DNA from: Daucus carota subsp. sativus
Taxonomy: Eukaryota > Streptophyta > Magnoliopsida > Apiales > Apiaceae
Assembly: GCF_001625215.2 (NCBI RefSeq)
Contig: NC_030383.2
Coordinates: 10,552,779 to 10,616,778 of the forward strand
Direction: 5' to 3'
DNA: 64,000 nucleotides
Below are positions 1 through 64,000 of this stretch, piece by piece (the stretch's first letter is position 1; each line of letters begins with the position of its first letter). The position numbers and the translations under genes are program-made. The notes under the pieces were generated by a model that saw only the letters and a program-made list of their open reading frames with translations, did no database searches and had not been told where the DNA came from.

Positions 1-358
1 TGTTAGAAAATTTCCATCAATTTTACTCAAATAATAATTCAAAACTGATACTAAACTTCAATTTTAATTGTATGTACTAATATTAGATTTTACTATTCGT
101 TAAGGAGTTGATACATTTTAATGTTTCATTCTAAATTTCCAGTCGGCGAAGAGCTAAATTAATCGTTGTAATGGTGTCTTTCATGTAAGACTTGAAAAAT
201 ATTCGTTAGAGCAACTCCAATGGAAGTGTGAAAAAGAGTGCTAAAATGCCAACGTGGCATGACATCTTTTTGGCTCTCTATTGGAGTGGAATGAGTGTCA
301 AGTAAAGTTGTTAACTTTTGGCATCCTTCTAAATTAGAAAAATGTGTATACTTATACT

Positions 359-774
359 GAGTTAAGTTCTATGGAGTACAAAAAAAATTGGAGTATTGGA
401 GTACAAAGTTTGATAAAATGTAATCTAGTCATCTAAATTTCAATTTTTTTGTCCAATAATATTTGTAAATATTTAACAACCTACATATTATGTTCTGCAA
501 CATAAACATCGTGATCAAATGGTAGAATAATTACTTTTATAAATCATAGGACTCTATGTTCTGCAATATAACTAATAAGTAGAACAATAATCTTAATACT
601 TGTTAAAGTTGAAAGATATTAATGATTAATTGACAATTATGTGCAAGACAACTTATAAATGATAGATTATATCAAAATTTGGATAATCAAAGATATTACA
701 TAGGATCAAACTAAAATTTTTTGATTTGTACTCCAATACTCCAATGTTTTTATGTACTCCATAGAACTTAACTC
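359..774. mobile_element. Mutator-like MITE with 10-bp TSD
   Basis: This is a 416-bp non-autonomous element. Its terminal inverted repeats run about 45 bp, starting GAGTTAAGTTCTATGGAGTA on the left with the near-identical reverse complement on the right. It is flanked by an exact 10-bp direct repeat TACTTATACT at 349-358 and 775-784. A TSD of 9-11 bp points to the Mutator superfamily. The interior is AT-rich and has no coding potential. A diverged relative lies at about 6639-6995. Confidence 0.85.
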
Positions 775-1078
775 TACTTATACTTGTTGGAGCAATTTTG
801 GGTGCCAATCACTAGAGCAAATTTTTATGTAAAAATTGCCAAAAATACAAATGAAGAAAAAAAAGTTAAAATAATAATATTTTGATAATTTGTATTTTAA
901 GCAATTTTAGTTAACCGCAAATTGGATATGCGCTTGCCAATACGAAATCTTCTTTTGAGTTATGCTCATCGGCCTACTAAAGAAGGAATGTTAATTTTTA
1001 CTGCTTGCAAAAGTTTCCGTGAAGACCTAAAGTATGGTAGTGGGTTGAAATTTTATTTTTTCGAATAAGAATATTGAA

Positions 1079-1260
1079 TTTTCTATGGTGTGTTCAGGGC
1101 ACACAATAGTCACTAATTTTGATATGAATACTACTTTGATTGGTGGATAGGTAATAAATGTTAATGGTCCTCATGCATTCACACCAATTCCACCAATCAA
1201 AATAGCCCATCTTCTCGAGAGTTTGTGCTTATTGTGTGCCTTTGGGCACACATTAGAAAA
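1079..1260. mobile_element. MITE of the GTGTGCCC-terminus family, copy 1
   Basis: This short element of about 182 bp has imperfect TIRs: TTTCTATGGTGTGTTCAGGG on the left, and TTTTCTAATGTGTGCCCAAA reading inward from the right. It contains the block ATTGGTGGATAGGTAATAAA. The same block, termini and length recur in opposite orientation at 5233-5415, so this is a repeat family. The TSD and superfamily could not be read. Confidence 0.7.
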
Positions 1261-1439
1261 ACCGTAATAATATTAATTATATATTTTTTTTCAAAAAAAT
1301 AAAATTCCAAAAATAATAATTTTTAGGATGCGGTCAAACGACTTAAAAATACATGTAAAAAAGTCAAACGACTTACATTTCAAAACATAGAGAGTAGTAG
1401 AATAATTTGTGTTTGAATAAGCCGTGTTCTTTATATAAA

Positions 1440-1665
1440 TACTTCCTTTGTCCCCCTCATTTCTTTACGTTACTTTTCGGCATGTTTTTCCACACTCGTT
1501 TAAAGTATAGTTTCATAATATATTTCTAAATTATTTTTTCTTTGAATAAAAATTTGATATTTAAACTTTTATTCAAAAAAAGAAAATTTTAGAAAAAAGT
1601 TATACAACTATACTTTATAGGAGCCTCAAAATGCGTGTAAAAAGTGAACGTAGACAACCACAGGT
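1440..1665. mobile_element. Degenerate Stowaway-like MITE
   Basis: The left end resembles a Stowaway terminus (TACTTCCTTTGTCCCCCTCA). The middle is palindromic around 1520-1600, with CTTTGAATAAAAATTTGATA facing its inverted partner. The right terminus has decayed. Confidence 0.45.
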
Positions 1666-2320
1666 ATAAATTTCGTATGTGGGCTTTCACTGCCAAGAAA
1701 TATGGTGTTTGACAGTGTTTAAGGTCATAATTAGGGATAAATTAATATTAATTTATTTAATAAATTATTAATCTTAATTTTATTTATAATATAAAATAAA
1801 TTATTGCAATCCTGTTCGATCCAATATAAAATTCTGGTTCGGAAAAATTCAAAATTCAGTTTGATATGTTCGGTCCGATTTTGAATCGAATTGACCGATT
1901 ACTCACTCCTAATCATTATAATCCTGCCTTGTCGGTAACCCAAAAATAATCACAAAACATCCTTCTAGGCCAATATAATTTTCTTGATGTCACCATTATA
2001 GGATAAATTCTTATCCTACCAAATTTAGGTAAATGAGTTTGTTCATAGTTTATCCAGGCAAGTTTACTTCCTGTATGCCACCTAGGACTAAACATAAAAA
2101 TATATTTTAAGGAAAAAGACTATTGTATCTATTAAATATGCTCCTTATGAAATAAAAATAACTGAAAAATTGAATTCCAGTCAAATATAATATTATCTAA
2201 TAATAATATTGTGAATTTTTAATATGGATAATAAAAATCATAGTAAAATTTTCAATTGGCCGCCACGTGAGGACTTTGTCGACCTTTTAAACAAGTAAAG
2301 TTTATAATACGCGGTTTACA

Positions 2321-2691
2321 CGGTGGCGGAACCAGGATTTATTTCGATCCCGGGCTAAACTATTATTAAAATTTCAGTAAAAAAATTAAAAGTAAATATG
2401 CATACCTTAATTGGTTAAGTGGAGATATCTTTACTGTCTTTTTTTGAGGAAGGAATAGATGACAACTGAATTCTACGATTTTGCATATTTTGATAACATT
2501 GTAAGATAATTTCATCGTCTATGTCTTTAAATATGGCCTTTTCGATGTAAACCACCATGTTAAATGGGCTATTTATATATATATATATTCATTTTTAAAT
2601 TTGTCCCCGGGCTAAAAAACTAAAAATAAATAAATTATACTTATTATTTTTTTCTTAGCCGGGGCTAGCCCCCCCCTTGGTTCCGCCCCTG
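2321..2691. mobile_element. hAT-type MITE with 8-bp TSD
   Basis: This is a 371-bp element. Its left end CGGTGGCGGAACCAGG and right end (reading inward) CAGGGGCGGAACCAAGG are inverted repeats with the CAGGGGC start typical of hAT elements. It is flanked by an exact 8-bp duplication GGTTTACA at 2313-2320 and 2692-2699. A subterminal GC-rich pair (CCCGGGCTAA, and AGCCGGGGCTAGC near 2658) belongs to the arms. It has no coding capacity. Confidence 0.85.
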
Positions 2692-2699
2692 GGTTTACA

Positions 2700-3446
2700 G
2701 AATCTTCAAGAGATTCTCCATTCAGGTTACTAACTTGAGATTTGAGGAGGGGGAGGAAAAATGTTGCTCCAAGAGACTCTTAGAGCCTCTTGTTTCTCTC
2801 TCCTCTCTCCTTAAAGTTAAGAGTCACCACATTACTTTTAACTTATTTGTTCACAATAAAAAAATTCTTCCCTCCAATTCACCTTCATCTTTCTTTCTCT
2901 TTTGTTATAGTGGAGCCCTATGAATAAAATATGAAATAGAGAAGAGAGGTAGAAAGTATTGTTGGAGTTTATCCTCTTAACTTTGTCCTAAATTGCTAGG
3001 AGTCATATTTTTTATATTATATTTAAGAGCCAAGGAGACTCTTGCTATTATTGCCATAAAGTTTTACGTTAGATGACTATTTTAGTACACAATTGACTTT
3101 GTTACAACTTACAAGTTACAAGTTACAACTCATAAGACTCGTAACCATGTCAAAGGCACGTTTAAAAGTAAATACGAGTTCAATAAATTGTACATGTTTG
3201 ACTAGAATATTTTGTTTAAAGTCTCGTTCATAACTTAAAATATGATGACAAGTTGAGATAATTTATCCTTCTTAGTCGTGTATGTTAATTTTAAGGTATT
3301 ATTATTATTTATACATGCATACATACATACATACACACACACACACATATATATATGATTAATTTAGAAAATAATTTCTTGTATAGTATTATTTTTGTAC
3401 ATCATAACAAAAAATAATAGCAAAATTATTCTTAAGAATAAATAGA
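2700..3446. other. Intergenic spacer with microsatellite
   Basis: AT-rich spacer with no supported gene. A compound microsatellite (CATA)n-(CA)n-(TA)n lies at about 3313-3355. The short open frame near 2735-2923 has no recognisable domain and is probably chance. Confidence 0.6.
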
Positions 3447-3875
3447 GGGGCATATTCAATTTGAATTTTAAAGAATTTTCTTTTTATGAAATCAGGGAAA
3501 TTCAACTTGGATTTTAGAAAATGTGTCAAAATCTTGAGATATTCAATTAAAATTTTAAATTATACTACAAAAATCTGATGATATTCAGTTAGGAATTTAA
3601 ATTATGCTTTAAAATTTGATAGTAATCAATTGAGATTATTTAAATCCGTTAAAATTTTATGTTATTGAAATATAGATAGATTTTTTTGGACTTCATAAAA
3701 TTATGAAATTTGTGGAATTGTTCAATGTATTTTAAAATATTTAAAATCCCACAATTTCTGAAATTTTGAAGTATTATACTTAAATCCTAAATACTCTCAT
3801 GAACTCTAAAACATTTTATCTAGATTCATTCATAACTTATATAAAATTCATTAAAATACTAATTTAACATACCCC
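3447..3875. mobile_element. MITE with GGGG(C/T)AT termini
   Basis: This element of about 429 bp begins GGGGCATATTCAATTTGAAT. From the right it reads GGGGTATGTTAAATTAGTAT, which gives inverted ends of about 30 bp. The interior holds degenerate repeats of a unit like GATATTCAATTAAAATTTTA, which gives it a foldback character. I could not read a TSD. Confidence 0.6.
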
Positions 3876-4211
3876 TAAAATTACTTTTAACTTATAGATA
3901 ATATCTTATTTATATTTATAAATATGTAATGGGTAATGGTCCAATTGTTGTTAAAAAAAATTACGTTATATATTATATTTTATTGTTAGAAAGAAATTTT
4001 TAGAGCGGCTATCGTGGATGAGCTCATGGGCTCGCTACATACACATAAAAAATCAATATCATTCTAATAAAAAAAAATAGAGGATGATTTATCGAAACAA
4101 TCACTTACCAAAAATCAGACCTATATATAATAAAATAAAATGCTTTATGTGTACTTCTTTAAAAGTGAGACCACTTGGAGCATTTCTAAAACTACCACAT
4201 ATAATATTATA

Positions 4212-4515
4212 CTCCCTCCGTCCCCCTCATTTGTTTACATTGGAGGGGGACACGGAGACCAAGACAATGTATGAAAAATGAGTAAAGTTAGATGAAAAGT
4301 GGGTAAAATGGTGGGACCTACCAATATTTAATAGTAGATTTGAGATAGTGGAGGAAAGTAGTGAGTGTAATAGTAGTTATTATTGTTAAATATGAGATAG
4401 TGGAGGAAGATAATGGGTGTAATGATGAGAAAAACTTACTATTTATAGTAACGTAAAGAAATGAGAGGGACATCCCAAAATAGTAACTGTAAAGAAATGA
4501 GAGGGACAGAGGGAG
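4212..4515. mobile_element. Stowaway MITE, TA TSD
   Basis: The left terminus CTCCCTCCGTCCCCCTCATT and right terminus (as the + strand reads) AATGAGAGGGACAGAGGGAG form TIRs flanked by TA (4210-4211 and 4516-4517). This is the Tc1/mariner-derived Stowaway signature. The right-hand motif AAAGAAATGAGAGGGACA occurs twice (about 4455 and 4493), a small terminal duplication. Confidence 0.85.
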
Positions 4516-4969
4516 TAGTTCATAATTCGATACAGTGTATGCAATTCCGTCTATACTTCTTAACGTCGTTAGCAGACAAAAAAGTATTTGTATAATATCA
4601 CCTCTGTAACGACTTTTTTGTGCTTCTTTTTGTTATTTAACGAAATTACAACACGCCAAATTATTCGACAGCCTCACATAATCTTAATTTTTCATCTTTT
4701 GTCTCATATACTTGCTGGAAAATTAGGATTGCGTGAGATTGTAGATTGATTTGGGGGAGTTGCAGCTTCGTTAAAAAGCAAAAACAAAAAAGCACAAAAT
4801 AGTCGTTACAGATGTGAAATTATATAAATACCTTTTGTCTGTTAATGGCGTTAAGAATCATAAATAGGACTATATCTGGTTATGAACTGTGATATAACAT
4901 GGGGTAGCTTTTGAAGACCAATATTACAAGTGGTATCTTGTTTAAAATGTACGCAAACATAATGCACTA

Positions 4970-5202
4970 CTCCCTCTGTTTTTTTTATATGACGCTTTGA
5001 CTTTTGGCACACACTTTTAAGTGCTTTGACCGGGTAGTTAAAAATATTATTTTTTAAAATTTCTTTTTCTGAATAATAATATATGATCAAAACTTTTATT
5101 CAGAAAAAGAAAATTTTAAAAATAATATTTTTAACTACCCGGTCAAAGCACTTAAAAGTGTGTGCCAAAAGTCAAAGCGTCATATAAAAAAAACAGAGGG
5201 AG
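4970..5202. mobile_element. Near-perfect palindromic Stowaway MITE
   Basis: This 233-bp element begins CTCCCTCTG and ends CAGAGGGAG, with a TA TSD (4968-4969 and 5203-5204). Almost the whole element is two inverted arms of about 110 bp with very few mismatches around a short loop near 5085. A transcript would fold into a long hairpin. The open frames crossing it are palindrome artefacts. Confidence 0.9.
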
Positions 5203-5232
5203 TATTAAACTTTGCTCTATTTAATAACGGTC

Positions 5233-5415
5233 TTTCTAATGTGTGCCAAAGGGCACACAATAACCACAAACTTTTATGAAAATAGGCTATTTTGATTGGT
5301 GGAATTAGTGTGAATGCAAGGGGGCCACAAACATTTATTACCTATCCACCAATCAGTAGCTAGTATTTTCATGAAAGTTAGTGACTATTGTGTGCCCATG
5401 GGCACACCATAGAAA
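5233..5415. mobile_element. MITE of the GTGTGCCC-terminus family, copy 2
   Basis: This element of about 183 bp has ends TTTCTAATGTGTGCCAAAGG and GGGCACACCATAGAAA as inverted repeats. It is the reverse-orientation relative of the element at 1079-1260, with which it shares both termini and the ATTGGTGG / ACCTATCCACCAAT core. Confidence 0.7.
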
Positions 5416-5611
5416 ATTCGATTTAATAATACCAAAGGTTTCGGACCAGGCTTCTGCGAATGTCCGGTCATTTAAGCCGACTAGTGACAGCCAAGAAGTC
5501 AAAATTTTACGCACAACTAAGAGGCTGACAGCATCCTTCATCCTTCAAGGTAGAGGGGAATAAAAAAAGAAAAAAAATCTGCATAACACGTTCATAAAGA
5601 TTATACGCTAA

Positions 5612-6013
5612 GAGCAAGTCTAATAGATTACCTATATGATGTCTTAAACTCACATTTAGGTAATGTGTAAAAAAATGCACTCCAACACTATCCTACACTA
5701 TCCTAGTGTTATCCTAAATCACCAGCACAACCCTAATTCTCCTAGCCATTACTTATTTAAGTAACCCCTATCCATTACTTATTTAATATTAATGAATAAA
5801 ATAATTATCTCTCTCCTTCTTTCTTTGTCTATTCTCTCCTTTTCCCCTTCTCTCTCCCAAAATTATTATTAAAATAATCTTTGGAGAACAAATATAGGGA
5901 TTACTATTGAAGTTGACACTAAAAATAGATTACCAAAATCACTAAGACATACTAGCCCTCATTATTTTATATTATTTATAAGTAATATGATAGGTAACCT
6001 ATTGGACTTGCTC
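5612..6013. mobile_element. Tourist-like (PIF/Harbinger) MITE, TAA TSD
   Basis: The TIRs are GAGCAAGTCTAATAGATTAC on the left and, reading inward from the right, GAGCAAGTCCAATAGGTTAC. They are flanked by the 3-bp TSD TAA at 5609-5611 and 6014-6016, as expected for PIF/Harbinger MITEs. A related element with a TTA TSD lies at 55313-55651. Confidence 0.85.
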
Positions 6014-6638
6014 TAACCATTCGCCGACGAGTTTGAACGGAAATCGTGTTTAACAGAAAAGTAATCGGTTATTTGAACTAAATTTATTGTCTGGATAAAA
6101 ATAATTGAAATATTAGTTTACAATATTGAATTATTTAATTAATTATTGATAAAATTTTATTAATATAATCATTACCAGATAACCCGTCTTGATATTAAAT
6201 TTCAAATTGATAATTAAACTAAATAACCTTAACAACAAATACCTTCTTAATGTATTGGAATTTGTTATGAATTATATCATATATTTTATTCTAAAGGACA
6301 AGAAACGAGTAAAGAAAACTTTAATAAATCATTATGACGATATTGTGAGTCTGCGATATTTCATTTGATGTTAATATCATGTATTAAGAGTGTAATATTT
6401 CATTTGATGACAGTTTCATGTGCTAAACGTCCTATTGATAAATCGACGATATTATTATATTTCATTTTGATTGATGTTAATCCATATATCATTGCAGAGA
6501 TTTTTCGATAATGTTATAAGCTATTTAGGTCATATCATGTGATATGTGCAAGGGTGTTGTACCGCTGGATATGACTCATTTGCCGGACATTCCTTTAAGA
6601 ATCAATTTATGGTTAGTATATTGTTAATTATATTTGTG
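6014..6638. other. AT-rich intergenic spacer
   Basis: I see no gene or clear repeat boundary here. Two loosely similar stretches (ATTTCATTTGATG at about 6359 and 6399) hint at an old local duplication. Confidence 0.4.
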
Positions 6639-6995
6639 GAGTTCGATTATATGGATAATTAGATACATAAAAATATAGAAGTATTGAGTATACAATTGGA
6701 TAACATATAATCCAGTCGTTTAAATTTTAAATTTTTTTGTTCTACAATATTTACAGAAATTCGACGAACTGCAGATTATATTTTACAACATAAAAATTGT
6801 AATCAAAAAGTAAGAACAATTATTTTTATCGTATGATATTATGTTCTGCAATATAACTTATAAGCTGAACAATAATTTTAATCTTAATACTTGTTGAAGT
6901 TGAAAGATATTAATGATTTAACTGATAATTATGCTTAAGACTACTTAAAAATGATAAATTATATATAAATTTGGATAATCAAAGATTATCTGTTC
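6639..6995. mobile_element. Diverged copy of the 359-774 Mutator-like MITE
   Basis: The body aligns in the same orientation with the element at 359-774. Shared blocks include ATGTTCTGCAATATAACT, GTTGAAAGATATTAATGATT and TTTGGATAATCAAAGAT in the same order and spacing. The TIRs are badly eroded, so the ends are approximate. Confidence 0.65.
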
Positions 6996-7974
6996 ATGTC
7001 TCATTATTTTGTATCGAGCCCGTATTCATTTTTTTAGGGAGAATTATGTGATTTCACCGATTTAAAGCTCATTATTGTATTATTATATATTAGCTTAATA
7101 TACGTGCAATGCACATGATAAATTTTAGATAAAATTTATGATTGGAATTATTTGATGTAAAATTTTAAGGTCTTTGAAATGTGAAATATTTGTAAAAAAA
7201 GTTTTTTTTAAAAAAAATATTCAGTTTGTAATTTTTTTTCTTTCAAAAATGTGGTATAACCTCATTTGAAACCGTTTCTACCAAAAACAAACAGAGCATT
7301 ACAGCATCATTTACAATTTTGATCAAATTTTTACAAATAAATTTAAAAATAGAGTTATTTTTACATATTTCCCAACTAAAAAGTAGATATAATTAGAAAA
7401 CGAATCAATATATATGCATTGATCAATTACAAAATAAAACGTAAGATCATATTTTTAACCCAAGTTATTATAAAGCTAACAAATAATATTTAAGGTTGTA
7501 AATAAGATTATTTAGAAATAAATATGGTATTATCTCTCCTTAACCCAATTTTTGAATTTTAGGCGCTGTCTGGGGAGCTTATATTTGAAAATTTAAGGGC
7601 TTATTATTTTTCTGTTATAAAAATCCATATTTTTATAATTTTTTAAGATATAAACGTTAAGGAAGTATTTTATATTCGTTATTAGCAATAAAAAATAAAA
7701 GCTTATTTCAAAAAAAAAGTAGAGTTATATATACTCTTTTTCAGAAATAATTCCTTACTTCATAAATATAATTTTAGCCATGCAAATGACTACTTAATTT
7801 GATCAAAATTAAATAATTAACTAACATATATTTAAAATAAAATCACAATATTTCCGATATTCGTAAATAGATATTGTCTATGTTAATAAATTAATTATTC
7901 TCATAGGGAAAAGAGGTTGACAAGGCAATTCTCATTTTCATAATCTTATTTCAACACAAAAGATGGACGAAGAA
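6996..7974. other. AT-rich intergenic spacer
   Basis: No supported gene. ACGTGCAATGCAC near 7101 resembles a hairpin sequence common in plant non-coding repeats, but I could not define an element. Confidence 0.4.
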
Positions 7975-8335
7975 TTTATGGAATAAAAGTAATTGCATGT
8001 CGCACCTCTTTAACTATCTGTTCAAAAATGATATTGTACCAATATTTTGGGAAGCTAAACTCGCACTCCCTATCTTTACATCAATAACGATACGCACCCT
8101 CTCCGTTAAATTCAGTTAACTTCCGTTAAAATACTCCCTCCGTCTCAATTTACATGTCTTTTTACTTTTCGAGAAGTCAAATTGACTAATTTTTAACTAA
8201 TTATTAGAAAATATTTACTTATTATTTTAGGAAATAGTAAGTTGCATATTAAAATAGACTAGATTTACTTTTTGATTATTTTTTTAAGAAAATTTGTGAT
8301 CAATTTTTCCAAAAAAATAATTAATATATATATAT
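7975..8335 (+). repeat. Left arm of a long inverted repeat
   Basis: About 350 bp here reappear, diverged and inverted, at about 18990-19370. Matching blocks are AACGATACGCACCCTCTCCG, TTCAGTTAACTTCCGTTAAAA, the Stowaway-like start TACTCCCTCCGTCTCAATTT at 8132, and ATATTAAAATAGACTAGATT. The arms enclose about 10.7 kb containing three TIR elements. The homology runs outward past the Stowaway-like terminus, so the repeat is larger than one Stowaway element. Confidence 0.75.
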
Positions 8336-9143
8336 ATATATATATAGGCTTTTGTTCAAATACAAACCAATTTTTAGATAAAAACTAGGAACTAATCTGG
8401 GCCCTTGATATTTGTGTAGCTAGTTTTAATCATAGCCATCCGTTTATTTGCTTTAAAAAAAAGAGAAAAAGATATGGATTACGCGTCATTAACGCATAAT
8501 CGCTTCTCTCTCTACTATCTCTCTTTCTCTCTCATGTTTTATCATTGCTGTCGTCTTGAGATTTTCATCTCGTTCTCTTTGAGCTTCTGGAGAGATTTTC
8601 GTATGCTTGCTCTTCTGCTCACTTGAGGTAGTATCATACCAGAGGCGTTCATTATCGTGTTGAAGCTTTTATCGGAGTCGGTGATTGAAGTTGTACACGA
8701 TGATTACAAGAGATCTTATCAAAATAAGTGATTATCAAGGCAAGAGTGACTGTTTTGCATTCATGTTCCTCGATTATATGAAATTTGTGTTTAATTTGAT
8801 ATTTGCAATTGTCACTTTTAATAATGTTGTTATTGCAATTCAGTTTAGTATTTTTAGTGTTAAAATATGTTGTTTTGATGTTGAAATTAGCTGCTCTTGT
8901 GTGAATTTTTGTTTTTTTGAGGTTAAGTATGTATTTTCCCCGTAGATTCAGTTTTTTGTTCTTGTGTGTAATGTTTGTGATATGATGGTAGTGTATATGT
9001 TGTTTAGTGATTGTACTGTTTTTCCTTTTGCCAAATGATGCTGTTTAGCAGTTTTTTTTATTATATTTGTAGTCTTTCATTGTGAATGAATATATGATTC
9101 TATAATTGTAGTTTTTAAGTTGATAATTTTATTAAATTTTTAA

Positions 9144-10037
9144 ATGTTCAATATCACAGGTTCTATATGTGGTGATTCGTCTGGTGTTAGTAGTTCGACT
9201 GCTAGCTGTGATCCTTCTTGTAGTGATTATGATGATTCAATATCAAGCTATGTACTGTCTCCTGGTGGCAGGAGATATTATTCACCGTCTGTTGGTGAAA
9301 AACAGTGTATACCATTCCTCAATCAAGTTCATGACAGCTTGGATAAAGCCTTCTTATTTTACAAGACTTGTGGTCGTTTAGGAGGGTTTGATGTTCGGAA
9401 GGGAACTAAAAAGAGAGCTGATGATGGTACTATAATACTCAAGCATTTTGTTTGTAGTTGTGAAGGTTTCGTTGAGCCAAATATTGGTAGGAGGAATGGC
9501 AGTGAGTGTAGAGAAAGGCGTACTGTGTCGAAAAGGTGTGGTTGTAAAGCGAGATTGGTTATGAAATACATGTTCCCAAACAAGTATTTTTTATTGTCTT
9601 TCGTTCATGTACATAACCATCCTCTAGCTAGTGAATAAGGAGAGACAAATATATGGTTAGACTTTCGGCAGGTAGTTAATAAGGCTGGAATGGATTTGGA
9701 CAAGCTTGATCAGGTGCATAGTACTGTAATTCAGCTCAGTTCTGAGTTTGATGATAATTGTAGTAATTTGACGAATAAGGATCACATGGCAGCAATGATT
9801 GGTGAGCAGCCTTCAGGAGATATTACAATTCTTGCACCAAATATTTGCATGAACAAAGGTAATTACTTTAAGAGGTTGATAAGTGAAAGGGAAAAGACAG
9901 TGACTAAAGCGAAAAAAGATTTCGAAAATGCAAAGAATGCGGTGCAACAACTCATGATTCCAGAACTTGTGATAAGAAGAAGAAGAAGAAAGCACGGATT
10001 GAAGAGAGTGGTGCTTAATTTTCATTTTTTGTATTAA
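9144..10037 (+). CDS. FAR1-type DNA-binding-domain protein, transposase domain absent
   Basis: The frame 9144-9638 encodes a FAR1 (WRKY-GCM1-like zinc) DNA-binding domain: an F-x2-YKTCGRLGGFDVRKG stretch, a cysteine cluster (FVCSCEGF), RRTVSKRCGCKARL, and the closing HVHNHPLA histidines. A second frame, 9690-10037, encodes a lysine-rich helical tail (NKGNYFKRLISEREK) like the C-termini of FAR1-related proteins. A stop separates the two at about 9636, and no convincing intron between them was found. The MULE transposase and SWIM domains that normally lie between these parts are missing. FAR1/FRS factors are domesticated MULE transposases, and this copy lies inside a TIR element, so it is either the element's own DNA-binding subunit or a captured FRS fragment. 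The first exon is probably non-coding: CAG before 9160 is a possible acceptor, and a TC-rich leader lies at about 8500-8580. Confidence 0.6.
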
Positions 10038-11917
10038 TTTTGTTTGTTTGTACACAGTACTTAAGAGTTTGAACACAGTACTTGTTGATATCTTTAAATT
10101 GGTTTTAATTGACAAAATTGGTCATACTTTGTTATGCTTTTGAAATATATATAATGTGGAGGTATTATTTTAGTTTATTGGTATGTTTTTAATTTGTGTT
10201 TGGGATTGATTTCAATATAAGAAATGGTGATGGTTTATAGTAAAAAATAAATTGGGTAATCACTAAAATTATACAGGCCAACTAGTAAAATGTTAATGTC
10301 TAATCACTAAACTAATTAGTTGTGATCACTAAATTTCTGGTTATAGTTGTTATTGTTTTTAGCAATAATTTTGTCTATTTTTACATTGAATTTCTATTTT
10401 TTTTATTATCATTGTATTAGCAAGTTCTGTTATGAATGTTATGGTTGAAATATAAATAATTAATGATGTGGTTGTTTTTTTATATTTGTTTGCGTATGAT
10501 GTTTGAATACATAAATTTTAGCCACAAAATATCATTAACAAACACAAAAAACTGAATATAGTCAAGATAGAATCATTTTTTTTATAATGTTGATGCAGAA
10601 TCAATAGTGTCACTTATCATTTTCTACAAAAGAGAATTTTAGACAAAAGCAATTCATTAACCGTGAAGCTAATAGAATAACTAGTTCATATCCAATAATT
10701 GCTTCATTCAATGTTGTCAAGATAATTTGTCATACAATCATTGCTTGTCAAGCATTCACAAAAATAAGCTAACTAGTTCTTAAACAATCATTGTTTGTCA
10801 AGTTGTCGTTGTGGATTTCATCAAAAGTAGTTGGTGAAACAATCATTAGTTGTTGTGGGCGGCTTCATCGAGAGTGGTGGTAAGGTTTTTTGCAAATGTG
10901 ATTGTCTTCTTGTTATCAGCCTTTCGTTGAGTAGTCACTGCAATATCTTCTTCTTGAGACGTTTGTGAAGATTAGATGGCAAAATTGACCATCAGGCTCT
11001 GAAGCACTACTTGATTGTACAAGATATATTGGTTATGTGCTTGTACTTTTGGGAAAACTTTGTTGTCTTATTCTGGAGCTTCTTCTAAGCTGTGGTCTAT
11101 GTCCTGCAAACATGAATTTCGGAAAGAGATTAAACATACATGTCATTATTTGACATATGTAGATATGTGATTACAATATTTGACACTAACAAAAATAAAA
11201 CAATAACTATAAACAACTCCAGTAAAAACTATTTGAATACAAATGACAAAATAACAACAAGTACTACATCCCCCCTAGAAGTCATCATCTGTCCTCTAAA
11301 AGTCATCATCCCACCGAGTCTGTATTTTAGTAATATATATGACAATAATGTTCTGTATTTTTGACATGTAGAACTATCTATTACATGATTTGCCACTAGC
11401 AAAATTATAATGAACCACTATAAACAACTCCAATAAAAACCACAAAATAAAAACTAAATTCCTATATGTCATGATGCACCTAGGGGCTACAATCAATTCA
11501 CCATAGACATATAATCACTCTGTATTTTAATAGTTTATATGACAATAATGGTCTGTCCATAATAAAAGCCTATAATTAGTGTAAAACAAGACTACAATCA
11601 CTAAGTTTTTTCACCTTATTTAGTGGATTAATCACTATAAAATAAGCCTACAATCACTATTATTCATGCCCAAGTTAAAAAAAGGATCAGAGGACACTTA
11701 TCAGAATCACTAAAATATATAACTATACAATCAACCAAAACAGACACGGCACAATATCATGTTGTTTTTAAACAAATTGGTATTGCAAAAGAAGCAGTTC
11801 CACAAAGATATATCGTAAGTCATCTTACGATAAGATTCTCGGAAAACGAATTAAACAAACATGTCAAATTTGACATGTTGAAGTATGCAAGTATTAGATT
11901 CTACCAAAACAACATCA

Positions 11918-12480
11918 CCCCCCCCCCCCCCCCCCAAGAAGCCATCCCCCCCTCAGAAGCCATCACCCCCTAGAAGCCATCACGCTCCTTAGAAGTCATC
12001 ACCCCCTCCATAGAAGCTATCAGCCACCCCTTGACCCCTTGAGTAATTTATATGTAATGTTCTGCTATAAAATAATCTTACAGTCGCTATAACTCACTTT
12101 AATCACTATATTTAGTAGTTCAATCATTATATTTAGTAGTTCATACATCAGCAACTAAAATATTTTTAGTTTTCAGCATATTTAGTGCATTAATCACTAA
12201 TTTTATCAGTTGAATCACTAAGTTTCCCACAATATCAAGTACATTAATCACTATATTTATCCATTCTTTATGTCAATAAGCGTAACTATAAAGCATAAAT
12301 GGGCACATATAGTATTCTTTAATTAAACAACTAATATGCCTAAAATGATAATTAAAAATCTAGAGAAAACAAAACATGACAGTTAGAAGCCATCACCCCC
12401 CCCCCCCCCAAAAGCCATCACCCCCCCTAGAAACCATCACCCCCCCCCCCCCCCCAGGCCATCAGCCACCCCCTAGAAGT
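11918..12480. repeat. C-tract minisatellite (AGAAGCCATCA + Cn)
   Basis: A degenerate unit of about 17 bp, AGAAGCCATCACCCCC, repeats irregularly in two groups (11918-12030 and 12385-12480), with a variable C run in each copy. The longest C runs are 18 (11918-11935), 14 (12396-12409) and 16 (12440-12455). Two earlier diverged units lie at about 11270-11312. The minus strand is G-rich enough for G-quadruplex formation. Confidence 0.85.
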
Positions 12481-13082
12481 CATCTTCAACACTCACTATA
12501 TAAGAATCACTTTAATCACTCTATTAAGTAGTCCATACATCAGCAACTAAAATATTTTAGAATATGAAAATATTATTTTTTTTAATTAAACAACTATGCC
12601 TAAAACGATAATTAAGAATCTACGTCAATTGGTTATTTAGACAGAGGAAACAACTAATGTACTTCGTGCAAAACTGATTTAGGTACAATCACAAATACAA
12701 GATTACCACATATACTCTATCTCTAATAGAAGATTACAATTACTATAAAACTATAAATCACTAATAATCTGTCTAATACAAGGCTACAATCACTAGAGAA
12801 CAGAACTAGTACAAATCACAAGCATAACAACTACAAATCAAAAGCATATAAACTACAAATGACAAGCATAACTACTGCAAATCAGAAGCATACAAACTAC
12901 AAATCACAATTTATAAACAGTCAAATTATAAGGATAAACATGCAATAACAAAATTATTTCTAAAATAGCAAAAATTATCCTAAAAACATTAATCAACATA
13001 CCTCCTGCTAGTTCTAGCCATTAATTTATGCTTTGAGAATGATTTAAATAGAGCTAACTGCTGTTATGGAGAAACATAAATA

Positions 13083-13568
13083 ATGACAGTTAGTTGAATC
13101 AAAAACCCTAGAATCATTGATATATTAACAGCAAATCACTGTAAAACATTTATATACATGTTTATGTAGTTAAATCACTAAAAAAATGTAGAAATATACC
13201 GTATGAACAACTTGACACAGATTTTGCAGGCTTTTGGTTTCATAGCTTGATTTGACACTCTCATCGCCTCAAATTTGTACCTGCATAAAGTTTGAAGTTG
13301 AGATATGATGTTTAGTTGTTATTATGTACAAGTATTAACAATAACAACTAATTGAATTTGAAACCCTAGGATCATCGAAATTTTGACATGCAATCACTAC
13401 GAAACATTTTCTATACAATTTATATAGTTAAATCACTGAAAAATCATAGAAAACACACCATATAAACAATTTGACACAAATTTCTGCTTGTTTGTGCTTT
13501 CGTTGCTTGATTCGCTCTCGCCTCGTCTCAAATTTGTGCCTGTAGAAAGTTTGAGCTTCAGAAACACA
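13083..13568. repeat. Two-copy tandem repeat, about 250 bp, in element 1
   Basis: About 13083-13315 and 13345-13568 are diverged direct copies sharing, in order, AACCCTAG(A/G)ATCAT, GTTAAATCACT, AACAA(C/T)TTGACACA, CTCAAATTTGT(A/G)CCTG and AAAGTTTGA. They lie near the right end of element 1 and carry several AATCACT motifs. Confidence 0.7.
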
Positions 13569-13865
13569 GAACAATCACTAAACAACGGAGATGACGCTGT
13601 GATTTAGAACAAATGTTCAGTGATTTTTACCTTAGTGAAGATGAAAAGTGCGGAAGAGTAATGCTCTGTAACTGTAATGTGCGTATACGTTGTATCTATA
13701 TTGTTTTTGATTTAGCTATGTATCGTTAATTTTCTTTTGGGTTTAGTTTTGGGCTTAGGCAGTAGTGGATTGGGTTATGACTTGGGCTGGGCTTAGTTTG
13801 TAGGTTTTTAGGTTATTTTAGTTTGTAGTAGAATAGGTCCCTATATATATATATATAGATATATA

Positions 13866-16800
13866 GGGGGAGGTTCAAAAGAGACCGATGGTTTAGGAGA
13901 GACCCGAGAGACCTTGAATCTTACCGTTGATTTCATTCTCATCCTATGGTCCAGATTCTTTACATATCAATTAGTATTTATACTTATATTAAGCTAGAAG
14001 GGCAGTATTTGGAAAATTAAAAATACAAAATCTGCATACATGTAACATACGTATTTATAAATTTAATTTGTCTCTGATTGATTGAGCTTACCATATCTGA
14101 AAAGATTGCGTAACAATATCCAGCACATTCCTCCAATAGTTGCCATATATCCGATTTCAACTTCTCCATTTAAATGATTCCATATATTTTCAATCTATTA
14201 ATTACAATTGGTTTTGGAACTCATTCAAGTTTTGAAACTCAAATCATCCCTAAGTTTTGTTGTTTAGAATGAAAGATTTATGAGAGGAATCGTCAGCGAG
14301 GTGATGATGAACCCTAGTCTTTTGACTTGAAATTTATCCTGGAGTTTGCTGATTTTTAAAAATTAAATTCATTTTGATGATTGGTTTTGTTATTGACGTG
14401 AGAATAGTCTGTGATTTTGTTATTGGAATTGAGGCTCTGGAATTGATATCTAAAAATCTTAGTGGTGCAGTGGGAAGAATTGCTTAGAATACCCATATAC
14501 ATAAGAAAAGTGAGAAGGTTGCTGATACATGGAAGGAACTTAGGACTAACCCTTCTGAATCAGAGGTTGTGAAAACTCAACAAAACATAAAATTCCTCAA
14601 TTGTCTCACAGCTTCTGGGAACCCACAAAGATTTCATGATACTTTGATAATTTTGTAGCAACATCTCTGGATACATAATCGAATGAGAGGCCATTTGCAA
14701 ATGAACTATTGATGGATGAATTTCTGATGAAACTTAACGAAGTAGAAAGTATGAAAACTTTCAAGGCTGTGATGATCTAGGGATATTAAAATTTTGACAA
14801 AAAGAAAATTGTAGCTAACGTGCATAGCTAGCTATGATTGTGAAGAGATGTTGACATCGTGCTTCAAAAGGTAGCTATAGAACACTTATTAGATGATAAT
14901 AATTGAACATATGTAAAAAAAATTGGACGGAAGTTTTTCGATATAATAGGAGTTAATTATAGTAGAACATTTATAAGAATAGTTCATTAGAATCTTAATT
15001 GATCCTAACAAATACTTTGTAGAACTTATGTTTAAAACTCGTTTGAATCTTAATGTTCTACTAATTCTAAAGCACCTGAACAAATTTAACAAGCTAAAAA
15101 AAACAAAATATAAATATAATATTGAGATAAAATTTAATAATAATTTAATTAGAAAGATAAAATATAAATATAATATCGAGATAAAATTTAATATTTTTCT
15201 TACAGGATTTATTTAAACATGAAATTTATATAATATTCACTTAGATATTTTTATTGCGCGGTGTTCTTTAACGTTTTCACTAGTAGATTAAGTTTTTTTG
15301 ATAACTTAGATTTTTATCAAATATCGTAAAATCGTTTCGTGGCAGGTGTTCTTTAAAGTGTTGTATGTATATTTTATGTATATCTAAAGTATTTAATTAT
15401 TTTAGTCTCACTTAAAATATTTAAATATTCACCCAAAATTATAGGAATATATAATTAAAAATATACGTGCAACAAAATTGATAATTATTACATTATTGGC
15501 TTAAAATATTTTCCTACGAGGGTTCTCTAAAGTATTGTTTAAGTATATGCGTATTTCAATTTGTTATTCTTTGAAAATATTCTTTTAATTATTATGCTTA
15601 TCAGATTTTTTATGAAATATTGTATAATGATATGATCTTTTATTCTTGTTCTCTTAGTCATAAAAGTTTTTTAGCTACATATTAATATTTAAAATTAAAT
15701 TATTTACACATTTTTTTAGTGAGTGGATTCGCTTAAGTGTTATTAAATTTATATGTATTTTTAGGTGTTCTTCAAAGTGTTGTTTAAAACCATATGTATC
15801 TCTAAGTGAGATTTATATGAGAAAATTATTCGTATTTTAAATAACTAAATATTTAAAAAAAATTATGGAGATTATGCAATTAAAAATATATGTGTACCAA
15901 AATTGAAATTTATTAAAATATTTTCTTAGATTTTTTTTTGCCAAGTGTTCTTTAACGTGATTACTCATAAATTAATTTTTTTTCTTAGGTTTTCTTTAAA
16001 GTGTTGTTTAAAACTATATATTTGGTAACTTAGATTTCTATCAAATATTCGTACGTGTAATTATTGGGTGGTAGTGTTTTTTAGAGTGCTGCATGTATAT
16101 TTTATATATATTAGAAATATTTAAATATTTAGTTTGTTTAAAATATTTAAATATTTACACAAAATTATAGAGAATATATAATAAAAAATATAAGTGCTAC
16201 AAAATTGAAAATTATTACACTAATCGCTTACAATATTTTCTTAAGGGGCTTCTTTACAATGTATGTGTATTTCAATTTGTTATTCTATGAAAATATTTGT
16301 ATAATTATTATGCTTATCAGATTTCTACGAAATATTGTATAATATTTTATGATCTTTTATTCTTGTTCTCTTAGTTATAAAAGTTTTTTAGCTACATATT
16401 AATATTTAAAAATAAAATATTAACAATGGCTCATATATGTTTGGTACATGAGTTCTTTTAAGTGTTGTTTAAATCCATGTGTATTGCCAGGGCCTAAGTG
16501 TTCTTCAAAAGAGTTGTCGAAAATTTAGATTTATAAAAGAAAAATATTCATATACTTATTAGGTGTTCTGCAAAGTGATGTATACCTAAAATGTTGAAAA
16601 TATTTTATTCATCATTTAAATGTTTAAATATTTAAAAAATATATGAAGACTAAACAACTAAAAATATATGTGTAACAAAATTGAAATTTATTAAAATATT
16701 CGTTTAGATATTCTTTTTGCAAGGTATTCTTTACCTGTTCACTCATAAATTATTTTTTTTCATTTGAGTCCTTTCAAGTGTTCTTTAAAGTGTTCTTTAC

Positions 16801-18159
16801 AGTGTTGTTTAAAAATTGAAATTATATATATTTTTAATCATGTTTTAGGTAAGATTCTGTTACGTGTTCTATATAGTTGATGCATAAACAAAACTCGTCG
16901 AATGAAAAATTTAAATTGGTTTCTGTATTTTAAGGAATAATATCAAGACAAAATTTTATGCAAGATTCTACGAGAATAATTATTAAGGTTTTATAGATTC
17001 TACTACTAGATATACAGTCATATTATTTATAATAGAAAAAATATACATGATTGATTTTAATCTAGCCGGTCTCCTAAAATTAAATATAATTAGATCAATC
17101 AAGTTCCACTAAAAAAAAATGCCATCATCCCTAATCTAATATGGAATTTTTAAATGGTACATTAAAAACATTACTGGAGAGTATTATAGAACACTTAGGA
17201 GAATCTATAAAACACTCAGGAGATTCTATATAAAAAAACTATCGAGCTACTGCAAAAGTCAGGCACTTCTAGCCTCACCTCCTGTTCTTGGTACCATTTG
17301 GGAACAAATCACCCACAAAAACATGGAGTGAATCACTCTTTGTTACACAAGAAAGTGAGACAATTCATCACACGTACACTATCAAGAACTCAGTTTGACT
17401 TTATGAATAACACAAACTAAGTCCATCAATCTATACTGGGCCATATGATGTATATCATCAAAACAATGCTTCCTTCTTGATCAAGATGATAGCCATTTCT
17501 CCAAATTGCTAAAGTATTCTCTATTATGTTCGACATAATTTCTTACGCTCATAGCAAAGACCAGACCTCAAAATAATATACTAGGTGTCCCATGATTCCA
17601 TCTGGTTACCAAACTAACGAGCTCAAATCTCATAATGATGAAGCCATTCCTGTAATTATCTACATCAGCAAAACACAGACATTAAAAGATGGTTATAGTA
17701 TAAGGATTTATGCTTATCAAAACATATTAGTCATTCAAACAAAATCTTAAAACACCTAATAGAATCTGGGCCACAAGCATGTAAAATTTTCATTACAAAC
17801 ACTATAAAAAATCTCGAGTATGTAAAATACATCATCAACAAGAATCTCGAGTATTATTAAAATCGCTGGTATAAATTGTGTATTATAACGCATGAAAACT
17901 GATTAAATATATTAATTGATTTCCAAATATTCTTGTCATTAATGAAATCCCTAATTTCACGTTAATTCCATATAAGATGAAGATATACAGCTTGTACAAT
18001 ACAACAGATACATGATAACGCCCTTAAATTTTCAGAACAATTACATGATTGCCATTATTATATGTATAAACATATTTATTAAAATAGTTAATTATCAACG
18101 GTGTAGATGGTGGTCTCTTGGGTCTCTTGATCAGGGAGGTCTCTCTAGAACTCAACCCT
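13866..18159. mobile_element. TIR element 2 (TA-tract family)
   Basis: This interval of about 4.3 kb is bounded by (TA)n tracts. The left end is AGGGGGAGGTTCAAAAGAGA. The right end, reading inward, is AGGGTTGAGTTCTAGAGAGA. Both are followed by a second GAGACC-type block (GAGACCCGAGAGACC and GAGACCCAAGAGACC), so the TIRs run about 50 bp. There is no intact gene. Short coding-like stretches around 14430-14720 and 17230-17650 could be captured fragments. Most of the right half is the tandem repeat at 15238-16850. Confidence 0.65.
15238..16850. repeat. Tandem repeat with a unit of about 0.7-0.77 kb
   Basis: The marker block AGAT(A/T)TT..TTGC..GGTGTTCTTTAACGT..ACT..TAAATTA starts at about 15238, 15931 and 16703, giving periods of about 693 and 772 bp. 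Within each period the same long tracts recur, for example AATTTGTTATTCTTTGAAAA / AATTTGTTATTCTATGAAAA and CTTTTATTCTTGTTCTCTTA (about 15637 and 16356). The phrase GTGTTCTTTAAAGTGTTGTT recurs many times inside the units. Just upstream, 15105-15200 holds a small two-copy repeat (AAATATAAATATAATAT(T/C)GAG). Confidence 0.8.
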
Positions 18160-18175
18160 AGATATATATATATAT

Positions 18176-18862
18176 AGAGAGAGAGTTTTACTCCAATAGA
18201 AACCTCCTTATTCTAGAAACTAGAAACTATCACTAAATTTCTAAGAGAATATCACTAAATTCTCAAACAACCCCACTTTCTCCTTCTTCTTCTCCAACCC
18301 ACCAACCCTCCACCCCACTTCCGGCAGCTTCACCCTACCACCCCCGCCAAGTCTCTGCTACTCTCTCCACCTCCATGCCGCCCGACCCTCCATAGCCACC
18401 ACCTCCATGTCGGCCTCCATTATTTATATCACCACCAAATCCAACCCCCCTCCGGCCTCCACCGCCCCTTCCATTCCACACCCATCTCCACCTCCACCTG
18501 CACCTTCGTCATCACCTCCACCTCGGTCTTCCTCACCTACAGTACCGTATATCTAGCTTAATGCCGATTTAAATTCCAGATCTTTGCCAAAAATCTGCCG
18601 GACAAAGCTAAAGGCTCCTTCCATGTCCACCACCTCCATCTCCACCTTCACTTCCATTATCTCCACCACCGCAACCACCACCTGAATCGGCAACTAGAAC
18701 AGATTCAGAAATTCTGGGCAGTTTCCGCAAGTTTTCACTAATTCGTGCAACACATATCACTAAATCGTAAAGAGAATATCACTAAATTGTACTGAGGATA
18801 TCACTAACTTGTATTGGTTTCTAGTTTTTATTTTAAAAGTGGTTTCTATTTGATCATGAGCC
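18176..18862. mobile_element. TIR element 3 (TA-tract family), about 0.69 kb
   Basis: This short element has the best-conserved termini of the family. The left reads TTTTACTCCAATAGAAACC...ACTAGAAACTATCACTAAAT. From the right it reads GGCTCATGATCAAATAGAAA...ACTAGAAACCAATACAAG followed by repeated (A)TCACTAA(A) motifs. A (TA)n tract abuts each end. The interior (18250-18700) is CCACC/TCC-rich and much more GC-rich than its surroundings. It may be a decayed captured coding fragment, but there is no usable open frame. Confidence 0.7.
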
Positions 18863-18989
18863 TATATATATATATATATATTATTTAATATATAAATTTA
18901 TATATTTATAATAAATATCACATAATATTTATTTTTTATATTTAAAATAATGTATATTTTAAGTACTTAATACACATATCACTAAAAAT

Positions 18990-19370
18990 TTACAATCATT
19001 TGATATGTAAAATCATTTTGACTTGGATAACTTAATTAAACAGAAATTTTAAAAAAAATATTATCAAAAAGTAAATATAGTCTATTTTAATATGTAACTT
19101 TCTATTTCCCAAAATAATAAATAAATATTTTCTAGTAGTTGGTCAAAAATTAGTCATTTTGACTCCTCGAAAAGCAAAATTGACATATAAATTGAGACGA
19201 AGAAAGTATTTTAACGGAAGTTAATGAAATTTAACAGAGAAAGTGTGTATCGTTATTGAAATGTAATAGTGAGGTTGCGAGTTAGAGTTTTCTAAAGTAG
19301 AATACTTTGAACGGAAGTTAGGGGGTGCAATTATTATTACCTCTTATGAAATACATGGGTTTCAAAAAGA
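18990..19370 (-). repeat. Right arm of the long inverted repeat
   Basis: This is the inverted, diverged counterpart of 7975-8335. On the minus strand it reads through TCAATAACGATACACACTTT, TAACTTCCGTTAAAATACTT and CGTCTCAATTTATATGTC to ACATATTAAAATAGACTATA, in the same order as the left arm. Confidence 0.75.
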
Positions 19371-19785
19371 TTTAAAAGACTATTAACAAAGTTTTTTTTT
19401 GGGCCATTTGTGAAAACAATTGGGCCAAAGCTGAACTACAATTTAACTGCTAAGACTACTGGGCCTTATATGTAACACATTTTGCTTCACCTGATCTGAC
19501 CCGAACCTTTTCAATCGAGAGGCAATGAAAGATAGTTTCTGATGAATAATCGCAATATCTGTATTAAGGGTGTGATAGCTGAGCAGGTATCATCATAACT
19601 CCACTATGTATTCGTTTGATTGAAACCCTAGAACTTATCAATTGTTCTATGAAATATTAATTGTGCTATTAGCATTATTTTTAGTTATTTCTTGGTGGAA
19701 TGTTGTTTGTGTTATTAGTACTGCTTTTGTATTCTATATATTGCTTAGCATAACATATGTGTTTATTTGTTACTTGGAATTAGTA

Positions 19786-22771
19786 ATGGATGCTAAATCT
19801 TTGGCAAAGTCGAAAAGAGCACACACTCAACATCTTAATAAGAAGCATCATCCTAAACCCACATCCAAAGCTCCTTCAGCTGGTGTTGGTGTTGGAGGAA
19901 CCGCCTCGCAAAAGCCTAATGTCAAACAATTTAAAGGTTCTAAGAAACTTCCATCGAACTGGGATCGATATGAAGACGAGGATGATTTGGATTTTCAAGG
20001 GAGCACGAGTCAAGTCAGTGATGTTCTTGTGCCGAAAAGTAAGGGGTCGGATTATGCTTACTTGATTTCCGAAGCAAAGGCTCAGGCTCAGGCCCAGGCA
20101 AATTATCCGGGGAGCTTTCCTTCGTTTGATGATGATTTTTCAGGTGTGTTATGCACTTGTAAGATTATTGGCTTGGTATCAAGTATATTTTTTGTATTGA
20201 TTTTGTTTGGGGCTAGTTTACACTGAGGATATGTCTATTTGCAAGGTTTCTTATATTGGGTCTCTCTACAGTTTACAGTTACTTGTTTCATTTTCGATCA
20301 TTGAAATTGTTCTATTCATAATCTTTTCTTTAACAGTTTCTAGTTATTTTTTAGGGACTATTAAAAGCTACTTTCTTTTTTGGTATTATTAATCTTATTA
20401 AATATGATGATCATAATTTGTCTATTGGATGACTTGAGGAGTTTTCACTTTATAGTGACGTAGTAAACAAATTTACATAGTATAAATTTAAAGCAGACAT
20501 GCCAATACCTGGATTATTAATCCCATAAATCAAAGAAAATGAACTGGATTCCACTGTTTCTGTTGTACTGAATCCGAATACGCATCTGAAAGAATTGCCC
20601 TGATATTCACCTACTTTTTTCACATAGATTTTAGAGAGCAAGTAGGTTCGTTGCTCTCTGTTAGAGGAGAAAATATTCTGTCATGGGCTGCCGAAGATGA
20701 CTTTCTATCAGAGGACAAAGCAAGTGGGGTTCAAGAGGTGCGCTAATACTTTCTGATGTTGTGTGATATCATTAGTACAAGATATATAGTGCAGGACTAT
20801 CATTATAGTCTATATGTATTCTATATCATTATGGTGTGGCCTGTCTTCTCTTACTGGAGAACCATTTGATCTATATTTTAACCTTTTTTTGTCCCTTGTA
20901 TTCCTTCTTGTCGATGCTGAAGTGTCACATCATTTATCATATGATTGATAGGATAGTTGTTTTGGGACACACTTTGATTGACATTAGGAATTTGTGTTTA
21001 GAATAAAGGAGCATTCTACATATATGCATATATGATTGTTTAATATTCTGATGTTTGTGGTGATTCCCGATTTTGCCTGTCCCTAGGTCGTGCTGAACTG
21101 TGTGTTGTAATTGTAATACAAGGAAAGATGTGGTTAAGGAGTCCAAGAACCTTTAAATGAACGCATAATATTAAACAAGTAGAAGGAAGATATACAATAA
21201 TATAACTGGTAGCATTGTATTTACATTCATCCCATGGTTCAGGATCCTATGTTTGTTTTATTTAGCTAAATTTGTTCCTATATTAGTTGATATTTTTGTT
21301 TGCTTCAAGTACTCAGGCAGCTTCCACTATTTTCCTCTGCTTCATATTACATGACATTGACTTCCTTTCTCTTCTGCTAAAATTTTAGGCATCTTTTCTT
21401 TCAATGGATTTGAATGCTCTTGCAGAACAACTCGCAAAAGTGGATTTATCAGAAAGGCTATTCATGGAAGCAGATCTTCTACCTCCAGAGCTGGTAAGGC
21501 TGTAATCTACTTTTAGTTTTACTTTTCTGTTGTCCAAGTACAGTCTGATATATCCAAGGTAAAGTAAGTTGATACCCCAGGCCCAGGAGGCCAGGACAAT
21601 CTGATATATATATATTTATGGAACAACAAGTTAATGCAACAAGGTGTTGAATGATTTGTTGTAATCCTTTCTTTGTGGCAAGCATGAACATTCCTCTAGT
21701 GCTGTGAGGAAATATTTTAACCATATATGGATCTTAAGGTCTCAAGTATAAGATCTCACTTAAGTGTACTATCTAATGTGGGAGCTTTTTGCAAGGTGCA
21801 AACTAATTTTTTTTTTACAAGTACATGCATAAAATTGTAGTATACAATTTCTACATCATCTTAGAGGTATGATTCATATGTGTTGGGGGGTACAATACTT
21901 TGAGTTCGAGTGTGCCCTTTTTTTGTTAAGGCTTCTTGCAAATGATTTCGGTTCATATGTACTTGCACATAGGATGGAAGAGATGCTGTTACTGGTAGGA
22001 TTTATACATGTTCACATTCATAGCTTTGATTTTTTAGTTTGGCTATAGTTTATGCACTTGCGAGCAATATTAAAATGTTCCACTCTTCATATCTATCAAT
22101 ATTATACTGAACTTTGTGTTCTTGTATCACAGCTCACTAAAGAATTACAAGCAAGTCGTGACCACACTTGCACGAGTGCAGTTCCAATTTTAAGTGAAAC
22201 AACTAATGTAACCTCTTCTGAAAAATCTAAAGGAGCTAGTGAAATTGATGGGGAGATTGAGGTCCAAGGGATTGATGATCTTGAGCATTCTCTTAAAAAT
22301 CTATTACAATCCGAAAGCAGATCTGATAAGAGCTCCATGCCAAAGTCTAAAAGACCGCTCAGTACTGAACCTGCATCAGTTAAGAACAAAAGTGATTCTG
22401 GATTCAAGGTGGCAGACGCAGAAGCAGAGCTCGATGTGCTCCTGGATTCATTTTCTGAACCAAATACTTCTCGATCTACTCTCTTCAAAGAAGGGCCCCG
22501 ATACAGCAGTTCAACCATATGGTCAGAAGAAACTACAACTGATCAATTGGTTTCTACTCGTGTGAAGAACAGTCTAGATCAATCTAAAGCGGCATTAACT
22601 CTCGATGATTCGCTAGATGACCTCCTAAACGAAACATCAAACAGAATCAACCAAGATACTGTAACATGGTCTAATGATGTAAAGACTTCTTTTGATGTTC
22701 ATCCATCCCCTTCGGCCCCTACAAAGTCAAAACTATTAGATGACTTTGACTCGTGGCTAGATACAATTTAA
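19786..22771 (+). CDS. Conserved-looking plant protein of unknown function, 397 aa
   Basis: I do not recognise the family. The coding exons are 19786-20143, 20646-20737, 21389-21493 and 22133-22771. They sum to 1194 nt with consistent phases. The product starts MDAKSLAKSKRAHTQHLNKK, a basic low-complexity N-terminus. Next come an acidic stretch (WDRYEDEDDLDF), a QAQAQA patch, and an amphipathic segment encoded by exon 3 (DLNALAEQLAKVDLSERLFM). The C-terminal third is acidic and serine-rich, with repeated short Leu/Asp motifs: ELDVLLDSF, LDDLLNET and the final LLDDFDSWLDTI. It has no membrane segment and is probably soluble. The frame stays open upstream to 19642 and would add a hydrophobic 48-aa leader. 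That stretch is T-rich and bounded by a plausible donor (CAG|GTATC, about 19586) and acceptor (TTAG|TAATGG, 19783), so I read it as a 5'UTR intron. Confidence 0.75.
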
Positions 22772-23472
22772 ACTGTGGCTTCTATCCTTGCCGAGGGTTG
22801 TTAGGATCCCAATTTTTGCTTGTTTTTGTTTAAATTGTAGACATTTCCGTCAATTGTCGATTACTAGAGTAACCGCAAAATATAGAAAAGAGAACAGAAA
22901 ATCCAAACATATGCCCAACAAATCGAAAACCGGATGATCTTGTATGTACTCAGATGGTATTAACTGGCAAAAGGATATTTTTTTTTGTTGGTAAAAATGT
23001 GTTTTGATTAAAGGCACCAACTTACCGGTGTGCAGGTAGAGCATGGTTTGGTACAAATATATACGGTAATTTTTTTTACAATTTTACAACAAATCTTTCT
23101 TAAACTAGTACTCTCTTGAATGCTGTCTGTTTACAGCTGTATAAAAGTAAGAAAAATCCCTAAACCCAAAAAGACGGTTAAAAAACAAAGAACTTTATTC
23201 TGCGACAAAGAATTCGGGACTAATTGGTTGATCTATCAATTCAGATATTGGGGAATTATTGGAGATTTACTGGATAAATCAGGAATTTTTAGTCAAAAGA
23301 AGATTAAACGTAATCGGTATGTTGGTGATTTTTTGTAAGGATTAATCAGAAATTTTTAGAATAGTGTCCGCATGTAATTGCTTTCAAAAAGGATATGACA
23401 ACAGCTGATTATTTATAAGATCATGTAGTATTGGTTACAAAAGTAGTCCCATCTGAAGGGCAGAAATCAGAA
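22772..23472. other. 3' regions between convergent genes
   Basis: This stretch lies between the stop of the unknown gene (+) and the stop of the ACX3-type gene (-). It should hold both 3' UTRs. The frame at 23120-23338 has no recognisable domain. Confidence 0.5.
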
Positions 23473-26400
23473 CTAGTTTCGTACTGCAGACCAAGAATTT
23501 GCTTGGACCCAATCAAATGCTATAGGGCTCAGAAAAGCATCTGGTATTCCAAAGGATTTCACCAATGCAAGTGCATGGGGTCTGAGTTCGCCGCACAGTT
23601 TTGTCACTTCTTTCCTCACTACAGCAGCATTATCTGTTGACAAGTACCCGTATCGGAGGAAGGCTGCATCTTCTTCCAGGGTAGTAGTTACATACATGGA
23701 TCTCACTATGCTTAAAATGTCCTGTTGAAAATGGTGGCACTGTTTAGATATACTAAGACATCAGTTTCCTAGTGTAACTCTATGGCCTTGAAATTCAGTG
23801 ATGACTGAGACCCTAATGCTTCAATTTTGGCTGGTTAGATATAGACTAGTGAAGAAAGAGTGGAGGAGAGATAAAACTATCTAGGCAGTCACTAATAGTT
23901 TTATGACCCATTTACACACAAAGGAACTAAACCTAATTGAACTTTGCAAATTTAATGAAGGTTTTTGAGTACCTTTAATTCACCAGTTGATTCAGCTAAC
24001 TCAGCCTCTAAGAAGGTTCTCAAAATCGCCAGATCTGCAAAGGCCTTGCCGAGGTCTTCAGCAGTCTGATAAGTCTTTAAGAAACAAAGGAAAAGTGTGG
24101 GAGATATGAAACAGGGGGCGGAAAAAAGCAGCAAAAAATTATAGAGAGTAAAATAGCACCGAATGCCAGAACATTGAACAATAAATGCACTCACCAAAGT
24201 GAACGCTTTTTCTATGCTCACTCCCTGTGCTTGGTATTCAGCAACTTCTGCAGAAAACCGATTCAATAGATCCCTCTCTCTCAGGCAAAGAATCTCTATC
24301 TGAAATGATCAATTTTGAGCAACAGATGTCATTATCCAAACAAAGAAAAAAAGACAAAGTACTAATGAACTATTACCTGGAAGTCAATGCTCCTGAGTGC
24401 AGAACTTGTTAGCTTAGATGGAATAACAGGACAAGGTTTGTTCATGTGCTCCAGGCCTAACCCTTTCAGCGGCCTCTTTTTCTTTCTAGCAGAAACAAAT
24501 TCTGAGAGAAGAGCTTTGCTAACCTACATTTAAAAAACCAAACTATTAAAGTTTCTGGATTTATATATTAGAAAGTTAAAAGACTAAAACTGATTAGCTG
24601 ATTACCAAAATAGTCAATCAAATTAATTCTCATAGTACCTGTTGCATAAGGACTTTATTGTCACCCTCAAAGGTGGATTGCACATCATACTCACTTTTAA
24701 GCTGACCGATACGATTCTCGGTCTTCAAACCTTGTCCCCCAATGGCTTCACGACATTCCTGATTCAAACATTTGTAAAGCTCAGTAAGGAGGCCACTATA
24801 AATCTAACTTACTCTTGATTGTAGATTTTCATTACAACCTGTAGAGTCCGCATGTTATGCCAGGTCAATGTAGCCTTAAAAGCACTGGAAACAACATGAA
24901 TGTATTTATATGATTCAGGAGTCCTCGTCACATATAGCCTTTTGAGATAGTTACCAGCAAAACTCATAGCATATCTGTATCACAACAAGCAGCTTATTCG
25001 GCTTAGGACAGCGACAAATCCATCAAAATAAGGACAGTAAAAGTGAAACTCAACCAATATGAAGTTGTCTTTACTGATTACTACATGCTGACTTTCACAC
25101 AGTGAGTAAATTTATCTTCCTCTCATTTCAATGGCCAAGAAATGTTTATCAAAATCACATTATAACCTAGTTGAATGAATTGAAGAGAACTTTAAAAAAA
25201 CTTTCACAGATTTGAGGTATTTACGTCTGTGCAATAAGAGGTAGCAGGCGCCTTTGATGACTTGGATAATCAAGAAGAAGTACTTCAGGTCCATTGGGAG
25301 TAATTGAAAATGCCTTCCTTGTCAATGAGTACCTTGTGGCAATTGCTAAACCAATCTGATAACAAATAAGCTCATAATCCAGCTTAAATAATGAAAAAGG
25401 GAGTATAAAACTAGATAATAAGCAAACAAGTAAACTCATTATATATAGTTATCTAAGCTATTCACCTTCGCTGAGTAAACCGCACTGGATGAAATTGTTA
25501 CACGACCAAATACCAAAGGCGCCATGAATGCAGCAAACCTCTGAAATATATCGACACTTACAATTGGTGAGCTTTATATCAGTTGAATGTCAGAAACTAA
25601 CACCTTTTAGTAATATATTAAACTCAGTTCTTTTAACAAGGTATAGAGTTTTTATAATGGGTCATCGCTTGTCTTACTTATCATTTAAATTTCAAAAAAA
25701 AAAAAAAACTTTAGATACATGAATGTTCAAATTCTCTGGTCCGGACAACCACAAGTTACCTGATCTGGGTCCTTAATTGTGCTAAGATACTGGCCATCTT
25801 GGGAAACATCAGCCACTGAATTTAACAGATTCTCTCTAGGTATTCGGAGATTATCAAACCTGGTGATCACAAGTTGGAACATAGTTGAATTCATCTGCCA
25901 TTGACTTACAAACATAGATATGAATAACACGACATGTACCAGATTCGACCATTGTCAACACCATTTAGACCAATCTTATGGCCACAATCAGCGATTCGAA
26001 CTTTTGGGCATATTTCGCCATTTGTATCTCTAATTTGGGCTATAAAGGCATGGACTCCTTGGTTTTTCCCATCAATCTCAAGTTGTGAGAAAACTACCGC
26101 ATGTGTTGCATGCTATATAGAAAAATAACAGTAAGAAAGCAACAGAGTTACTCTCTTGAGCTGAAGCTTATGCTGGAAGGGAGAGTGGAAGTACATTGGC
26201 TGTAATTTCTATTATCTAGATATACAAAATCTTACATTAGCTGCACCTCCAATCCAATATTTTTGGGCCGACTCACATGGTGTGTTTATGACAAACTCTC
26301 CCGTGCTTGCATCATACTTGGTCAATGTTTCGATTCCTCGGACCTGAAAAGATTGAACAACAAAGGCAGTTGAGGCAATTTACAGAAAGAATGGAAACGC

Positions 26401-27515
26401 GAAACTTTCAAATAGTACAAACTAAATGATTGGTTTGTGTAGACATACATTACTTCCATGACCTAACTCCGTCATTGCAAAACAACCTGACACCTTGTAT
26501 GTTTCGGTGTCCCTCAACCACTTATCATGATGCCTCTTTGTGCCAAGATTCAGGATGGCACCGCCCCTGATCAAATAAACAATGTGGCTAATGAGTGAAT
26601 TCTTGAAAATAATGTCAATGTTTCAAGGCATCTTGATCTTAGTGCCAGGTATAAGTTGCAGTAGAAACCAGATCATCAACGAACTAAAAATCAAGCCACT
26701 CAGATAAATGAGCTTGAGACCGGGGTGTTCACAGACAATTGGTTTAAATTACTTCCCCAGGCTATCAGATAAAGCTAGGTACCTTATATTACATAGTGCA
26801 AAGGAGGAATAGAGGGACAATAACTTAGACTCAGGGTTTCCATCTCGTGATCGTCGCCATAACTGACTACTTCCAGACAATAATGGTTCCTAGAACCTCC
26901 AATATCCAAAACAGACGGAACAATAAATTGTTTTAATTTCACTAAAGTTAGTTTTCATCATGCCATGTTTAACTCCATAGATCAAAATACCGAAACACAT
27001 TATAAAGGCCAAACAGACCCATTGAACAATTGGGGCAAAACAGCAAAAGCATACCAAAGAAAGAAATGAACACCAAGCTTAATACCAAGGGAATGATCAA
27101 ACACGCCATAACAATCCGCAAGAGCGAAACTCCTGAGCTCATTTTCGGGTCCCTTGGCAGTAAGAAATCCATCAAATGCACCGTGGCTTAACAAATACTC
27201 AATGCGCCTCATGGTCATGACCCTCTGTTGTTCCATGGACTGATTAAAATTAGGACATGCAAAAACTACACCATCTCTATCTTTACGATTAAACAATTGG
27301 CTGCGAATCATGAGATTGTACATCATGTCTCTGTCTTGCCAGTTGTGGCCGTCCATGAGCTTGCGCATTTGGTGAATGTCGAATAATGTAGGCTCCGAGA
27401 CGTCGGGGGAAGAATAGTGGAGACATGTTGAGGGTTGGAGAGATTGAGGGTGGTGGTGAGATTGGTCTAGGAAGTGCCTGGACAACACTTTGGTCCTCAA
27501 TGTTAACGTGTCCAT
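23473..27515 (-). CDS. ACX3: Peroxisomal acyl-CoA oxidase, ACX3 type (medium-chain), 671 aa
   Basis: This FAD enzyme catalyses the first, H2O2-producing step of peroxisomal beta-oxidation. Thirteen coding exons (5'->3' on the minus strand) are 27515-27055, 26566-26449, 26343-26236, 26112-25940, 25859-25760, 25540-25466, 25355-25225, 24974-24839, 24758-24639, 24523-24377, 24299-24195, 24065-23973 and 23721-23473. They sum to 2016 nt in frame, close to the 675 aa of Arabidopsis ACX3 as I remember it. Recognisable segments include [80 protein letters not shown] and the end [13 protein letters not shown]...[12 protein letters not shown]. The N-terminus RTKVLSRHF fits a PTS2-like R-x6-H-(L/F) peroxisomal signal. 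The first exon ends within a Trp codon (TG|G). A second, compatible first exon lies upstream at 28099-28544. Confidence 0.95.
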
Positions 27516-28098
27516 CTTGTATGTGACGAATGTGAAGAAGTTTGTTATAAAGAGGGTGAGGTGTAGTCTTAATTGGTTGGCGCGATGACAGAATGTTTTG
27601 TTTTAACTCTTTTCTTGGATCAAGGTTTCTGTTCTGTGTCTCGTGTCCGTGCTAATTTAGTACTACTCCTTTGCGCACGTGGATTGTTTTTCTTTTAATT
27701 AATTTTTAATATTCTATCAAAACAGGACAATGGATTATCATAAATAATATATCCCTTTAAATTAGATAATTTATGTGATAATTTTTGGAAGGAAAATTGG
27801 AATAAAATCTTAAATTTTTATACATCGCAGAGAGACATCATTCTATGTTGAGGTCATTTGACAACCCTATTTTTCAGGAATAAGGTATACTATAAGATTC
27901 TATTTTCCTGAAATAGATCCTTATTTTTGGTCAAATAATGGATATAAACATTTTTTTAAATATTTTTTTTTAAAATAGTTTTGTTGCAAAAGAACCCCAT
28001 TATCTGATATCCAAGTTGTCAGACAACTTTAAAGATAAGAAACAAAAATGAAGGAATAATTGAACAGCAAGTGATGAGAAAGAAAACAGGGAACTGAC

Positions 28099-28544
28099 CA
28101 AAGGAAGAAATGAACACCAAGCTTAATCCCCAGAGAATGATCATACGAACCCAGCGCATCCGCAATAGCAAAGCTCCTGAGCTCATCCGTGGTCAAGAAT
28201 CCATCGAAAACGCCATGTCGAACCAAGTACTCAATTCTCTTCATAGTCATGACTCTCTGCTGCTCCATGGACTGATTATAATCAGGCGAAACAAACACTC
28301 TGCCACCCCGATCCCTAGGCACAAACAACTCACTCTGCGTGATAAGCTTGTACACCATGTCACGGTGTTCCCAGTGGTGGCCATCCATGAGTTTTCGCAT
28401 TTTTTGAGTGTCGAACAAGATGGGCTCCGACTGATCGGGCGGAGAGTAGCTGAGACATGTCGAAGATTGGATGAGAGATTGTTGGGATTGTGGGTTGTGG
28501 AGGTGCCTGGACAGGACTTTGGTCCGGAAAGTTGCTGAATCCAT
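28099..28544 (-). CDS. Duplicated alternative first exon of the ACX3-type gene
   Basis: This is a second copy of exon 1 with an intact frame: [17 protein letters not shown], a PTS2-like R-x6-H-L. It ends at the same split Trp codon (FFL-TG|GTCAGT), so it can splice in phase to the exon at 26566-26449. An in-frame upstream ATG at 28607 would add 21 residues and mask the targeting signal. Relative to the exon at 27055-27515 it lacks a few residues (the KGPEN region) but keeps [15 protein letters not shown], which looks closer to the Arabidopsis form. The duplication includes promoter DNA: GTCTTAATTGGTTGGCGC is identical at 27566-27583 and 28621-28638. It is either an alternative transcript start or the relic of a partial tandem duplication. 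Confidence 0.75.
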
Positions 28545-28607
28545 TGGTAAGAAAATTTTGTTGCGAGGAGAATTTATGGGAATGTGACGAATATGATGAA
28601 TGGGCAC

Positions 28608-30244
28608 GGCATGTTAGGAAGTCTTAATTGGTTGGCGCCACAACGACGGATGTCTTGTTTACGTTTACACTTTTGTTCTAAGGAATATTTCGTGGCTGGT
28701 CAAGTTTGACATACGATTTTTACATTACTAATTTACTATTTTGTGTTTGGTGATACTAATGTATTATTACACCTTAAAAAGCTCAAATTCTTAATAGCTT
28801 AGGCTTTTGTGAGACATTTTATCAGAAAAAATCAAATTAAAACAATAAATAACCCAAACCCGAAACATATTTCAAACACTGCTGCGCTCCTATATCTCTA
28901 TTCTCTACTATATTCATCTCTCGCAATTTTAGCTTTTTCAAACTGTTGCATTCGTCTTGGGCATTTTCATCACCTCCATCAGACCCGTCATCATCCATCA
29001 TATCAGTTCGTTCAGCATCGTCATCCAATTATTTGTAAATATGGTATTTTGATATTGGGGTGTGGGTGGGCATCCATTTATTTGTAAATATGATATGATA
29101 TCTTGGTATTAAGGTTGGGTGTGGCCTGTCAACCATGTCGTGTGTAAGAATTTGTGTATCTAATTGTATTTTAAGCTCAAACTACAACAATGTTTGGCAA
29201 AAGTCTGTTCTAATGCTACTAGTCAGCGGGAAAAAATGCCGAGTTCTCAATTTCAAATAAGTCGCCTAAGATAACTCTTCAGTCATAAAAACTGAAATGT
29301 GTTTATCTGCAGCATATCCAACTATTTAACAACCGACAAGTTTAATCCACATCTAATGGCTTTGTATTCCTTTATCTCTAACCACTCAACAAAACCAACT
29401 CAATATACACATTAGTAAGCACAACATCATCACCCTAAGCAACAAATAATGATATGAGCAAATTCAAAAATTTGTCTCATTAATGCTTGATACAAAAGTT
29501 ACTCTGCAATGCGCTTGTGTTGTCTCCTTGAGCTGCTATATAGCAAAGTAGAAAACAGAGATGGAGAACACTTCTATAAAATAAAATAAGTTTCAATAGT
29601 CCTCTGAAAATCTTAACAATGTTCTAGCCACAACTCTGGACATTTTCTGTAGGAAATGGTGCAGAGTGTATTTACGCAGACGAGCTTTCTTTAAAAATGC
29701 ATAGATGATTACATCAAGCACCGGCAGGACCAATCTAATAGAAAAAACTTTATATAAACAAGATTTTGGTAAAGTGATGGCATGAAATCAAAATTCTAAG
29801 TCAACATTCTGTTCTACAAAATTACCAAATCAAGGGAAAAAGAGATTAGCATGTTAACCTTTCTACATTACAAAATAACTGTCGCCAGTTCGCCACTACA
29901 TTACTAGAAAAGCAATTGCACCGTAAAGGAAGGGAAAAAAAAACCTATGCCAAATAATTGAATAGGATCTAAGCAAGGGATACCTATAACTGACTTTATA
30001 TATCGACCATAGAAAGATTAAAATCCCTGAGAAATAAAACAAATTACTTGAGCCTTCCCAGACCACACCTACATATTTGAATACCAGTGAACTTCAAGCT
30101 TTTAATTCAGCCAAAAACTCTAGATTTGTTGACCGGAACCGGTATGCAAGGCTAAACCATGATTGATATGGAAAGGTTCAGCCGCAGAAACATAAGATAA
30201 TACTGAATATTGGAAAGTTAGTGCACATATCAATTTACCATATT
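28608..30244. other. Spacer: ACX3 upstream region and RABA1 3' region
   Basis: The part next to 28.6 kb is the promoter side of the duplicated ACX3 exon. The part next to 30.2 kb should carry the RABA1 3' UTR. The frames at 28809-29087 have no recognisable domain, and I see no repeat. Confidence 0.5.
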
Positions 30245-31565
30245 CTAAGCAGCGCAACATCCAGCTTTTTTCACTGCTGACACGTCATCATTAACATTAA
30301 TTGTCTGTCCTTTCGGCACAGCTGCTGGATCATTTCCTACTTCAAGAGCTTTTTTGCTCACAACTTGATGTATCTGAGTAAGCACTTCTGTAAAGGCATC
30401 TTCAACATTCATGGATTCCAGAGCAGAGGTTTCCATAAAAAAGGTACCTTCATTCTCAGCAAACGCCATAGCATCTTCAGTGGAGACAGCACGCAAATGA
30501 CGCAGATCGGCCTTGTTCCCCACAAGCATGATGACGATGCTGGAATCTGTGTGATTGCGGAGCTCTTTGAGCCATCTCTCTACATTCTCAAATGTGACAT
30601 TTCGCGTGACATCATATACAAGCAATGCCCCGACGGCTCCTCGATAGTATGCACTTGTGATTGCACGGTATCTATCAAATATAAAAGTAAGCTCAGCAAA
30701 CATTTCCCAACAAATGCATGTTTGTCATAACAACGATATACACCCTTCAAACCCCATTATGCATGAAATAAAACATGATATCTTACGGCAGTTTCATCTG
30801 GCCAAATCTAGCATCTCACGTAATGCATATACATTCATTTAACCCAAAGGGAAAAACCAAAAAATGTCGACTCATTAGAATAGAAAATCCCCACATGCCA
30901 CAAATATAAACTCGACAAATTCATTCCTTAAGGTCCTTGACGAGATGTAAACAACATTTGCGGTTAATGATCAAAGTTTCCTTCAAAAGAGCAACAGTCA
31001 TACACAAAGTATACAAATTGCTGTCAAACAAAGTATCTACACAAATCTATTTTCAAAGATATTAAAAGATACTAAGGTCCAATTTGTCATTCCTGAAGCC
31101 TGATTCAACCAATGCAAGATTTATAAATGTCACCCAACCAAATTAGTTTTATAATACTCCAATATCAAAAGATTGTCAAGCTAAAAGCACTTCAATTCAC
31201 AATTTTAATCACATAACCACCATAACATTGTATTCTGGAACAAACAAAATGAATGAGAAAAGATGTAGGGAGAGAGGGAGAGGGAGAGATGGAGAGAAAG
31301 GGAGGAGAGGGAGGGGGAGAGAGAGGGAGGGAGAGATCTGAAACCTTTCTTGACCAGCAGTGTCCCAAATCTGAGCTTTGATGACTTTATCCTCCACGGT
31401 AATACTGCGAGTGGCGAACTCCACCCCAATCGTCGATTTCGACTCCAGACTGAACTCATTACGAGTAAACCTAGAAAGCAGGTTCGATTTTCCCACGCCT
31501 GAGTCTCCTATCAACACTATCTTAAACAAGTAATCGTAATCATCGTCTGCTCTATACGCCCCCAT
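30245..31565 (-). CDS. Rab GTPase of the RABA1 (Rab11-like) subclass, 215 aa
   Basis: This is a small GTPase of trans-Golgi/recycling-endosome traffic to the plasma membrane and cell plate. Exons are 31565-31345 (starting [20 protein letters not shown]) and 30671-30245, joined within Arg74 (AG|A). All nucleotide motifs are present: GDSGVGKS (20-27), STIGVEF effector loop (44-50), WDTAGQE (67-73), NKAD (126-129) and ETSA (154-157). The end GCCAA supplies a double-cysteine prenylation site (C212, C213). Length and the [13 protein letters not shown] start fit the RABA1 subclass. The individual member cannot be assigned. The intron (30672-31344) contains a (GA/CT)-rich tract at 31255-31340. Confidence 0.93.
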
Positions 31566-32172
31566 TTCTCCCCTCTCAATTAGGGTAATTACACCAACTG
31601 TTTGACAAATTGCTCACTACGTTTTTTATCTATTCACTAGGGTAATTAATTGTCCACACAAGGCAGTTAAAACTATTCTCCACTAATTAATAATCATATA
31701 AATAATAGTTCCCTTTTTTCTTCAATTACTAATTAAAAAAATGGCCCTTCATAGCTTTTTATTATGGTAAACTATATAAAATAAAATTTTATAATGTTTT
31801 AGATAATTGTTGTATCTAGGCAGAAAATTACCCAATTGACGATACCATAATTACCATGAGTTACCATCTCATCGTAGATATCTTTTACCATAACTAAACC
31901 AGTACGTGTATAATACACAGTTTTTATACGTATAAATTTACATAATACACAAGCCTTTTCTTTCTTCGTGTGAGCTACCTAAAACCCCAAGCCTGATCTT
32001 CCATATTTTGTTGGCTATCTTTCCATGCATGTTTCATAACAATATATAAATATAATTATCACCTAATTTGTTAGGAACCCTTTGATAAATCAAAAAAAAG
32101 TGTACGTAAGGTGTGTTCTTTATAATTATCTTTGTTTCTTGAGTGACAAGTTAGGGTTTTAGTATCGGAATT
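31566..32172. promoter_or_regulatory. Divergent intergenic region, RABA1 (-) and LBD (+)
   Basis: About 600 bp separate the two start codons, so this region must hold both 5' ends. It is AT-rich. I could not single out a TATA box with confidence. Confidence 0.5.
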
Positions 32173-33310
32173 ATGCAGAAAGAGAATGGATTACCGGCTG
32201 CGTGTGCTTCGTGCCGGCATCAACGTAAGAAGTGCACGGAAAATTGCATACTAGCTCCTTATTTTCCTCTTAATAAAAACAAGGAATTTCAGGCTGTGCA
32301 TAAGTTGTTTGGAGTTAGTAACGTGACAAAGATTTTGAGTGGCTTAGATGTGAGGGATCGGAAGAGAGCGGTGGATTCGCTTGTTTGGGAAGCTACTTGT
32401 CGACAGAATGACCCGATTCTTGGTTCTTTCGGAGAGTTTAGTAGAGTTTATGAGGAATTGGAGTGGTACAGATACCAGTTTCGGAGCAATTTTCAGACTG
32501 TTGCACCAGAGAATAATATGAGTTTTTTGGATAACAGAGGATTTAATACTAGTAGTAATTCGGCATTTATGTCTTTGAATAAGAACCGAAACTCGTCTTT
32601 ATATTCTGGTTATAATAGTTATGAGTCATTCCAGTGCACGGATAGATTGAGGGATGAATTAAGTTATAATTGTTCATCAGTACAAAATACAGAGAGATTT
32701 AAGGAAGATAGTAACAATAGTTCAGTGATTCTGCCTCAGCAGTATGGAGTTCAGCATGCTGAGAATTTCAAGGAAGAGAGGAATAACAGTTCGATGATTG
32801 TGCCTCAACAATATACGATGAGTACTACATTTAATCAGCCCTACTATCAGTTAGCAGGTACTAAATGTAATATTATTGAATTACTTCTGTCAAAACATGC
32901 CATTTTGAGTGCATGACTGTGGATTTTCCCAAGAGAAATCAATTAGTAGTTTCGCTATACTTTTTATGTGCTATTTCACCGAATAGTATAAAGTAGAACT
33001 GCACATTAAGCTTCTCTGTTACAACTTACAAGTATTGGAATCTTCTGGCTGTGGAATATACATTTAGTTTCCTCTGTACCAGTCTTTGCTCTTAAATTCA
33101 GTTTTTCGTATAAATAATGTTATGCTAAACTGAATGTCAGGGTCTCACTCCAGAGAAATATTGTAAATCTGGATGAGTTTTGGTTTTATGTTTGTTGTTA
33201 AGATGATAATAATTCATGTGTATTAATTTATTGCCTGCATATTATCTGAATGTTACATATATATTAATGTTGTGATCTTTTTGTGCTGTTGATCAGGTCC
33301 CAAGCACTGA
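32173..33310 (+). CDS. LOB-domain (LBD) transcription factor
   Basis: The LOB domain starts at the N-terminus with the zinc-finger-like block C11-x2-C14-x6-C21-x3-C25 (CASCRHQRKKCTENC). The GAS-type block (FGVSNVTKIL, 46-55) and a conserved helical region (RKRAVDSLVWEA...DPILG) follow. The remainder resembles LBD22/LBD27-type proteins, but the member is not certain. The C-terminal half is Asn/Ser-rich and holds an imperfect internal duplication (ERFKEDSNNSSVILPQQY and ENFKEERNNSSMIVPQQY). Unspliced, the frame stops at 32916 (247 aa). A donor after 32857 (GCAG|GTACTA) joined to an acceptor before 33297 (ATCAG|GTCCC) gives a 232-aa form ending GPKH. I used the spliced end, but both are plausible. 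Confidence 0.85.
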
Positions 33311-33643
33311 TGCCAAGCCATGAGACTGCAATCTGTAAGGCAACTCAGCATCAGGGTTCTTAGATGGTAGAATATATATAGTTCATTTTATCATATTCGT
33401 TCATATGTTCATACTGAAAATGTAATTTTAACAAACGTGTGTACACGGGTGTTCAAATGAATGACAGCTCCACTTTATGAAAATAGTGAAAGACATTTTA
33501 TTAGTGTGTAACCTCATTATTATTTTTTTTTTCATTTTTCGGAAATAAAGTACACTTAAACCTACAATAACCAGAACCAGTACTGCAACAATGCGGTTGT
33601 TGAATCTCTGATAAGGTAGCAACCAGCCAGGCCCCATCAGAAA

Positions 33644-34831
33644 TCAGCAATTATAAAGGCATCTATCTAGTGTAGGGAAGCTCGCTTCCATGGCAATGCC
33701 ACAGGTACCACTCGGATCCCTGATTCCACGTTCAATTCTTATATAACCATCTTCACCCCAGTCTGTGCCCCATGAATTTTTTACTAGCCAGTATTTCCTT
33801 CCCTTATCTTTTCCATAGCCAATGACAGTAACTCCGTGGTTGAGAGTCTTCCCACAGTAAGATGAAAAGAGGACTCCTTCTGAATAGAGCTGAAAACTAT
33901 ATCCTGATGCATCGACAGCTACTGATACGGGCTGGTTTGCAACTATAAGCTGTAATTCTGTTTCATCATTAGCGCTTACTAGTTTATAGCCAGTTATACT
34001 AGCTGCATGGTGTTCAAGTTTTGATTTGTTGCAAACACCATTTCTTCCTAAATAGGGATAATCGCTTTCTGTGGTGAGACCACCATTTTTGTGGATATAT
34101 TTAAAAGCCTTTGTCATGAATCCGCCATTACAACCGTTGTTGCCTCCTCCGACATCACAGTCCACTATCTCCTGCTCTGACAGGGATATCAATTTCTTTG
34201 TTCTGATCTGGGTGATGCCTTCCATAGCTGCCACTGCAGAGAATGCCCAACAACTTCCTGCAAGAAAGGCACATAGAAGTAATAATATGCCTACCTGTTT
34301 GTGTTTTCTTAATTAGCGTGGAATTGTTCTTATATGTCGTCTCTGTGTATAATTTCAATAAAAAGAAAATCTTAAATATGCTAAACATTCAAAGGATGAT
34401 ATTTTCGTACCACATTTGCCTTGATCTTTGATCGGAGTAACAGCCCCTTTCCTTCTCCAATCCATGGAAGCTGGGATAGAACCTTCAAGAGTGAAGTTCC
34501 GTCTCTGAGTCAATCTACCAGGACTTCTATATCCCAAGTAGATAGAATTGAACTCTTCATTTGTCAAATCTGCAAATTTGTTGTCAGTAAGTCTGAAAGG
34601 CAGATTCTGTGAATTCATGTAGTCCACGAACTGGACATTGGATTGGTAAATCCCAAACCGCATTTCCCATTCATCTGTACTCGTATAATTTTTACCCTGT
34701 TGTTCCAGCCAATTATCATACCTCCTTATCATGGACTCCGAGCTATAGGAACTTGCTCTTGACATCATACATACAAAACAGAACCTAACTAGGAATATCC
34801 AAACACTTTCCAGGCGACTAATGGTTTTCAT
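33644..34831 (-). CDS. Papain-like cysteine protease (C1A), 344 aa
   Basis: This is a secreted or vacuolar protease precursor of the senescence/programmed-cell-death-associated type. Exons are 34831-34411 and 34257-33644 (1035 nt). It has a hydrophobic signal segment (residues 10-27, [13 protein letters not shown]), then an I29 inhibitor prodomain with the ERFNIN-type helix (about 36-75) and the [11 protein letters not shown] block (84-94). The mature enzyme probably begins near IPASMDWR (119). The active site is complete: Gln137 (KDQGKCG), Cys143 (SCWAFSA), His281 ([10 protein letters not shown]) and Asn301 ([10 protein letters not shown]). The catalytic Cys is the second codon after the intron. 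The GCNGG motif and cysteine pattern are typical of papains. There is no granulin tail and no KDEL, so it is not a KDEL-tailed or granulin-bearing type. Confidence 0.93.
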
Positions 34832-36398
34832 GATTTCTCAATATTGCTGAAATTTTTATATCAGTAGGCTGCTAAGTAATGCAACATGCAAGTAAATACT
34901 AGATGGAGTGAAATACATACTTGTTTTATAGCGGTAGTTTCATTGAAGCCCGTATTGTTTTTGTCATGCCTTTGGTGCTTGTGTATGATATGGTAAATTT
35001 GTTATAATTCATAAACTTTCATCCCTTGGATAGTCACAGCTAGAGGTATCTAATGCATACTATTGACCCACCATAACATGCTCACATTTTGATCGTGTTT
35101 TACGCCTTGAGATCTGCAGAAAATGAACTGCATTCTCACAACAAAAGCATGTTTCATTAGCTTTCACGAAACAAATTGTTATTGTGGGTCAACTACCTAT
35201 AGCATCTATTAGCAGACATTCAAGTATTATTGGTTCTGTAATCTGATGCTCATTCTGATTGTTAAGTTAAAAAATTAGATATACTTAAATGAAAACCTAC
35301 ACTTTTTCTTATATGTAATACTGTAGCTATTTGTTAGCATTATTAAGTTCTATAAATAATTGATTTATGTAGAAATTTATGATGTTGATAATGCAACATG
35401 TAAACTGATATGTCCTACATGACTGCGTACATGTTACTCCCTGCTACCTTCCCTCACCTCATCATACAGTATAATGTGAACCTTCTGAATTTTACTACCT
35501 GCTTTCCCCTCTCCAATTATTCTCTCTGTATTCCTCAACACATCCTCATGTGCCTTTGCATCTTTATCTATATTTTATTCTGAATTTGTTCACGATCCGC
35601 AATGATATCACCTTGCATGTCAGCTTCCTCTAAATGCTAATGCAATTATGCAACTTCAAAGATATAATTGTGCAGATTCGACGAGTTATAAATTTCACCA
35701 TAACGATAGACCTACAAAATCTTGCTCATATCAGCACTGAAGTTTAGTAGCCGAGTTCCTTTGGTTTGACTCTTACTTTAATTCTGCGGTTGAGAAACTT
35801 TGGTTCCAATCCATGTTTTCTATGCTAAACAGCAAATTCAGTTTTAATGAGTGCAGAAACAGAACATTAAATTCTTCTGAGCGCATAATACTATGATGAC
35901 CACGTTTATGGTTCTTCAAAGTCGAAAAACATAGAATTCTCCATGATAATCGTATTAGTAATAGACTAATAGTAGTTCAGTATATAAGAGAAAGATGTTA
36001 GCTGGTGGTGTATCATCTAAGATTACTTCATACTGAACTAATGCACCTTACTTTGGAGTAAAACAGTTGATACTCAAGCTTCTTACCAGCTGTTGATAGC
36101 TGTTCCCATGTGATCACCACACTATCTGCTACGCCTTTTATTAATTAATATATCAGAATAATTATTTCTATATGAAAAAGAGAGTGACGAACTTAAAGTG
36201 ATGATCATGATGTTCTTGTGTCTGACTTTGCAGTTTTGTGCATGTTCTGATCTATTAATATACTAATATCGAAACAGACTTTGGTGCATTACAATTAGTA
36301 ATATAATTATCTTCCTCTGCGTTATTCTTGGCTTATAAATTGGTTTTCGATTACTTTGAGCTTATAGTTGCATTCGTATTCAGTTAATTAATTTAAGA
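34832..36398. promoter_or_regulatory. Divergent intergenic region, protease (-) and bZIP (+)
   Basis: About 1.57 kb upstream of both genes. No coding sequence and no clear mobile element were found. Confidence 0.5.
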
Positions 36399-37881
36399 AT
36401 GGCACAACTTCCTCCAAAAGTTCCCAACATGGCACCAAACTTGGCTGGTCTTTCTTCTTACTCTCACCACCAAAAATTGCCTTCCATGGAAAATTTGAAT
36501 AGCTTGCAGTCACATCCATGGGTTGATGACTACCTCAACTTCTCCTCCTCCACAAAGCGTAGGTCCCACAGAAGGTCTGCCAGCGACTCGATTGCATTTC
36601 TTGAGCAGGTGAGTGTGGACCACGAAGAAGAATGCAAAGTGAGACCCTTGGCGCCAGGGTTCAGGACCAGTCATGCTGCTGCTGCTCAAGAGTTTGATCA
36701 ATTTGATGAGGAGCAATTTATGGCCATGTTTACTGATGATGAGGCCGTGGATCTCACTGTAATTTGTTCTAGCCCTTCTTCACCTTCTCATCATAATTGC
36801 AATATTGAAGATGATCAGCAGATGCAGCTAGGAAATGGATTTAGGTCTGGAAGTACTTTGGATGGCCAGAATGCTGCTGGTGATGGTGTTGCGACTATAG
36901 ACAATTACAATGATAGGAATTTCGATTCCAGACGAGTTAAAAGGTCTGCATCAAATTTACTATATATATATGTGCAATTATGAAACTCCTATTTATTTCC
37001 CTTAAATTTTCAAAGACATCAACTACAAATTATGTAGAATCATACTATCTTTAGTGGGAAATTTTAATTACTACTCAAACTATACATGATTCACTTCAGC
37101 CCCTCTACTAAAATCTTCTGGTTCCAGGAGAGTTGGAAACTCATAGTACAAAATTAGTCAGGTTTACAAAAGGTCCCAAGTCTCTAAGAACATGCTAAGG
37201 CTTTAGGAAAAAAGGTACTAACTATTTGTCACATTTTTGACTCTGGACTAGAATCTTGGCCAACAGACAATCTGCACAACGATCACGGGTGAGGAAATTG
37301 CAATATATATCTGAACTAGAACACGGTGTCAACTCATTACAGGTATGTAAATGAAAAGATTATGCACATGTATCTGCTTCCTCCGTGATTCATAGAACTA
37401 GAATGTTTAGTTTCATGCTTTGTCAAACCTAATAGTTTGAGTTTAATTTTGGAATCAAAGGCTGAGATCTCGGTGCTGTCACCACGCGTGGCATTCCTAG
37501 ACCATCAGCGGCTGGTGTTGAATGTGGATAACAGTGTTCTGAGACAAAGAATTGCAGCTCTCTCCCAAGACAAGATTTTCAAAGATGGTAATAATCATAA
37601 CTCTCATACACAATTCCTCTCATTTAGGATTATTGTCGACATAAGATCCTAGACATGTGATATTAATATATGTCGAATTCACGTTTGCAGGTCATCAAGA
37701 AGCATTGAAAATGGAAATAGAGAGACTGAGACAAGTGTTTAATTACCAGCAGAGTGTAAAGAAGACAGATGATGATGACACAACACTACCCTTAGCTGAA
37801 TCATTAGTACAAACATCACCAGAGAAGGTCACTAAGCATCCAAACTGCTCTTCTTTCAATGATCAAATTATGATAAGATAG
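36399..37881 (+). CDS. Group-E bZIP transcription factor (bZIP34/61-like), 317 aa
   Basis: Four exons, 36399-36943, 37252-37342, 37461-37587 and 37691-37881, sum to 954 nt in frame. The N-terminal half is Ser/His/Asp-rich (SHRRSASDSIAFLEQ, DEEQFMAMF). The basic region (VKRILANRQSAQRSRVRKLQ) has the canonical N-x7-R and spans the first intron. The zipper (ISELEHGVNSLQAEISVLSPRVAFLDHQRL, here split in the text at SLQ-AEI) has the mid-zipper proline (SVLSPRV) characteristic of group-E plant bZIPs, whose best-known member, Arabidopsis bZIP34, acts in pollen. A second leucine-rich helix (ALKMEIERLRQVF) follows in exon 4. The acceptor of exon 3 (ATCAAAG|GCT) is unusually poor in pyrimidines. Confidence 0.93.
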
Positions 37882-38633
37882 GATCAATTAGCTCATCACT
37901 TACTTTTTAATATTCCGCCGTAAGTTGCAGACTAAAAGCTGATTAGAGTTTTATGATTTACCATAGGCTTCAAGTGTTAAAAGGACTTGATATGTGTATC
38001 TTGTTTGTAAACAGAGGCTAGTATTATCAATCGATTTTTTTTTCATTCAACGAAATAATATAACAGAAAGCATTACGACTATATAACAACAACTATCAGC
38101 GTAGAATATCACCAATACTGCGTTATTTTGGAATTGAATAGCCTTCATACGGTTATAGAATTTTGATTTTTTTTTGAAAACAAGTTATAAAACTATAATT
38201 TATATACACCTTAAAATACTTGCAAGCCTGAAGAAAAACTGTAAAAAGGAAAATGATGGAGAAATGATAATAATGGAGAAAGTATTAATAATTGAATATA
38301 ATAATGACTATTTTATTTGCTATTAAATACAACACATTAGACTTAAGAATCATTATTTATATAAATATTTTTCTTTATATTCTTAAAATAAGACTGAGAA
38401 AACGATAGTAATAGACCTGGTGCATGTAAATGTTTAAAGCAGCAATCTGCAAATACCTTACAACGCACAAACTCGCTGGCGAATATAATTTATTGTATTG
38501 GACGAGAGTTTCGTGGAATTTGCTTGAATTTAAGAATCAGTTTCTACTCCTCCAAGAACTTGTCTTGTGTGTTATTGTAAGAACCAGTAAACTTGAGAAC
38601 CAACTAGAAATATATAAGTTATAACTCTGCATT
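37882..38633. other. Spacer between bZIP gene and CACTA element
   Basis: bZIP 3' region and AT-rich DNA. No additional gene is supported. Confidence 0.5.
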
Positions 38634-38649
38634 ACGCACTACAAAAAAA

Positions 38650-39080
38650 CAGGACAAAACCGACCGGATAAAACCGACCGCCAAAAAAAAGCGTCGATTT
38701 AAAACCGACCGGACTAAATCGGTCGGTTACGTCGCAGAGCGACGTCGTTTTGCCTTGCTGGCAAGGCCAGGCATTTTATAACCGACCGGGACAACAGTGG
38801 TCGGGTTTACGGCTGACGTGTACAATGCTTAACCGACCACAGCATCGGTCGGTTATGTGTTTTTAAAGAATTTAATTGATTTTTAAATAAACTATGAGTT
38901 TAAACGACGACGTGTGATCGCGAAAACGAAAACCGACCGCCAGCGGTCGGTTTTATCCTTATATATTCATATAATTTTTTTTATTTATGTGGAAAATGGA
39001 TAACATAAACTCGTCAGGGAAGGGGTTACGACGCCGTTTTTGTATAAATATCATAACCGACCGGCACCGGTCGGTTTTAA
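38650..39080. repeat. Left subterminal AACCGACCG motif array
   Basis: Many copies of AACCGACC(G/A) and its complement CGGTCGGTT occur, several as head-to-head pairs such as AAACCGACCG...CGGTCGGTT. By analogy with En/Spm these are TnpA-binding subterminal repeats. Each contains a CpG, as in the methylation-sensitive Spm sites. The array runs up to a TC-rich leader (39105-39200) that looks like the start of a + strand transcript with a possible donor at ATTGAAAG|GTATAT (39302). Confidence 0.85.
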
Positions 39081-39669
39081 CTCGTAATTTTGATTAATAT
39101 GATTCTCCCCCACCAGTCTATCTTTCTTTTTCCCCAACTTATTTTCTTCCTCTTCTCTTCCCAAAAATCTCTCTCTACTCCCCTCTCTCTGTGTCTCTGC
39201 CAACTAATCTCTATGCACATGAAGAATATGGATTTTAAACTCCGTTCGGTCTCGATTGGATTTTGGATATCAATCTCAATTAGGGTTCAATCTCAATTGA
39301 AAGGTATATCGATCTCTCCCTCAGTTTCTCTTTAGCATTTTGTGTATGTATATATATATGTGTTTTTGTATGTATGTATATATATGTTTCTTTATGTATA
39401 TGATTTTGAATTTGAGTTTGATTTTGAATTTGAGTTTGATTTTGATTTTGATTTTAGTTTCTCTTTAATTGTGAATGTTCTTTGAATTCGATTTTTAGTC
39501 GAGTTTGTAAGCATGAATGCATGATAATGAAGAAGGAGTCCGTTTTTGAAGCAAAATATATAATCATTTCATTCATATTCATAATTTATAAGAACACCCA
39601 TAAACATATATATTTATAAATACTTAAATAAAATTCATAATAAAACACTTGAAAACAACTGTAACAACT

Positions 39670-39984
39670 TCAAATCCCCGAAGGGCCCGCCTTGCCTTTG
39701 CCTTTGCCCGCCTTGTCCTCCTTGTCCTCGTCCTTCTTTTGTTGCTTCAACTTCGCGGTCATCATCCCCGCGAAGCGAATCAACCACTCTTGCTTGCGTA
39801 GCGCTGCCCGCCTTTCTTCCTCTAACCGCTCCTGTTCGAGATAGTGATCCATTTGCATGAACATGATTGGGATTCTATAATCCCAATCCATTTCCACCCA
39901 AATGTCATCGGGGATGTCGAGAATGCCATAGGAGACTCCATCGATTGTGACGGTGTTGTTGTTGTAGTTGATTGTGACTGCCAT
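39670..39984 (-). CDS. Small minus-strand CACTA protein, 104 aa, unknown
   Basis: The frame runs from the ATG at 39984 (MAVTINYNNNTVTIDGVSYG) to 39670. It begins with a short beta-type segment and continues with PDDIWVEMDWDYRIPIMFMQ and a strongly charged helix (EQERLEEERRAALRKQEW). It ends in a lysine-rich tail (DKEDKAGKGKGKAGPSG) whose GKGKGKA run resembles the N-terminus of the TnpA-like protein. A TATA box (TATAAAAA on the minus strand, 40048-40041) lies about 60 bp upstream. An in-frame ATG at 40065 would add 27 residues but precedes a usual TSS distance. I do not recognise the protein. Confidence 0.6.
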   Translation of the reverse strand: MAVTINYNNNTVTIDGVSYGILDIPDDIWVEMDWDYRIPIMFMQMDHYLEQERLEEERRAALRKQEWLIRFAGMMTAKLKQQKKDEDKEDKAGKGKGKAGPSGI

Positions 39985-40040
39985 TGTAATTTTGATTGTG
40001 ATTGTAGTAGTTGTAGTTAATTTGTGGTAGATTAGAGCCC

Positions 40041-40048
40041 TTTTTATA
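40041..40048 (-). promoter_or_regulatory. TATA box of the small minus-strand CACTA gene
   Basis: TATAAAAA on the minus strand (within GTGCTATAAAAAGGGC), about 57-64 bp upstream of the ATG at 39984. This spacing allows a short 5' leader. Confidence 0.55.
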
Positions 40049-40409
40049 GCACAAGTGTTAAGCAACTAAAAAGTCTCTACATTGAATTGTATTAGTGTTA
40101 CAATCCCAAGAGTCACCCTTCCATTACCTTGTATTGAATTCTATGAGTTACACTCCCAATATTCATACCCCTTGATTGCTTAGGAATTTGATAGGATTTT
40201 GAAATTTAAATATTATTAAGATTAATTTTATTTGATTTTGGACTTTGAATTTGATTTACTCATCTATTTTATTTGATTTTGAGTTTGATTTGATTTTGAT
40301 ATATTTTTTTGAGTTTGATTTTATAAAGCGTGTGAGTTTAATTTGTTGTTCGCATAAATTTTAATTTGAAATATTTTGAAGATTAAACAATTTTTTAGGG
40401 AGTTATCAA

Positions 40410-40493
40410 TGACGGGACTGGTTTTTATCAGACGACTTGTGAATAAATGGTTGCGTTTGTTATGAGTTTTCTGATATAAAACCAGTTCCGTCA
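40410..40493. repeat. Perfectly placed hairpin inside the CACTA element
   Basis: The arms TGACGGGACTGGTTTTTATCAGA (40410-40432, shown here as one motif with key core GGGACTGGTTTT) and TCTGATATAAAACCAGT-TCCGTCA (40470-40493) are inverted repeats with two or three mismatches and a loop of about 37 nt. It lies about 30 bp before the internal motif array. Confidence 0.75.
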
Positions 40494-40521
40494 AATTATT
40501 TTTTTTAAAAATTTAAGCGAC

Positions 40522-41105
40522 AAAACCGACCGACTAAAGTCATAACCGACCGAGGTTACCATTGCCGTAACTCAGTAAACCGACCGATTGGGTCATAACC
40601 GACCGTTTATAGCATAATCAAGTGCAGAAAACCGACCGATATGGTGGTCGGTTTTGTTCTTATTAGTTTTATTTATCGATTTATTTGGCTAAGTCTTGAG
40701 AATGCTCTGCGGCACCGAAGAACGACGTCGTTTGCATACTATAAAACCGACCGACCTCGGTCGGTTTTGATTATTTTATTTTTATTTCTTGATTTATTTT
40801 GGCTAAGTGCTAAGACGACGTCGTTTGTGCAAAATAAAACCGACCGAATTGGTGGTCGCTTTTGGGCGGTCGGTTTAATATGGTCGGTTTTAAATGCTGG
40901 GAAAGTAGCGTTCTGCTCGTTAACCGACCAGAAACGGACGTTCGTTTTATTTTGCAACATAACCGACCACCCGGTGGTCGGTTTTGACCCCCATTGTATA
41001 TTTTATTATTTAAAAAACGGCGGGTAGGTGCGTTTTAGCAGTGATACGACATCGTTTTGTTTAAATAGACATAACCGACCGTTTATTTTTGATAGTCGGT
41101 CGGTT
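40522..41105. repeat. Internal AACCGACCG array upstream of the TNP2 gene
   Basis: This is a second dense block of AACCGACCG/CGGTCGGTT motifs, about 1.9-2.5 kb inside the element and ending about 320 bp before the TNP2 start codon. It is mixed with copies of (A)ACGACGTCGTTT (about 40720 and 40812, with an ACGACATCGTTT variant at about 41044). The position suggests a promoter role for the gene that follows. Confidence 0.85.
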
Positions 41106-41429
41106 TTGTGTGAGCTAAAAAGTTAAAAACTACTCTCCACTTTCATTATACAACAAAGCTTGGAAATTATCAAATATCAAAAGAAGAAGAAGGAGAAGAA
41201 GAAAAAGAAGGAGAAGAAGAAAAAGAAGAACAAGAAAGGAAGGAATCAATTATCAAAAACAAAGTAAGCTACTCTTCTTAATTATGATCACATTGTGATT
41301 TTTATTTATTTTGTTGAGAATAATTTGTATGAATGTTGTTTATATAAATTTCTTGGATAATTTGTAATGTGTATATGTTTTATGTTATGTTAATACATAC
41401 GTGCGTGGTGTGTATATATATTTATGTAG

Positions 41430-44400
41430 ATGACAAATCTTGATCGAAGTTGGATTAGTAACCGGTTGCAACGAGATAAAATTACTCTTAATTTAGAATA
41501 TAGGGAAGGTGTAGAGGAATTTTTGAATTTTGCAAGCTTGAAAATGGAGGGAGGTATGATGAAATGTCCTTGCAAGCTTTGTAAAAATTTGAATTGGTTA
41601 GGGGTAGATGATGTTCGGTTTCATTTGATATCCGAGGGTATGATGGAGAGTTATACGGTATGGACTTCGCACGGAGAGGTTTCGCAAAAAAATAAAAAGC
41701 GAAAATCATGTGAAACGCGAGAATGTCGTAGGGTAGTAGATGATCATGTTGATATCAACTCCATGTTACATGATTTTGCCGGTTCGAATCATGAATTTTA
41801 TGATACCACGGGTACTACTAATGTTGAAGAAGCTCCTAATGATAGTGCTAAAGAATTTTATAAGGCGATTGTTGAAAATGGTGCTCCTATTTATCCCGGT
41901 TGCACAAAATTTACAAGATTAAGTTTTACCGCAAAATTGTTGGAGTTCAAAAATGCGTCTAATTGTAGTGACAAAGCCTTCAACAGTTTGATTAAGATCA
42001 TTATGGACGTGTTACCAAAAAAGCACACATTACCCGAGTCTTATTATGAGATGAAAAAGGTTATGAAAAGTTTAAGGGTGGAATATGAAAAAATTGATGT
42101 GTGCGAGAATGATTGTATGCTATTTTATGGAGATGACAAAGATAAAATTGTGTGTGATATATGTAGTTGTAATCGATATTTGGATAAATCAAGGAAAAAT
42201 GGTAAGAAAATTCCGAGAAAGATTTTAAGACATTTTCCTTTGATTCCCCGACTGCAACGCTTATATATGTCGGCACATACATCCAACCACATGAGGTATT
42301 ACAAAAATCGAGAGGTCAATGAAAAAGAAATTTCTCACCCTGCGGATGGAGACGAATGGAAGAATTTTGACCTCCGATATCCATCATTTGCTCAAGAAAT
42401 TCGTAATGTAAGACTTGGTTTTGCGACCGATGGTTTCAACCCGTTTGGGAATACGGGTAACAAAACATATAGTGTATGGCCCGTGGTAATTGTTGTGTAT
42501 AATCTTCCGCCGTCCATGTGTATGAAGAGACCGTATATGTTTTTGACGGATATTATACCGGGTCCGGAGAGTATTGGGAAAAATATTAATATATATCTTA
42601 GACCTCTCATTGATGAATTGAAGACATTATGGTATACCGGAGTGCAAACATATGACCAATCTCTAAAACAAAATTTTACCATGAGAGCGGCTCTTATGTG
42701 GACAATCAGTGATTTTCCTGCCATGAGTATGGTAAGTGGTTGGTCGGGGAAAGGAAAGCTTGCATGTCCAGTGTGTTTGGGAAGTGTGCAGGGGTTTCAG
42801 TTAAAACATTCTGGGAAATGTTCTTTTCATGGCACTAACCGAATTTTTCTTGAACCTAATGATCCATTGCGTAAGAAGAGTAGCTTGTTTGACCATTCGG
42901 AAAAAAGGTTGTGGCGTGGACGCTTATCCGGGGAGGAAGTTAAAACTTGGATTGATAGCATAGACTTTCCACCACCCGGAAAGACTAACAAAAAGAAAAG
43001 AAGTGATGGATATGGGGTTGAGCATCATTGGACTCATGCCCCGATGTTCTATGATCTCCCTTATTGGTCTTCACATAGTTTGCGACATTCCATTGATATC
43101 ATGCATACCGAAAAAAATGTGTTTGAGAACATATTTTTTACCATTGTTGGGGGCAAGAAGTCAAAAGATCACCACAAGGCAAGGTCGGATTGCAAACACT
43201 TCGGTGTGTTGCCTCATTTGTGGATTGATGAAAATGGCAAAAAACCAAAAGCTCCGTACTCTCTTAGTAGAAAACAACTCAAACTTCTATGTCAGTGGAT
43301 TGAGTCGTTGAAACTTCCAGACGGTTATGTCTCAAATATATCTCGTTGTTGCAATGCTAAGGAGTGTAAGTTTTTTGGATTTAAATCGCATGATTGTCAT
43401 ATTTTCCTTCAAAAATTGTTGCCTCTATCAATTCGCGAGCTTCTACCGGGACCAATTGTGGATGCCTTGACAATGATTTCCAATTTTTTTCAAGAATTAT
43501 GTTCATCTGTGATTACGAGATCCGACTTGGATCTAATGACGAAATCGGTTATTAGAGCTTTGTGTTTATTGGAAACAATTTTTCCTCAGACTTGGTTTGA
43601 TTCGATGGAGCATTTGGTAATACATTTAGCAGAAGAAATTAGACTAGCGGGACCCGCTTATTGGCATTGGATGTATCCAATTGAACGGTTATTAGGGAAA
43701 TTTAAACAAAAGGTTGGTAATAAAGCGCGAGTCGAGGGTTCAATTGCCGAACGTTATATGGAAGAGGAGATTCTTAATTTTTGTTCCTTCTACTTTGCCA
43801 CGGACTCAATTCATAATAAAATACGTCGCAATGAAGCTCGTTTTGATGGTGATGGCTCCGAAAAATTAGAAGTTTTTGAATATCCAATTGAATGTCTTGG
43901 TAAAGAGGGAAGTCGTTATTTGACCGATAAAGAGCGAAAGTTAGCAGAAGAATATGTACTTCTAAACTCTCCAGAAATTCAACCTTATCTAAGGTATCAT
44001 TTATAATTTTTTAGGTTTATTTAAATTTATTTAAATTCATTTTAATTTATTATAATTTATTGATAATTTATTTTAATTTATTTATTATAATTTATTTCAG
44101 GCGGTTTACAGATCGTGTTATGAGTCAACGTCCGGAGACAACACCTCAACAATTAGATTGTTACATAAAGACCCGATTTAAAGATTGGTTATTGAAAAAG
44201 GTATATATTGTTTTTTCAATTTCTTTTGAAATTTGAATATATTTCATCAATATAATTTTAATATTTTTAGGTTGGACGAAATGATGTAAACCGACCTCTT
44301 CTTCAATATTTGTTTGAGGGACCGGCTATGCGGGTAATGACATTTGAGACTTGTAAAGTCAATGGATACAAATTTTGTACGAGAACATCTTCCGGTTCCG

Positions 44401-44990
44401 GTGTCATTGTTAAGGGCACTTCACATGATAACAATAGTGATTATTATGGACAATTGGAGGAAATTGTCAAGCTTATTTATCGAGGAGGAAATTATGTATA
44501 TTTATTCAAATGTATATGGTTTGATAGTGTCGGAAATGGTGTTGTGATTGATAAAAATAGGGTCGTGACCGTGGATATTACTTCAAGATTGAAGTCGGAT
44601 GAGATTTTTATTTTGGCTAGTCAAGCTTCCCAGGTTTACTATGCTCCCAGTGTATTGAATCCACATGGCAAATATTTTACGGTCGTCAAGTCTAAAAGTC
44701 GTCCGATAAGCGAATCTATCAAAATATCAAATGATATTGAAGAAGCTTATCAAGAAGATAGATCAAATGCTACTAGTGCATTCTCTATATTTGTTGATTT
44801 TGCACAATATGGTTCCTTACCGTTCGTTCGACATGAAGAAGATGAACAAGAAGAAGAAGACAAAGATGAAGAAGAGGATGATGATGAAGAAGAAGAAGAA
44901 GAAGAAGAAGAAGAAGAAGAAGAAGAAGAAGAAGAAGACAAAGATGAAGAAGAGGATGATTATGATGATGGATTTGATGAAATTGATTAA
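41430..44990 (+). CDS. CACTA TNP2-type transposase, 1127 aa
   Basis: Three exons, 41430-43993, 44101-44200 and 44271-44990, give 3384 nt. Domains in order: Transpos_assoc (5-80, RSWISNRL...CPCKLCKN), TNP2/Transposase_21 core (about 285-560, with MRYYKNREVNEKEISHPADG, RLGFATDGFNPFGN, MRAALMWTISDFPAMS, SLRHSIDIMHTEKNVFENI), DUF4218 (about 665-770, with FPQTWFDSMEHLVIHLAEEI and PIERLLGKFKQKVGNKA) and DUF4216 (about 950-1015, YVYLFKCIWFDSVGNGVVID). The last about 60 residues are almost all Glu/Asp, encoded by a (GAA)n tract. A 5'UTR intron is likely (AACAAA|GTAAGC at 41262 to TGTAG|ATG), so the ATG at 41430 follows the acceptor directly. This is the TnpD-like catalytic subunit. No internal stop or frameshift was seen. 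Confidence 0.95.
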
Positions 44991-45163
44991 TATAATTGAA
45001 TATTTTATGATGTTGTTGAATTATTGATTATTAATTTGTTAGTTTCATGAAATTATTGATTATTGATTTGTTAGTTTGTTGGATGGTTGTTGGTTTTGTC
45101 GCAGGTAAAGGCAGAGAAAGGAAACAACAAAACCTTGTTTTTTTTGTTAAAATACGCAGAAAA

Positions 45164-45350
45164 CCGACCGACTAGTCACATAACCGACCGCTTTTACCAT
45201 TCAATACGCAGAAAACCGACCGAACTGCTATATAACCGACCACGGTTACCATTCGGTAAAGCAGAAAACCGACCGATTGCAAATATAACCGACCACGGTT
45301 ACCATTCGGTAAAGCAGAAAACCGACCGATTGCAAATATAACCGACCGAC
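45164..45350. repeat. Internal AACCGACCG array with exact 53-bp duplication
   Basis: This motif block follows the TNP2 gene. It includes two head-to-tail copies of a 53-bp unit beginning ACCATTCGGTAAAGCAGAAA (about 45247-45299 and from 45300). Each unit holds two GACC motifs. Confidence 0.85.
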
Positions 45351-45355
45351 TTTCC

Positions 45356-46081
45356 CTATATATTTTTAAAAAATCCGGTTCGCCTAATTTTCACGTTACG
45401 AAGTCACACATGTTAATTATAAACTTGACTAAGATGTTTTAAATTTTTAGACAATTCAAAAAACATTTTTATATGTACGGATCCCCTAAACAGAAGACTA
45501 ATCATATACCAGAAGTCTTATTTTGAATTACCTCGTTCACTCTTAATTATTCAAAAATTAGATGTTTTATTATTTAAACGATCCAACCGTACGGATGTTA
45601 ATAAAATAATCTCATCAACGTTGAGACAAAATTTCAGATGATTTCGATGAATCGAAATACACCTTTATAACCTTTTTATTGTGAAAATATACATAAATAA
45701 AATTTTAAATTAAGAAAATATTTTTAAAAAACCCGGTTCGACTAAATTTCACGTTACGAAGTCACACATGTTAATTATAAACTTGACTAAGATGTTTTAA
45801 TTTTTTAGACCTTTTAAAAAATATTCTTATATGTATGGATCCCCTAAACAGAAGACTAATCATATACCAGAAGTCTTATTTTGAATTATCTCGTTCACTC
45901 TTAATTATTCAAAAATTGATGTTTTATTATTTAAACGATCCAACCGTACGGATGTTAATAAAATAATCTCATCAACGTCGACACAAAAATTCAGATGATT
46001 TCGATGAATCGAAATACACTTTTATAACGTTTTTATAATAATACTTTATATAAACAAAATATTAAATTAATAAAATATTTT
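45356..46081. repeat. Two-copy direct repeat of about 362 bp
   Basis: 45356-45716 and 45719-46081 are adjacent direct copies with only scattered differences. They share long runs such as TCACGTTACGAAGTCACACA, GATCCCCTAAACAGAAGACT and AACGATCCAACCGTACGGAT. They lie between two AACCGACCG blocks upstream of the TnpA-like gene. No coding frame was found. Confidence 0.92.
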
Positions 46082-46089
46082 CCCAAAAA

Positions 46090-46273
46090 CACAAAACCGA
46101 CCGACTATACAGTAAAACCGACCGACCTTGAAAAATTACGCGGAAAATGAATTTTTTCGTGAAAAATTAAAACACCCGCGCGACAGAAACGACGTCGTTT
46201 GATGGTACTGCACAGATTTCCAGGTCAAAACCGACCGGATTGCCGGTCGGTTTTGGTGCGTCAGTATATAAAC
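46090..46273 (+). promoter_or_regulatory. Predicted promoter of the TnpA-like gene
   Basis: AACCGACCG motifs (46096-46130 and 46225-46255) and an ACGACGTCGTTT palindrome (46189-46200) lie immediately upstream of TATATAAAC (46265-46273), followed by a TC-rich leader. The arrangement matches a core promoter loaded with the element's own terminal motif. Confidence 0.65.
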
Positions 46274-47292
46274 AAAAAAAAGCCCCCCTTTCCTCTTTTA
46301 TTCTCACACGAACGACAGTACTCTGCACCCCTTTCCTCTCCAAACTCTTTCAAACTCCAAACTCGAATCAAACCCTCTCCTAACTCTTTCAAGGCAAGAA
46401 TCAAGTGCAATGGCGGCAAGAATCAAGAATCGGAAACCCTCTCCAAAATCCTCTTCAATGGTAGAATCCGAAACCCTCTCCTAACTTTTAATTTGTGTTA
46501 GTATAGAGCTTAAATTTGTGTTAGTATAGAGCTCTATTGAACTTCAATTTGTTTGATTTGTTTAGTTTTCAAGCTTTTATATGTATGCATTGTATGTATA
46601 TAAAATTTGTATATGTTAGTTTGGAAATATACATGCAAGTTCTTGTCGTCGGTTATGTCATGAGAATGAAAACAATAGGTTTTAGTTTGTGTATGTTAGT
46701 TTTGGTTTGTATATGTTTTAGTTTTAGTTTGTATATGTTAGTTTTAGTTTGTATATGACCGTTTTGGTTTGTATATGTTAATTTGTATATGTTAGTTTGG
46801 AAATCTCTGTTTTTTATTTGTTTTTATATTTTTGTAATTTTTAGTTTGTACTCACATTCATAAGGAGGGCTTGGAATTTGGTTTTGTGTTTGTATTAAGG
46901 GGTTGTGGTTTGCATTTGGCATTTTGATATAATTAAGGTGTTGTGGTTTGCATAATTGGTTGTGAATGAAATTTATGTGATATAATTAAGGGGTTGTGGT
47001 TTGTATTTTGGCATTTTGATTTATAAGGGGTTGTGGTTTCATTCATTTTGGCGTTTATATGTTCAAAAATGAGTCGATTCATAAGGTGTTGTGGCTTGCA
47101 TAATTGGTTGTGAATGAAATTTATGTGATATAATTAAGGGGTTGTGGTTTGCATTTTGATTCATAAAGGGGTTGTAGTTTCCATTTAAAGTCGATTATTT
47201 TTTTATTCATATTCTAACCAATGGTGTTTATGGTGTTTGATTAGGGCACCTTGTGGTGGTTTGTCATCCTTGTGGTGATGATCATTGCCTTA

Positions 47293-49421
47293 ATGGCAAG
47301 AAAAGGCAAGGGCAAGGGGAAGGCCAAGGAGACAACCAAAGGCAAGGGAAAAGGGAAAGCCAAGGAGACAACTTCCACTCGGAAGGGTAAAGGAAAGTCT
47401 AGCACCTTGGCTATACGTGATGAGCCAACTGATTCGGATGAAGGCGGGGAGAATCCGAATGAAGAGGAAGTTCCAAGACGAAGGGTAATTAGGAGGCCAC
47501 GATCCCATTCAGCCGGTTTGTTTGGAAAAGTCCCTCCGAAACCAATCCGTATCAATATTTCAGGAGGACAGTAAGTCTACTTGTAGTAACTTATATATAT
47601 ATATATATGTATATCTATCTATCTGTATATATATATATATGTATCTTGCACTTGTTTAAATTTTGTTGACATACATATATATGTACATATAATCTCTTTT
47701 CACATTTTGGTAGTATTGAAGATGATCAAGCAAAGAAGACTTTGCTTGCTATTGTTCGTGAAAGGTGGCCCGTTGGACATTACACGTTCACCGACATTGT
47801 TGAACATGATGGTGAATGGCTAAAACACGTAGTCGAGGAATTTAATGTAAGCTACTCTTCTTATGCTCACATCGTGATTTGTATGCATGCTTTTTTATTT
47901 ATTTGTATTATGTGTAAATAGTCTAACCATATGTATGTAATTTATCTTGATTTTATTATAATTGTAGTTATATTTCAAGCAACAAAAGGGACAAAGCCGG
48001 TCCGAAGCAAAAAATATAATTGAGAAGCATATCAAGAACACAATAAAGAGGACGTTGAATGAGCTCAAGACAAATATTGAGCAAAAATCAAAGGAAAGCG
48101 GAATATCAAAATTGAGTTTAAGACCTGGATATTGGTCTGAACTTTTTTGGAAGGATTTATTAAATTATTGGGAAAAGAATGAGGGGCACTTGCATAGGTC
48201 ATCCGTTGGATCTACGAACCGCAAGAACGTCGAGCGGTTGCATAGTGCCGGTGCCCGGTCTTTTAATAAAGTGAAGGAGGTATATATAAATATCTATTAT
48301 CATACACACCTTAATTTCACTTTTAAGATTTAATTCACATATATATTATATTGATGATTTAAATTGTTTTTGGAAGGAAATGAAAAGGAAGGAACGTGGA
48401 AAGAATCCAACTCGCCTTGAAGTATGGAACCGGACGCATACAAGGGTTGGAAGTGATCCCGAGCACCCCGTGTATACCACGCCTGCTGCAATGGCCATAG
48501 CGGTAATTAAATGATTGTCTTGTGGTTTTTTTTTAAAGTTTCAATGTCCATTTTACTTTTTAAGTTGTTTAATGTACTGATTGATGCACATTTCTCTGTA
48601 GACACGATATGCTTCTATTCTAGAAAGCAGGCCGGTGTCGGTTACACAAACAGGGGATAGAGACGAGCCCTTGGAATGGTGGTTGTCAGCAACCGGAGTT
48701 CCCGAAGGCAAAAAGCCTAAGAAGGACTACCTTGTTGGATTCCCCGAGGCTCGTGCTAGTCAACTTATTCCGACTCTTGCCTCACGTTACAGGGATTCAA
48801 CAAGAGGCGAAGCCGGTGGATCTTCCGGTCAGAGACAAGAAGCCGTCATTCCCGACAATGTGTACCTCTCGGTCGTGCGCAATGTGCTCAATGAGGTCCG
48901 TGCGAACCCCCTTCAATTTCAGCGACAAATGTCTGAAGAAGAGATCGCGAATTTTGCAAAAACCGCACTAGAGGCCTCCGATCCAGCTGCCGATCCAAGT
49001 ACAAGGGTTCAATGGAATTCTATGATTGGTGGGGAGATGGTACACATTGTGGGGTCGATGGTCGAGGATATACTCCTCAAAATGGAAAGGAAGGTTGAAG
49101 AGGTACGAATTCATATTTGTTATCTACTTGTATTGATCGAGTATGCTTATTTTCTTATTGGTTGTCATTGTCTATTATATGTGCAATTAGGAAAAGGAAC
49201 GCAGACTCGCAGCGGAGAAGGATTATACTGATCCAGAGGAGCTGTCGGAGGAGGAACGCGGGGGACCCGAAGCTGGTGCTGATGCGGGTGCCAATGCTAG
49301 TGCTGCTTCGGGAGCGGATGCTAGTGCTGCTTCGGGAGCGGATGCTAGTGCTGCTTCCGGAGCGGGTGCTACTGCCGCTGCGGATGGAGCTGCTTCCGAT
49401 TCAGATGTTACATTAGATTAG
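47293..49421 (+). CDS. CACTA TnpA-like protein (Transposase_24 / Ptta-En-Spm family), 526 aa
   Basis: The exons are 47293-47570, 47714-47846, 47968-48279, 48377-48502, 48602-49102 and 49191-49421 (1581 nt in phase). The N-terminus is lysine/glycine-rich with two GKGKGKAKETT units, and a basic SHSAGLFGKVPPKPIRI stretch follows. The middle matches the plant Transposase_24 family: RPGYWSELFWKDLLNYWEKN, SVGSTNRKNVERLHSAGARS, KNPTRLEVWNRTHTR, HPVYTTPAAMAIATRYASIL. The C-terminus is alanine-rich, with a 24-bp unit (ASAASGAD) repeated three times. An alternative start at 46410 (MAARIKNRKPSPKSSSM, exon 46410-46460) could splice in phase to 47246 and add a hydrophobic GTLWWFVILVVMIIAL segment. I prefer MARKGKG as the start. 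The likely role is to bind the AACCGACCG motifs and bring the ends together. Confidence 0.88.
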
Positions 49422-49661
49422 TTTGGCTTTTGAATATTTGTGTTTTGAATATTGTGTTTAAGTTGGATTTGGAATTTGGTTAATGCTTGTGTTTTGCCCT
49501 TGTAGACAATTATAAGTTTGATGTTTGGGATTGTAGTTATGGTACATTTTGTTGTTATATATGGTGTTATGGTTTATGTATTTTGGATATTGTTGATTGT
49601 TGGTAGCAGGTATGGCAGTATATAGAAACAGCAGGATTATTTTTTTTTTGATAGAAAACCC

Positions 49662-50425
49662 AGAAAACCGACCGACTTAAGACAAAACCGACCGTCCTTA
49701 CCATTCAATTCACAGACAAAACCGACCGACGTATACATAACCGACCATGGTTACCATTCAAAAAAGCCAGAAAACCGACCGATTGCTTACTTCTCGGTCG
49801 GTTATCTTTGGCTGATCGGTCGGTTATACACGGTCGGTTTTAATCCCTGCAAGCGTTCTGGTCGTTAACCGACCATGTCCTGTCGGTCGGTTATGGGAAA
49901 CCGACCGAACGCGGTCGGTTATAAGGTCATTGTTTTCAGTTTGACTTTTCTGGTCAAACGTTTATAACCGACCACCCCCGGTCGGTTTTAGTGAGCTGCA
50001 GCAACTTTGACTTTTTGGTCAAGATATTTTAACCGACCACCGACGGTCGGTTTTAGTTCCCCCAACAAATTTGACTTTTTTGGTCAACAGATTATAACCG
50101 ACCACATACGGTCGGTTATATTATTCTTATATCGATTGACCATATTTTGGTCAAACATGAAAAACCGACCGACTCCGGTCGGTTTTAGTTTACACGTGGC
50201 TGTGGCGTCCACGTGGCTCCAGATGGCATTGCTACAGGGCCCAGGTAGCGACTTTCTTAAATAAGCAAAACCGACCGACATTCCGGTCGGTTTTCGTCTT
50301 TAAACCCGACCAATAGCTGATAACCGACCAGGTTACAACCGACCAGCTTCTCCGGTCGGTTTTAGTGTTTAAACCGACCGTTTATTCTTTTAACCGACCG
50401 TTTTTGGCGGTCGGTTTTGTCCTGT
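49662..50425. repeat. Right subterminal AACCGACCG array with W-box-like pairs
   Basis: This is the densest motif block in the element, with many head-to-head pairs (AACCGACC...GGTCGGTT). Between them, at about 49938, 50008, 50070 and 50136, are four copies of an inverted pair of the type TTGACTTTTTTGGTCAA, spaced about 62-70 bp. TTGAC(C/T) is the WRKY-factor W-box core. Confidence 0.88.
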
Positions 50426-50440
50426 TTTTTTGTAGTGACG

Positions 50441-50803
50441 TCACTTCCATCGCATTTCCCAGCACTCCACTAGATTCTCTAAAGTCAGCCCTTGAAGAGG
50501 ACTGAAAGTATCGATAATATTTCATATTCACGGTAACTTATTCTGATGATGAATAGATGATCCAAGTCACGACCGAGTAAACTGCCCCGAGTCACCGGGG
50601 TTCCCATTCAATGCACAACTAGTTATTATACAAATATTCAATGGTATATTCAATTCAATGAAAAAGAATCAGTTGATAGAAAATCTATATACTTACCTCA
50701 TCATGGTTTATGTTAATATTTATAATTTGCTGAGACATAAACCTACACTTAGCCCTTTTGATTCTTTCTCAACTCCTTTAGTGCCATACTGTACTAAAGG
50801 AGA
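50441..50803. promoter_or_regulatory. Truncated upstream region of the GLR gene
   Basis: Only about 363 bp separate the CACTA insertion from the GLR start codon. Whatever promoter lay further upstream is now 11.8 kb away, beyond the element. Confidence 0.6.
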
Positions 50804-53800
50804 ATGTTGGGATTTCGTGTTCATGATCGTGTTTTCAGTTGTGTATTCATATATCTTCTGGTATCGTCGTTCTGTAATGCAGCAAGCGGGAACCATGCAA
50901 AGCTCCATGCTGTAGGAGGTATTGTTGATTACTCCTCTGTTACTGGCAAACAACAAAAAATAGCCATGGAGATGGCTATAGTAGATTATCATGCTCAGGT
51001 GCGGCAATTGCATCCTCGCGTGGTCTTACATGTTATGGACTCCCGGAAGGATCCTCTGAGAGCAGCTTCTTTGGGTAATCTATCTTCATCATTCTGAATT
51101 CTATAAATTTATGTGATGAAGCACAACTCTAGAGCTTAAAGTATTTAGTTTTCTAGCTTGTAAAGATGCATGCAACAAGCTTAGGCAAGGCAAAGTACTC
51201 CATAAGTACTCCATGTATACAGTATAAGCCTCTTCATTTGACTTGCATATAGATACAGAGAGATTAATGGAAAATTAGTCAACCCCCTCAACAACTTCAT
51301 AAGGGCGGCAGGTTACGAATAAAAAATTTAGTATAAATTTGTATATTTTATAAGTTTAATTAGTTTAGCAAGCGCATGCTGTTGTAGAACTCAGCATGCG
51401 CACAGTACATACTAAATAGTATGTGTAGCATTCAATGGGCCTGTTTGGTTGAGAGAAGCAGAAGTTGCTTCTGGCTTCTGTTTCTCTTGACCCGTTTGTG
51501 TAAAGAAGCAGAAACACTTTTAAAAAGCTGAGAATGCTAACTTCTCTCTCAGTTTCTGCTTCTTTTCCAAACACTTTATTAACTCCTTTACTTCTCACTT
51601 CTACTCCACTTCTTTATTATAAGCAAAAAATCACTTCTTTTAAGTTAACCCAAACGGCCCCAATGAAGCCTTCTTTGCAGCTTTTAACAGAGCTGAATAC
51701 TTAACAAGAATGCTTATGTGAAGTTCTTAAGAAATTTGTAGTTGGTAAAATCCATACTTAACGCTAAAAAATTTACCTTGTATATTTACAGCTAAGAAAC
51801 TAATCAAAAAGGAGAACGTAAGTGTGATCATAGGCTTGGATAGATATGATGAGGCTGTCATTGTTGCTCAACTTGGGAACACATCACAAGTTCCAGTTCT
51901 TTCATTGGCCAGTGACGTCCCCTTTTCGGCCCCTAGCCTATGGCCATTTCTGGTAAATATGGCTCGCTCCCAACGCGCTCAGATGAAAGCGGTGGCAGCC
52001 ATAGTTCAAAGCTGGCAATGGCGAAAAGTAACTGTCATTTATGAAGATACTCCATCAAGTGTTAATGGAATCTTTCCCGACCTTATTGAAGCGCTTCAAG
52101 AAGTGAACGCAGATATTGATTATTATCTCCCTCTTCAAGCCTTTCCTTTATATTCCATACAAGAAAAGTTGAGGGATCTCCAAAGAAGACAGAGTAGAGT
52201 TTTTATTGTCCACACTTCAAGTAGTCTCGCGATCAATATTTTCCTGGAAGCCAAGCGATTGAAAATGATGAAAAAAGAGTTTGTGTGGATCACCACGGAT
52301 AGCATCAGTAATTTTATTGATTCTTTTAATTCCTCGACAATCTCTGCCATGCAAGGTGTCCTGGGAGTAAAGGGTTTCTCTGCCTTTTATGTTCAAAAGC
52401 GATACAAGGATTTCTCCATGCGTTTCAAGGCTAAATTTCGATCAGAACACCCCACTCAGAAATATATGCAGCCTGGAACTTTTGCTCTGAATGCCTATGA
52501 TGCTTTATACACTGCTGTATTAGCAATTGAAGGGAAACAAAATCCAAAATCTCTTGCACATAACTTAATCAACCATACTTCAGTGGATGGGGAGAAATTA
52601 CTGGCAAGAATTTTACAGAGTAAATTTATGGGATTAAGTGGAGAGGTGAATTTTAAAGGAGGAACTCTGGCTCCATCAAAAATTTTCCAGATTGTTAATG
52701 TCATTGGTAAAAGTTATCTACGGCTCGGATATTGGTCTGAAGGATTAGGATTCTCAATGAACATTAACAATGGAACTAAGTACAGCAAGTCTATGAAGAT
52801 ATTGGGGCAAGTAAATTGGCCAGGACGTTCTTCGACAACTCCTAAAGGATGGGCCATTGCAACAAGCAGCAACAGACTAAGAATAGGAGTACCTGGTCGC
52901 AACACTTTCAAAGAATTCGTGAATGTGACTTATGCACATCCCGGGAAGCCAATTGTAGGAGGATGGTCCATTGATGTGTTTAAAGCTGTTGTTCAGAATT
53001 TACCATACAACTTACTGTATGACTTTTTCCCCTACAATGGAACTTATGATGCACTTGTTCAGGAGATTAGTCTCTCGGTAATTACTTGCTCTATGCCAGA
53101 CTCTCGCGTATATTTGTGCTTCTTAAGTCACTTCTACCAAGTTTTTTAATATTCTAACATTGTTAATTTGCATGATTGAGCTCTTGAAGACTTTTGACGC
53201 GGTGGTCGGGGACACAAATATTGTGGCTAACCGCTGCGCTTATGCAGAGTTCTCACAGCCTTACTCTGACTCTGGTCTACAGCTGCTGGTCTACTCAAAG
53301 TCGAAAACATCTGCTGCTAGAGCATGGCTGTTCATGAAGCCATTCACAACATGCACCTGGATTTCCACGGCTCTTGTCAACTTATATAGTGGTTTTGTTG
53401 TGTGGTTCATTGAGCGCCAGACAAATAGAGACTTCGAAGGAAGTTGGTTCAAACAATGTGGAACAATCATTTGGTTGGCCTTCACTACGCTCTTCACATC
53501 TTTACAAGGTAAGTTTTCCATTAGTTTCATAGTCAGTCCACTAGTCAACTCAATGGTCATAACCATTAATCTTTATAATCGCGATTGCAGGTGACAAATT
53601 GCATAGCAACTTGTCTCGAATGGCTGCAGTAATCTGGCTCTTTGTGGCCTTAGCTATAACTTCTAGTTACACAGCTAGTTTGACCTCGTTCCTCACATAT
53701 CAGAATTTTGATCCGCCAGTGACTACTGTTGAAACATTAATAAGGACTGGCGCGAAAGTTGGGTGTAACGGTAATTCTTTTGTCGTCAAATATCTGCAAC

Positions 53801-54369
53801 ATGTGTTAGATTTCGACCCACAAAACATCGTGAGGATATACAAAGAGGATGATTATCCCGAGGCCCTTAGGAGCGGACAGATTGCTGCTGCTTTTCTCGA
53901 AGTCCCATATATCAAACTCCTCCTTGCTAAAAATTGCAAAGGCTTTAAGACCGGAGAGTCGTACAAAGTCGGAGGTTTTGGATTTGTGTTTCCTAAAGAT
54001 TCTCCAATGCTTACGGACATTTCTCAAGCGGTTCTTAATGTGTCAGAGAGTGGAACACTACGAAAGCTGGAGAAGACTATGTTGGACTCAAACAAATGTT
54101 CAGAATCTGATGACAAAGATGATTATAGTCTTGGACTTGACAGCTTCTGGGGTCTCTTTGCGATCACTGGAGGAGCCTCAACTATAGCTTTTCTGTTCTA
54201 TTTCTTTCCTTGTCGCATCCCAAAATGGTCTGGTTTTAGCAGCAGAGTGTTCTCAGAAACAGAGCCCAAGCATGAGACGCACAACCTACCAGGGAGATTT
54301 GCTTCATCACAACATGATCCGGACCAAGATGAAAGAGTCTTATTTGATGCAGAAATGAAAAACCAATGA
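50804..54369 (+). CDS. Glutamate receptor-like cation channel (GLR), 884 aa
   Basis: This is a plasma- or endomembrane ligand-gated Ca2+-permeable channel. Exons are 50804-51074, 51792-53077, 53190-53508 and 53591-54369 (2655 nt). A signal peptide (residues 1-28, VFSCVFIYLLVSSFCNA) precedes the extracellular amino-terminal domain (about 32-420, with AMEMAIVDYHAQ and WQWRKVTVIYED). The ligand-binding S1 lobe is split by intron 2 (GGWSIDVFKAVV...TFDAVVGDTNIVANR). M1 (about 575-593, VNLYSGFVVWFIE), the pore loop and M3 with SYTASLTSFLT (about 651-661) follow, then S2 and M4 (GLFAITGGASTIAFLFYFF). Length and order are complete for a plant GLR. The clade is not assigned. The first intron carries a MITE at 51437-51661. 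Confidence 0.95.
51437..51661. mobile_element. MITE in GLR intron 1 (GGGCC(T/G)GTTTGG termini)
   Basis: The left end GGGCCTGTTTGGTTGAGAGA and the right end read inward, GGGGCCGTTTGGGTTAACTT, are inverted repeats. The interior is rich in CTTCT/AGAAG. The terminus type is common in plant hAT-like MITEs. The TSD is not clean (CAAT shared), so the superfamily is left open. Confidence 0.65.
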
Positions 54370-55312
54370 CCATCTCAACAACAGTTACTTTTTTTAGTAG
54401 CATCACTTTCTTAGTTTGCTAGTGTAGCAAGTAGCAACATATTGTAGTGTCATCAGTCATGTGTACAGTGTATCAGTGTATGGTTAAAAGAATGCTGGTA
54501 AATTATATGTAGGGTGGAGTCCTGGAGGATGGAGTTCATGGAGATTACAAAAATTACATCGGCTCTGGCTGGTTTGTCTCCGACTAAAACCCAGACTTTA
54601 AATTATTTTCGATTTTAGGCTCATAAATATTTATTTGGATAATATATAAAAATCGGTTTAAGCTTAGCAATAAATCAGAACCTGATTTAAAGTCAGAAAT
54701 TAATTTGAGGTAGAAGTATTTTTTCGGTGACTTAAATTTTTTGAACTTTTTTTGATAAAAAGTACCCATAAGTCATAAGTTATCCATAAATCATTTTTAT
54801 TTTTATTATTATATTTTTAACAATCCATAAGTCATTCAAAAACATACAAACAAACATTATAAACTCACCTTACAACATTAAATCACGTTAAGTCGTAAAT
54901 TACAATTTTAAACTCTGTGAAACGGCCTCTAGAATCGATTTAGAGCCCTTTTGCCCGGCTTAAAATATAGGTTTTAAATCATTTTGACCTTTAAATTGAA
55001 AAATGTTATATCATAAGCCGACTTAAAGTTAGAAATAAATCAGAAACTTTTTTATAAAAATTATCAATAATTAATAAATTATCCATAAATCATTTTTATT
55101 GTTAATTTTAACAACAACTAATAAATCATTAATACATCATAATTATTCAAACATATATTTTAAACTCCAAATTTATCATATTAAACCATCCTAAATTATA
55201 ATTCACAATTTTAAATCGAGTGTGCTTATTGTTGCAATGCCACTATCTTTTTTATTGTTCTACTATTGTATATGTCAAACTATTCTATCCCGCTAAACTG
55301 CAAATAGCATTA
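54370..55312. other. GLR 3' region and old local duplication
   Basis: Two diverged AT-rich stretches (about 54680-54910 and 55010-55220) share phrases such as CATAAATCATTTTTATT and ACAATTTTAAA(C/T)(T/C), about 330 bp apart. This looks like an old tandem duplication. No gene was found. Confidence 0.45.
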
Positions 55313-55651
55313 GAGCAAGTCCAACAGCTGCCCTATTTAGTGTCCTAAGTCATAATAAAGGCACTTGATTAAAAATATTGATCCAATAGTGTCCTAGTGA
55401 TGCCTTATATCACTAGGACAACCTCTTCAAGCCTTATTTTTAGGCACTCACTCTCCTTGCCCTATCCCATATTTTATAATAAATTCATACCAACACTCTC
55501 TTTCTCTCTCTACTTTATATTATGTTTTAATGATGTGAACTTTTAATAATAAAATATTAAACATATAGTGATAGAATATATCCTAAACTACTGGGACATA
55601 ACTTTTTATATTATATTTAGGGTTCCAACTAGGACACTGTTGGACTTGCTC
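55313..55651. mobile_element. Tourist-like (PIF/Harbinger) MITE, TTA TSD
   Basis: The ends GAGCAAGTCCAACAGCTGCC and, read inward from the right, GAGCAAGTCCAACAGTGTCC are inverted repeats with a TTA TSD (55310-55312 and 55652-55654). It is from the same terminus family as the element at 5612-6013. Confidence 0.85.
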
Positions 55652-56164
55652 TTAGACATTAGTTTCGTGTCCGGCACTGAGGATGGAAATTATCACTTTA
55701 GTATTGAACCTTTAATAAGAGAATTAATTCTTTTTATGCCGTGTTAATAACTTAATATACATCTTAGCGATGGAATGATATTATATTATTATTGTGTCAT
55801 ATTCGTTCAAATGTTTGACCTGCAACCTGCAATTTGGTATCACCGACATACGTAACATATCTTTGTTTGATAAATACAAGTTGACAAAATGGCATTGGCG
55901 TAGTAGTTGAAAATTCGAAAGCTCATCCTTTCTTAAATGTTGAAAATGCTTGTCTTAAACTGAAATGTGAATTCATATTGTGAGTTGAGGAAAGGTCTTG
56001 GTATTTATGATATGATTTCATTTTTCATTCATATTAATTGGTTTAAAATTATGATGCAAAACATCCTCATAATAAACATATTCGTCTTAGTTTAAAAAAA
56101 AAAAACACATTCGTCTTAATTATAAGCGATTTAATGATAATGGCTCCGCTCCTATATTTAAATT

Positions 56165-56725
56165 TCGAGTTAAATATCAAATTGGTCGCTTAAGTGAAGA
56201 TCGTATATCACTTTTTTGATTGATCTTTTAGAGATATCATTTTAATCACTAAATTCGTATAAAATATCAAATTAATACCTCTAAGAATTTGTCGAGAAAG
56301 TAAATATTTTTCTGATTAAGTTTTACACATTTTTCCTCAACGCTACTATAACCAAATGAAAAGTGGTGAATTATATTCTAGTATTTTAGATAATATATCT
56401 AGATTTTAAAAAAAAATATTTACTATCTATTTTTATTTAAATAAGATTAATTAATTGTAAAATTTAAAATAAATAGTATATATTATTTATAAAATCTAGA
56501 TATATTATCTAAAATACTAGAATTCACCACTTTTCATTTGGTTATTATAGCGTTGAAGAAAAATATGTAAAATTTAATTAGAAAAATATTTACTATTTCA
56601 ACATATTTTTTGGGTATTCATTTGATATTTTATACGATTTTAGTGATCAAAATGACACGTCTAAAAAATTAATCAAAGAAGTGATAGTTGTCCTTCACTC
56701 CGGTGACCAATTTATACTTAACCCT
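56165..56725. mobile_element. Long foldback (snapback) MITE, about 560 bp
   Basis: Two arms of about 260-270 bp are inverted around an AT-rich centre near 56440. Left-arm phrases such as AACCAAATGAAAAGTGGTGA, TAGTATTTTAGATAATATAT and ATCAAATTGGTC return in inverted form on the right. The ends are near TTAAATATCAAATTGGTC and GACCAATTTATACTTAA. It has no coding capacity. RNA from it could form a long hairpin. Confidence 0.75.
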
Positions 56726-57748
56726 TTAAATTTCATATAGCACTTCCTTTTTTGTTAGTAGCCTCACATGACTCGGTAAAATATGATTAGTTATATCGCT
56801 GTGTGTGACATATTTCAACGTTATACAACTAGCTAGGTGAAATGCATCTATCTAGATGCTAATAATTGAATACTATAAAGTATAAACACGAAATTCTTTG
56901 CTATTATCTTTCCCTCGACTTTTGTATTGCGAAGAAAATGTAGCCAGCCGACCAGTAAAGAGATTGCAAAATCATATGGTTCACATGCAAAAGCACACGC
57001 CTCCTATGTAAGCAAATTCTAAGAAAGCCCTCTCTCGTGAAAGAGATTTAAAAAAGATTTGAGCAAGTCAGAGTATGACCAAGTAAGCATCGTGTACTAT
57101 CCGGAGTATCATTTTGACACTTTCTTTAGCTCGAACATCTGCTTCTACACTCCCAACGGTGACAAATATAACGGAGTCCGATCCTACCGAAAGAGGGGTT
57201 TTATGTATAATCTTTTTTAATGATTTTCAATTTAGATTTAAATATAGGATTTCACATATATGAAATAGTACATTAATATAGTTTGAAATCAAATATTTAT
57301 CAAGCTAGGTTAAAATTTATAGAAGGGCCTCGTAATAACGTTTTTCAAATTATAATATTAAAAAAACGTTCAAAACCCCGGCATCATTTCTAAATCCGTG
57401 AGTACTAACATAAGACTGAGTTTAATTTATTGAACATTTAATATATTAGTAGGAAAAATGATAAAAAAATATGGAATTGGATATAAAAATGGGTATTAAT
57501 CGAATCTTGAATACTTTACTTATTATTGAATATTGATATTGCCAACTTTTCAGTTAGAGGAAGCAGTTCAATCTCAAAAGAGTCTAACTGATTTGTGTTG
57601 TTCAACTAATATCTACAAACATGTCCTGGTTCATACCATCAACATAAACATAATAATATACTCAACAGAAATGAAGGAATGATATGGCAAAATAAACACA
57701 TTGGAGTATGAATGTATAAAACTCTACAGACTTTACCTAAACTAACCA
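56726..57748. other. AT-rich spacer downstream of the RING-H2 gene
   Basis: No gene or defined repeat was seen. The end near 57.7 kb should hold the 3' UTR of the minus-strand RING gene. Confidence 0.45.
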
Positions 57749-58372
57749 TTACTGCTTCTCCAGATCATCATGAATTCGCTGTGATGAACGATCCCGGCTC
57801 AACATTTTCCTAAACGAACCTAGTCTTGACGATGATCCAATAACCTTCCCCGAAGCCTCAGCTGTTCCCTCCGCGATTTCATGATCCAGAGGCGGAGCTG
57901 TCGGATGAGGCTCCTCTGTTTCAGGCTCATTGCCTTGTTCAATAATCTGCGGTGGCTCTACCGCGCTACGACAAACAGGACAAGTGGAATTTGTACTTAA
58001 CCAAGTATCAATACAAGCTACATGGAAATTGTGATCACAATTCGGTAAAATTCTAATCAATTCGCCATCCTCTAAGTTACTTAGACAGACTGCGCACTCT
58101 ATAGTCCTTGACTTGTGATCATGTCTGAAAACAAAACTTGGCAGTGATCCGATGATTGTTTCGTCTAGGCCGGCTTTCGGGGGCTCGGGAGCCGTTGCGA
58201 AGAGGCCTATTTGCCAGAGAGAAGCGCGCTGGCGAGCTTGGCGCCGAAGAACACATCTTACATAAATGTGAAGGAGTGTGACAAGTAGTACAACGAATGA
58301 CAGAGATATTATCGCCGTGACCATGATTTTGCCGCTCACATTGTAGCGATGATCGTCGTCGTCGATATCCAT
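57749..58372 (-). CDS. ATL-family RING-H2 E3 ubiquitin ligase, 207 aa
   Basis: Intronless, as usual for ATL genes. A transmembrane helix (about 15-38, IMVTAIISLSFVVLLVTLLH) is followed by a basic stretch, the GLD box (AGLDETIIGSLPSF, 67-80) and a RING-H2 finger with ligands C93, C96, C112, H114, H117, C120, C131 and C134, plus the E2-contact Trp124 (DTWL). The C-terminal tail is acidic then Ser/Arg-rich. The protein should be a membrane-anchored E3 ligase with the RING facing the cytosol. The substrate and exact ATL number are not readable from sequence. Confidence 0.95.
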   Translation of the reverse strand: MDIDDDDHRYNVSGKIMVTAIISLSFVVLLVTLLHIYVRCVLRRQARQRASLWQIGLFATAPEPPKAGLDETIIGSLPSFVFRHDHKSRTIECAVCLSNLEDGELIRILPNCDHNFHVACIDTWLSTNSTCPVCRSAVEPPQIIEQGNEPETEEPHPTAPPLDHEIAEGTAEASGKVIGSSSRLGSFRKMLSRDRSSQRIHDDLEKQ

Positions 58373-58789
58373 GATCGATCGGCAGGAGCTATTTCTGCTG
58401 CTTGAATATTTGAAGATGAAATGGGGAGAGTTCTCTGTAGTTGTTAGAACATGACTTCAATAATGTGCCATGGCGTCTGTTATGGGATTATAAGATTTAT
58501 ACGACATTGGAAAATAATGTAATAAGTTGGTATAAAAATTCAACAGGGATGACTGTTGACCATTGACTTCTTTTCATTTGGGGTTTATTTCCTCAAGTTT
58601 TTAATTAGAACTTTGTTAATTGAAAATACAACACGTTATCACTGTACTTATGACTTGTGGTATGAAAAAGAAATTTGGGTTGAGACTCGTGAGTTTGCAA
58701 TATAGTGCGGCTTGCACAAAGCAACACGTTAAATCTTGAAGAATATTTGTTTAGTCTCGTGTACAAAATGTATTGTGATGAATATATAT
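58373..58789. promoter_or_regulatory. Upstream region of the RING-H2 gene
   Basis: AT-rich DNA 5' of the minus-strand RING gene. TTGACC/GGTCAA-type W-box-like words lie near 58553-58565 (GACTGTTGACCATTGACTTC). No other feature was seen. Confidence 0.4.
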
Positions 58790-58795
58790 GATCTG

Positions 58796-59155
58796 TTTTT
58801 TTTTTTTTACGAAATGCGGAAGGTTTATATCATTAAATCTTCAAGGATACAATTCTTACATTGATCGAACAGACTTCGAATCAAATATACAATCAAGATA
58901 CATATTTGACACATGAGCAAGTTCGTGCGCCGACATATTCGTAGACTACTTAATAAAGTACAACCTACTGTTGTTATAATGACGAGCTATCTTTCTGCGA
59001 TCTTCAATTACCTTGCCAAGTCTCGAACGCATGGGAACAACACTTCTAATTAGCTGAATCACTACAAGAGACAACTAGATTTTATATAAAACTCTTTTCA
59101 CCCCATCTCCATAGCCCAGCTCAACGCCTCTTTAATTGCTATAGCTTCTGCCAAA
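58796..59155 (-). mobile_element. 5'-truncated LINE, RNase H-like 3' end
   Basis: On the minus strand the fragment reads EAIAIKEALSWAMEMG, then MRSRLGKVIEDRR and NMSAHELAHVSNMYLDC, typical of the RNase H-like (RVT_3) tail of plant L1-type LINEs, with several stops. It ends in an A-run (T-run on +, 58796-58808). Both sides carry GATCTG followed by T residues (58790-58795 and 59156-59161), which fits a short TSD. It is a dead 360-bp copy. Confidence 0.75.
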
Positions 59156-59161
59156 GATCTG

Positions 59162-59613
59162 TTTTATTTTAGTGTTCCTTTTTTTCTTTTATAACATCCA
59201 TTTTCAGGAGTGTAAACGAATTATACTAATCGATAAAAAACTTGACTCGATTCCATAAAAAATTCGGTCCAACTCAATTCAGTTTATTAACAAACTCATA
59301 TTCGAATAACAAAATTATCGACTGACAATTTTATCAAGTCGAACTGAGTTTTATAATTATTCAACTCGGTTAGTGTTCAAACTTGGTTCGACTCGATATC
59401 AATAAATAAGTTACATATTTAATTAATCATCAATTTTAAGTAGTACTTTCATAATAATTAAGTACACAAAAATGTTTAATTCCGCCAGATTTAGAACCAT
59501 ATAAAGAAAGAATAGTGATTTGTAGTTTGTTGTCATTGCAGCTAATATTCATATTAGATTTATAGCACGCTCGAGATTCATATATATACATATATACAAA
59601 CATACATACATAC

Positions 59614-59645
<32 letters not shown>

Positions 59646-60844
59646 TTCTTGAACATGTTGGAGCTAAATTTCTAATACGAACTTAAAATTAATAATTCGC
59701 AAATGAAACAAAATCAAAAATCTAGAAATGACGTATTCAACCTCCTGCTACGTAAATTTAGTACTAACAACTGGTATTAAAGTTGGTCGACATACAAATA
59801 TGAGATTCGCCCATTTTGGAGATTTAAAAAAACTAGTTGCCACTCCCTCAATTCAAAAGTTTAAACAATGAACTCTCAAACACTCGAAATCAAAATTTCT
59901 CCTTTTAACTGCGAAGACTATAATAACTAGAAAAAAAATGTTTCTATTTATTAAAACTGCAAATTTCGTGTATATAATCTTTTAATGCTACTTTTGACAA
60001 AATTTGTTTAAAAAACCTCTGAACTCTATTATATCTATGGGTACAACTTTTTCTTTTAATTTTTTTGATTATATTATAATAAAAATTATTATGTATATGG
60101 GTGTGTTATTTGCATATTTATCTTTTATATGTATTAATTATATAATGATTACTCTTATTCATGCCCTAAATTGTATTAGAATATTATCAATGGAAAATTT
60201 TAAAACATGAAATCTTGTATATTATAATGGCTTTACATACATATACACACATATATATATATCAATATATCCAGATGAGACTATTTATCAAATTTTCAGC
60301 TATAAAAATGATTTTATTTATATAAAGATGAATTTGTATCAAATTTAATTGTTTGAAGATAGATAATATTATAAAATTCATTATAAGCCGATGCTTTGCT
60401 CGGATTATCCACTGGTATTACAAATTACATCAAACATTATAGATTGTAAATTGGCTTTTTCTTTAAAAAAACTGCAAAAATAAATAAATATATATAATAT
60501 GCTCATAATTAAGTTGATCAACTCTTATATATATAGCCCCTCAATTATGGCAAGTTCAGGACTGCAGACCTTCATAAATTGGATAATATCAGTTGATTTT
60601 TTATCTTTCTACGACAATTATGGTTTTTTGGAAACTCCGAAATTTAGTAGGCAGATAATAACATAGCTGAGACATAAGTAGAGATAAATTAGCGCATAGT
60701 ACAACTTACCAAGGAAGAAGAGCTAAATTACAAGCAGATGGTATTTTTGGTAACACCAGCTTGTGTAAAATGTTTATATTATGGCAAAACAAAGTTTCCT
60801 GCAGTACCTGGTGAATTAGACATTGGATGATTCAGTTATGAGAC
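59162..60844. other. AT-rich intergenic spacer with microsatellites
   Basis: Compound (TATA)/(CATA) repeats lie at 59578-59645 and 60230-60265. Repeated ACTCGA/TCGAGT words at 59240-59400 suggest an old repeat without clear ends. No gene is supported. Confidence 0.45.
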
Positions 60845-61777
60845 TTAATTATCAGACGCAGACGAGGGGTCCTCATGGTCCTCTCCATGAATTCTGGCAG
60901 GAACTTGAAAGCTTGATATCTTGCGTGACCCAAATTGAGAGCTTGCTGATGACATTGAGAAGTGATCATTTGCTTGTGTGTTATTATGGTCAGAGACAGG
61001 GAATGGCAGGTCATTCCAAGCTCGAACATAAGGCGAAAAACTGGACTGAAGGGATTCCCTTTGAGTAAATGGTGTAGAGTTGACAGATATCATTTGTGGT
61101 TGTGGCATTGTGTGTGGATAGAAAGAATAGCCTTCTGCTGGTTTCATTTCCGCATCCCAGCTTACCATTCTTTGAAAATTCGCCTCAGAAGGACCCGGAT
61201 TATAAAGACTAGGATGATCATTAGCAGGAGTGGGGGTGGAATGGACTGACCTATTAAGGTCCTGTAAAGATTGAAGAGACAAACAAAGATCTTGAGGGTT
61301 ATTTTGTACTGAACCACTTGGGTAGTTCTGATAATTCATACCTGAGCTCGTCGGGAAGAAAGATTTCATAGTATCGTTAATTGGACCATCATCTAATTGG
61401 TCTTGAAACAGGTAATGTTGCGACTGTTGATGTTGTTGAAGTGAAAGCTCATTAGGGTTCTGACCTGCGTTGAGTACTGTGGTGGTGTCCATTGGGTTCC
61501 AAGGAGGCAACTCTTCAAGCTTGTCAATCGCATTTTTAGCCTTGTTCATCAGCCAATCTACGGCTTTGCTGGGACGGTCATATCCTAATCTGTCTTGAAC
61601 ATCATAAAACTGAATGGCTGTGTGAGCCGCGAGGCGGACTCTTCTGTCTCGAGGACCTTTGGCCGTGTACACCTTGCTGTGCCGGTCTTTCCGGCCAGTG
61701 GCCCGGAGAATATGACCTCCTTCAACTTGTACTATTTCTCCTGCGTTACTCTTCATGTCAAGTAAGTACACTTGCAA
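60845..61777 (-). CDS. CIN-class TCP transcription factor (TCP4-like, miR319 target)
   Basis: 310 aa from the first ATG. The alternative start Met8 (61756) gives [20 protein letters not shown] and fits the family better. The TCP domain spans about 28-86: basic region [20 protein letters not shown], then helix-loop-helix [20 protein letters not shown] and [20 protein letters not shown], ending LPPW. The [11 protein letters not shown] lead-in and the basic-region length are those of CIN-type class II TCPs, which restrain cell proliferation in leaves. A coding miR319 site at 61041-61061 (QRESLQSS, where the family usually has QRGPLQSS) supports the TCP2/3/4/10/24 group. The C-terminus is Gln/Ser/Pro-rich ([26 protein letters not shown]). 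There is no intron in the coding region. Confidence 0.93.
61041..61061 (-). promoter_or_regulatory. miR319 target site in the TCP gene
   Basis: The minus strand reads AAGGGAATCCCTTCAGTCCAG (core CCCTTCAGTCCA). From memory of miR319 (UUGGACUGAAGGGAGCUCCCU), bases 2-14 of the miRNA pair perfectly, including the cleavage position. Mismatches are confined to base 1 and the 3' half, as in the known TCP targets. Confidence 0.8.
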
Positions 61778-64000
61778 CTTTTTTGTATACCAAGTCTTGG
61801 CTTCTCTCTTCGTTAAACAGAGCTAAATATATAGATAACTTGTTTGGTTTCTCCTTTTCTAAATGTGTCAGCTTACACACTTGTGCCTCTGCTTGATCCC
61901 ATCTAGTTGATATCTTGAGGATGAGCTGCTGTCACCTAGTCACTATATATTAATATTACCAGAAAATCTTGTTTGTTTTTCTTGATGCTTCTACTTTTGC
62001 TGCAACTAAATTGTGGTGATAATCCCAATGTCTGACCCTCCTGACAACTCCACCCCCTCACCCAAAATTCCCACAAACCTATATATATAAATACTTTCCC
62101 TTTTGGTTCAGCTTAAAAAGAAAAATCACCTTATCAAGAAAAATGGCAGCACAAAAGTATTCAGAATTCCCCCTCCCAAGAAATATATATTGGGATCATC
62201 TGAAAAGTAGTCTGGGAGAGAATGACTAGGGTTTTGAAATTTGGGAGGAGAGGAGAGATGGTCTAGAAAACTGATAATAAGGTGGGCTGTGGGCATGGAA
62301 TGAATAGAACAGTAAAACTGTGAGCTAAGTTTAAATACAAATATACAATCTTTATTACTTTACTGTTATATTGTATGTCAGAGCTGCTTAATGCTTCTGC
62401 TAGGGTGACAGATATTTGCTTTATATAAGAAATTAAAAGAAACTGAGAAATAATTATTAATACCAACTCCCATTGAAGCTTGATAGTGATATATAACAGT
62501 GTCTTTCTCTCCTTTTGTTATGGGGTACAAGTACTTTTGTAGTTTCTTTAAAAAGCAATCTACTTTCACCAAATAGAAAAGACAAACATGCATACTTCTT
62601 TGCTGGTCCAACTTGCATTCAGTTTAATCAATCTCCTTGTTTTAGCAACTTGCACTACTAGCTTCCAACTTAATTAACTAGCAAAGTAATGGATCAAGAC
62701 AAAAGAGAGTAACTTGCAGAAAAAAATGAACACCCAAGTTGCAATAACGAAATATGGGAAGCAGGTGAGTTACAAAAATAATTAATCTTATTATTATAAT
62801 CAAACATGCGGCCAATTTTTGTAATACCTGAATTCTGCATGGAATCGTTGAATGTTTAAATATGTTCAAGTAAAACAATCTGCAAAGTGTATCAAGAGAA
62901 GCAATACATTAACATAGTCATAGTCACTCGTAGCGATTAACAATGCAAGAAAAGCGGCTAATTTTCGGCAGTTAACGATCAAACTTAAATCTGGTTGAAA
63001 AGAATGACCAAATTTGAAAAGAACGACCAAATTTGAAGACGGGAATTCCGGTCAAGAAAAGATATAATTTCAATCAGATATTTATCTAGTCGAATTTATT
63101 TCCTCCAGATCTAGTCGAAAACAAGAATGTTCAAAATTAATTTCAAGAAGGGAATTTTGCTGCCTTTTCAGATGCAAAATAGTTAAGCTGTTTTATGTGA
63201 AATTTTCGATGATCCAAATTCAATATTCGGTTAAAGATAATATATTCGATAATTTCGGATCAAGTTAACAAGTTTGACTATATTGGGCCGAAGAAAGCCT
63301 TTTGAGTTGAAACCGTCGAATATTGTCCTTCGATTAGAAACGATCAAAGTTACGCTTTCGATCACAAAAAATCGAAAATACATTTTCAACCATATTAAGT
63401 CAAAATTACTCGTCCAAAATAAAGTGCGCTACTTCACATTCCTTTTCGGTAGCCGTTGTTTCCAATTTCCACCACCTCTTAACCTCATTTCTTCTCTCTT
63501 TGCTTCTTTTTGCTCCACAAAATTATGATTTTCGTATGAATTCTTCATAAACATCAAGGACCGTTCGCTTGGGTAACCCACAAAGGAAACGGGAAAAAGA
63601 ATCAATTAGCTTTATTTTTATCGTTTGCGTTTGTTTAATAAAAACTATCATTCTCTTTTCTCTATTTGATTTAAGGTTTACCAAACATTTTTCGTAATCC
63701 ATTCCCCACTTTCACTTGGTATTTCTTTCCTCTTTCCTGATTTTTTTTTTAATTTATAATTCATTTCAAAAATCATTAAAAATAAAATAACATGTAAACC
63801 ATTTTTTAAAATAGTACAATTTGCCATTATCATTTTCTTTCTCTTTGTTTCCCTCCGTGAATCTGATTCCATTTTCCAGAGTCGAGCAAACGTAACCATC
63901 TCAGCAAAAAACCGATTGTCACTTAATGGTCAGTCTTGATGAATTCTTTTATTCAATTCAGACTTATTCCCGTAATTGACAACACGCATACATCTCTATG
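61778..64000. other. Upstream region of the TCP gene and spacer
   Basis: The first few hundred bases are the TCP 5' region. I see no further gene to the window end. Short frames (62263-62878, 63274-63899) lack domains. Confidence 0.5.

Follow-up and report, generated by a model that had tools for sequence, protein, structure and literature searches.

The carrot element described here shares with En/Spm of maize, Tam1, Tpn1, Tgmt* and Tdc1 of carrot a CACTA TIR, a 3-bp TSD and a TNP2-type transposase, together with a second gene for a PF03004 protein and short direct and inverted subterminal repeats; Tdc1 is likened to it as a plant CACTA element by description. In En/Spm the repeats are confined to the two ends, a layout that is not a defining rule. 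Both En/Spm proteins are described as products of alternatively spliced transcripts (PMC2613891), and contiguous tnpD-tnpA transcripts are described for a putatively active CACTA pair of lettuce (PMC8195511). The carrot element departs from En/Spm in having motif arrays between its genes, a third, small gene in reverse orientation (subfamily A) and seemingly separate promoters. It resembles VANDAL21 and VANDAL6 of Arabidopsis with their VANC proteins, which also combine an element-specific short motif, an intergenic and terminal non-coding location and fast-evolving repeats (PMC5735166, PMC10398659). The targets of VANC21 are described as tandem repeats of a short motif, located in intergenic and terminal non-coding regions and differing between related elements, and a related VANC as using other motifs (PMC5735166). 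However, VANDAL/VANC belongs to another superfamily with other proteins, and the carrot motif also builds the CACTA subterminal arrays.

The window is the whole 64,000-nucleotide stretch of Daucus carota DNA that was analysed, and coordinates are positions within it. The TIRs at 38637 and 50437 match at 23/23 compared bases, and the TSD ACG flanks the element (38634-38636 and 50438-50440). All the features looked for in a CACTA element were found: TIRs, a 3-bp TSD, a TNP2 domain, a second gene with PF03004, and direct plus inverted subterminal repeats. A sister at C3:49656605-49668401 is 99.8% identical to the window element and has its own TSD, TTA. The features are as follows; exon borders and promoters are sequence-based predictions.

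38637-50437, plus strand: CACTA (En/Spm-type) element, 11,801 bp, with the TIR CACTACAAAAAAACAGGACAAAACCGACCG at both ends
38658-39076, unstranded: left terminal motif block; 10 exact 9-mers; TATAAATA at ~39043 adjoining the last palindrome, 39055-39076
39673-39984, minus strand: gene0, small accessory ORF, 104 aa; TATAAAA on the same strand, ~64 bp upstream; under purifying selection (36 pairs, one without a ratio, several with saturated dS, YN00 values for a minority)
40522-41105, unstranded: internal block 1, ahead of TNP2; right-end-like direct repeats followed by palindromes; ACGACGTCGT twice; TTAAATA, a weak TATA-like box, at ~41061
41430-44990, plus strand: TNP2 transposase gene; PF13963, PF02992 (E 3.8e-74) and PF13960, with DUF4216 in a later exon
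45162-45350, unstranded: internal block 2a, on the 3' side of TNP2; AACCGACC eight times, in direct orientation throughout
45360-46081, plus strand: tandem duplicate of a ~360-bp sequence (93%), separating blocks 2a and 2b
46090-46255, unstranded: internal block 2b, promoter half ahead of the TnpA-like gene; palindrome 46229-46252; TATATAAA at ~46265
47293-49421, plus strand: TnpA-like gene, 526 aa; six coding exons by GT-AG reading; PF03004 Transposase_24 (E 7e-15)
49660-50437, unstranded: right terminal motif block and TIR; 21 exact 9-mers

All 52 exact copies of AACCGACCG in the window, counted on both strands, lie in the five blocks of the element, between or outside its genes: 10 in the left block, 11 in block 1, 6 in block 2a, 4 in block 2b and 21 in the right block. 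None occurs in the four intervals between the blocks or elsewhere in the 64 kb, and a first-order Markov model of the element gave a mean of 0.08 and a maximum of 2 in 300 sequences. The internal share is 21 of 52 (11 + 6 + 4), so that the repeats are not limited to the two ends. This bears out the original prediction that the motifs of the ends are reused in internal blocks, whose coordinates it had placed correctly within a few bases. Genome-wide, AACCGACCG has 5979 exact matches, compared to 1514 for a reversed control pattern. The shorter AACCGACC gives the same picture in blocks versus the rest of the element, with 67 versus 1 in the window, 50 versus 1 in one subfamily B element and 27 versus 0 in one subfamily C element. 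The VANDAL-type motif layout, in non-coding parts and with fast-changing repeats, is present in the carrot element apart from one AACCGACC in a TNP2 exon, at 44289; the gene products match CACTA families, not a Mutator-like transposase or VANC.

Since blocks 2a and 2b are split by the ~360-bp tandem duplicate, they are treated as parts of one TNP2/TnpA-like interval. In each internal array, direct repeats resembling the start of the right end form the 3' half, and head-to-head palindromes form the promoter half that follows. A TATA-like box adjoins the promoter-side palindrome at 6 of 7 edges across three subfamilies, scored with loose TATA patterns and no chance baseline; the edge lacking one is that of the subfamily C internal block. 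The prediction that the second block finishes at a TATA box also held, TATATAAA adjoining the last palindrome. The identity of internal to right arrays is 85% over 387 bp for a B element, and 77% over 207 bp with flank in the window (block 2a versus the start of the right block). In a tree of arrays, internal and right arrays cluster by subfamily, except that block 1 of subfamily A stands apart from the other A arrays and joins C (support 0.28). The A right array is 62% identical to the B right array, nearly equal to its 66% identity to the A internal array. Subfamily C carries an additional motif, TTTCCGACC.

The TNP2 start codon lies immediately 3' of a TAG in subfamilies A, B and C, a pattern that makes it likely that a splice acceptor lies here and that the leader exon is non-coding. 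The TNP2 dN/dS ratio is 0.16 between A and B, and 0.63 for the window copy compared with L008, a close sister, the latter value on a dS of 0.008. Near 39304, past the left end, there is a candidate splice donor from which TNP2 might still be fed in the manner of En/Spm. In the subfamily of the window, gene0 is the only conserved ORF found from the left block to block 1; it has no Pfam match, and its structure, predicted by AlphaFold without an alignment, has a mean pLDDT of 59.7.

The comparison of the window element, which belongs to subfamily A, with its relatives covers the best 30 of 54 TNP2 matches, the window's own copy (L001) being left out of the sister counts, and the search scored 53 of 1345 first-look candidates; copy numbers are thus lower bounds. 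Among these best 30 matches, the block ahead of TNP2 is present in 14/14 sister loci. The TNP2/TnpA-like block is present in 11 of the 14 sisters, in 15/15 B loci (TNP2 76-78% identical) and in the one C element analysed out of eight listed copies (TNP2 58-59% identical). Block 2a was not seen in L009, L011 and L024, where it is lost, displaced or outside the compared stretch, and L007 has just three motifs there. The dense blocks first noted ahead of TNP2 and ahead of the TnpA-like gene are conserved: the proposed check of sister elements found internal blocks kept in the sisters, and also in two subfamilies that are more distant. Neither the gene0 unit nor block 1 ahead of TNP2 is present in the B and C elements examined, so this unit was probably gained in the A lineage. 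Among 18 paired ends, matched by eye, seven delimit short derivatives of less than 4 kb (L038-L044), five of which have no internal blocks; L042 retains three block 1 motifs and L044 a middle block. All six short derivatives checked have a 3-bp TSD.

Across the 14 sister loci, the motif diverges at 14/2437 positions (0.57%), the spacer at 497/7163 (6.94%) and the coding sequence at 262/34865 (0.75%), counts in which copies share descent and BLAST alignments are possibly anchored by the motifs. As a control for subfamily A, 80 shifted masks gave 3.0-11.6%. The edge of the motif is sharp, divergence reaching 4.5% one base out and 10.4% two bases out. For the internal block of subfamily B, likewise over 14 loci, the values are 14/1606 (0.87%) for the motif versus 777/4133 (18.8%) for the spacer. 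The shifted masks and the motif counts per copy speak against an alignment artefact without removing it, and the constancy of the motif among young copies may come partly from block recombination and alignment anchoring. A motif kept nearly unchanged amid fast-changing DNA suggests a single recognition code for moving the element and for controlling its own genes.

We consider it probable, from these sequence patterns, that the internal blocks are cis-regulatory arrays and not ends, acting as candidate operator/promoters of individual genes bound by the element's own TnpA-like (PF03004) protein. The blocks are neither ends nor needed in cis for movement, because they contain no trace of a TIR and are missing from most of the short derivatives. 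The TnpA-like protein would bind the motif at the ends, pairing them for TNP2, and would bind the internal motif, switching its own gene as well as TNP2; one protein would thereby couple mobility with expression. In place of one left-end promoter with alternative splicing, TNP2 and the TnpA-like gene would each have a promoter of their own. The candidate splice donor near 39304, the contiguous transcripts described in lettuce and the missing TATA-like box of the subfamily C block count against this. The idea of three units in a row is borne out only in part: blocks do lie ahead of TNP2 and the TnpA-like gene, but the sole conserved gene of the left unit is the reverse-strand gene0. As this ORF lies on the opposite strand behind the left block, the notion that each block serves as promoter for the gene that follows it does not apply cleanly.

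A serious contender, to which we give somewhat less than an even chance, is that the arrays are landing sites in non-coding parts for an element protein that demethylates the whole element as VANC does, the chromatin role being primary. The array layout resembles the VANC21 targets as described (PMC5735166), the motif holds two CpGs, spacers turn over fast while motifs stay steady, internal and right arrays cluster within a subfamily, and C has its extra motif; activation by Spm TnpA is also described as correlating with demethylation (PMC10398659). Against this, the protein of the carrot element matches PF03004, no kinship with VANC having come to light, and palindromes on the TATA side point to promoter control. 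This reading is compatible with that of regulatory arrays. VANC/VANDAL is the closest system in functional terms, in the sense of working alike only. More tentatively, a single protein might read one 8-9 bp motif in two places, at the ends to transpose and between the genes for both separate switching and element-wide anti-silencing, convergent with VANC/VANDAL, with motifs fixed and spacers replaced.

A past fusion of elements had also been proposed. We regard it as unlikely that two or three of them merged in this way, with the internal blocks as former right-plus-left junctions. The blocks do run from right-end-like to promoter-like and the gene0 unit is probably an A-lineage addition, but TIR remnants are absent, gene0 points in the opposite direction, and array duplication yields the same picture. 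Slightly less probable still is a functionless by-product, in which end sequence was copied inside by duplication or by gene conversion from the right end and kept similar by conversion. The 85% and 77% identities between internal and right arrays and their clustering within subfamilies fit this origin, yet conversion alone would homogenise the spacers too, whereas these diverge 12- to 22-fold more than the sharply bounded motif, and the TNP2/TnpA-like position of the block is kept across TNP2 identities of 59-77%.

Host factors are a doubtful alternative: every AACCGACCG contains ACCGAC, which we take to be the DRE core, and RCCGAC counts track the blocks, so DREB/CBF factors could make the genes stress-inducible; however, the conserved unit is longer than this core and frequently a palindrome, it is just as dense at the ends used for transposition, and TTTCCGACC of subfamily C departs from the presumed DRE consensus. 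Finally, the suggestion that the blocks are decoy or alternative transposition ends rests on the shared motif and the right-end-like 3' halves and is very improbable, given that TIR-like or eroded TIR sequence in the four internal intervals, in both orientations, never exceeded chance (200 shuffles each, p 0.235-1.0) and that 5/7 short derivatives have no internal blocks. The blocks may nonetheless titrate the binding protein.

A literature search covering few subscription journals found no report of a CACTA element with arrays of its end motif in internal positions, which is a weak sign of novelty. If the reading as regulatory arrays is true, the protein that pairs the transposon ends would also act as a dedicated regulator of genes that have promoters of their own, joining two halves of transposon biology known mainly from maize Spm. 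The family is multicopy, of low divergence and resident in a crop genome; with its precise predicted binding site, it would allow Spm-type regulation to be compared with VANC-type anti-silencing.

The window spans C3:10552779-10616778. Its CACTA (En/Spm-type) transposon carries a TNP2 gene with matches to PF02992 (E 3.8e-74), PF13963 and PF13960, and to DUF4216 in a later ORF of the same gene. Reading the sequence with GT-AG borders gives the element's TnpA-like gene six coding exons, which encode 526 aa and match PF03004 (E 7e-15). The features are:

38637 to 50437: CACTA transposon, 11,801 bp, 3-bp duplications ACG at both flanks
39984 to 39673, minus strand: 104-aa ORF in the interval from the left block to TNP2; a TATAAAA precedes its ATG by about 64 bp

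A long GAA/GAT tract (44850-44960) gives the TNP2 reading frame an acidic poly-E C-terminus. ORFs at 50804-54369, with the element just upstream of them, resemble by eye a glutamate-receptor-like gene.

All 52 exact copies of AACCGACCG in the window fall within five blocks: left (10), block 1 before TNP2 (11), blocks 2a (6) and 2b (4) behind it, and right (21). None was found between the blocks or outside the element within the window (Markov mean 0.08), and a single shorter AACCGACC lies inside a TNP2 exon. Motifs are commonly spaced as 20 bp direct pairs or 14-18 bp head-to-head pairs. The blocks have a polarity, opening with direct repeats on the 3' side of a gene and carrying palindromes on the promoter side. 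A TATA-like box lies no more than about 20 bp from the last palindrome at six of seven edges, the exception being the subfamily C internal block, as counted with loose patterns in AT-rich DNA without a chance control. A second palindrome, ACGACGTCGT, possibly a host bZIP-type site, recurs twice in block 1 (about 40722 and 40814), once in 2b (about 46189) and once in the subfamily B left block; it is absent from block 2a, the right blocks and subfamily C. The right block contains TTGAC...GGTCAA paired sites within ~65-bp repeats (49940-50160), which are W-box-like; TTGAC[CT] occurs 8 times in its 781 bp, twice in the B right block and not in C. Between 2a and 2b, a ~360 bp tandem duplicate (45360-46081) has 73 matches, many at loci of the element's family (partly checked), and some diverged matches occur once each among the matches listed. 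Beside block 1 we noted by eye a MITE-like hairpin (40408-40495, arms TGACGGGACTGG/CCAGTTCCGTCA); in the short derivative L044 a similar stretch comes after a CACTACAA, also by eye.

A TNP2 search of the 441-Mb genome (11 contigs) returned at least 54 matches, comprising near-identical sisters of the window element (subfamily A), a subfamily mostly at 75-80% identity (B) and eight copies at 58-59% (C). Among the best 30, all 14 sister loci (the window's own copy, L001, apart) have a block before TNP2, with 9 to 25 motifs each, and 11 of the 14 show one behind it within the stretch examined; all 15 B loci have both. One complete B and one complete C element contain left, internal and right blocks, with the left block directly preceding TNP2, so block 1 and the small minus-strand ORF are extra in subfamily A. 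The original observation of end-motif blocks inside the element is borne out, and extends to other subfamilies. TNP2 begins with an ATG immediately after TAG in A, B and C; a splice acceptor is therefore likely, together with a first exon that is non-coding and comes from the adjacent block. One element (L012/L047, C6:19296234-19307705) combines a TNP2 of 95% identity with a small ORF of 57%, and its units therefore look recombined between lineages.

In blocks 1 and 2a of the 14 sisters aligned to the window, 14/2437 motif bases differ (0.57%) vs 497/7163 spacer bases (6.94%), and 262/34865 TNP2 coding bases (0.75%). Eighty shifted masks gave 3.0-11.6% divergence (mean 7.6%), with 4.5% at one base and 10.4% at two bases off the motif. 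The B internal block (14 loci) shows 14/1606 (0.87%) for motif vs 777/4133 (18.8%) for spacer, with coding at 0.69%. Terminal blocks follow the same pattern: 1/605 vs 112/2454 in the A left block and 1/880 vs 136/2218 in the A right block (eight copies), and 8/1120 vs 153/3618 in the B left block. Motif and coding sequence are therefore conserved to about the same degree, and the bases adjoining the motif turn over. Each internal array is closer to the opening part of its own subfamily's right-end array (identity 84.9% in B, 66.4% in A, 63.6% in C) than to another subfamily's internal array (A-B, 58.3%), with a small margin for A, whose right array is 62.3% identical to that of B. The tree pairs internal with right arrays at support of 1.00 (B), 0.99 (C) and 0.86 (A); block 1 of A has no placement. 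This resemblance means concerted change or repeated duplication of arrays within elements.

The 104-aa ORF has a conserved core (...QEWLIRFAGMM...), 69 genomic matches, fragments counted, and no Pfam match. Of the 36 pairs that nine sequences of it form, 35 have a dN/dS of 0.11-0.45 and one yielded no ratio (NG86; several dS are saturated). The ORF is therefore probably a real, constrained accessory gene of subfamily A. A 42-45% relative lies within another multicopy sequence (L046, C9:39752000-39753700), whose 1.7 kb contains neither AACCGAC nor CACTACAA. The 104-aa ORF suggests that two divergent genes may share block 1, and it undermines the simple picture of three separately promoted units in a row; the regulatory interpretation behind it is partly supported overall.

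The likeliest role of each block is that of an operator/promoter array, to which the TnpA-like protein encoded by the element would bind; at the element ends this protein would aid transposition. This reading follows the precedent of En/Spm, where, according to PMC2613891, TNPA binds subterminal repeats and is both a positive and a negative regulator. VANC-like anti-silencing by the block-reading protein suits this layout no less well, and it and promoter control may be one and the same process; the likeness of the carrot element to the VANC system is in the layout of its motif blocks, in keeping with PMC5735166 and PMC10398659. The suggestion that internal blocks act as alternative transposition ends fails, as TIR-like sequence in the internal intervals does not exceed shuffles and five of seven short derivatives lack an internal block. 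A strict pattern gave 91 TIR ends, among them 18 pairs under 30 kb (paired by eye), and the seven (1.2-3.8 kb) are the short ones of these pairs. Six, analysed together, all have 3-bp TSDs and keep the left block, and L044, the seventh, has TAT at both flanks. L042 retains three motifs of block 1 and L044 a middle block. At 132 bp, with seven motifs, the right end of L038 is the smallest, and the 104-aa ORF is retained in some derivatives and cut or lost in others. With control by operator/promoter arrays as its putative regulation, the carrot element is a variant of the CACTA kind that carries end-motif blocks inside.
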